Source: Methanoregula sp. (lineage in GTDB: Archaea > Halobacteriota > Methanomicrobia > Methanomicrobiales > Methanospirillaceae). From it: 34,245 bases of DNA. The position numbers and the translations under genes were made by a program. The stretch covers positions 1-34,245 of the forward strand of contig NZ_JAQTQD010000025.1 in assembly GCF_028712425.1 (NCBI RefSeq), given 5' to 3'. Positions 1 to 34,245 of the stretch are shown here, piece by piece; positions within the stretch are counted from its first letter, which is position 1; every line of letters starts with the position of its first letter. The notes under the pieces are model-generated. The model had not been told where the DNA came from. It saw only the letters and a list, made by a program, of their open reading frames with translations, and did no database searches.

Positions 1-879
1 CAGATCATCTCCGGCTCGTGGAAGAATGCAAATCTCCGCCGCTACGACGTCACCAAGCTGCCGAAGAAGGCATATCCCGGCAAGATCCACCCCTACCAGA
101 GAATCATCGGCGAGATGCGGGAGATCATCCTCGAGATGGGCTTTACCGAGCTCTACGGGGAGATCGTCCAGCAGTCCTTCTGGAACTTCGATGCCCTCTT
201 CCAGCCGCAGGACCACCCGGCCCGCGAGATGCAGGACACGTTCTACCTGAAGGAGACGCTACCCCTCCCGAAAGGGTATGAGAACGTCAAAGCGATGCAT
301 ATCTCGGGGGGAGAGACCTCTTCGACCGGCTGGGGCGGCGTGTGGAAGGAAGAGAAGGCGGAGCAGTGCGTACTCCGGACGCACACGACGAGCCTCTCCA
401 TCCAGCACCTTGCACAGAACACCAGACCTCCGGTCAAGGCATTTGCCGTTGGCCGGGTGTACCGGCGCGAGACGATCGACACAACGCACCTTGCCGAGTT
501 CGAACAGCTCGAAGGCATCGTGATGGATGAGAACGTCTCGTTTGCCAACCTGCTCGGAACGCTCCGCGAGTTCTACAACCGCATGGGTTTTGAGAACGTG
601 CGGTTCAAGCCCTCGTATTACCCCTACACCGAGCCAAGCCTTGATGCCGAAGTTTACATTGATGGGATCGGGTGGATCGAGATGGGCGGCGCCGGAGTCT
701 TCCGTGAAGAAGTCACCGCGCCTCTCGGTATAAAGTATCCCGTCCTGGCCTGGGGCCTTGGGGTGAGCCGGATTGCGATGCTCCGGCTTGGATTAAAAGA
801 CCTGCGCCTCCTCCACAAGAGCGATGTTGCCTTCCTCCGGGAGACACCATCGTACCGGCAGATGAAGGGAGGGATCTGA
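1..879 (+). CDS. pheS: Phenylalanyl-tRNA synthetase alpha subunit, 5'-truncated by the window edge
   Basis: Catalytic subunit of the class II synthetase that charges tRNA-Phe in the cytoplasm, working as an alpha2beta2 complex with PheT. The frame is open from base 1, so the N-terminus lies outside the window and about 292 codons are visible. Class II features are present: a motif 2-like segment (VGRVYRRE), the [15 protein letters not shown] stretch, and a motif 3 segment ([10 protein letters not shown]) near the C-terminus. The stop is 2 nt before the pheT start, so the two are co-transcribed and probably translationally coupled. Identification is secure from these motifs and the pheT neighbour. 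An in-frame ATG at 115 is internal, because the codons before it (for example KIHPYQRII) are clearly coding. Confidence 0.97.
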
Positions 880-881
880 CG

Positions 882-2510
882 ATGGCGGTCATCACCCTCC
901 CCTACAAGTATCTCGAACGGCTCACCCGTGCTGACCGGAAGACGATCCTTGAAAAAGTCCCCCTGATCGGTTCCGATATCGAGCGGATCGAGGAGGATCA
1001 CGCGGACGTGGAGTTCTTCCCGGACCGGCCCGACCTGTTCAGTCCCGAAGGGGTAGCCCGCGCAATGCGGGGGTATCTCGGGATCGAAACCGGTCTGCCG
1101 GAATACCCGGTCAAGCCTTCGGGGATCCGGTTCACCATCGATCCCCAGCTTGCAGCCATCCGCCCGGTTCTCGGTGCGGCGGTCATCCGTGGCGTGAAGT
1201 TCGACGATGAATCGATCCAGAGCATCATGTCCCTGCAGGAGTCGCTCCACTGGGCCGTAGGCCGGGGCCGGAGTAAAGTCGCCATCGGTATCCACGACAT
1301 GGACACGGTCAAGCCGCCATTCCACTATATCGCATCAAGGAGGAGCCGTGGTTTTGTCCCGCTCGACTTCACCGGGAAGATGACGATGGAGGAGATCCTC
1401 GAGAAGCACCCAAAAGGCCGTGACTATGCGAAGATCGTAAAAGACTTCCCGCTCTTCCCGCTCATTGTGGACGATGACGACCATGTTCTCTCGTTCCCCC
1501 CGATCATCAACGGGGAGCGGACGCGTGTCACCATCGACACCAAGAACATCCTCCTCGACACCACCGGCACCGACAAACGGGCAGTCAGCGTTGCGGTTAA
1601 TATCATCTGCACAGCGATGGCAGAAGCCGGGGCAACCATCGAGAGCGTTGAGATCGGAGGCGTCCAGACCCCGACCCTTGCCCCTGCCGAGCGTGTCGTC
1701 AGCGTCAGCGAGTGTTCGCGCCTGCTGGGAGCGGACCTGACACCGGAATCCATGTGCGGGTACCTGAAGAGGATGCGCTTTGGTGCAGAACCGGCCGGTG
1801 CCGGCAAGGTAACAGTACAGGTCCCCTGCTATCGTGCCGATATCATGCACGACTGGGATCTCTTCGAGGATGTGGCGATTGCGTATGGCTACGACAAGCT
1901 GGAATCCGTGCCCCCGAAGACCTTCACCGTTGGAAAATCCCACCAGGTGCAGGTCGGCATGGCGCTTGCCCGGCAGGTGTTTTCCGGCCTCGGGTATCTC
2001 GAAGTCATGCCGTTCACGCTGACCAATAAGGATGTGCTGTATAAGCGTATGCAGCGGACGGAGACACCCGGTGTCCTCCATGTCATGCACCCTATCAGCA
2101 TCGAGAATACGGTGGTACGGACTGAACTCTTACCCCTGCTCATGGAGTTCCTCACCATCAACCGGCACCGTGAACTGCCCCAGCGCCTCTTTACCGTCGG
2201 TGATGTGGTGGTCGATTGTAAGACCCGCCAGCAGGCCTCTGGTGTCAGCATCCATCCGGAGGCAGACTTCTCGGAAGCCTATGCAACCGCCGATGCAGTG
2301 CTCCACGAGCTCTCCATTGAGTATATGGTAAAAGAATCCGCAGATCCCGCATTTATCGACGGGCGCCGGGGCGATATTATCGTGAACGGGAAAAAGGTAG
2401 GAGTCTTTGGCGAGATCCACCCCGCCGTGCTGGTGGCGTTCGAGCTCGAACACCCGGTTGCAGCGTTCGAGTTCGACCTCAGAGCCGTACCGGGATACCC
2501 CGTCCTCTGA
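882..2510 (+). CDS. pheT: Phenylalanyl-tRNA synthetase beta subunit
   Basis: Partner of PheS; the beta subunit carries tRNA-recognition and phenylalanine-editing modules. The 542-residue length fits the compact archaeal/eukaryotic beta subunit rather than the roughly 800-residue bacterial form. The sequence opens with [19 protein letters not shown] and contains the [20 protein letters not shown] region typical of archaeal PheT, a central B3/B4-like domain, a B5-like segment, and a catalytic-like C-terminal fold ([20 protein letters not shown]). It starts 2 nt after pheS stops. Its 3' end overlaps the convergent hisF gene by 32 bp, so both stop codons lie inside the other gene. Confidence 0.96.
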
Positions 2511-3294
2511 GGTATTCCTTCACTTCTTTTACCGTGAACTCGCCGTAGTGGAAAACACTTGCCGCAAGGCAGGCATCCGCCTTCCCGTTTTTGAACCCTT
2601 CATAGAAATGCTCAAGGGTCCCAACCCCCCCGCTGGCAACGACCGGGATGCCGACAGCATTGGAAATAGCCGCCGTAATTGGGATATCGAATCCGTTCTT
2701 CGTGCCGTCTGTCTCCATGCTTGTCAGGAGGATCTCGCCGGCACCCCTCTCCTCGGCCTCCTTTGCCCAGGCAACGGCATCGATTCCCGTTGGCTTGCTG
2801 CCGCCGTAGATGACGACTTCATACCAGCACGTTGACCCGTCCGGGAGGCTGACCGGGATTGCCTTCTCGTTCGGGGTGGTGTTCCGCCGTACATCGATCG
2901 CACAGACCATGCACTGGGTGCCGAATGCCTCCGCGCCGCGGGTGAGGAGGGACGGGTCATGAACAGCACTGGTGTTGAGGCTGACCTTGTCGGCACCGGC
3001 CCTCAGGATTTGCTGGATGTCGTCCAGGGACTTGAGGCCGCCCCCTACCGTGAGCGGCAGGAAGAGCTGGTCAGCGGCACGCTGGATGACATCGATGATG
3101 ATGCCCCGTTTCTCTTTGGAAGCGGTGATGTCGAGAAAGACGACTTCGTCAGCGCCCTGTTCATTATACCTGCCGGCCAACTCCACCGGGTCCCCGGCAT
3201 CCCGGAGCCCGATAAAATTAGTCCCTTTCACAACCCTGCCATCCTTGAGATCAAGGCAGGGGATGATCCTCCGTGTCAGCACCATAGCACTCAT
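2479..3294 (-). CDS. hisF: Imidazole glycerol phosphate synthase, cyclase subunit HisF
   Basis: HisF forms the cyclase half of imidazole glycerol phosphate synthase. It uses ammonia from HisH to turn PRFAR into imidazole glycerol phosphate and AICAR (histidine and purine pathways). It is a (beta/alpha)8 barrel. The first conserved aspartate is in [18 protein letters not shown], the second in CAIDVRR, and the phosphate-binding glycines in LTVGGG and VASGGVG. I chose the ATG at 3294 (271 aa); a second ATG nine bases later (3285) aligns as well with typical HisF N-termini. The reading frame runs open further upstream without family similarity. No other his gene is nearby. It is convergent with pheT, with a 32-bp overlap. 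Confidence 0.96.
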
Positions 3295-3363
3295 AATTGG
3301 ATGGAAAAACCTATCATCATTTCGAAAGGCACCTGCACCAGCGCGGAGTTTATGTTGCCTGCC

Positions 3364-3380
3364 GACTCTATGTATAGGAT
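3364..3380 (+). promoter_or_regulatory. Possible TATA element of the ahcY gene
   Basis: The stretch CTCTATGTATAGGATAG lies about 60 nt before the chosen ATG. A start site about 25 nt downstream would give a leader of roughly 35-40 nt. That leader contains the perfect 10-bp palindrome GGGCCGGCCC, which could form a small hairpin. This was judged by eye only. Confidence 0.35.
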
Positions 3381-3433
3381 AGTCAGTTACCCGGGCGGGC
3401 CGGCCCAGTTCCGGTTCCCCGTTGAGGATATCC

Positions 3434-4660
3434 ATGAGTTCCGGAACGCTGAAGATTGAATGGGCAGGACAGTACATGCCCGTACTTGCTGCCATCAGGA
3501 AACAGTTTGTCAAAGAGAGACCGTTCGAGGGCATGACGATCGGCATGGCACTCCATGTCGAGGCCAAGACCGCGAACCTGGTATCGACCCTCGCCGCAGG
3601 TGGTGCAGAGGTCTATATCACCGGCTGCAACCCGCTCTCGACGCAGGATGATGTTGCCGAGGCTCTCGGGAAGGTAAAAAATGTCCACTGCTACGCGAAG
3701 CGGGCCTGCACGGTCGATGAGTATTATGCCGCGATCAATGACGTACTGGATGCAAAGCCGGTCATCACCATCGATGACGGCATGGACCTGATCCACTATA
3801 TCCACACCAAACGTCGCGACCTCTTAAAGAAGGTCATCGGGGGCTGCGAAGAGACCACCACGGGTATTCACCGGCTCAAGGCAATGGCCGCCGAGGGCAA
3901 GCTGGAGTTCCCCGTGGTTGCGGTCAACGATACCCCCATGAAGCATTTCTTCGACAATGTCCACGGCACCGGGGAGAGTGTTCTCTCGTCGATCATGATC
4001 ACGACGAACACGCTCATTGCCGGGAAATATTTTGTTGTCGCCGGCTACGGCTACTGCGGCCGCGGGCTTGCGCGGAAGGCACATGGGCTTGGTGCAAAGG
4101 TCATCGTCACCGAGATCGACCCCCGGCGGGCACTTGAGGCGCACATGGACGGGTTCATGGTCATGACCATGGAGGATGCAGCCGCCATCGGTGACATCTT
4201 TGTCACGACAACCGGGAACTGCGCCGTCATCGCAAAGAAGCACTTTGAAAAACTCAAGGATGGCGCGATCCTCGCAAACGCCGGCCACTTCAATGTCGAG
4301 ATCGATCTTGAATACCTCCACAAGAACGCCGCAAAGGTCATCCGGCGCGACGGCATCGAGACCTTCGTGCTCGGGAAGAAGTCCGTTCACGTCCTTGCCG
4401 AAGGCCGGCTCGTGAACCTTGCCACCCCGAAGGGGATGGGACACCCGATCGAGGTCATGGACTTAAGTTTCGCACTCCAGGCGCTTTGCACGCTTTATAT
4501 CGCAAAGAACGGGAAGAAGATGAAGGGTGGCGTGTACGATGTGCCAAACGAGATCGATGAGCAGGTGGCAAACCTGAAACTTGCGTCTCTCGGGCTCTCT
4601 ATCGACGCGCTCTCAAAAGAACAGAAGAACTATTCCAGCAGCTGGGACATCGGGACGTAA
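3434..4660 (+). CDS. ahcY: S-adenosylhomocysteine / S-inosylhomocysteine hydrolase
   Basis: NAD-dependent hydrolase that removes the S-homocysteine nucleoside left after SAM-dependent methylation. The 408 residues show the family pattern: substrate-binding N-terminal half ([10 protein letters not shown]), [17 protein letters not shown], the NAD-binding glycine motif in AGYGYCGRG (about residue 198), and the C-terminal [18 protein letters not shown]. At the N-terminal nucleoside site the segment LHVEAKTA replaces the eukaryotic LHMTVETA, so a lysine sits where animal enzymes have the glutamate near the purine 6-position. In methanogens such as Methanocaldococcus the homologue prefers S-inosylhomocysteine, so that substrate is possible here (inference). 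The ATG at 3434 is preceded by GAGG; an in-frame TTG lies 12 nt upstream. It is convergent with the glycosylase gene, 14 bp away. Confidence 0.93.
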
Positions 4661-4669
4661 ATCCCCTCC

Positions 4670-4676
4670 TTTTTTT
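4670..4676 (+). terminator. T7 tract after the SAH/SIH hydrolase gene
   Basis: Seven consecutive T residues begin 10 nt after the ahcY stop and run into the 3' end of the convergent glycosylase gene. Oligo-T tracts without a required hairpin are the usual archaeal termination signal. Confidence 0.5.
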
Positions 4677-5523
4677 ACAGCATCCTTGCCGCGTACAGGT
4701 ATTCCTGTGCCCAGCCGCAATACTCCCCGAACTGCTCCTTTGCAAACATCCGTATCCGGTCGTACTCCCTCGTTGTCAGAGGAGTATCCGTGGGAAGGTC
4801 CGGAAGGTATTGTTCTTTTAAGATCCGCCGGATCCAGACATCCACGGGAAATGCCTCGTATTTCTGGAACGCGAAGAGGAGGATGCAGTCGGCGGCTTTC
4901 AGGCCAACACCCTGCAGTTTCATCAGTTCCCTGCGGGCATCCTCGTACGGGAGACTGCGGATTTTCTGCTCCCACAATCTCATGTCGGTGACGGTGCAGG
5001 AGGTGTCGTACACGTATGGCTGGCGGTACCCGAGCTTGCATACAGCGAGCTCCTCCAATCCCTCGCAGGAAATACCGGAAGGGTCAGGGAACGTATAGAA
5101 CGTCTGTCCTCCCGATCGTACCCTTGTGCCGAAGCGCTCTGCAAGCAACCCGATCCTGCGCCGGATGGTCGGGATATTGGAATTTGTGGAGCAGATATAG
5201 GAGACGGTGCACTCCCAGGGGGGCTGGCGCACAAGGCGCAGGCCGCTGCACTCTCCGATTGCCCGGTGGATCACGGGATCATTGTCAATGACAGAGAGGA
5301 TCGGGGGCAGGTCGACATCGAGAGCGAAGTACTGACGGATGAATTCCGCAGGCGCGCCGCTGAACCTGAGCCTGTTTCCGTTCTGTCGTATCCGGATGAC
5401 GTGGTTGCCAACAATCCCCTGCCATGTGCCATCGGGACTCCGCTCCCAGCGGAAGACCTGCCCGCAGCCGAGTGTCTCGTCAAGCGAGAACGGCTGTTCA
5501 GGAGGAAGAGTGACAGATGGCAT
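4675..5523 (-). CDS. ogg: OGG1-type 8-oxoguanine DNA glycosylase / AP lyase
   Basis: Base-excision repair enzyme of the helix-hairpin-helix superfamily that removes oxidised guanine and nicks the abasic site. The 282-residue protein starts MPSVTLPPEQPFSLDETL. It has the OGG N-terminal domain (GCGQVFRWE, like the eukaryotic GQ.FRW motif) and the CSTNSNIPTI helix. The HhH motif LQGVGLKAADCILLFAF carries the catalytic lysine (about K209), and the conserved aspartate is in FPVDVWIRR (about D228). These residues place it with OGG1 rather than the AlkA or EndoIII types. The ATG at 5523 was chosen because similarity to OGG1 begins just after it; the frame continues 36 codons upstream without family features. 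It is divergent from the small gene at 5691. Confidence 0.9.
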   Translation of the reverse strand: MPSVTLPPEQPFSLDETLGCGQVFRWERSPDGTWQGIVGNHVIRIRQNGNRLRFSGAPAEFIRQYFALDVDLPPILSVIDNDPVIHRAIGECSGLRLVRQPPWECTVSYICSTNSNIPTIRRRIGLLAERFGTRVRSGGQTFYTFPDPSGISCEGLEELAVCKLGYRQPYVYDTSCTVTDMRLWEQKIRSLPYEDARRELMKLQGVGLKAADCILLFAFQKYEAFPVDVWIRRILKEQYLPDLPTDTPLTTREYDRIRMFAKEQFGEYCGWAQEYLYAARML

Positions 5524-5662
5524 GATGCGAATCCTGCGGGAGAGAGCGGGTTTGCTGTACCATTGACCATTCCCCCTCTTATTCGCTCGGGATGGTGCAA
5601 AACAGCCAGCGAGGGATGCAATCCCTGTCATTGTATCGTGACCGGATCGGAACGAATAGCAT

Positions 5663-5676
5663 TTTAATATATAAAT
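5663..5676 (+). promoter_or_regulatory. TATA box of the 109-residue protein gene
   Basis: A strong archaeal TATA-like sequence (TTTAATATATAAAT) ends 14 nt before the ATG at 5691. With the usual distance of about 25 nt from TATA centre to start site, transcription would begin at or within a few bases of the ATG, which predicts a leaderless or near-leaderless mRNA. No convincing Shine-Dalgarno is needed or seen. Confidence 0.6.
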
Positions 5677-5690
5677 GAATAGTTCTCCTT

Positions 5691-6020
5691 ATGGAATTAG
5701 CAGAAACGCTCAGGACATTTATTGAAGAAGGCGCAGACTGGGAACGCAAACAGACATCGGTCAAAGGTGTCTCCATCATCCGCCTCCCCGCAACCAAGAA
5801 CCGTGCCGCCTCGCTTGCAATTGACATCAACCCCCTCGGCCCCAACGGCCTGCCGATGAAGAAGAAGGGCATCATGATCATGAACTCGGCCGAGATTGCC
5901 GCATTCCGGGCAGCGTTCAACAACGAGAAGGTAGACAGCCTTGTCGCCGCGCTCGAAGAGGTGCTCCCGGAGCGGAAGACGGCCGGAACACCGGCGAAAT
6001 CAGATGTCCTGCAGATCTGA
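5691..6020 (+). CDS. Small conserved-looking protein of unknown function
   Basis: I do not recognise this 109-residue protein. It is soluble with no signal peptide or membrane segment. It opens with an acidic helix (MELAETLRTFIEEGADWERKQ), has a central basic/hydrophobic stretch (GLPMKKKGIMIMN) that looks like beta strands, and ends with a helix (VDSLVAALEEVLPE) before a polar tail. It is led by a strong TATA box 14 nt upstream. It ends 25 nt before the lipoprotein gene and could share its transcript. Codon usage resembles neighbouring genes, so it is very probably real. Confidence 0.8.
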   Translation: MELAETLRTFIEEGADWERKQTSVKGVSIIRLPATKNRAASLAIDINPLGPNGLPMKKKGIMIMNSAEIAAFRAAFNNEKVDSLVAALEEVLPERKTAGTPAKSDVLQI

Positions 6021-6045
6021 TCGCACCCGTAACCACCGTTGCTGA

Positions 6046-6543
6046 ATGGGAGTGACCGCCATAAAAAAAGGGCTCGTACCCCTTCTCATCATCGTTGTCG
6101 TTGTCCTTGCAGTGTCCGGGTGTCTCGGCAGGGAGGCCCCGGCAGGTCCCGACAAGGCTCCGCCAGCGCTGCTCATCGACTATCACCGTACCGGGGGGTT
6201 TGCTGGCGTTGACGACCGCCTCCTCCTGTTTGACAATGGTGCAGGTCTCGTTTCTACCCGTTCCGTTACCCGTGACTTCCTGGTGAACAGTTCAGAGTTG
6301 CAGCGGTTGAACCTGGTATTCCGGGAAGCAGGATTCGCGTCGCTCAAGGACACCTACACCTCACCGAGTGGTGGCGCCGATTTCATGAGCTACCGGATCA
6401 CGTTTGGAAACAAGACCGTTCAGACAGAGGATACGGTAATTCCCTTCACGCTCCAGCCGGTCATACGGGAGCTGAACGCGATCATTACCTCCCGCAGCAC
6501 GCCGGACCTTGCCCCGGCATCGCTGACAAACGTACGGGTATAG
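6046..6543 (+). CDS. Predicted secreted lipoprotein, unknown function
   Basis: 165-residue exported protein. A basic N-terminus (AIKKG) is followed by a hydrophobic core and a lipobox-like VSGC, putting the probable lipid-modified cysteine at residue 26 and the protein on the outer face of the membrane. The remainder is about 140 residues with alternating hydrophobic strands (ADFMSYRITFGNKTVQTEDTV), suggesting a small beta-rich domain. I recognise no enzymatic motif. The start could be ATG 6046 or GTG 6052; both keep the signal peptide. It lies 25 nt after the 109-residue protein gene on the same strand. Confidence 0.8.
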   Translation: MGVTAIKKGLVPLLIIVVVVLAVSGCLGREAPAGPDKAPPALLIDYHRTGGFAGVDDRLLLFDNGAGLVSTRSVTRDFLVNSSELQRLNLVFREAGFASLKDTYTSPSGGADFMSYRITFGNKTVQTEDTVIPFTLQPVIRELNAIITSRSTPDLAPASLTNVRV

Positions 6544-6600
6544 CCTAAAACGGTGCGGAATTGCTGCGATCCCTTCGCAGGCGATGACTCAAAAAAAGGA

Positions 6601-7503
6601 TTACTTGTTCTCGTACACGCAGGACTGGATGTCGTGGCCGAGCTTGCCGATTGCATCGGCACGGCAGCGCTGGCAGTGCCGCATCTGCTTCACGTATTTG
6701 CTACACTCGTCCTGCATCTTCCGCTTCATCTCGGGTGTCGGTGGCGTGATGTTCGCGAACTTGTACTGGGCGATGAGTGGTATGAGGTTGAAGGTGTAGA
6801 CGCCCATCTCGCCTACCTTCTTTGCAATGGCCGGGATGTGGTCCTCGTTGATGCCGGGGATGTAGACGGTGTTGATCTTCACGATCATGTTGCGTTTGAC
6901 TGCCTCTTCGATACCTTTCATCTGCCGGGAGAGGAGGAGTTTTGCGCCTTCGATGCCTTCGTAGCGCTTCCCCTGGTAATCAACAAACTGGTAGATCTTT
7001 GCCCCGATCTCCGGGTCGATGGCGTTTAAGGTGACCGTGATATTGCCCACATCATATTTCTGGAGAAGGTCAATCTTGTCCGGAAGGAGGAGGCCGTTGG
7101 TGCTGATGCATTTTATGACATTCGGGTATTTCTCATGGAGTTGCCGGAGCGTCTCGAAGGTCTCCTCGTTTGCGAGCGGATCGCCGGGCCCCGCGATCCC
7201 GACGACCTTGATATAATTGTACTTGTCCACGACCTTCTTGACCATGTCCATGGCCTCGTCCGGCTTGAGCACTTTTGTTGTGACACCGGGGCGGCTCTCG
7301 TTGACACAGTCGAAGTCGCGGATGCAGTAGTTGCACTGGATATTGCATTTCGGTGCAACCGGGACGTGGCACCTCCCGAAATTATGGCATGCACCCTCGG
7401 AGAAACACGGGTGCTCCTTGATCTTGCGCATCTGTGCAGGGTCCCACTGGACTTTCCGGCCCTGGACTTCTGCATACTTCACTTCATCCGGCATAATGAA
7501 CAT
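6601..7503 (-). CDS. nifB: NifB-type radical SAM protein (nitrogenase cofactor precursor synthesis)
   Basis: Radical SAM enzyme that in nitrogen fixers builds NifB-co, the 8Fe-9S-C precursor of the nitrogenase cofactor. The protein is 300 residues from ATG 7503. It has the NifB signature HPCFSEGACHNFGRCH, then the radical SAM CxxxCxxC motif (C53, C57, C60 in CNIQCNYC), GIAGPGDPLAN, and the C-terminal CQRCRADAIGKLGHD motif typical of NifB. It ends there without a NifX-like domain, as in methanogen NifB proteins. A second ATG at 7494 is a possible start. It has its own promoter and no nif gene next to it. Function as NifB is well supported by motifs; whether this strain fixes nitrogen cannot be told here. 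Confidence 0.93.
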   Translation of the reverse strand: MFIMPDEVKYAEVQGRKVQWDPAQMRKIKEHPCFSEGACHNFGRCHVPVAPKCNIQCNYCIRDFDCVNESRPGVTTKVLKPDEAMDMVKKVVDKYNYIKVVGIAGPGDPLANEETFETLRQLHEKYPNVIKCISTNGLLLPDKIDLLQKYDVGNITVTLNAIDPEIGAKIYQFVDYQGKRYEGIEGAKLLLSRQMKGIEEAVKRNMIVKINTVYIPGINEDHIPAIAKKVGEMGVYTFNLIPLIAQYKFANITPPTPEMKRKMQDECSKYVKQMRHCQRCRADAIGKLGHDIQSCVYENK

Positions 7504-7521
7504 CACAACATAGGTTCTTGG

Positions 7522-7533
7522 GGTATTTATACC
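7522..7533 (-). promoter_or_regulatory. TATA box of nifB
   Basis: On the minus strand the sequence reads GGTATAAATACC, itself palindromic, centred about 25 nt before the ATG at 7503. This predicts a transcript beginning at or next to that ATG (leaderless), or a very short leader if ATG 7494 is used. Confidence 0.65.
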
Positions 7534-7663
7534 GTGCAATTGTGATAGCGGGGATGCGTCCGGGACTACGTTGCATGTGACTTTCCTTTGAACCCGGTGC
7601 GATTCTTTTCCGAAACAGAATGCAATGCTCTTATGGTCAGGAGATCAACGTACTGGAGAGACC

Positions 7664-8221
7664 ATGAAAAAATCCGAGAAGGTGAAGGGAAAAGAGGCTG
7701 TCGCAGCGAAAAAGAAGAAGATGCGGCAGTACGCGATAGGTGCTGTTGTCGCACTCGTTGTTATTGCCGTTGTTACGTTTTATTTTTTCAATCCGTTCTT
7801 TGCAAAGAGTGGCGATACAGTCTCAGTCTATTACACCGGTTCGCTGGCCGATGGGACCGTCTTTGATTCAAACCTGAATGCGGCCCCAATTGTCTTCACC
7901 ATTGGTCAGGGGAAAGTCATTCCCGGCTTAGAGGAGGCGGTGATCGGAATGGCCCCGAATACCACGAAGACCGTTCACATCCCCATGGCAAAAGCATACG
8001 GACCGTACGATTCTTCGCTTGTCTTCACGGTAAACCGGTCGGATTTCGGGATTGAGAACCCGGTCATGGGGGAGCGATACTCGATCCGGAGAGCAACCGA
8101 CAACGCGGTGGCACATATCAGGATCATCAACATGACTGAAGATACCATAACGATTGACCCGAACCACGATCTTGCGGGAAAAGACCTGGTCTTTACTGTC
8201 ACGCTTGTGAGAATCGCATAA
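7664..8221 (+). CDS. Membrane-anchored FKBP-type peptidyl-prolyl isomerase
   Basis: Prolyl cis-trans isomerase of the FKBP family, 185 residues from ATG 7664 (preceded by TGGAGAG). A very basic cytoplasmic N-terminus (KKSEKVKGKEAVAAKKKK) precedes one membrane helix at about residues 22-44, so the catalytic domain faces outside the cell. The domain shows VSVYYTGSLADGTVFDSN, GQGKVIPGLEEAVIGM and KAYGPYD, the standard FKBP/SlyD pattern. It is followed by an insert-in-flap-like segment and closing strand (LVFTVTLVRI). An upstream in-frame ATG at 7625 would add 13 residues without family likeness. The likely role is folding of extracytoplasmic proteins (inference from topology). Confidence 0.92.
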   Translation: MKKSEKVKGKEAVAAKKKKMRQYAIGAVVALVVIAVVTFYFFNPFFAKSGDTVSVYYTGSLADGTVFDSNLNAAPIVFTIGQGKVIPGLEEAVIGMAPNTTKTVHIPMAKAYGPYDSSLVFTVNRSDFGIENPVMGERYSIRRATDNAVAHIRIINMTEDTITIDPNHDLAGKDLVFTVTLVRIA

Positions 8222-8226
8222 CTCTC

Positions 8227-8231
8227 TTTTT
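8227..8231 (+). terminator. Short T tract after the FKBP gene
   Basis: CTCTTTTT begins 3 nt after the FKBP stop, before the convergent tRNA gene. It is a plausible but short archaeal oligo-T terminator. Confidence 0.35.
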
Positions 8232-8240
8232 AAAAAACGA

Positions 8241-8314
8241 TGGGCCCGGCCGGATTCGAACCGGCGACCTCCGCCGTGTAAGGGCGACGTCATAACCGAC
8301 TAGACCACGAGCCC
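8241..8314 (-). tRNA. tRNA-Val (anticodon UAC)
   Basis: A 74-nt cloverleaf read on the minus strand. The acceptor stem GGGCTCG pairs with CGGGCCC (one G-U pair), followed by discriminator A. The D arm is GTCTAGTCGGTTATGAC. The anticodon stem TCGCC/GGCGG closes the loop CTTACAC with anticodon TAC. The T arm is GCCGG-TTCGAAT-CCGGC. There is no intron and no encoded CCA. A TATA-like ATTAAT stretch lies about 30 nt upstream on the same strand (around 8338-8350). Confidence 0.96.
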
Positions 8315-8443
8315 GATAACCTACTAATGTCATCGTCGGGATTAATAACATTGCTGATTATCGCCCTCTCCGTCGCATTTTCGGCTGTTCAGAACGGAAA
8401 AAAATGCTCGTGAATCCCATGACTTTTGGAAGAATTACAGCAC

Positions 8444-8450
8444 GAAAAAA
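8444..8450 (-). terminator. T tract after the por operon
   Basis: On the minus strand CTCTCTTTTTTCG follows the porB stop by about 15 nt; a pyrimidine-rich oligo-T stretch of this kind is the usual archaeal terminator. Confidence 0.5.
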
Positions 8451-8464
8451 GAGAGGAAATGCCA

Positions 8465-9373
8465 TTATTCTTTCTTGGGCGGGAGCTTGATGTCGAGACC
8501 GTACTTCTCGGCGTTCCGGTCGGCGATGGCCTGGATTGCCGCGATCTCCGCTTCCTGCAGTTTCGGTTTGAAAAGGTGACGGAACCGTTTCTGGGTCTTT
8601 AAGTATTCAGTCACCGGCTTGCGGACAACCTTCTTCACCTTCGTGACCTTGCCATCCACCATCTCGAAGTTCGGCCAGAGCCCGGTCTCGATGGCGAGTT
8701 TTGCGATCGCGATGGTCTGCTCGCCCTCGAATCCCCAGCCCGTGCAGCAGGGTGCATGGACCTGCACATAGCACGGTCCCTTGGTGTTGATGGCTTTTTC
8801 GACTTTTTGCCGGAGGTCTGCCGGATAGGCGATGGATGCCGTAGCGACATAAGGTGCCCCGTGTGCTGCAAGGATTGCGGGCATGTCCTTCTTGGGCCGC
8901 TTGTTGCCAAACGACTGGGAGCCGGCCGGGCTTGTGGTCGTGCTGGCATCGAGGGGTGTGGCACCTGACCGCTGGATGCCGGTGTTCATGTAGGCCTCGT
9001 TGTCGTAGCAGATGTAGGTGAAATCGTGGCCGCGCTCGAATGCGCCACTGATGCTGATCATGCCGATATCGAAGGTTGCGCCATCCCCGCCCATGATCAC
9101 GATCTTCTCCTTCCTGCCCTGCTTCTTCAGCGCTGCGTCGATGCCCGATGCAACGGCCGCAGCGTTCTCGAAGAGCGAGTGGATCCACGGGACCTTCCAT
9201 GCGGTCTCCGGGTAGGGTGTGGAGAAGACTTCCATGCACCCCGTGGACGAGACCACGATCGTTTCGGGACCTGCCGCTTCCGTTACGAGCCTGGCGGTAA
9301 GCGACGCGCCGCAGCCCCCGCAGGCGCGGTGGCCGCAGTCGAACAGGTCGCAGGTATTCTTCTTCTCTGCCAT
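8465..9373 (-). CDS. porB: Pyruvate:ferredoxin oxidoreductase (pyruvate synthase), beta subunit
   Basis: Thiamine-diphosphate-binding subunit of pyruvate synthase, which in hydrogenotrophic methanogens carboxylates acetyl-CoA reductively to pyruvate. It has 302 residues. The N-terminal [10 protein letters not shown] and later cysteines ([17 protein letters not shown]) are the conserved iron-sulfur ligands of PorB. The [20 protein letters not shown]...[10 protein letters not shown] stretch is the GDG-N ThDP/Mg motif. It is the last gene of porCDAB, starting 1 nt after the porA stop. Confidence 0.97.
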
Positions 9374-9374
9374 C

Positions 9375-10532
9375 TCAAATCAACTCCTTGCGCAGCCCGT
9401 AGAACTGGTCGCCGATCCCTTTCTCGCAGAGACTCACGATCTCCTTGATGTCCTTCTTGCGGATATCGCGGCCGCCAAGCCCGAGGATGTAGCCTTTTAC
9501 CGGTATCGTGGAGCCGTACAGTGCATCACGGACCTCGATTGCTGTTGCTCCTCCCCGGGAGCCAAGCGAGACGTTCTTGTCAAGCACTGCAATGCGCTTC
9601 ACGTGGGCAAGCGCTTTGGCAACCTCCTCAATCGGGAACGGGCGGAAGACCCGGATCCGCAGGAGGCCGACCTTTTTGCCCTCTTCCCGCATCTCGTCGA
9701 TTGCATCCTTGATCGTCCCGCACATGGAGCCCATGGCAACAATCGCGGTATCAGCATCGTCAAGCCGGTACTCCTCGATCATGGCACTGTAGTCCCTGCC
9801 AAAGAGCGCACCAAACTCTTTTCCGTACTTTACGATTGCGTCCTTAGCCCGTTTCTGGGCTTCGTTCGTCTCGTAGCGGAATTCGAGATAATATTCCGGT
9901 GTCGCATACATGCCGAAACTGATGGGGTCTTTTGCATCCAGCTTCTCGGCCGGAGCAAACGCCGGCAGGAACGTGTCTGCCTGTTCCTGCGTGAGGATGT
10001 CCACCGGCTCATAGGTGTGGGAGAGGATGAACCCGTCAAAGCAGACAAAGACCGGCAGCTGGACGGAGGGGTCTTCCGCCACTTTGAAGGCAAGGAAGTG
10101 GAGGTCGGTTGCCTCCTGGTTATCCTCGGCATAGAAGTGGAGCCAGCCCGCGTCACGCAGGGAGATTGAGTCCTGCATGTCGTTCCAGATGGAGAGTGGT
10201 GCGCCCATGGCACGGTTCGCGATGGACATGACGATGGGGAGGCGCATGCCCGCGGCATTGAAAACAACCTCGGCCATCAGCATCAGGCCCTGTGACGTAG
10301 TTGCCGAGTAGGCACGCGAACCCGCTGCGCTTGCACCAACGCAGGCAGAGAGTGCGGAGAGCTCGTTCTCAACAGTAATGTACTCGGCGTCGAGCTTCCC
10401 GTTGGCAACAAAATCCGCGAGAGCTTCGACGATGTGGGTCTGGGGGGTGATCGGGTATGCCGAGACCACCTGCGGGCGACAGAGCCGGACTGCTTCAGCC
10501 ACCGCGTGCGATCCCTCGGTAATCTCCATCAT
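9375..10532 (-). CDS. porA: Pyruvate:ferredoxin oxidoreductase (pyruvate synthase), alpha subunit
   Basis: 385-residue alpha subunit that pairs with PorB to form the pyruvate/ThDP active site. The N-terminus has [16 protein letters not shown], the YPITP signature of 2-oxoacid:ferredoxin oxidoreductases. Later come [16 protein letters not shown] and the C-terminal domain II-type fold ([15 protein letters not shown]). The ATG at 10532 directly abuts the porD stop; the next codon is also ATG. It is the third gene in the operon. Confidence 0.97.
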
Positions 10533-10793
10533 TTACTTCTCCTCCTGTTTCATGGCAATCGCTTCTTTCGGGCACTCCGCGGCGCATATCCCGCATCCCT
10601 TGCAGTAATTATAATCGGGATCGAAGAATCCCTCAGTATCCTCGTGGACACACCCTTCAGGACAGAGAGTCTGGCACATGCCGCACTTCGAGCACTTATC
10701 GTGATCGAAGACCGGCTTGAATACCCGCCAGGATCCGGTCTTGTTGTCGCGCGACTTTCCGGGGCGAGCCCTGCATCCTACCGCAAGCGCCAT
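10533..10793 (-). CDS. porD: Pyruvate:ferredoxin oxidoreductase, delta (ferredoxin-like) subunit
   Basis: 86-residue electron-transfer subunit with two [4Fe-4S] motifs, CSKCGMCQTLCPEGC and CKGCGICAAECPKEA, separated by an FDPDYNY linker. It passes electrons between the PorAB active site and soluble ferredoxin. Its ATG overlaps the porC stop by one base (TAATG), which indicates translational coupling. Confidence 0.96.
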   Translation of the reverse strand: MALAVGCRARPGKSRDNKTGSWRVFKPVFDHDKCSKCGMCQTLCPEGCVHEDTEGFFDPDYNYCKGCGICAAECPKEAIAMKQEEK

Positions 10794-11335
10794 TATGCTG
10801 CCCCCTTCACGCTGTCATACGCGGTCTTTGCCGCGGCGATGTTCTTTACTGCAAGTTCGCCCGGGAAGCGGTGCTTCAGTGCATTTTCAAGCGCGCCAAA
10901 CTGGATCTCCCCGGAGGCGGCGGCAAACGCACCCATGAGCGTGGTGTTGGTGATGGGGAGGCCGAGTGCCTTGAGGGCGATGGATGTGGCATCGATAGTA
11001 ATCAGCCTCACGCCTTCCGGGACCTTAAAGTCCGGCTTCTTCTCGGTGTTCACGATCACGATCCCGCCGGGCTTGACCCCTAAAAAGACATTCACGTCCT
11101 TGATAAGGGTGCTGTCCTGCACAATGATATAGTCGGGTTCGTATACCTGGCTCCTCTTCCGGATTTTCTTGTTGTCAAACCGGACAAATGCCTGGACCGG
11201 GGCCCCCCGCCTCTCGACACCGAATGCCGGAAAGGCCTGGGCATAAGCGCCGCCCTCGAATGCGGCGACTGCGATCAGTTCGGCAGCAGTGACAGATCCC
11301 TGGCCACCCCTGCCGTGGATACGTAGCTCTTTCAA
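10793..11335 (-). CDS. porC: Pyruvate:ferredoxin oxidoreductase, gamma subunit; TTG start
   Basis: 180-residue gamma subunit, first gene of the porCDAB operon. The N-terminus KELRIHGRGGQGSVTAAEL and the following AFPAFGVERRGAPV are diagnostic for PorC. No ATG or GTG lies in frame before this conserved N-terminus. The start is therefore the TTG at 11335, preceded on its strand by GGGGA about 7 nt upstream. A rare start codon on the lead gene may moderate expression (inference). Confidence 0.95.
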   Translation of the reverse strand: MKELRIHGRGGQGSVTAAELIAVAAFEGGAYAQAFPAFGVERRGAPVQAFVRFDNKKIRKRSQVYEPDYIIVQDSTLIKDVNVFLGVKPGGIVIVNTEKKPDFKVPEGVRLITIDATSIALKALGLPITNTTLMGAFAAASGEIQFGALENALKHRFPGELAVKNIAAAKTAYDSVKGAA

Positions 11336-11383
11336 GGAAAAATCCCCAATTATCAGATTTCCATGATATGGAAGCGACCGGAC

Positions 11384-11407
11384 GTGTAAATTATCATGAC
11401 TTTACAC
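11384..11407. promoter_or_regulatory. Operator-like inverted repeat upstream of porC
   Basis: Perfect 7-bp arms GTGTAAA and TTTACAC flank a 10-bp AT-rich centre, about 50-70 bp before the porC start. The AT-rich segment overlaps the most TATA-like sequence on the minus strand (AATTTA, around 11387-11394), so a protein bound here would meet the basal promoter. A second partial palindrome, CCATGATATGG, lies at 11361-11371 near the expected transcription start. Confidence 0.5.
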
Positions 11408-11536
11408 CCGGCAGTCATATGGCGATACCCGAAATTATTGCGTATGAATGTGGTAATTTATCACTATTAATAATGCTGATCCGTCTCCAACGTCGGCTCC
11501 GGATACCTGTTTGTGCTGATATTCCGGTCGTGAAGA

Positions 11537-11627
11537 GGGGGGGTCTGCGGTATACCCCTCCCCCTTTCTCTTTGAAATTCGATCATACCCCCCCTTATGG
11601 GGGCTGGGGGGGTTTCCGGGATCCCCC
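11537..11627. repeat. G/C-run repeat unit A
   Basis: About 90 bp made of alternating homopolymer runs: G7, then CCCCTCCCCC, then TTTGAAATTCGATCATA, C7, G5/G7 and C5. Unit B, 214 bp downstream, repeats the same elements in the same order with spacing equal to within about three bases. A further C7 run follows at 11629-11635. The paired C and G runs can fold as hairpins. No real gene fits here: reading frames through the unit are proline/glycine-rich and low in complexity. Confidence 0.75.
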
Positions 11628-11705
11628 GCCCCCCCATTGGCTTGAAGAGACCCCCCTTCCCCCATCTGAACAGGGGTATTCGTGAGGCGCTCCGCCGGAA
11701 GCCTC

Positions 11706-11723
11706 TGCACAGGATCCTGTGCA
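11706..11723. repeat. 18-bp perfect palindrome
   Basis: TGCACAGGATCCTGTGCA is a perfect dyad of 9-bp half sites between repeat units A and B. It is immediately preceded by a second small inverted repeat, GAGGC/GCCTC (11684-11705), and followed by a TATA-like CTTTAAAAT (about 11736-11744). It may be a protein-binding site or a cruciform/hairpin. Confidence 0.7.
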
Positions 11724-11748
11724 ATAATGCGTAATCTTTAAAATGAAT

Positions 11749-11842
11749 GGGGGGGGTGTCCTGCATACCTCCCCCCCTTGTTGCGTTTCAAATTGATCAT
11801 ACCCCCCCACCCTGTGCCAGGGGGGGATCATGGACACCCCCC
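11749..11842. repeat. G/C-run repeat unit B
   Basis: Second copy of the roughly 90-bp unit: G8, ATACCTCCCCCCC, TTTCAAATTGATCATA, C7, G7, then ACACCCCCC. The GATCATAC7 core and the distances to the flanking runs match unit A, while the sequence between runs has diverged. Confidence 0.75.
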
Positions 11843-11934
11843 TGCAGCGAACCAAAACGCTGGTGGCCGGATACTCCCTGCGCGATTCTGATACGTCGGA
11901 AAACAATGCGAAACAGCCGGCCGGATGGTGCTCA

Positions 11935-11989
11935 GGGGGGAGGGGGGTACATGACACCCCCCCACCGCACCTGGCCCATGGCAGGGGGG
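11935..11989. repeat. Degenerate third G/C-run unit
   Basis: G6-A-G6, then GACACCCCCCCACC and GGCAGGGGGGTATG. It shares the run structure and short words with unit B but has a longer gap (27 versus 18 bp) between the C and G runs. It is probably a decayed or truncated copy. Confidence 0.5.
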
Positions 11990-12063
11990 TATGTGGCTGA
12001 TTGCAGCCCAGAGAAATGAACAGTCGATGTTCCCGGCCGGCGTTTTACGGATTGACCCGGATC

Positions 12064-12936
12064 TTAGAGATCCGTATCGAGCCCCAAAATTGTTGCTTTA
12101 CCGGAAAAGACGTCGCGGGCGATCCGGGCACACCCGCGGGAAGCGCACCACTCATCGTACACGGCCACCTTCGAGCCGAGAAGCGTTCCGACTTCCTGTG
12201 CAACTGCCGGTGCAAGGCTGCCGGCAAGCGCAATGGCTGCGCCCGGATTGAGCAGCCGCAGTGCCGCACATTCCATTGCAGCAAACAGTGCCACTGTCCG
12301 CATTCGTTCCGGTTCCGGCACCGAGAAGTGCACGCCCGCGTGCTGAAACGCCTCGTTTGCGGTGCAACTCCCTTTGTCCACGTTACGGATCGCATCAACG
12401 TCAAGGGCACCGTGGAGTGTTCCCGGGGCAAAGATGCAGGCATCGAATGCTCCGACAATCTTTCCGGCCGAAACAAGGAGCGTCACTGTGTTGGAACTGA
12501 TGTCGGAGACAATCACATCGCCCCCCAGATCGTGGCAGACTTCATACGCGATCCCGATCTTCTCGGGGCTGGTCTGGTGCGAATATGCCTTGAACCGGGG
12601 GTCTGTCGGGGATCCCCGGTGGAGGCCAGGAATCGCGATGGCCGGGATGCCGCTTGCTGCAACCTCGTCAAAGACCCGGGTGCCGCCACCGATATGCTTG
12701 CCCGCCCCTTCGCGGCTGACCAGCCCCCGGTTCTGCACCCTGTCGATTCGCGTGATCTTCGAAAAGTTATCACCCATCGAGTAGCACACAGCAATGCCTT
12801 CAATCTCATCGAGGGGGCAGATGCGGGCAAGATCGGCGATGACAAAGTCCTTTGCAGCTTCGCGCGAGAGTTTGAATTCCCTTCCCTCTCCGGCGAACCG
12901 CATGGCGCTTGTGCCGTGATCGATCCCGATGAACAT
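12064..12936 (-). CDS. Methanogenesis marker protein 12 (acetate/butyrate kinase-like fold)
   Basis: 290-residue protein opening with MFIGIDHGTSAMRFA, a phosphate-1-like motif of the actin/hexokinase/acetokinase ATPase superfamily. Further glycine motifs follow (VIVSDISSNTVTLLVSAGKIVGAFDA; IALAGSLAPAVA), typical of this fold. It resembles the family called methanogenesis marker 12, conserved in methanogens and without a firmly assigned reaction. I chose the ATG at 12936 because the ATPase motif begins there; the frame is open further upstream without similarity. It is divergent from the epimerase gene, with 39 bp between start codons, so the promoters must overlap. Confidence 0.85.
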   Translation of the reverse strand: MFIGIDHGTSAMRFAGEGREFKLSREAAKDFVIADLARICPLDEIEGIAVCYSMGDNFSKITRIDRVQNRGLVSREGAGKHIGGGTRVFDEVAASGIPAIAIPGLHRGSPTDPRFKAYSHQTSPEKIGIAYEVCHDLGGDVIVSDISSNTVTLLVSAGKIVGAFDACIFAPGTLHGALDVDAIRNVDKGSCTANEAFQHAGVHFSVPEPERMRTVALFAAMECAALRLLNPGAAIALAGSLAPAVAQEVGTLLGSKVAVYDEWCASRGCARIARDVFSGKATILGLDTDL

Positions 12937-12975
12937 GGCAGTAATCCTATAGCATGGATGACATATTAGGTATTG

Positions 12976-13911
12976 ATGTTTGATGTGGTGACAGGCGGGG
13001 CCGGGTTCATCGGTTCGCATCTGGTGGACGCCCTCGTGGCACTGGGCGACCGCGTTGTGGTGATTGATTCCCTTGTTCCCGGGCGCGAGGAGACAATTGC
13101 CGCTCACCTCCGTTCCGGGAAAGTGCAACTGGTAAAAAAGGATCTTCTCGGCGACGGCTGGCAGGACGCCCTCAACGGAGCGGACCGGGTATACCACCTT
13201 GCCGCAGATCCGGATGTCCGCCAGAGCGCGATGACACCGGACCCGACCTTCCGGAACAATATCGTTGCCACATACCGGGTGCTCGAAGCAATGCGGGCGC
13301 ATTCCGTGCCGGAACTGGTCTTCACCTCCACGTCAACCGTGTACGGCAACGCATCGGTTATCCCGACACCTGAAACCTATGCGCCGCTCGAACCTGTCTC
13401 GGTCTACGGCGCAAGCAAGCTTGCCTGCGAGGCGCTCATCTCGGCATACTCCCACTCGTTCTCGATGCGTTCCTGGCAGTTCCGGTTCGCCAATATTATC
13501 GGTTCGCGGAGCGGCCATGGCGTTATCACGGATTTCGTGAGAAAACTCAAAGAAAATCCAAAGGAACTCGAAATCCTCGGCAACGGCAAACAGACCAAGT
13601 CGTACCTCGAGGTCACGGAGTGCATCCGCGCCATGGAGTTTGCCATTGCCCATGCCCGCGATCCGGTGAACACCTTCAACATTGGATCCGAGGACTGGAT
13701 CGATGTCGTGGCCATTGCCGATATCGTTACGGAAACCATGGGTCTGAAAGGTGTTCACTACCGGTTTACCGGTGGGGAACTCGGCTGGGTCGGCGATGTG
13801 CCGAAGATGCAGCTCTCGATTGAGAAGCTCAAGGCCCTTGGCTGGAAACCGCAGCGGGGCTCCCGCGAGAGCGTCAGGATAGCGGCACAGGCTGCCGTGC
13901 AGGGGCAGTGA
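12976..13911 (+). CDS. NAD-dependent nucleotide-sugar epimerase (GalE-like)
   Basis: 311-residue extended short-chain dehydrogenase. The N-terminal TGGAGFIGSH motif binds NAD. The catalytic set is present in TSTSTVYGN (Ser/Thr) and SVYGASK (Tyr-xxx-Lys). The FANIIGSRSGHGVI region matches UDP-sugar 4-epimerases and related dehydratases. It probably interconverts a UDP-hexose such as UDP-glucose/UDP-galactose for surface glycans, but the exact substrate cannot be read from the sequence. The start is ATG 12976; a TTG one codon upstream is less likely. It ends 1 nt before apgM. Confidence 0.9.
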   Translation: MFDVVTGGAGFIGSHLVDALVALGDRVVVIDSLVPGREETIAAHLRSGKVQLVKKDLLGDGWQDALNGADRVYHLAADPDVRQSAMTPDPTFRNNIVATYRVLEAMRAHSVPELVFTSTSTVYGNASVIPTPETYAPLEPVSVYGASKLACEALISAYSHSFSMRSWQFRFANIIGSRSGHGVITDFVRKLKENPKELEILGNGKQTKSYLEVTECIRAMEFAIAHARDPVNTFNIGSEDWIDVVAIADIVTETMGLKGVHYRFTGGELGWVGDVPKMQLSIEKLKALGWKPQRGSRESVRIAAQAAVQGQ

Positions 13912-13912
13912 G

Positions 13913-15064
13913 ATGAAGTACATTATTATCCTGGGGGATGGTATGGCGGATGAGCCGGTTGCAGGGCTCGGCGATAAGACCCCCCTTGAATACGCGAAGA
14001 CCCCGAACATGGACCGGATGGCCCGCGAGGGAGCCTGCGGGATGCTCCACACCATCCCGGACGGCTTTGAGGCCGGCAGTGATATCGCCAACATGGCCGT
14101 TCTCGGATATGACCCGGAGAAGTACTATACCGGCCGCGGCCCGCTCGAAGCGCTGAGCATGGGTGTTGAGCTTGCACCGGAGGATGTCGCGTACCGGTGC
14201 AACCTCGTGACCGTGGAACAGGAGATGATGGCGGATTTCTCGGCAGGCCACATTTCCAGTGACGAGGGAAAGCAACTCTTATCGGCGCTCCAGACGGAGA
14301 TACCGGAGGTCATGGTGCGGGCCGGTGTCAGTTACCGGAACCTTTTGGTTGTCCGCGGGGGGAACGGGTCGACGACCACGCCCCCGCACGATATCGTGGG
14401 TCAGGGTATCGGCCCCTATCTGCCAAAGGGAAAAGATGCGAAGCTTCTCATGCGGTGCATGGAGAAGAGCCGTGCGGTGTTTGCCGGTCACCCGGTGAAC
14501 CGGGCTCGCACTGCCGCGGGCAAACGCCCGGCAACCCAGATCTGGCCGTGGAGCGGCGGGCACAAGCCGGCCTTCCCCCTCTTTGAAAAAAAGTACGGGA
14601 AGAAAGGCGGGATCATCTCTGCCGTTGACCTCCTCAACGGTATCGGGCGGTGTGCGGGGATGGAGGTCATCCGCGTTCCCGGTGCAACCGGCTATCTCGA
14701 TACCGATTATTCAGCAAAGGCACGGTACGCGCTGGACGCGATCCGGCGGCTTGACTTTGTCTATGTCCACATCGAGGCACCCGATGAGGCCGGGCACCTC
14801 GGCAGCATTGAGGAGAAAGTAAAGGCGATCGAGAAGGTGGACGAAGTCGTGGGAACGATCCTGGACGGTTTCGATGGCGTTGTCGCGGTACTGCCCGATC
14901 ACCCGACGCCGATCCGGGCAAAGACACACACCCGGGACCCGGTACCATTCGTTGTCCGTGGCAAAGGAACCGATACAACGACAGAATATTCGGAAAAGGC
15001 GGCCCGGTCAGGAGGTCTCGGGGTGAAAAACGCGGTCGATTTCCTCGACTTTCTTTTATCCTGA
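13913..15064 (+). CDS. apgM: 2,3-bisphosphoglycerate-independent phosphoglycerate mutase, archaeal type
   Basis: Interconverts 3- and 2-phosphoglycerate in gluconeogenesis and glycolysis without a bisphosphoglycerate cofactor. It has 383 residues of the alkaline phosphatase superfamily. The N-terminal ILGDGMAD gives the first metal ligand, GSDIANMAVLGYDP contains the probable phospho-serine (about S56), and HIEAPDEAGHLGS and LPDHPTP carry the remaining metal ligands. It starts 1 nt after the epimerase stop, so the two are one transcript. Some bacterial relatives are annotated as homoserine kinase-like, but the archaeal form is the mutase. Confidence 0.94.
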   Translation: MKYIIILGDGMADEPVAGLGDKTPLEYAKTPNMDRMAREGACGMLHTIPDGFEAGSDIANMAVLGYDPEKYYTGRGPLEALSMGVELAPEDVAYRCNLVTVEQEMMADFSAGHISSDEGKQLLSALQTEIPEVMVRAGVSYRNLLVVRGGNGSTTTPPHDIVGQGIGPYLPKGKDAKLLMRCMEKSRAVFAGHPVNRARTAAGKRPATQIWPWSGGHKPAFPLFEKKYGKKGGIISAVDLLNGIGRCAGMEVIRVPGATGYLDTDYSAKARYALDAIRRLDFVYVHIEAPDEAGHLGSIEEKVKAIEKVDEVVGTILDGFDGVVAVLPDHPTPIRAKTHTRDPVPFVVRGKGTDTTTEYSEKAARSGGLGVKNAVDFLDFLLS

Positions 15065-15238
15065 GCAATGCGGCATCAGCACCCGTGCATCATCATGGAT
15101 CAGTGGGGGTAACTTTCATCATCTGCCGCAAAGTAGCACTATTTTTCTCTATGATTGTTTATCAATTCGTCCCCTTCCCGGTTACCATGATACTAGTCCG
15201 GTTTTTCAAAGGAGAAGTTTTCGAAGGAGCGTTGGAGC

Positions 15239-15322
15239 ATGAATCTGCCCCTCATTACCCGTAACTCCGGCTTGCACACCCGTCCCGGTTTTTTCGGTAC
15301 GGCCATTTCTGCCAAACAATAA
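15239..15322 (+). CDS. Possible 27-residue ORF upstream of the B12-binding protein
   Basis: ATG 15239 is preceded by a purine-rich stretch with repeated GGAG (AAGGAGCGTTGGAGC). The frame gives MNLPLITRNSGLHTRPGFFG and seven more residues, then TAA, 2 nt before an ATG at 15325. The ribosome-binding context is good but the peptide matches nothing I know. It could be a leader peptide, a small protein or chance. The rest of the 15065-15324 spacer holds a TGCGGCA/TGCCGCA inverted pair about 50 bp apart and nothing else I can name. Confidence 0.3.
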   Translation: MNLPLITRNSGLHTRPGFFGTAISAKQ

Positions 15323-15381
15323 TAATGGTACAGGTAGTTAATGAGATTTGGTTATATCGGGAAAAAGGGGGATCTGGTTAC

Positions 15382-16458
15382 ATGATTTCCGGGGGAGACT
15401 GCCGGTACCGGCCTGTATCGCTGGACAAAGAGAATCTTGCGGCAAAGGCGTTCAGTCGTTATGGTGAACGCTATCCCGAATTATTATTAAAATCCAGCGA
15501 TTACGAAAAATCGCAGCTTGATGAACATTTCCGGTCGTATGCCGGCCACCTGCAGGAATCGCTCGCTGTCGACGATGGTGTATTGTTCCTTGACTATATC
15601 AGCTGGGCCCGGGTATTCTTCGAATCGCTCCATTTCCCCCCAGCGATCCTTGAAAGAAGCCTTGTTGCGTTCAGCGATGTCCTGCACCAGGAACTACCGG
15701 AAGAACTGGATTCGAAGGCACAGGAGTATATTACGAGAGCCCGCGCCCTCCTTTCTGCTCCCCCGCGGGAAGATCCCTCCTTCATCAGGGATGACAACCC
15801 TTTTGCAGCCCAGGCCCGAGCGTATCTCTCTGCTCTGGTCGCCGCAAACCGGGAGGATGCCCGGGTCCTCATCGTCGGAATGCTCGATCGGGGTGTTCCT
15901 GTCCGTGACCTTTACCGGCACATATTCCAGCCGGCATTACAGGAGACGGGGAGGCTCTGGCAGGTCCGCAAGGTCAGTGTAGCAGAGGAACATTATATCA
16001 CTAATACGACGCGGCTGTTCATTGCACTCCTGTATAACCGGATGAGGGAAGAGAGCAGGAAACAGAAAAGGAAAGACAGGCGCCTCGTTGCAGTCTCCGT
16101 CTCCGGAGAGTTCCACGATATCGGCATCCGCATGGTTGCAGATTTCTTTGAAATGGATGGGTGGGACACCCTGTATACCGGTGCAGACACTCCCGCACTC
16201 TCGGTTGTTGCGATGATACGGGATCATCATGCGGATGCAATCGCCATTTCAGCAACAATGCCCGTCCATGTATCCCGGGTATACGAACTGGTCCGGGCAA
16301 TCAGGGCGGATCCGGATACCACGAAAACACGGATCATTGCAGGCGGGTACCCGTTCAGTCTCGTGCCCAACCTCTGGAAGTGTATCGGGGCTGACGCGGG
16401 AGCTGCCAGTGCCGATGAGGCAGTCGGGAAGGCAAACCAGTTTGTCTCTTCGTCATGA
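15382..16458 (+). CDS. Cobalamin (B12)-binding domain protein, sensor/regulator-like
   Basis: 358 residues from ATG 15382. The N-terminal half is all helical (LDYISWARVFFESLHFP) and resembles the light/B12 sensor family. It is followed by a B12-binding cap-like helical module (about residues 140-215) and a Rossmann-like cobalamin-binding domain. The histidine motif is in GEFHDIGIRMVADFFEMDGW; it has E rather than D at the first position of DxHxxG, while H and G are kept. LYTGADTP and ISATMPVH follow as in corrinoid-binding folds. There is no methyltransferase or DNA-binding domain, so a sensory role is an inference. ATG 15382 has GGGGGAT 8 nt upstream; an in-frame ATG at 15325 is the alternative start. 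Confidence 0.8.
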   Translation: MISGGDCRYRPVSLDKENLAAKAFSRYGERYPELLLKSSDYEKSQLDEHFRSYAGHLQESLAVDDGVLFLDYISWARVFFESLHFPPAILERSLVAFSDVLHQELPEELDSKAQEYITRARALLSAPPREDPSFIRDDNPFAAQARAYLSALVAANREDARVLIVGMLDRGVPVRDLYRHIFQPALQETGRLWQVRKVSVAEEHYITNTTRLFIALLYNRMREESRKQKRKDRRLVAVSVSGEFHDIGIRMVADFFEMDGWDTLYTGADTPALSVVAMIRDHHADAIAISATMPVHVSRVYELVRAIRADPDTTKTRIIAGGYPFSLVPNLWKCIGADAGAASADEAVGKANQFVSSS

Positions 16459-16606
16459 AATCCCGGTCGCTGCCATGAACGGGCCAGGATCCGGAAGCGG
16501 GAGATGCATGCTGTCCTGGATTGAGGCAGACCACTCCCGTAACTTCTTTTTTTGCCAGGGACAATAATCAATGGAGTTAATACCGATTGCGTAGAGGTGT
16601 AGTGAG

Positions 16607-17731
16607 ATGAAGAAGAACCTGCTGATGTGGGACGAAACGCTGTTCCGGGACCCCGAGGTGTTGGAGATCGATTACGTTCCTGAGCAGTTCGAGTTCCGCG
16701 ATGACCAGATGCGCGAGCTGGCATTCCAGATCAAGCCCGGGCTCCGTGGCGGCAGGCCGATGAACAGTGTCTGCAAGGGGCTTCCCGGCACCGGCAAGAC
16801 GACAAGCATCAGGAAGCTCTTCCAGGAGATCGAGGAGACGACAAAGAAGCTCGTGCCGGTGTACATCAACTGCCAGATCGACAACACCAAGTTTGCCATC
16901 ATCTCCCAGATCTACAAGAAACTCATCGGCCACCTCCCGCCTTCATCCGGCACCTCGTTCAAGCAGGTCTTCGATGCGGTTGCCCGCCATATAGCAAAAG
17001 AGGAGATCGTGCTTCTGGTCGCGCTCGACGATGCAAACTACCTCCTGTACGAGAACGAGATCAACAAGGTGCTCTACACCCTGCTCCGTTCGCACGAGAC
17101 CTACGAAGGGACCCGGATCGGTGTTATCGTCATCATCAGCGATATGGACGTTGACCTCAGCCGTGCCGTCGATGCACGGGTTGCCTCGGTATTCCGGCCA
17201 ACAGATATCTATTTCCCCCCGTACGGGGATGCCGAAGTCCGGGAGATCATGAAAGCCCGCGTATTGCAGGGCCTCTTCTCGGGAGTCCTGTCCGAGGAAC
17301 TGCTGGACCTTGTCGTCAGCCAGACCCTGAAGAGTGGTGACCTCCGTGTCGGTATCGACCTCCTCAAGCGTGCAACGCTCTCGGCAGAACGGGCGGCGCG
17401 GCGCAGTATCGAGCGGGATGACATCTGTGGTGCGTACGAGATCTCCAAGTATCTCCACCTTGCCTTTACAACAAAGACTCTCAAGGGAGAAGAACGTCAG
17501 ATCCTGAAACTGATCGCGGAGCGGAGCAACAAGGAGCACGAGATGAATGCCGGGGACGTGTACAAGTCCTTCAAGGAGACCGTCCCCATCGGCTATACGC
17601 GGTTCTACGAGGTAGTCAAGAAACTCGATGCCATGCGGCTTGTCAACCTCCAGTACCGTGAAGGAAAGGGCAGGACACGGATCATCACGCTCCGGTACGA
17701 CCCGGCAAAGGTCATTGAATACCTCTCCTGA
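16607..17731 (+). CDS. cdc6: Orc1/Cdc6-family replication initiator ATPase
   Basis: 374-residue AAA+ protein of the archaeal origin-recognition and helicase-loading family. Walker A is GLPGTGKTTS (about residues 58-67). The Walker B position reads VALDDANYL, with DD in place of the usual DE, and the sensor 1 region IVIISDMD lacks the customary asparagine. The sensor 2/lid helices follow (GDLRVGIDLLKRA). The C-terminal third is a winged helix (YTRFYEVVKKLDAMRLVNL) that would contact DNA. Archaea often carry several paralogues; this one may be a regulatory rather than the main initiator. GAGGTG lies 9 nt before the ATG. No origin repeats were seen in the 148 bp upstream. Confidence 0.9.
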   Translation: MKKNLLMWDETLFRDPEVLEIDYVPEQFEFRDDQMRELAFQIKPGLRGGRPMNSVCKGLPGTGKTTSIRKLFQEIEETTKKLVPVYINCQIDNTKFAIISQIYKKLIGHLPPSSGTSFKQVFDAVARHIAKEEIVLLVALDDANYLLYENEINKVLYTLLRSHETYEGTRIGVIVIISDMDVDLSRAVDARVASVFRPTDIYFPPYGDAEVREIMKARVLQGLFSGVLSEELLDLVVSQTLKSGDLRVGIDLLKRATLSAERAARRSIERDDICGAYEISKYLHLAFTTKTLKGEERQILKLIAERSNKEHEMNAGDVYKSFKETVPIGYTRFYEVVKKLDAMRLVNLQYREGKGRTRIITLRYDPAKVIEYLS

Positions 17732-17819
17732 TGTCCCGGCCCCGTTGTTCTGACGGTGTAAGGTTTGAAAAATATTATCTATTTCCAGACCATTGGTAGT
17801 ACTACAGGGGTTATCTCTT

Positions 17820-18764
17820 ATGCTGAGTGTTAACGAACTGGCACTGGAAATTTTTGACAATCTGGCAGATCTCGCCGAAGAATTCAACTGCGCCTACCAT
17901 GAACTGGATAACGGCGCCCGTATTGTAGACTGCGGGGTAAGCGTCCGCGGCGGCTACGCGGCAGGACGGGCCTTCACCGAGATCTGCATGGGCGGTCTTG
18001 GCGAGGTCAACTTCCGGAACGGGGAGATCAAGGGCGTCCCGATGCCCTTCATCGATGTGAACACCGACTTCCCGTCCATCTCCTGCCTTGGCGCACAGAA
18101 GGCCGGGTGGACCGTCAAGGTGGGTAACTACTTTGCCATGGGCAGCGGCCCGGCCCGGGCGCTCTCCCTCAAGCCGAAGCACACGTTCGAGGTCATCGAG
18201 TACGAGGACGATTATGACTGTGCGGTCATCTGCCTTGAGAGCGACCACCTCCCGAATGCCGAGGTCATGGAGAAGATTGCCGAGGAATGCCATGTTGACG
18301 TGCAAAATGTCTGCGCTGTTGTTGCTCCGACCGCCTCGATGGTCGGATCGATCCAGGTCGCCGGCCGCTGTGTCGAGACTGCGATCTACAAGCTCAACGA
18401 GCTCGGATTCGATACCAAGAAGATCATTGCAGCAATGGGAACCGCCCCTGTCCCGCCGGTCCGCGGTGCAAAACTCGCCATGGGCGTGACAAACGACGCA
18501 ACCATCTACCACGGCAGGATCTCCCTGACCATGAATGCACTCGAGATCAAGGACTATCTCGATAAAATCCCGAGCAACAAGTCCAAGGGCTACGGGAAAC
18601 CGTTCAATGACATCTTCAAGGAAGCGGGCTATGACTTCTACAAGATCGACACGTCGCTCTTCTCACCCGCGGAAGTCACCATCAACGAGCTTTTCTCGGG
18701 CGCTGTCTATCATGTCGGCGCAGTCAATCCGGACGTTGTCATGAAGTCATTCGGGTACGAGTAA
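17820..18764 (+). CDS. mch: Methenyltetrahydromethanopterin cyclohydrolase
   Basis: Converts 5-formyl-H4MPT reversibly to 5,10-methenyl-H4MPT in the cytoplasm, the third step of CO2 reduction to methane. It has 314 residues from ATG 17820, with AGGGGTT 8 nt upstream. Recognised by MLSVNELALEIFDNL, VSVRGGYAAGRAFTEICMGGLGEV, GSGPARALSLKPK, APTASMVGSIQVAGR, MGTAPVPPVRGAKLAMGVTND and a closing EVTINELFSGAVYHVG, all conserved in Mch. An AT-rich AAATATTAT at about 17770-17780 may be the TATA box. It stands alone, as in many methanogens. Confidence 0.97.
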   Translation: MLSVNELALEIFDNLADLAEEFNCAYHELDNGARIVDCGVSVRGGYAAGRAFTEICMGGLGEVNFRNGEIKGVPMPFIDVNTDFPSISCLGAQKAGWTVKVGNYFAMGSGPARALSLKPKHTFEVIEYEDDYDCAVICLESDHLPNAEVMEKIAEECHVDVQNVCAVVAPTASMVGSIQVAGRCVETAIYKLNELGFDTKKIIAAMGTAPVPPVRGAKLAMGVTNDATIYHGRISLTMNALEIKDYLDKIPSNKSKGYGKPFNDIFKEAGYDFYKIDTSLFSPAEVTINELFSGAVYHVGAVNPDVVMKSFGYE

Positions 18765-18775
18765 TCTCTCTATAC

Positions 18776-18782
18776 TTTTTTT
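18776..18782 (+). terminator. T7 tract after mch
   Basis: CTATACTTTTTTTCTC starts about 5 nt after the mch stop; an archaeal oligo-T terminator in a convergent spacer. Confidence 0.55.
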
Positions 18783-18937
18783 CTCTCCATTCCTGTTACT
18801 GCAGGCATTTCTCATCCTGCAGGTATCCGGATCATTCAGACTTCCCGTTGTCGGGGCGATTTTGTATCCCACTGGTCGGGAGATCATTTTAAAAAAGGAG
18901 AAGGTGATTATTTCATTTCAGACCGGGAACAGATGGT

Positions 18938-19900
18938 TTATTCCCTGTCTTTCACAAGGCGGATCAGGTTTTCCCTGCCCTTCCTGACCTTTTGGATAAC
19001 CCCTCTCTGGTGAAGGTCATTGAGGGTCGTACTTACCGTTGATTTGGGAAGACCCAATACTTTGACAATCTCTGACTGGAACACCTCCCCATTGTGCGAG
19101 ATGAGCAGCTGGAGGATCTTCTCCTCAAGTGTCTCAAGGTCAACGGTTGATAGTGTTACTGGTGGCCCTGTTGCATCATCCGCCGCAAAATCCTCCTCTT
19201 CAGGACGGCTCCCTGCATTCCTCCTGCGGTAAAGAATGATTGCGGTCATGACAATGATCGCAAGGGCCACAATCCCTCCCACCAATGGAAGGAACGGAAG
19301 GGAAGAATCGTTCAGCACAACAGAGGGCTGACCGGGCCCGAAGGAACGCAGGCCATACCATGCAAGAGCATCGCTGGTTCGGTCCGGTACAGGACTGACG
19401 GATACCACGGTGTATCCCACAGGATACCTGATGATCAGGGTGTTGTCCCGGGCAAGGTACATTCCCCCGACAAACGCATCACCGACAACAATGCCGTTAT
19501 CGACCCTGGCAAAATGCGTCCATTCGAATGTATACGTGATAACACCGAACCTGCCGGTCGGGGAGGTCTGGATAAGGGCATTGCCGGTGAAATCTGTCAC
19601 GGCCATGTCCCGGGACGTGCCAAGGGCTGCCTGTGCAGCGGAGCGTTGCATCAGGTCGCGGAGTTCCGGCAGGTAAACCGCGTTTATCTCCTGCGAGTAG
19701 TTCTCAAAACCTGTCAGGTCTTCTTCGGAAAGAAGGGGGGTGCGGTACTCGATCTGCCAGTGGGCAGATCCGTCCTTTGCGACAGAAATAGTATAAGTCG
19801 TGGAATAGCCCGTATCGGATACTGCCTGTGCTGGTGGCAGGATGCAGAGCAGAAGGAGCGCTCCAATAATGAGCATCCCTGCCGGGAACGGTCTATTCAT
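18938..19900 (-). CDS. Transmembrane winged-helix transcription regulator with extracytoplasmic sensor domain
   Basis: 320-residue one-component regulator. A signal peptide (residues 1-26, ending PPAQAV) leads into about 175 extracellular residues rich in beta strands. One membrane helix (about 204-224, GGIVALAIIVMTAIILYRRR) is followed by an acidic linker and a C-terminal winged helix-turn-helix (EEKILQLLISHNGEVFQSEIVKVLGLPKSTVSTTLNDL...GVIQKVRKGRENLIRL). This architecture is common in archaea; the sensed signal is unknown. It lies 92 nt downstream of the DUF5667-type gene on the same strand and may share its transcript, which would make that exported protein a candidate partner or target. 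Confidence 0.87.
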   Translation of the reverse strand: MNRPFPAGMLIIGALLLLCILPPAQAVSDTGYSTTYTISVAKDGSAHWQIEYRTPLLSEEDLTGFENYSQEINAVYLPELRDLMQRSAAQAALGTSRDMAVTDFTGNALIQTSPTGRFGVITYTFEWTHFARVDNGIVVGDAFVGGMYLARDNTLIIRYPVGYTVVSVSPVPDRTSDALAWYGLRSFGPGQPSVVLNDSSLPFLPLVGGIVALAIIVMTAIILYRRRNAGSRPEEEDFAADDATGPPVTLSTVDLETLEEKILQLLISHNGEVFQSEIVKVLGLPKSTVSTTLNDLHQRGVIQKVRKGRENLIRLVKDRE

Positions 19901-19992
19901 GGTGCACCTTTCTGTTGATAGGTATCATGGCTGGAATAAAAATATAACCGGGGGATCCCTCCGGCATTCATTAAGCAGACAGGATCTGGTTA

Positions 19993-20952
19993 TTACCTGC
20001 CGGCAGGCCTTGTATTCCCGTTACCATTCCCGTTGGCATTCTTGTTGCCGGTTTCTGCCGGCCCGGGATTATTGTTGTTGGTTCTGATATTCCGGGTCTG
20101 ATCGGGAGTTATTTGCTGGTTACCTCCCGCAGCGTCTTTGTTATTCCCGGTATTTGTCAGCTGCCCATTCTGTCCCGGCTGCTCCCTCCCTGTGGCACGA
20201 TCCGCTTGCTGGCGGTTCATATCCCCGGGTGACTGGTTTATTCGCAGTTCATTCCGATCCTTGTTCTGCGTGGTATTTCCCGTGAATTTGTTCCGGTCTT
20301 TCAACGCGTTTTCATCCGCGGGCCCGGGTGCTTGGAGTGTCTGGTTATCCTGAAGGTCTATGTTTATCGACTGGTTCTTCCTTGCCTGTTGCTGAACCGT
20401 CCTGATATTCTGTATCTTGTTTTCAAACTTTTGTTCGAGCCTTACACTATTGTTGTAAGCACGCTCGAGGCCGGTAGTATTCGGGTGGCTCTGAATGAGA
20501 TCTCCCAGAACCCGCTGGTGCTTGGCAATCATCTCCCGTGCATTCAGGAGTCCCGTCTCATCGATCTCCGGTGCAGGGCCTGTACCGTTGACCGGTACGG
20601 ATTCCAGGATGTTGTCGGTCTGGTTGATTTTCAACCGGTAGTGTTCCAGGGCAATGTCGGCAGTGTCTGTTTTGTTCTCGGAGAGTTCGCGTTTCAGTTC
20701 GGCAAGCCGGAGATCCGCGTGCCGGATCTGTTTTTGCAGTCTCTCGCTCTGGTTGAAGGTGAATGATTCATCAAGATCCTCAAACGCAAGTTTCAGCCCG
20801 TACAATGAATTATCGGGGCCGATACCGCCGGTATACGGCTGGATGGTATCCGCCTGCCCGCCTTCGGCAGGTGCTGCAGCTGCCACACCCGCGCAGCCCG
20901 CGAGGGCGAGCAGTGTGAGGCACAGTATGAATCCATATCGTGTTCTCATCAT
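19993..20952 (-). CDS. Exported DUF5667-type protein with N/Q/G-rich tail
   Basis: 319 residues from ATG 20952; the strong GGAGG 4 nt upstream also serves the next ATG at 20949. The N-terminal signal carries a possible lipobox (LALAGC) followed by an AAAAPAEG cleavage-like site. The segment GIGPDNSLYGLKLAFEDLDE is the hallmark of DUF5667. It continues as long charged helices (QKQIRHADLRLAELKREL; ALEHYRLKINQTDNI), probably a coiled helical bundle. The last 110 residues are disordered and rich in N, Q, G and P, with many NxT/NxS sites that could be glycosylated. It is probably a cell-surface protein. Function is unknown. Confidence 0.85.
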   Translation of the reverse strand: MMRTRYGFILCLTLLALAGCAGVAAAAPAEGGQADTIQPYTGGIGPDNSLYGLKLAFEDLDESFTFNQSERLQKQIRHADLRLAELKRELSENKTDTADIALEHYRLKINQTDNILESVPVNGTGPAPEIDETGLLNAREMIAKHQRVLGDLIQSHPNTTGLERAYNNSVRLEQKFENKIQNIRTVQQQARKNQSINIDLQDNQTLQAPGPADENALKDRNKFTGNTTQNKDRNELRINQSPGDMNRQQADRATGREQPGQNGQLTNTGNNKDAAGGNQQITPDQTRNIRTNNNNPGPAETGNKNANGNGNGNTRPAGR

Positions 20953-21094
20953 TGGTCCTCCGTTCATATTCTCATGGTTCGGCTCTGTGTGCCGCAATGA
21001 GATATGGGAAATTCCCTGCAATAAGGGCCGCGAGCGTTCAGGTATATTCAGGTTGTTCCCAACAGTATATTCTGCAAGGAAACCGTTCAGGAGT

Positions 21095-21126
21095 GTTCAT
21101 TTCTCCATTCCGGAGATGAAATGAAC
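21095..21126. promoter_or_regulatory. 9-bp inverted repeat and GTTCAGG motifs upstream of the DUF5667-type gene
   Basis: GTTCATTTC and GAAATGAAC are perfect 9-bp arms with a TCC-ATTCC-GGA centre that can extend the stem. Nearby, GTTCAGG occurs at about 21036 and 21085, and ATTCAGG at about 21047, interleaved with two TATA-like GTATATT sequences (21042 and 21065) that read as AATATAC on the minus strand. The arrangement resembles an operator region for the exported protein/regulator genes. The rest of the 388-bp spacer 20953-21340 has no gene I can support. Confidence 0.45.
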
Positions 21127-21276
21127 GATTTTCAATTCATGGCAATCCAGCGATTTTTCGGGATTGGCGGAGCCGGATTCCTGCAGGGCGCGGAATAATC
21201 CCCGTTTCCTCAAATGCTGAGGGTATCGATCGTAAGAGGCAGATAATTATCTGGCAGAATTTTTGCATCTGCTGCA

Positions 21277-21311
21277 GATTATTCAGTCAGCATCCGCTGA
21301 CAAGAATAATC
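21277..21311. terminator. 35-nt near-perfect hairpin downstream of the DUF350 gene
   Basis: GATTATTC-A-GTCAGC-ATCC-GCTGAC-AA-GAATAATC folds into a 14-bp stem with a 4-nt loop and a small 1x2 internal loop. It sits 30 nt beyond the stop of the minus-strand DUF350 gene. There is no T run directly after it on that strand, so transcript-end protection or a protein site are alternatives to termination. Confidence 0.5.
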
Positions 21312-21340
21312 ACAATCCTGTGAATGATGAAAAAAGGGAT

Positions 21341-21841
21341 TTAGAAAAGGGAGGCAGTAATGCCGATAACCCCGGACTGAATGATCCAGGCAACGGCGAT
21401 GATCACACCACCCATCTCGAGCGCAACCGCGACATTGCCTTTCTTGAGTTCTTCGAATTCCTCGACACCCGAAGTGAGCTTGTCAAGGATGTTCAGGGCA
21501 AGGTAGATTGCACCGACTGCAAGGACGATACCAGCGATGAGCTGGAAGAAGGCAAGGGCAATCGTAAGCATTCCATCCGCCGAGAAGAGACCGGCTGCAA
21601 GTGCCTTGCTGATGCCGGCGGAGAGGCCGCTGACCCCGGACTCGACTACCATCGCAATGGCAACAAAGACTGCTGCAACAATGATACCAACGGCAACATT
21701 GCCCTTGGCAAGTTCCTTCTCTTCATCCATTCCCTTGCTGATCTTGCTCAGCACTGAAAAGCCGATGTAGAGGGCTACCACGGCAAAGACGATAGCAATA
21801 ACCAGCTGAAAGATTCCAACGATTGCATTTTCAATAAGCAT
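21341..21841 (-). CDS. DUF350-family membrane protein, internally duplicated
   Basis: 166-residue integral membrane protein made of two tandem DUF350-like repeats. Compare ALYIGFSVLSKISKG...EELKKGNVAV-type halves: YIGFSVLSKISKGMDEEKEL-AKGNVAVGI in the first and YLALNILDKLTSGVEEFEEL-KKGNVAVAL in the second. Each half has hydrophobic helices on both sides of the conserved xKGNVAVxx turn; about four TM helices in total. The function of DUF350 is not established. SD-like GAGGTTAAGG precedes ATG 21841, and a TATA-like CGTATTTACA lies at about 21884-21893. Confidence 0.85.
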   Translation of the reverse strand: MLIENAIVGIFQLVIAIVFAVVALYIGFSVLSKISKGMDEEKELAKGNVAVGIIVAAVFVAIAMVVESGVSGLSAGISKALAAGLFSADGMLTIALAFFQLIAGIVLAVGAIYLALNILDKLTSGVEEFEELKKGNVAVALEMGGVIIAVAWIIQSGVIGITASLF

Positions 21842-21942
21842 ACCTTAACCTCTTTTTCTCTATCTCATTACGCATCGGGCTGTAAATACGTTTCTTTTCA
21901 CGTTCCCGTGCCCTGAAAACGAACTAGTTGAAAATGACACTA

Positions 21943-22581
21943 TTATTCCCCTCTCTTCATGGAGAGAAGATAGGGAACGACCACCAGGATGAGAACTAAG
22001 ATCGCCATGAACTGGAAGAAGAACCAGAGCATGTTCTCGTGCCACTGGTCATAGAACCTGACGTTGAACGCGGTGGTCTTGTCCCACCGGACAGACGTGG
22101 TGTTGTCAGCATGATGCGTTACATTTGCACCCTGGCTAATCCCGGCAATGAGCGGATTTTTCACGGAGAATTCAGGGGGGATTGTCGCGTTCACCGAATA
22201 GGGGCGGGTGAACTGCCCCTGGAGGGTGTTGCCCGAGAGCGGGGCGAGATAGGAGACAGTATAATTTCCCTTGGCGAACGTGATGACAGACGGGGCCCCC
22301 CAGGGGCGGCTCCAGTTGAACCCGCACGGAGAGCAGTTGCCGGTGAGCTCCACATTTCCCACCTGGACCGGGACTTTCTCTCCCATGAATCCCACATCGG
22401 CAAATTCATAGCGCGAAGCATCCGCTATTTCGATCCTGGCCTGGTACGCTGTACCGTTTGGCAGGACAACGTACTCGGCCGAGAGCGCTCCTGCCGCAGG
22501 TATTCCCAGGATGGTAATTACAAGTGCAGCGCAGAGAGCAGCGAAGGCAGGTCTGCATCGATCTCTGTCGGGGGTTCGCAT
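21943..22581 (-). CDS. Exported protein with C-terminal membrane anchor, unknown function
   Basis: 212 residues. A signal peptide (RPAFAALCAALVITILGIPAAGA) precedes an extracytoplasmic beta-rich domain with two nearby cysteines (GNCSPCGFNW) that might form a disulfide or bind a metal. A membrane helix near the C-terminus (MAILVLILVVVPYLL) ends in the basic tail SMKRGE. It may belong to an archaeal DUF family (DUF5803-like), but I am not certain. The only usable start, ATG 22581, lies 64 nt inside the end of thrC, so it is probably translated from the thrC transcript. Confidence 0.75.
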   Translation of the reverse strand: MRTPDRDRCRPAFAALCAALVITILGIPAAGALSAEYVVLPNGTAYQARIEIADASRYEFADVGFMGEKVPVQVGNVELTGNCSPCGFNWSRPWGAPSVITFAKGNYTVSYLAPLSGNTLQGQFTRPYSVNATIPPEFSVKNPLIAGISQGANVTHHADNTTSVRWDKTTAFNVRFYDQWHENMLWFFFQFMAILVLILVVVPYLLSMKRGE

Positions 22582-23723
22582 TGTTTGATCACCGTGTCCG
22601 GGTCTTTCAAGAGATGGCCTGTGACAACGCAGACAATCCGCTCATCCCTGTCGATCATGCCGCTCTCTGCCAGTTTCCTGATCCCGGCAACCGACGCAGC
22701 CGATGCCGGCTCAACACCGATACCTTCCTTACGGGCAAGATCGCGCTGCATCTGCAGGATCTCTTCGTCTGTAACAGATTCGGCAAGGCCCCCGGTCTTC
22801 CTGATGGCCGTGAGGGCTTTCTCGGCATTGACCGGTGCGCCGATCCGGATTGCAGTTGCCACGGTCTCGGGTGCCTTTTCGGGAACGACTTCAGGAAGGT
22901 TCTCGCGGATTGCTCGGACCACCGGGCTTGAGCCGGCCGCCTGGATCCCGGTCATCATCGGGAGCCGGTCGATGAACCCGAGTTCCTGGAGTTCCAAAAG
23001 CCCCTTGTAGACCGCGGATATGTTACCGGCATTGCCTACCGGGAGGACGAACCGGTCAGGGACTCCGCCAAGCTGGTCAACGGCTTCAAATCCGATGGTC
23101 TTCTGGCCTTCGAGCCGGTAGGGATTGATGGAGTTGAGCAGGTACAGCCCGTGCGATAGACAGAGATCGTGGACCATCTCGAGAGCACGATCAAAGTTAC
23201 CGCGGATTGATATGACTTTTGCACCATGCATCAGTGCCTGGGCCACCTTGCCGACAGCCACCTTGCCGGCAGGGAGGAGAACAACAGCAGGGATCCCGGC
23301 CTTTGCCGCGTACACCGCAAGGCTGGCGGACGTGTTGCCGGTGCTCGCGCAGGCAACGCTCTTCTTTCCCAGCTGGAGCGCCATCGAGACTCCCACGGTC
23401 ATGCCCCGGTCCTTGAAGGAACCGGAGGGATTCATCCCCTCGTGTTTTGCATAGAGATGGGGGATCCCCATTTCCTCACCTAGTCTCTTGAGGTGGTACA
23501 GCTGGGTTCCTCCTTCCTGGAGAGTCACCGGTTCGCCGTGCACCGGCAGGAGTTCCTTATAGCGCCAGACGCCAAGAGGCCGCTTGTCCCAGACCGCCTT
23601 GCTGATATTCATTGAATCGAGCGGGTATTTTACCGCAAGAAGGTGGCCGCATTTTGTACAATTATAGAGAATCTCGTCAGCGGGATAGGTGGCTCCACAG
23701 TTGACGCATACGAGATGGTACAT
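22518..23723 (-). CDS. thrC: Threonine synthase
   Basis: PLP-dependent enzyme converting O-phosphohomoserine to threonine. The 401-residue protein begins with a small zinc-ribbon-like segment (C6, C9, C22, C25 in VCVNCG...YNCTKCG), common in archaeal ThrC. The PLP lysine is K104 in NPSGSFKDRGM; the phosphate-binding loop and PLP-ring contacts are in STGNTSASLAVYAA and LPVGNAGNISAVYKG. The ATG at 23723 is about 27 nt from a TATA-like element with an inverted repeat between them. Its 3' end overlaps the next gene by 64 nt. Confidence 0.95.
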   Translation of the reverse strand: MYHLVCVNCGATYPADEILYNCTKCGHLLAVKYPLDSMNISKAVWDKRPLGVWRYKELLPVHGEPVTLQEGGTQLYHLKRLGEEMGIPHLYAKHEGMNPSGSFKDRGMTVGVSMALQLGKKSVACASTGNTSASLAVYAAKAGIPAVVLLPAGKVAVGKVAQALMHGAKVISIRGNFDRALEMVHDLCLSHGLYLLNSINPYRLEGQKTIGFEAVDQLGGVPDRFVLPVGNAGNISAVYKGLLELQELGFIDRLPMMTGIQAAGSSPVVRAIRENLPEVVPEKAPETVATAIRIGAPVNAEKALTAIRKTGGLAESVTDEEILQMQRDLARKEGIGVEPASAASVAGIRKLAESGMIDRDERIVCVVTGHLLKDPDTVIKQCEPPTEIDADLPSLLSALHL

Positions 23724-23735
23724 GGTATAGTGTTG

Positions 23736-23755
23736 GTTATGTCATAACATATAGG
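23736..23755 (-). promoter_or_regulatory. thrC promoter: TATA element adjoining an inverted repeat
   Basis: On the minus strand CCTATATGT (23747-23755) is followed at once by the perfect inverted repeat GTTATG-A-CATAAC (23736-23748). The predicted start site falls within a few bases of the thrC ATG. A repressor on the repeat would block polymerase between TATA and start site (inference). Confidence 0.5.
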
Positions 23756-23816
23756 CGTGCGGTTATGAGAAGATAATCCTTAACGGACAGGGTTGACGGA
23801 AGGGGAATTATTTCTG

Positions 23817-24626
23817 TTATTTCCTGCCGGACAAAAGTGGATAGAGCTCGCTTTTGCAGTCCTTTGCAACCGGGAAAGCGGTACGGACGGATTCAACAAG
23901 CGCGGGGTCGAGATCGCAGAAGAGCAGCTGTTCTGCCTCGTTTGCCTGTGCTATGGTCGTCCCGTTCGGGTCAACAGTCATGGAACCGCCGGAATAGGAA
24001 TCAACCGGGGTTGTTCCGGTGGTGTTGATGCCGGTCACGTACATCTGGTTCTCGCAGGCACGGGCGGTGACGAAGAGTTCCCAGTGCTTCCTGCGGCTCG
24101 CCGGCCATGCGGCCGGGACAAACATTGCCTGGACACCGTGCCTAGCATAAATACGGAAAAGTTCCGGGAACCGGAGATCATAGCAGATGGCAAGACCGCA
24201 GGTCAGCTGCCCCAGCCGGAAAATACCCAGCTCCGATCCCGGGGAGAACTGTCGGTCTTCACCCCCGGGACTGAAGAGATGGATCTTTGCATAGGTTGCA
24301 AGAATCTCCCCGTTGTCCCCGATGATCAGTGCGGTATTCTTTAGGCGCCCTGCGCTCTTTTCCCGGAGTGAGCCAAGGATGGCGATCGCATTCTCTCCTG
24401 CCATCTCCCGGAGTGCCGATACGAGTTGGCCGTTCAGCTCTCCAGCATGGTTCGTGGAACCGGGGTTCCAGCCGGTTGCGAACTGCTCCGGAAAACAGAC
24501 CAGGCGGGCACCGGACACCGCTGCATGATGAACGAGCGGCCGGATCTTCTCCAGTGTCGTCGCTGGATTGTCCCAGGTACCGGCGATCTGGGCACTGCAT
24601 ATCCGGACCGGTTGCTGATCATCCAT
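23817..24626 (-). CDS. Nitrilase-superfamily amidohydrolase (omega-amidase/Nit2-like)
   Basis: Cytoplasmic carbon-nitrogen hydrolase of 269 residues. The E-K-C catalytic triad is visible: E47 in CFPEQF, K114 in YAKIHLF and C148 in ICYDLRFPE. The PGSELGIFRLG and AAWPASRRKHWELFVTARACEN stretches match the omega-amidase (Nit2) branch, which hydrolyses alpha-ketoglutaramate-type amides; substrate is inferred. The start ATG 24626 lies 12 nt after the stop of a 66-residue membrane protein on the same strand. Confidence 0.9.
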   Translation of the reverse strand: MDDQQPVRICSAQIAGTWDNPATTLEKIRPLVHHAAVSGARLVCFPEQFATGWNPGSTNHAGELNGQLVSALREMAGENAIAILGSLREKSAGRLKNTALIIGDNGEILATYAKIHLFSPGGEDRQFSPGSELGIFRLGQLTCGLAICYDLRFPELFRIYARHGVQAMFVPAAWPASRRKHWELFVTARACENQMYVTGINTTGTTPVDSYSGGSMTVDPNGTTIAQANEAEQLLFCDLDPALVESVRTAFPVAKDCKSELYPLLSGRK

Positions 24627-24638
24627 GCAGGGCCTCGT

Positions 24639-24839
24639 TCAGATGCGCGGCGGGCTCCGGGGAACCTTGTAGATGATGAGAATGGCACTCATGACGATGA
24701 GCACGGTTGTTGTCAGGAGCAGGAATGGTGCCATCGGTATGTTCATGCCTATGAGCAGTGCGGCAATAATAATCCCTGCAACCGTGATGCTGCTGCCAAT
24801 CAGCACATGCCCGACCGATGCAATGTCCCAGTCACTCAT
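24639..24839 (-). CDS. Small two-helix membrane protein
   Basis: 66 residues: MSDWDIASVGHVLIGSSITV leads into a first TM helix (about 16-33), then MNIPMAPFLLLTTTVLIVMSAILIIY as a second TM helix, and a short basic/proline tail (KVPRSPPRI). Both termini are probably on the same side. TATA-like TTATATCA lies about 27 nt upstream (24862-24871), predicting a nearly leaderless mRNA. It is 12 nt before the amidase gene, so the two form an operon. I do not recognise the family. Confidence 0.7.
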   Translation of the reverse strand: MSDWDIASVGHVLIGSSITVAGIIIAALLIGMNIPMAPFLLLTTTVLIVMSAILIIYKVPRSPPRI

Positions 24840-25044
24840 TTTCTCTTCCCCGTTTGTGTCATGATATAATCTGAACCCGGCATCATATAACCTGTGGTAA
24901 ACGGGCGGAAGCGAATGATTGTAGGAGAATCCAGGCAGTTTTAAGGATGCTCTCCAGCCACGCATGTATTCATGTTAGACAATCTCGCAGTGCGGACCAC
25001 GCCATGCGGTAGTCTTCCTAAACAGGTCTTGGATGAAATGGTTC

Positions 25045-25051
25045 AAAAAAA
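25045..25051 (-). terminator. T7 tract after ndk
   Basis: On the minus strand TTCTTTTTTTGAAC follows the ndk stop by 3 nt, ending the rpl7ae-rps28e-rpl24e-ndk transcript. Upstream spacer 24840-25044 shows no gene I can support. Confidence 0.55.
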
Positions 25052-25054
25052 GAA

Positions 25055-25510
25055 TCAGTATTCGTACAACACGGACTCGTCGATCCGCTTGTAGTCGAAT
25101 ACTTCAGTGGTTTTGAAATGGATCCCGATCTCGCGGGCTGCACTCTCTGGGGAATCGGCGGCATGGATTACATTCCTGCCAATGTCGATCCCGAAGTCGC
25201 CGCGGATTGTTCCCGGCGCGGCTTCCTGGGGGTTTGTGGAACCGACCACTTTTCTGACGATCGCTGCCACATTCCTTCCCTCCCACACCATGAGGAAGAC
25301 CGGTCCGCTCATGATGTATTCCTTCATCGAGGGGAAGAAGGGTTTTGAAAGGTGTTCCTTGTAATGTTCTGTCACCCGCTGTTCCGGTAACTTCTCGAAG
25401 CGGGCAGCCACGAGCTTGAGGCCTTTTGCCTCGAGCCGGGAGACGATCTCCCCGACGAGGCCGCGCTGGACACCGTCGGGCTTGACCATCACAAAGGTGC
25501 GATCCAGCAT
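25055..25510 (-). CDS. ndk: Nucleoside diphosphate kinase
   Basis: Transfers phosphate from NTPs to NDPs through a phosphohistidine. 151 residues from ATG 25510, with all NDK landmarks: [18 protein letters not shown] at the N-terminus, the nucleotide-binding [37 protein letters not shown], and the active-site histidine about H116 in [10 protein letters not shown]. It begins 5 nt after the rpl24e stop, last gene of a ribosomal protein operon, a classic archaeal arrangement. Confidence 0.97.
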
Positions 25511-25515
25511 GGGGA

Positions 25516-25707
25516 TCACTCCTTGCCGAGTGCTTTCCTGCCGGCGTTTGTCCACTGGACACGGCGCGGGACCCGGCCGAGCTTGTGGTTGTTCTGGCAC
25601 TTGGTGCTGCAGAAGTAGAAGATGGAACCGTCCTTCTTCACAAACATCTTGCCGGTGCCGGGCTCGAGCTGGCTGCCGCAGAAACTGCAGATATGCTGTT
25701 CAACCAT
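25516..25707 (-). CDS. rpl24e: Large-subunit ribosomal protein L24e
   Basis: 63-residue zinc-ribbon protein of the 50S subunit. The four zinc ligands are C7, C10 (CSFCG), C33 and C37 (FCSTKC). The core [12 protein letters not shown] and the C-terminal [11 protein letters not shown] are characteristic. It lies 3 nt after the rps28e stop and 5 nt before ndk. Confidence 0.96.
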
Positions 25708-25710
25708 CGT

Positions 25711-25920
25711 TTACCGCCTCGAGAGTTTCTTTGCTTCGCGCTCGGTCTCAAGGAGCATGATGACGTCTCCTTCACGGATCGGGCCCACAGTGTTGCGGGT
25801 GATGATCCGTCCCTTGTTGTTGCCGTCGAGGATACGGCACTTGACCTGCATTGCCTCACCGTGCATGCCGGTTGAGCCAACGACCTCGATTACTTCTGCC
25901 GGCGTTGCATCGTCTGCCAT
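25711..25920 (-). CDS. rps28e: Small-subunit ribosomal protein S28e
   Basis: 69-residue OB-fold protein of the 30S subunit. Diagnostic stretches are [40 protein letters not shown] and the ending [12 protein letters not shown]. Second gene of the rpl7ae operon, 10 nt after it. Confidence 0.97.
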
Positions 25921-25930
25921 GGTCAGAACC

Positions 25931-26299
25931 TCACGCCTTCAGCGCGGCAAGCTGCTTGGCAAGATCGTCAATCGTCTCTTTTGCCTTACCGGGCTTGACA
26001 ATGGCTGCCGCGGCGGATCCAACGTCAAGGCCGCTTGCGGCACCGATGTCGTTTTGTTTGTTGATGAAGATGTAGGGGACCTTCTTCTCTTCGCAGAGAG
26101 GACCAAGGTGCATCACGATCTCTTCTGGCTCTACGTCGGCACCGATGACAACGAGGGCGGCGATGCCGCGTTCAATGGCTTTTGTTGCCTCGTTGGATCC
26201 CTTCTTGATCTTTCCTGTGTCTCTTGCAGCTTCAAGGGCTTCGAGCGCCTTGTTCTGGAGCTCCTCAGGAGCTTCTGTCTTAACGTAACCTTTTGCCAT
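25931..26299 (-). CDS. rpl7ae: Ribosomal protein L7Ae (k-turn RNA-binding protein)
   Basis: 122-residue RNA-binding protein. It is part of the 50S subunit, and in archaea also of C/D and H/ACA RNPs and RNase P, recognising k-turn RNA. Motifs are [27 protein letters not shown], the RNA-binding core, and [26 protein letters not shown] 26299 is preceded by a strong Shine-Dalgarno (GAGGTGA). It leads rps28e, rpl24e and ndk. A k-turn-like hairpin lies directly in front of the SD, suggesting autoregulation. Confidence 0.97.
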
Positions 26300-26309
26300 A
26301 ACTCACCTC

Positions 26310-26334
26310 ATTCAGGAGTGTATGCTCCTTCATT
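26310..26334 (-). promoter_or_regulatory. Candidate k-turn hairpin in the rpl7ae leader
   Basis: On the minus strand, AATGA-AGGAG-CATACA-CTCCT-GAAT forms a 5-bp stem flanked on both strands by GA, giving the tandem sheared G-A pairs of a k-turn. The preceding AAU supplies a three-base bulge ending in U, as in box C/D k-turns. The canonical (outer) stem is weak. The element abuts the Shine-Dalgarno GAGGTGA (26303-26309). TGATGA, a box C-like word, lies just upstream. Confidence 0.5.
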
Positions 26335-26380
26335 ACTCATCAGTAAGCAATGATGTAGCCATATCAGTTCGACAGGAACG

Positions 26381-26393
26381 GAAATAAAGGTTT
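26381..26393 (-). promoter_or_regulatory. TATA-like element of the rpl7ae operon
   Basis: Minus-strand ACCTTTATTTCC, about 85 nt before the rpl7ae ATG. The implied leader of about 60 nt would contain the k-turn candidate. Confidence 0.4.
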
Positions 26394-26453
26394 GTGCCAC
26401 GATGGGTAAAGTGCACACATGGCAGCCTGCTACCCGGAACGTGTATCTCTGGA

Positions 26454-28469
26454 TTATGCAGAAAGCCGATATATGGAAGTAGTTCCTTCTGAATAGATCT
26501 TTGTTAATCCGGATGCCGGAAGGGAGACACTGTATCGTTCATATTCGGAACTCCCGACATAGAGAAGGGTGGCATTGTATTTTTTCATGAGCGGGATGGT
26601 CAGTTCCGGCTGTTCATAGATATCCCGGACATCGTCTTTTCGTTCAGAGAACCAGCCGCTCGTATCTCCCCTCCACATGTATTCATGGAATGGCTGGCCG
26701 ATGATTGCCGGAATTCCCGTGAACGAGGACACCCGTGAGTAGTACGAATAGTCCCCGTTTTCTGCTTCCACAAGGATCTCACCTTCGGGAAGCGTGCGGA
26801 GATAAGCAACCGCACCGGCATCTCCCGGGTGCGAAGCGGAGAGATACTCAAGTCCGTCAAGAGTGTTGGTACCGTATCCGGAATTGTAGGAAACCATGAA
26901 CGGCGCAGCAAAGAGGAAAAGAACGATCCCGAGGATTGCTGCTGTCGTGATCCGGTCTGAAAAAACCGGGATGCGTCCCCATCTCCCCAGCCACTGCCCG
27001 ACCATGACCAGTGCAGCGGTACCGAGCATCAGCCATGCGGGAAGATAACACTTGAAGACCGTGTTCATGCGGAAGAAGGTCTCCCCCATGTTGTCCTTCA
27101 TGTATACGAGTTCGCAGATCACGAGAATGGCCAGACCGAATGCCGCAAGAAGATCGGGAAAATCCCGGTCGGCTTTTGCTACAAGATAAACGAGGGGGAT
27201 GATGGCAATCGCTGCAGCGATGTACCCGGCAAGGGCGAAAGGCAGGCAGGCAATGAGGAGCCACGGCCGTTTCCGGAACTCCGGGACAAGCAGCGCGATA
27301 AAGATGGCAATGAAGATGCCATTCACCCAGAGGAACTCGACCGGATCTGATGGTGTCCTGACAAATGCAATCGCCCCGGTCTGTGTCTGCAGCTGGAGAT
27401 AGAAGGGAAGGTAACAAAGAATCGAGATGGGGGGCACGGTAAAGAGGAATGCCCAGGTGTCTTTTCCCAACGATGCCCGGTTTCTCCAGATGAGGAGAAA
27501 TGCGATAATCAGCACAAGGGGTGCATAGATGAGAACATCCCAGGTGTTGAAGAGCGGCATTGAACCAAGACTGAGGGAAACCAGGATCGTTACTATGGCT
27601 TTTTGAACCTTGTCCAGGGACTCCCAGTTCCGGTAAACAAAAAGGAGGAGCAGGATAAGGAAGAGCTGGTTGAAGATCGAGACAACATGGGCATGGACAT
27701 CACCCCAGACAAATGAGAAGAGGGGATACTCGTTGATGGTATTGGTGATGGTCCGGGTTCCCAGCCAGGAGAGTGATGCATCATAGGCCGGATTCACCGC
27801 TGATCCGGTGATGAGCTGGTAGACAAGTGCCGGGTTGGGGAGGATGAGCACGATAAGCGGGAGCCAGCGGAAACGATCGAGTAGCAGGGTTCCTATGGCA
27901 TAAAGGCTGATCGCGGAAAGGGCGAACACGGTAGGGAGCGACAGGTTGAACGCGATCGCGGAAGAAACCCCGCTGACGATGGCAAGGCAGCCGAGCATCC
28001 AGTACCCGAGATAGTAATAGACATTGAGCGTGCCTTCGGCAAACCAGGGATCGAGCGGGGGGACAACCGGATTCAGGATAACCGATGCAAGGAAGCCGTG
28101 GTCCATGAATTTCTCGGCATAGGTGATGGTCGGGTTCACGAACCGGACATCCAGCATGATGAGGAAGGTAACGAGGAAGAGGGCCTCCCAATGCCACTGG
28201 GTTTTCAGGTCACGGATCTGGTAGTTCCGCTTGCAGAGGTGCCATGCTGCAAGGATAATGAAGGGAATAAGGGCTGTATGGATGGGGATCCGGGTGAGTC
28301 CGCAATACCAGGAAAGGATGGTAAAGACAAGAAGCGACGCAGGGAACGCAACAGGAAACGCGAAGCGGCCAAAGGTCTTTTTCAGGGATGGATACAGTGA
28401 GAGCTGCAGGAATGTAAGGACCGCAAGCCAGCTGAGTACGGCAATGATCTGCTGTTCAGGTGCCGTCAG
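26454..28469 (-). CDS. DUF2298 (YYY-type) multispanning membrane protein with no canonical start codon
   Basis: Large polytopic membrane protein of the DUF2298 family, whose members resemble glycosyltransferase-C type proteins and occur in archaeal and some bacterial surface-glycan clusters. The first ATG is at 28157 (567 aa, MLDVRFVNPTITYAEKFMDHG). The frame is open a further 117 codons upstream and encodes clear membrane helices (AVLSWLAVLTFLQLSLY; GRFAFPVAFPASLLVF) that look like the family's N-terminus. No ATG, GTG or TTG exists there. The best candidate start is CTG 28469, seven nt after GGGGGT, giving 671 aa; ATT/ATC at about 28445 are alternatives. Family motifs include VYYYLGYW, EYPLFSFVWGDVHAHV and FFRMNTVFKCYLPAW. 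It is the last gene of the glycan operon, overlapping the flippase gene by about 14 nt. Confidence 0.8.
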   Translation of the reverse strand: MTAPEQQIIAVLSWLAVLTFLQLSLYPSLKKTFGRFAFPVAFPASLLVFTILSWYCGLTRIPIHTALIPFIILAAWHLCKRNYQIRDLKTQWHWEALFLVTFLIMLDVRFVNPTITYAEKFMDHGFLASVILNPVVPPLDPWFAEGTLNVYYYLGYWMLGCLAIVSGVSSAIAFNLSLPTVFALSAISLYAIGTLLLDRFRWLPLIVLILPNPALVYQLITGSAVNPAYDASLSWLGTRTITNTINEYPLFSFVWGDVHAHVVSIFNQLFLILLLLFVYRNWESLDKVQKAIVTILVSLSLGSMPLFNTWDVLIYAPLVLIIAFLLIWRNRASLGKDTWAFLFTVPPISILCYLPFYLQLQTQTGAIAFVRTPSDPVEFLWVNGIFIAIFIALLVPEFRKRPWLLIACLPFALAGYIAAAIAIIPLVYLVAKADRDFPDLLAAFGLAILVICELVYMKDNMGETFFRMNTVFKCYLPAWLMLGTAALVMVGQWLGRWGRIPVFSDRITTAAILGIVLFLFAAPFMVSYNSGYGTNTLDGLEYLSASHPGDAGAVAYLRTLPEGEILVEAENGDYSYYSRVSSFTGIPAIIGQPFHEYMWRGDTSGWFSERKDDVRDIYEQPELTIPLMKKYNATLLYVGSSEYERYSVSLPASGLTKIYSEGTTSIYRLSA

Positions 28470-29430
28470 GTCTCTTACCCCCGTTGAACTTTGTGTTGAC
28501 TGCCTCTTTTATACTGGGAATCACCCAGTCCCCGAGATAGTAAATCGATATGATTCCCCCGGCCAGTGTCACAATGTTCTTGATCAGGTGATCGATGACC
28601 GCGATCAGGGTTGCAACCGCCGGGCTCACCCCGGCAAGACCGAATGTCAGGGCAAGGGAGAGTTCGTACGTCCCCATCCCCCCGGGTGTAAGCGGTACTG
28701 CTTTTACGAGGTTCCCGATGACCACAGCAAGCACGACAACAGCAAAAGGTATCTGCTGTTCAAACATCATGACAACCGCATAACAGACGAGGATGTCGAG
28801 GAGCCAGATGAGAATGGATGAAGATCCGAGCATCACGATAGAACGGAGGGTGAGCGAGGCCCGTTTGATCTCGTGGAGCATGTTGAGGATGATGGCAATG
28901 TACTGATTCCCGGAAGTGAACCTGCCGACAACGACCAGGAATCCAAAGAACGCAATCCCGGCAACAAGCGGGACGATGATGAGTGTCAGGAACCAGGATG
29001 GTGCGTTGATGACAAAGAAGACCGAGATAGCCCCAAGCAGCGCAACGGTGAAAATATCAAAGACTCTTTCCACGACAATCGACGATACGCCTTCAGAATA
29101 GGTGGTGTTATATTCGTGCTTCAGGATGAAGACACGGACAAAGTCACCGAGCCTTGCAGGCACGACAAGGTTGACCGTCTGGCTGACAAAGATGCATGCC
29201 ATGGAAACGGTCATCTTCACGGAGTAATTCAGGCCGGCAAGGATTTTCCGGTACCTCCACCCGCGAAGGACCCATGCCATGAGGCAGATAGCAATTCCGA
29301 TGAGGAGGAACGCCGGAACAATGTGCTGAAACGCAACAAGGAGATCATCCCACACACTGTACAGCATGTACCCGATGATACCTGCGGCAAACAGTGTCGG
29401 GATTACGATGGCGCTAATCTTTCGATACAT
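28456..29430 (-). CDS. Flippase-like / lysylphosphatidylglycerol synthase TM-family protein
   Basis: 324-residue integral membrane protein with about eight helices. The sequence words VVPARLGDFVRVFIL and VKAVPLTPGGMGTYELSL are typical of the LPG_synthase_TM (UPF0104/AglD-tail-like) family, thought to move or anchor lipid-linked intermediates. ATG 29430 lies inside the end of the glycosyltransferase gene (17-nt overlap). It ends in the soluble tail KFNGGKRPDGT, whose codons overlap the presumed start region of the DUF2298 gene. Confidence 0.88.
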   Translation of the reverse strand: MYRKISAIVIPTLFAAGIIGYMLYSVWDDLLVAFQHIVPAFLLIGIAICLMAWVLRGWRYRKILAGLNYSVKMTVSMACIFVSQTVNLVVPARLGDFVRVFILKHEYNTTYSEGVSSIVVERVFDIFTVALLGAISVFFVINAPSWFLTLIIVPLVAGIAFFGFLVVVGRFTSGNQYIAIILNMLHEIKRASLTLRSIVMLGSSSILIWLLDILVCYAVVMMFEQQIPFAVVVLAVVIGNLVKAVPLTPGGMGTYELSLALTFGLAGVSPAVATLIAVIDHLIKNIVTLAGGIISIYYLGDWVIPSIKEAVNTKFNGGKRPDGT

Positions 29431-30130
29431 GGATCTGCCACCATAACCGGAGGATTGATCTGCCCATCGTGAAGATATCCTTTGCCTTCACGGTTGTCCC
29501 TTTTCCCGCCCTCCAGCGGACTGCGAATTCCTTAACGCGACAGCCCTTCCGCTGGCCCCTGACAAGGAGCTCTGTGTCCCAGAACCAGTGGGTGTCACGG
29601 ACGGTGGAAAGGATGGGAAGAATTCGCTCGCGGTTGAATGCCTTGAACCCGCACTGGTGGTCGAATACCGTGCTGGACAAGAACAACCGCACGAGAAAAT
29701 TATAGGAGCGGCTCGCGATCTCCCGGCCGCCTGTCCGGATAATGTCACTGTCCGGCATGAGTCGCGAACCTGTTGCCATGTCATACCCATCACGGATCGC
29801 CCCGATAAGTTCCGGGAGGTGCTGCATATCCGTTGCAAGATCGACATCGAAATAACAGACAATCGATCCTCTGGCTTCCTGTATCGCACGGTTGAGTGCC
29901 TTGCCACGGCCTTGCCGGGCATCGCTGTGGAGGAGGCGGACCCGCGGGTCTGTCCTGCCAAACTCTTCAACAATGGCAGCGCTCCCATCTGAGCTCCCGT
30001 CTTCAGCAACAAGGATCTCAAATGACGGGGATATGCCGGAGAGGATCCTGATGGAAACGGGAAGTGCCCTCTCAAGGGAATCCCGGTCGTTGTAGACCGG
30101 GATGATGGCGGTCACTTCAGGTGCTGCCAT
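29414..30130 (-). CDS. Family 2 glycosyltransferase, dolichyl-phosphate sugar synthase-like
   Basis: 238-residue GT-A fold enzyme. It has the N-terminal TAIIPVYND, AEDGSSDGS, GRGKALNRAI, the metal-binding DVD at about residues 95-97 (YFDVDLATD), and FDHQCGFKAFNRE plus HWFWDTELL, as in DPM1/ALG5-type transferases that load sugars on dolichyl or polyprenyl phosphate. There is no membrane helix. ATG 30130 has AGGAG 8 nt upstream and overlaps the end of the oxidoreductase gene by 14 nt. Confidence 0.92.
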   Translation of the reverse strand: MAAPEVTAIIPVYNDRDSLERALPVSIRILSGISPSFEILVAEDGSSDGSAAIVEEFGRTDPRVRLLHSDARQGRGKALNRAIQEARGSIVCYFDVDLATDMQHLPELIGAIRDGYDMATGSRLMPDSDIIRTGGREIASRSYNFLVRLFLSSTVFDHQCGFKAFNRERILPILSTVRDTHWFWDTELLVRGQRKGCRVKEFAVRWRAGKGTTVKAKDIFTMGRSILRLWWQIHVSKD

Positions 30131-31352
30131 GGATCTTTCTCCTGATGCATTCGGCAACCTCCAGACCTGCCCGTACTGATCCCTCCATGCTCCGTTCGGG
30201 ATAATTCGTTTTGGAGAACATTCCTGCCATGAAGAGCCCGTCCTGCTCGTATGCCGGCAGGAGGTTCCGGTACCCCACTGTATAGACAGGCCCAGCCCAC
30301 GGGTCGACAGCCATCCGGTGCCAGTGGATCTCGCGTTCGGGGACAGCAAATCTCCTGCAGAAGTCTGCGATCATCCGTTCATCGAGCTGGTGGGGGACTG
30401 TCCCGGAGAAATAGGAGGCAAGATAAACGATGTGCTCGCCGTAGCGTTCCTGTGGAATAAAGTTTGTATGCGACACAACGGCGCCATACGGTGCCGATTC
30501 TTTCATGTTGAGCCAGTATATTCCTTCCGTTACCTGGCGATCCAGGGCAAGGGTCATGCAGGCTGCTCCCTGGTAAGGGATATGCGGGAGAGCCGGCCCA
30601 CCCATCCGCTCCAGTTCGTGCGGGGGGATTGTGGAGATGACCGCATCGAAATGCATCCCGTTAAGGATCCATCCGTTCCCCTGTTTTTCAAGGGATGTGG
30701 CAGGAACCTGCTTCTGGATCCGTCCGCCTTTTGCTGTTATCGATGATTCGAGCGCGGAGATTACCTGATGGAATCCTCCATTCAGGTAACCCAGTCTCTC
30801 CCCGGAAACGCCGCGGTTCGACCGGATGGCGATTCGGCTGATGAGCCATGCTGCCGAGACCTCGCTTCTCCTGTCGCCGAATTTACTTTTCAGCAGGGGT
30901 TCGAAGAATGATGCATAGACATTGGAGCCCAGGTTCTCGATGATATACTGCTCTGCAGGGATGGCGTCGAGTCCGGCAAGATCGATCTTTTTTGCCTTAA
31001 CCGTGAGCCAGGCCAGTTTTGCCTTATCGGGGAGGGTAAGTTCAGGGTAGGCGAGGATCTGCCCGGGTGTGTTGAGCGGAAAAATCCGACCCCTTGCATA
31101 ATACCCGGTTGTCCCGGTGATCCATTCCAGCTTCCCGGAAAGGCCCAGCCGTTCCAGGAGCGAGAACAATGCAGTATCGGTGGCGAAGCAGTGATGATAG
31201 TACCGCTCGATCCAGTAATCTTTCATGTTGTAGGAAGAGAGACATCCCCCAAGATAGGGCAGTCTCTCAAAAAGATGGATCTCGTGTTCGCTGGAAAGAG
31301 CGTCCGCTGCAACAAGGCCGGTCAATCCACCCCCGATAATGCTGATCTTCAT
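30117..31352 (-). CDS. FAD-dependent oxidoreductase, protoporphyrinogen oxidase/amine oxidase-like
   Basis: 411-residue flavoprotein whose N-terminal dinucleotide-binding motif is IIGGGLTGLVAADAL (GGGLTG at 7-12), followed by the flavin-contacting HLFERLPYLGGCLSS. The C-terminal region GLFMAGMFSKTNYPERSMEGSVRAG is the second FAD contact. Relatives occur beside glycosyltransferases and flippases in surface-polysaccharide clusters, where their reaction is mostly unassigned; haem synthesis is unlikely from this context. ATG 31352 was chosen because the FAD motif begins there; a TTG lies three codons upstream. First gene of the operon. Confidence 0.87.
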   Translation of the reverse strand: MKISIIGGGLTGLVAADALSSEHEIHLFERLPYLGGCLSSYNMKDYWIERYYHHCFATDTALFSLLERLGLSGKLEWITGTTGYYARGRIFPLNTPGQILAYPELTLPDKAKLAWLTVKAKKIDLAGLDAIPAEQYIIENLGSNVYASFFEPLLKSKFGDRRSEVSAAWLISRIAIRSNRGVSGERLGYLNGGFHQVISALESSITAKGGRIQKQVPATSLEKQGNGWILNGMHFDAVISTIPPHELERMGGPALPHIPYQGAACMTLALDRQVTEGIYWLNMKESAPYGAVVSHTNFIPQERYGEHIVYLASYFSGTVPHQLDERMIADFCRRFAVPEREIHWHRMAVDPWAGPVYTVGYRNLLPAYEQDGLFMAGMFSKTNYPERSMEGSVRAGLEVAECIRRKIHGST

Positions 31353-31544
31353 GGCTGACAATCTATAGTACTTTTGGGGCCGAAATGAAAAAGGCTCCGG
31401 AAAAAGCGCCGGATTTGCCGGAATTACCTCGTAATCTCATAACAAAGTTTTTGAACTGCCGAAATAAAAGGTTCATATCAGCAAAAGGACTTAAAAGAAT
31501 TAAAAGAAATTATTATCTGTTAGCCCATTGGATGGTGTCACCGG

Positions 31545-32723
31545 ATGCGGGTATTTTTCATAGGATTTGGCCAGGCGGGCGGCAAAATTGTCGATATGTT
31601 CATCGATCAGGACAGGAAGCTCGGTACAAACAGTTTTCGAGGAATTGCCGTCAATACCGCACGAACGGACCTGATGGGATTGAAAAATATTGAACTGAGG
31701 GACCGGATCCTGATTGGCCAGACGATGGTCAAGGGTCATGGAGTAGGCACCGACAACGTGACCGGGGCCCGGGTTACTGCAGACGAGATCGACAGCATCA
31801 TCAGCGCCATCGACAGCCGGGGCACACATGACGTTGATGCCTTTGTCATCGTTGCAGGACTGGGAGGAGGGACGGGTTCCGGGGGTTCCCCGGTACTGGC
31901 ACGCCACCTCAAGCGGATCTACCGCGAACCGGTGTATGCTCTGGGTATCATTCCGGCACCGGAAGAAGGGAGGCTTTACTCCTATAATGCTGCAAGAAGC
32001 CTGACAACCCTCGTGAATGAAGCGGACAATACCTTCATTTTCGATAACAGCGCCTGGAAAAACGAGGGCGAGAGTGTCAAGACCGCGTTCCAACGCCTGA
32101 ACAACGAGGTTGTAAGAAGGTTCGGTGTTCTCTTCCGCGCCGGAGAAGTCGGCAGGATGGGCGTTGGCGAGATGGTCGTTGATTCCAGCGAGATCATCAA
32201 TACCCTCCGTGGCGGGGGTATCACCTCTGTCGGTTATGCGATAAGCGAGGTGCAGAGCAAGGCCACCAAGGAGAGGAAGGGACTTCTCGGGGGCTTAAAA
32301 GACAAGTTCGCGGCAAAGAGGGAAGCAAACGAGGAGGTTCTGCTAGGTGAAGACAGGTCTGCTAAGATCGTTGCCCTGGTCCGGCGGGCAATGCTTGGAC
32401 GGCTGACTCTCCCCTGCGATTACTCCACTGCCGAGCGGGCGCTGGTTCTCCTTGCCGGCCCACCGGATGAGATGGACAGAAAGGGCGTGGAGAAAGCGAA
32501 GAGCTGGGTTGAAGAGAATATTGCCGGTGTCGAAGTGCGTGGCGGCGACTACCCGGTCAACAGCGAGTACGTTGCCGCCGTTGTTATGCTGGCAACCGTT
32601 GGCAATGCGCCCAGGATCAAGGAACTCCTTGATATTGCCAAAGAAACAAAAGAAGATGTTATAAAGTCAAAGGAGAAAAAAACGAGTATGTTTGAAGAAG
32701 GGATTGATCCCTTGTTCGAGTGA
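31545..32723 (+). CDS. cetZ: CetZ-type tubulin/FtsZ superfamily GTPase
   Basis: 392-residue cytoskeletal GTPase. The N-terminal FFIGFGQAGGKIVDMF and the tubulin signature GGGTGSG (about residues 107-113), followed by GIIPAPEEGRLYSYNAARSL, are more like archaeal CetZ than FtsZ. CetZ proteins control cell shape in haloarchaea. After the GTPase domain there is a charged lysine-rich stretch (KDKFAAKREANEE), a second domain, a linker, and a short acidic C-terminal tail (MFEEGIDPLFE) reminiscent of partner-binding tails. TATA-like ACTTAAAAG lies about 55 nt upstream. It ends 8 nt before a membrane-anchored protein gene. Confidence 0.9.
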   Translation: MRVFFIGFGQAGGKIVDMFIDQDRKLGTNSFRGIAVNTARTDLMGLKNIELRDRILIGQTMVKGHGVGTDNVTGARVTADEIDSIISAIDSRGTHDVDAFVIVAGLGGGTGSGGSPVLARHLKRIYREPVYALGIIPAPEEGRLYSYNAARSLTTLVNEADNTFIFDNSAWKNEGESVKTAFQRLNNEVVRRFGVLFRAGEVGRMGVGEMVVDSSEIINTLRGGGITSVGYAISEVQSKATKERKGLLGGLKDKFAAKREANEEVLLGEDRSAKIVALVRRAMLGRLTLPCDYSTAERALVLLAGPPDEMDRKGVEKAKSWVEENIAGVEVRGGDYPVNSEYVAAVVMLATVGNAPRIKELLDIAKETKEDVIKSKEKKTSMFEEGIDPLFE

Positions 32724-32731
32724 GGTTGAAG

Positions 32732-33868
32732 ATGAAGGTAACAAAAATTATTATCCTTGCAGTTGTTGCTCTGTTTTTTTGCATTCCCACGGTATCGGCA
32801 TTCTCGATTGAAGGAATGACGATCGAACCATCCGGTTCGCTTACGCCCGGTACAACAGTCACGGCTTCCTTTAAGATTATTTTTTCAGCATCATCAAGTC
32901 TGACTTTCCCTGAAGGCAGCGACCTTGTGCTGTCTACGGATCTAAAGGATCCGACGTGGAGTTATACTATCCTTTTAAACGATGTGGAAAATCCCCGTAA
33001 CCCGGTCGGGGGCAAGACGCTTGAATTGAGCGGCTTTGAACTGTCCTATCCTTCCGATGTGAGTGAGGTTCTCCGCGTCACCCTCAAGGGGACTGCCCCG
33101 AGTGTTGACGCCACTTCGGAAAAGACTATCCTCAATGTAAAGGAAGTGGACTCGAACGGGAATACCGTGGCAAGTTCCGTTGTCACCAAGACTGCCCTAG
33201 TCATCCACACGGGGGATGTATCAAAGCAGGTCTCGGAGAAGAACACCAACCTGCAGGCACTCCAGGCACAGATCGATGAGAAGAGTGCCATGGGCGTTGA
33301 CACCTCCTCCGCCGAGGCATACTTTAACGATGCACAGTCCAAGATCTCAACGGCATCGTCCCGGCCTGCAACGCAATATACCGAGGCAATGGCAGACCTG
33401 ACCTCAGCCCAGACATCGATTGATGCAGGGAACACTGCGGTCGAGCTTGCGTGGGCTGAGATGGAAGTTGCCACTGCGCAGGTCCCGATCGACCGGGTAG
33501 ACAGTGTGATTGGCTGGTTCAAGGGCAACCAGAGCACGGCAAGCGATGCGCAGTTATCAGCCATTGTTGCAAAGCGCGAGTCGGCAGTAACGTTTCTCTC
33601 AAATGCGAATGATGCCATCAACAGCGGAAACTACCAGCAGGCCCGAACCAAGGCTGCTGAAGCATTCGCCAAAGGAAATGAGTCCTATACCGATGCCCTG
33701 GTACGCCAGAAACAATTGTCATCCGGGTTCCAGCTCCCCAACATTCTGCCGAGTAATATCAAATTACCGGGCGGAATATTCCTCATCATCGGCATCATTG
33801 TCGTCGTCCTCGTTATTGTCGGGGTAGTCATCTACCGCAGGCGCTCCAGCTGGGATGAACTCGGTTAA
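32732..33868 (+). CDS. Secreted/membrane-anchored protein with helical repeats, paired with cetZ
   Basis: 378 residues from ATG 32732, with GAGGT 7 nt upstream. A signal peptide (KVTKIIILAVVALFFCIPTVSA) is followed by a beta-rich domain of about 120 residues. Two long helical stretches come next (KNTNLQALQAQIDEKSAMG...; DAQSKISTASS) with spaced small residues that suggest repeats of a helical hairpin (coiled-coil-like). A C-terminal TM helix (GGIFLIIGIIVVVLVIVGVVIY) ends in the short cytoplasmic tail RRRSSWDELG. The family is unrecognised. It lies 8 nt after cetZ, so it is co-transcribed. Confidence 0.85.
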   Translation: MKVTKIIILAVVALFFCIPTVSAFSIEGMTIEPSGSLTPGTTVTASFKIIFSASSSLTFPEGSDLVLSTDLKDPTWSYTILLNDVENPRNPVGGKTLELSGFELSYPSDVSEVLRVTLKGTAPSVDATSEKTILNVKEVDSNGNTVASSVVTKTALVIHTGDVSKQVSEKNTNLQALQAQIDEKSAMGVDTSSAEAYFNDAQSKISTASSRPATQYTEAMADLTSAQTSIDAGNTAVELAWAEMEVATAQVPIDRVDSVIGWFKGNQSTASDAQLSAIVAKRESAVTFLSNANDAINSGNYQQARTKAAEAFAKGNESYTDALVRQKQLSSGFQLPNILPSNIKLPGGIFLIIGIIVVVLVIVGVVIYRRRSSWDELG

Positions 33869-33882
33869 TTGTCGATACCTTC

Positions 33883-33888
33883 TTTTTT
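33883..33888 (+). terminator. T6 tract after the cetZ operon
   Basis: CTTCTTTTTTCAAC follows the stop codon by 14 nt; an archaeal oligo-T terminator. Confidence 0.45.
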
Positions 33889-33947
33889 CAACTCCTTCTT
33901 TATGATTAACGAATGCCCGTTTTACCTGTGAATAGGAGGATGTTAGA

Positions 33948-34169
33948 GTGGCTGGATTGAGTGATCGGGGATCCGTGGCCCGATCAGCGGACCTGTTACC
34001 ATTATGGTGCACTTTCCTGCAATCTGTCCGATCACGTGGTGCACCGTCCCTGACTCTATCCGGATCATTTTTTGCAGTCCCGGATGGAATTTCAGTAATA
34101 AGTGATCGCGATGAAAAATTTTTGCTCTGTAGAAATGCTTTGAACGAGAGAAAAGAGAACGGCGAATGA
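33948..34169 (+). CDS. Possible small protein with a strong ribosome-binding site
   Basis: A GTG start at 33948 lies 7 nt after a full AGGAGGA (33934-33940), and a TATA-like TTTATGATTA lies about 30 nt before that. The frame gives 73 residues, starting VAGLSDRGSVARSADLLPLW and ending NERKENGE, with no recognisable domain. Its TGA overlaps a following ATG (ATGA at 34166). Against it: the DNA is full of inverted repeats, composition is not clearly coding, and a competing ATG at 33940 gives only six codons. It may instead be a structured RNA or spacer. Confidence 0.3.
   Translation: MAGLSDRGSVARSADLLPLWCTFLQSVRSRGAPSLTLSGSFFAVPDGISVISDRDEKFLLCRNALNERKENGE
33962..33986. repeat. Inverted repeat TGATCGGG/CCCGATCA
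   Basis: Perfect 8-bp arms with a 9-bp centre. About 20 bp further on, GGTGCAC occurs at 34006 and again in the palindrome GGTGCACC at 34038-34045. The spacer 33869-34245 thus carries several dyads that no confident gene explains. Confidence 0.6.
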
Positions 34170-34245
34170 CCAAAAGATCTAAGGTACATTGTCTCCATAC
34201 CAAGATGTGTGCTCAACTAGTAAGGAGACAAATAAAAGATCGTCC
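34166..34245 (+). CDS. Possible ORF running off the window end
   Basis: Starts with ATG in an ATGA overlap with the preceding small ORF and stays open for 26 codons to the end of the window (MTKRSKVHCLHTKMCAQLVR...). The peptide is basic and unrecognised. Only the overlap suggests it is real. Confidence 0.15.
   Translation, partial: MTKRSKVHCLHTKMCAQLVRRQIKDR

Follow-up and report, generated by a model that had tools for sequence, protein, structure and literature searches.

ZipA is a bacterial transmembrane anchor for FtsZ that combines an N-terminal transmembrane (TM) helix with a large FtsZ-binding domain in the cytoplasm. In archaea, FtsZ is anchored by SepF, a small cytoplasmic membrane-binding protein (PMC8178401). 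For the CetZ proteins, which are abundant in extracellular vesicles, the literature searched says only that they are envelope-associated (PMC10927574). The main text of Brown and Duggin (2023; PMC9856176) names no membrane partner of CetZ. As far as that text goes, haloarchaeal cetZ1 has nolA upstream and cofC and pur genes around it, a Halobacteria-like CetZ group is described in Methanomicrobiales and Archaeoglobales, and outside Halobacteria only non-Halobacteria-like cetZ genes were analysed. Text searches among papers readable without a subscription returned none on a CetZ membrane anchor, on HVO_2203 or on HVO_2205.

Here we describe a candidate for such a partner. In a 34,245-nucleotide stretch of Methanoregula sp. 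DNA (the window), cetZ is followed by a gene for a membrane protein, hereafter called the partner. This protein resembles ZipA in being single-pass and in its proposed role of connecting a tubulin homologue with the membrane, but its cytoplasmic part comprises only about 10 residues and its large domain lies outside. Like SepF, it would hold a polymer of the tubulin superfamily at the membrane; unlike SepF, it crosses the membrane as a type-I protein and has almost its entire mass outside. It has an N-terminal beta domain in common with archaeal surface proteins that carry Ig/CnaB-like domains and PGF-CTERM ends. However, those proteins lack its helical bundle plus WDELG tail, and the partner lacks a sorting motif. 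We found no description of the partner family in the searchable literature, and it is possible that the family was listed earlier as an uncharacterised arCOG.

The cetZ locus of Methanoregula

The features of the locus are as follows.

30117..31361, minus strand: divergent neighbour of the FAD amine-oxidoreductase family, adjoining cetZ upstream
31545..32723, plus strand: cetZ, encoding a CetZ tubulin-like GTPase of 392 aa, Halobacteria-like (CetZ1-like) group (Pfam, PDB matches)
32688..32720, plus strand: CetZ C-terminal tail MFEEGIDPLFE, consensus [IVL][DE]PLF(E) (CetZ alignments)
32724..32731, plus strand: intergenic gap of 8 nt (sequence)
32732..33868, plus strand: partner, a CetZ-linked type-I membrane protein of 378 aa from an unannotated family (ORF, conservation, AF2)
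32732..32797, plus strand: predicted signal peptide, about residues 1-22, ending at MKVTKIIILAVVALFFCIPTVS before AF or one residue later (sequence, hydropathy)
32801..33202, plus strand: predicted extracytoplasmic beta sandwich, residues 24-157, with generic Ig/CnaB-like resemblance (AF2, fold search)
33209..33727, plus strand: predicted extracytoplasmic helical bundle, residues 160-332 (AF2)
33773..33835, plus strand: predicted single TM helix, about residues 348-368 (hydropathy, AF2)
33836..33865, plus strand: predicted cytoplasmic tail RRRSSWDELG-COOH, with WDELG nearly invariant (alignments, DNA pattern)
33880..33888, plus strand: T-rich tract just past the partner stop (sequence)

The cetZ product matches the Pfam domain CetZ_C (PF21011) at E=3.7e-73, with 245 bits against a curated cut-off of 21.6, and the Tubulin/FtsZ GTPase domain (PF00091) at E=6.6e-30. 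The tubulin signature GGGTGSG, invariant across the CetZ alignment, is present as GLGGGTGSGG. Among PDB sequences, the best solved relative is 4b46 (E=1e-122, 413 bits), which we take to be Haloferax volcanii CetZ1, a protein of cell shape and motility; 3zid is far weaker (E=1.5e-19, 74 bits). Because 4b46 is closest and 3zid far behind, we place the window CetZ in the Halobacteria-like group, together with the Haloferax protein. On the basis of these pairwise bit scores, haloarchaeal CetZ1 is its nearer relative and the deep non-halobacterial CetZ proteins are the more distant ones.

A second CetZ in the same genome (contig C42, about 89825-91300), which is non-Halobacteria-like, is interrupted: its GTPase frame stops at an in-frame TAA, after which a second CetZ-matching frame follows. 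In relatives, the counterpart is a single long frame. The interruption may reflect a split gene, decay or an assembly error.

The cetZ stop lies at 32723 and the partner ATG at 32732; starting instead from the GTG at 32720 would make the partner gene overlap the stop of cetZ. Upstream, the 183-nt intergenic region between cetZ and the divergent oxidoreductase gene leaves room for a cetZ promoter, and downstream the T-rich tract is, judging by its composition, possibly an archaeal terminator. One relative has a partner at 95% identity, and there a divergent gene lies on one side of the pair and a convergent gene downstream of it, which points to a two-gene unit. Given the short gap and these flanking orientations, cetZ and the partner gene are very likely co-transcribed as a two-gene transcript. 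The divergent genes at 28456-31361 (minus strand) encode an LPG_synthase_TM-family flippase-like protein, a family 2 glycosyltransferase and the FAD amine oxidoreductase, and together they look like an envelope glycolipid cluster.

The topology and fold of the partner are predicted. The AF2 model, built with 69 sequences, has a pLDDT of 91.2 and a disordered linker between the helical bundle and the TM helix. This helix spans residues 348-372 in the model, with a KD peak at residues 349-367. At the other end of the protein, A23 is kept in more than 90% of relatives. Because basic residues follow the TM helix, the partner fits an N-out, C-in membrane protein. An earlier note on this DNA had likewise read a gene 8 nt downstream of cetZ as encoding a protein with a signal peptide, a large extracytoplasmic beta/helical region, a single C-terminal TM helix and a short cytoplasmic tail; the open reading frames, hydropathy and AF2 model bear out both the coordinates and this topology.

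The window protein has all the elements by which we define the partner family, namely a signal peptide, a beta sandwich, a helical segment, one TM helix and a C-in tail of the form [WYF]D[EKR]L(G). No match above noise was obtained for it in Pfam (where the SepF domain PF04472 was also sought), NCBIfam or PDB sequences. A fold search returned generic beta-sandwich matches only, the best for the beta sandwich having a Z of 8.8 and an rmsd of 3.6 over 119 aligned residues, a generic resemblance to pilin or adhesin domains.

Conservation of the pair and of the WDELG tail

Among 150 Methanomicrobiales genomes, the partner is found in 140 (108 of the 109 good ones) and CetZ in 148, and the assemblies without a partner match mostly lack a Halobacteria-like CetZ as well. 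Across the genera of the order, 81 distinct cetZ-partner pairs are adjacent on the same strand, with gaps that are usually 2-14 nt and, with a single exception, lie between -4 and +27 nt. In a second, named set of 80 loci, which overlaps in species with the first, the pair is adjacent at 68 (gap -4 to +19 nt). The other 12 are accounted for by eight loci at or near a contig end, three extra Methanocalculus cetZ copies and one Methanocorpusculaceae MAG. By both counts, the pairing remarked on in the earlier note is clearly conserved across the Methanomicrobiales and not peculiar to one strain. Methanocalculus carries two Halobacteria-like cetZ copies, both with the PLFE tail, and the partner follows only one of them.

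Conservation within the partner is concentrated at its extreme C-terminus. The members of the 69-sequence alignment share 30-73% identity with the protein of the window, and P123 and W374-D-E-L-G378 are its sole columns without any variation. Over the ectodomain, identity falls to about 22-35%, and in the segment before the TM helix the major residue accounts for 27% on average. WDELG-COOH is present in all 69 aligned partners and in 77 of the 81 distinct pairs, and its mean column entropy is 0.00, compared with 1.5-2.1 in every other segment. Six Leu codons and four Gly codons are in use in the tail while the residues themselves are invariant, which indicates selection at the protein level.

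A DNA pattern encoding WDELG followed by a stop has exactly one match per genome in 133 of the 150 Methanomicrobiales genomes, and wherever coordinates were compared this match is where the partner gene ends. With the pattern reversed as a control, 2 of the 150 have matches. Four genomes without a match carry the tail variants YDELF, YDELG or WDELA. These comparisons support the view that the cytoplasmic tail is the most conserved part of the partner, which is what a docking motif in the cytoplasm would lead one to expect.

Homologues beyond the Methanomicrobiales

A phylum-wide search with a partner profile, together with a CetZ search, yielded further homologues. We refer to one family (f9) as Archaeoglobi-like and to the families whose CetZ is most like 4b46 as Haloarchaea; both are inferred labels. 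Homology with the partner was recovered by hhalign for the Archaeoglobi-like (E 2e-41), haloarchaeal (E 2e-20) and other-lineage proteins (E 1.5e-25), each at 99-100%. Many Archaeoglobi-like partners lie directly after CetZ and end in WDELK, WDELR or FDELR. In five genomes of this family cetZ and the partner gene are far apart, and the partner still ends in WDEL[KR] or FDELK.

In 19 of 26 haloarchaeal genomes, the best CetZ (CetZ1) is followed by a shorter homologue (about 250-270 aa), which often starts inside the end of cetZ. The haloarchaeal tail is less strictly kept, being YDKLG at 13 of 29 loci; the rest are mostly variants, and PSRLR, PSQPF and TEDKL also occur. In one lineage group the tail is KRG[IV]Y. 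One Haloferax genome, whose CetZ1 is 99% identical to 4b46, carries a partner-type gene directly downstream. The earlier note had presented the pair as belonging to a non-haloarchaeal methanogen; it is indeed present there, but it is not confined to such organisms.

With the haloarchaeal profile, presence of the partner is all-or-none (E<1e-81 or nothing). By this measure it was undetected in all 13 genomes with CetZ1 of one haloarchaeal family (f21) and in all 8 with CetZ1 of one haloarchaeal genus (g67), and thus CetZ1 can work without it. In one genome of the latter genus, cofC lies directly after cetZ1 and the partner is absent, which suggests that the partner gene was lost from between them. 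A different arrangement is found in a genome of family f12 (G178), where a protein with a partner-like ectodomain and a TM segment has no CetZ nearby and ends in PPRSKL. The occurrence of the partner beside cetZ1 in Haloferax places it in a genetically tractable genus, for which the partner-less haloarchaea form a natural comparison set.

A possible link between CetZ and the envelope

Three observations point to a function shared with CetZ: the adjacency of the two genes, the conservation of the partner in Archaeoglobi-like genomes where they are unlinked, and the specificity of the tail. Moreover, the conserved element is cytoplasmic, lies at the free C-terminus and is part of a stretch of only about 10 residues, all of which fits a docking motif. 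The explanation we favor, and consider somewhat probable, is that cetZ and the partner gene form one functional unit in which the partner spans the envelope. The beta sandwich and helical bundle would face the envelope, and the cytoplasmic tail would carry at its end a motif dedicated to docking (WDELG, WDEL[KR] in Archaeoglobi-like genomes and usually YDKLG in Haloarchaea). Most likely, this tail would keep CetZ at the inner membrane face, either directly or by way of a CetZ-bound adaptor, and the tubulin-like polymer would thereby be coupled to the S-layer or envelope. Direct docking of the tail to CetZ would be the simplest reading. We likewise infer an envelope ligand for the partner and a role in cell shape. 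Counting against this explanation are the haloarchaeal clades that have CetZ1 alone, the more variable haloarchaeal tails and the partner-like protein of family f12 that has no CetZ nearby.

Because the partner lies beside cetZ in many archaea and combines a large outer part with a tiny, near-unchanging inner tail, it is the best available candidate for tying the CetZ skeleton to the cell envelope. The chances are about even for the broader proposal that these proteins are an undescribed family of transmembrane anchors or receptors for CetZ1-type tubulins, found in a large part of Halobacteriota, a Haloferax among them, and linking cytoskeleton to envelope through a short C-terminal motif. If true, there would be a transmembrane link from an archaeal tubulin polymer to the cell exterior, and the candidate is specific, widely conserved and equipped with a five-residue motif to mutate.

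Alternatively, the partner might be an envelope sensor rather than an anchor, with an ectodomain that senses envelope state and a tail that regulates either CetZ assembly or a different cytoplasmic protein with an effect on shape or motility. A large ectodomain of two domains, one of them a helical bundle in the AF2 model, a short and highly specific tail, and clades in which CetZ1 works alone would all suit such a role. However, with no signalling domain and only some 10 cytoplasmic residues, a signal would have to pass by clustering or through a bound adaptor, and we regard this alternative as unlikely.

It also seems doubtful that the two proteins serve the same pathway without contact, with SepF or some other adaptor keeping CetZ at the membrane via the [DE]PLF tail of CetZ, and WDELG binding something else. 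The CetZ tail GI[DE]PLF resembles the GID motif through which archaeal FtsZ binds SepF (PMC8178401), and by this analogy it could bind SepF, which is encoded elsewhere in this genome. The tail is also kept where the partner is missing: CetZ1 of partner-less haloarchaea still ends in DELEPLF or DELESLF, and the Methanocalculus copies without a partner retain IDPLFE or VDPLFE. The CetZ tail thus has at least one other reason for its conservation. Against this alternative, the literature searched yielded no interaction between SepF and CetZ, the linkage of the WDELG protein is with CetZ rather than with sepF, and the G of GID is missing from the CetZ tails of Haloarchaea and of Archaeoglobi-like genomes.

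The persistence of the PLF tail weakens the earlier suggestion that CetZ binds the partner through its own C-terminus, and tail-to-tail binding is not supported. The earlier reading of the pair as a link to the envelope is supported in part, by the breadth of the pairing, the topology and the conserved cytoplasmic tail. A read-through CetZ-partner chain, modelled by AF2 from loci with the partner in frame and the cetZ stop read as Gly (alignment of 20 rows), had a pLDDT of 68.8, a pTM of 0.34 and a tail pLDDT of about 35, and its CetZ part was also poor; at such low confidence the model carries no usable information on contact.

That the partner is an archaeosortase-type or ordinary secreted surface protein merely sharing an operon with cetZ is very improbable. 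Four other secreted proteins of the genome (contigs C39, C32, C9 and C12) share its beta domain and look like surface proteins, two of them with PGF-like, archaeosortase-type ends and none ending in WDELG. However, no curated C-terminal sorting model of NCBIfam matches the partner, its conservation lies after the TM helix and not in the segment before it, and the linkage to cetZ and the tail persist across lineages. Adjacency by chance is ruled out in practice by its recurrence in the Methanomicrobiales genera examined and in several lineages beyond them.

Comparison of the CetZ and partner tails across clades gave no consistent pattern of charge-swap coupling. Among CetZ residues that change when the W of the tail shifts to Y, K274R is the one clean recurrence, and two Y-type Methanoregulaceae and 17 haloarchaea have it; as a conservative change in a single column, it may serve as a lead and not as evidence. 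The one correlated change belongs to a single lineage, the haloarchaeal genus g106, where both tails are altered together, with CetZ ending in YGD[ND]E[QE] instead of [DE]PLF and the partner in PSRL[RK].
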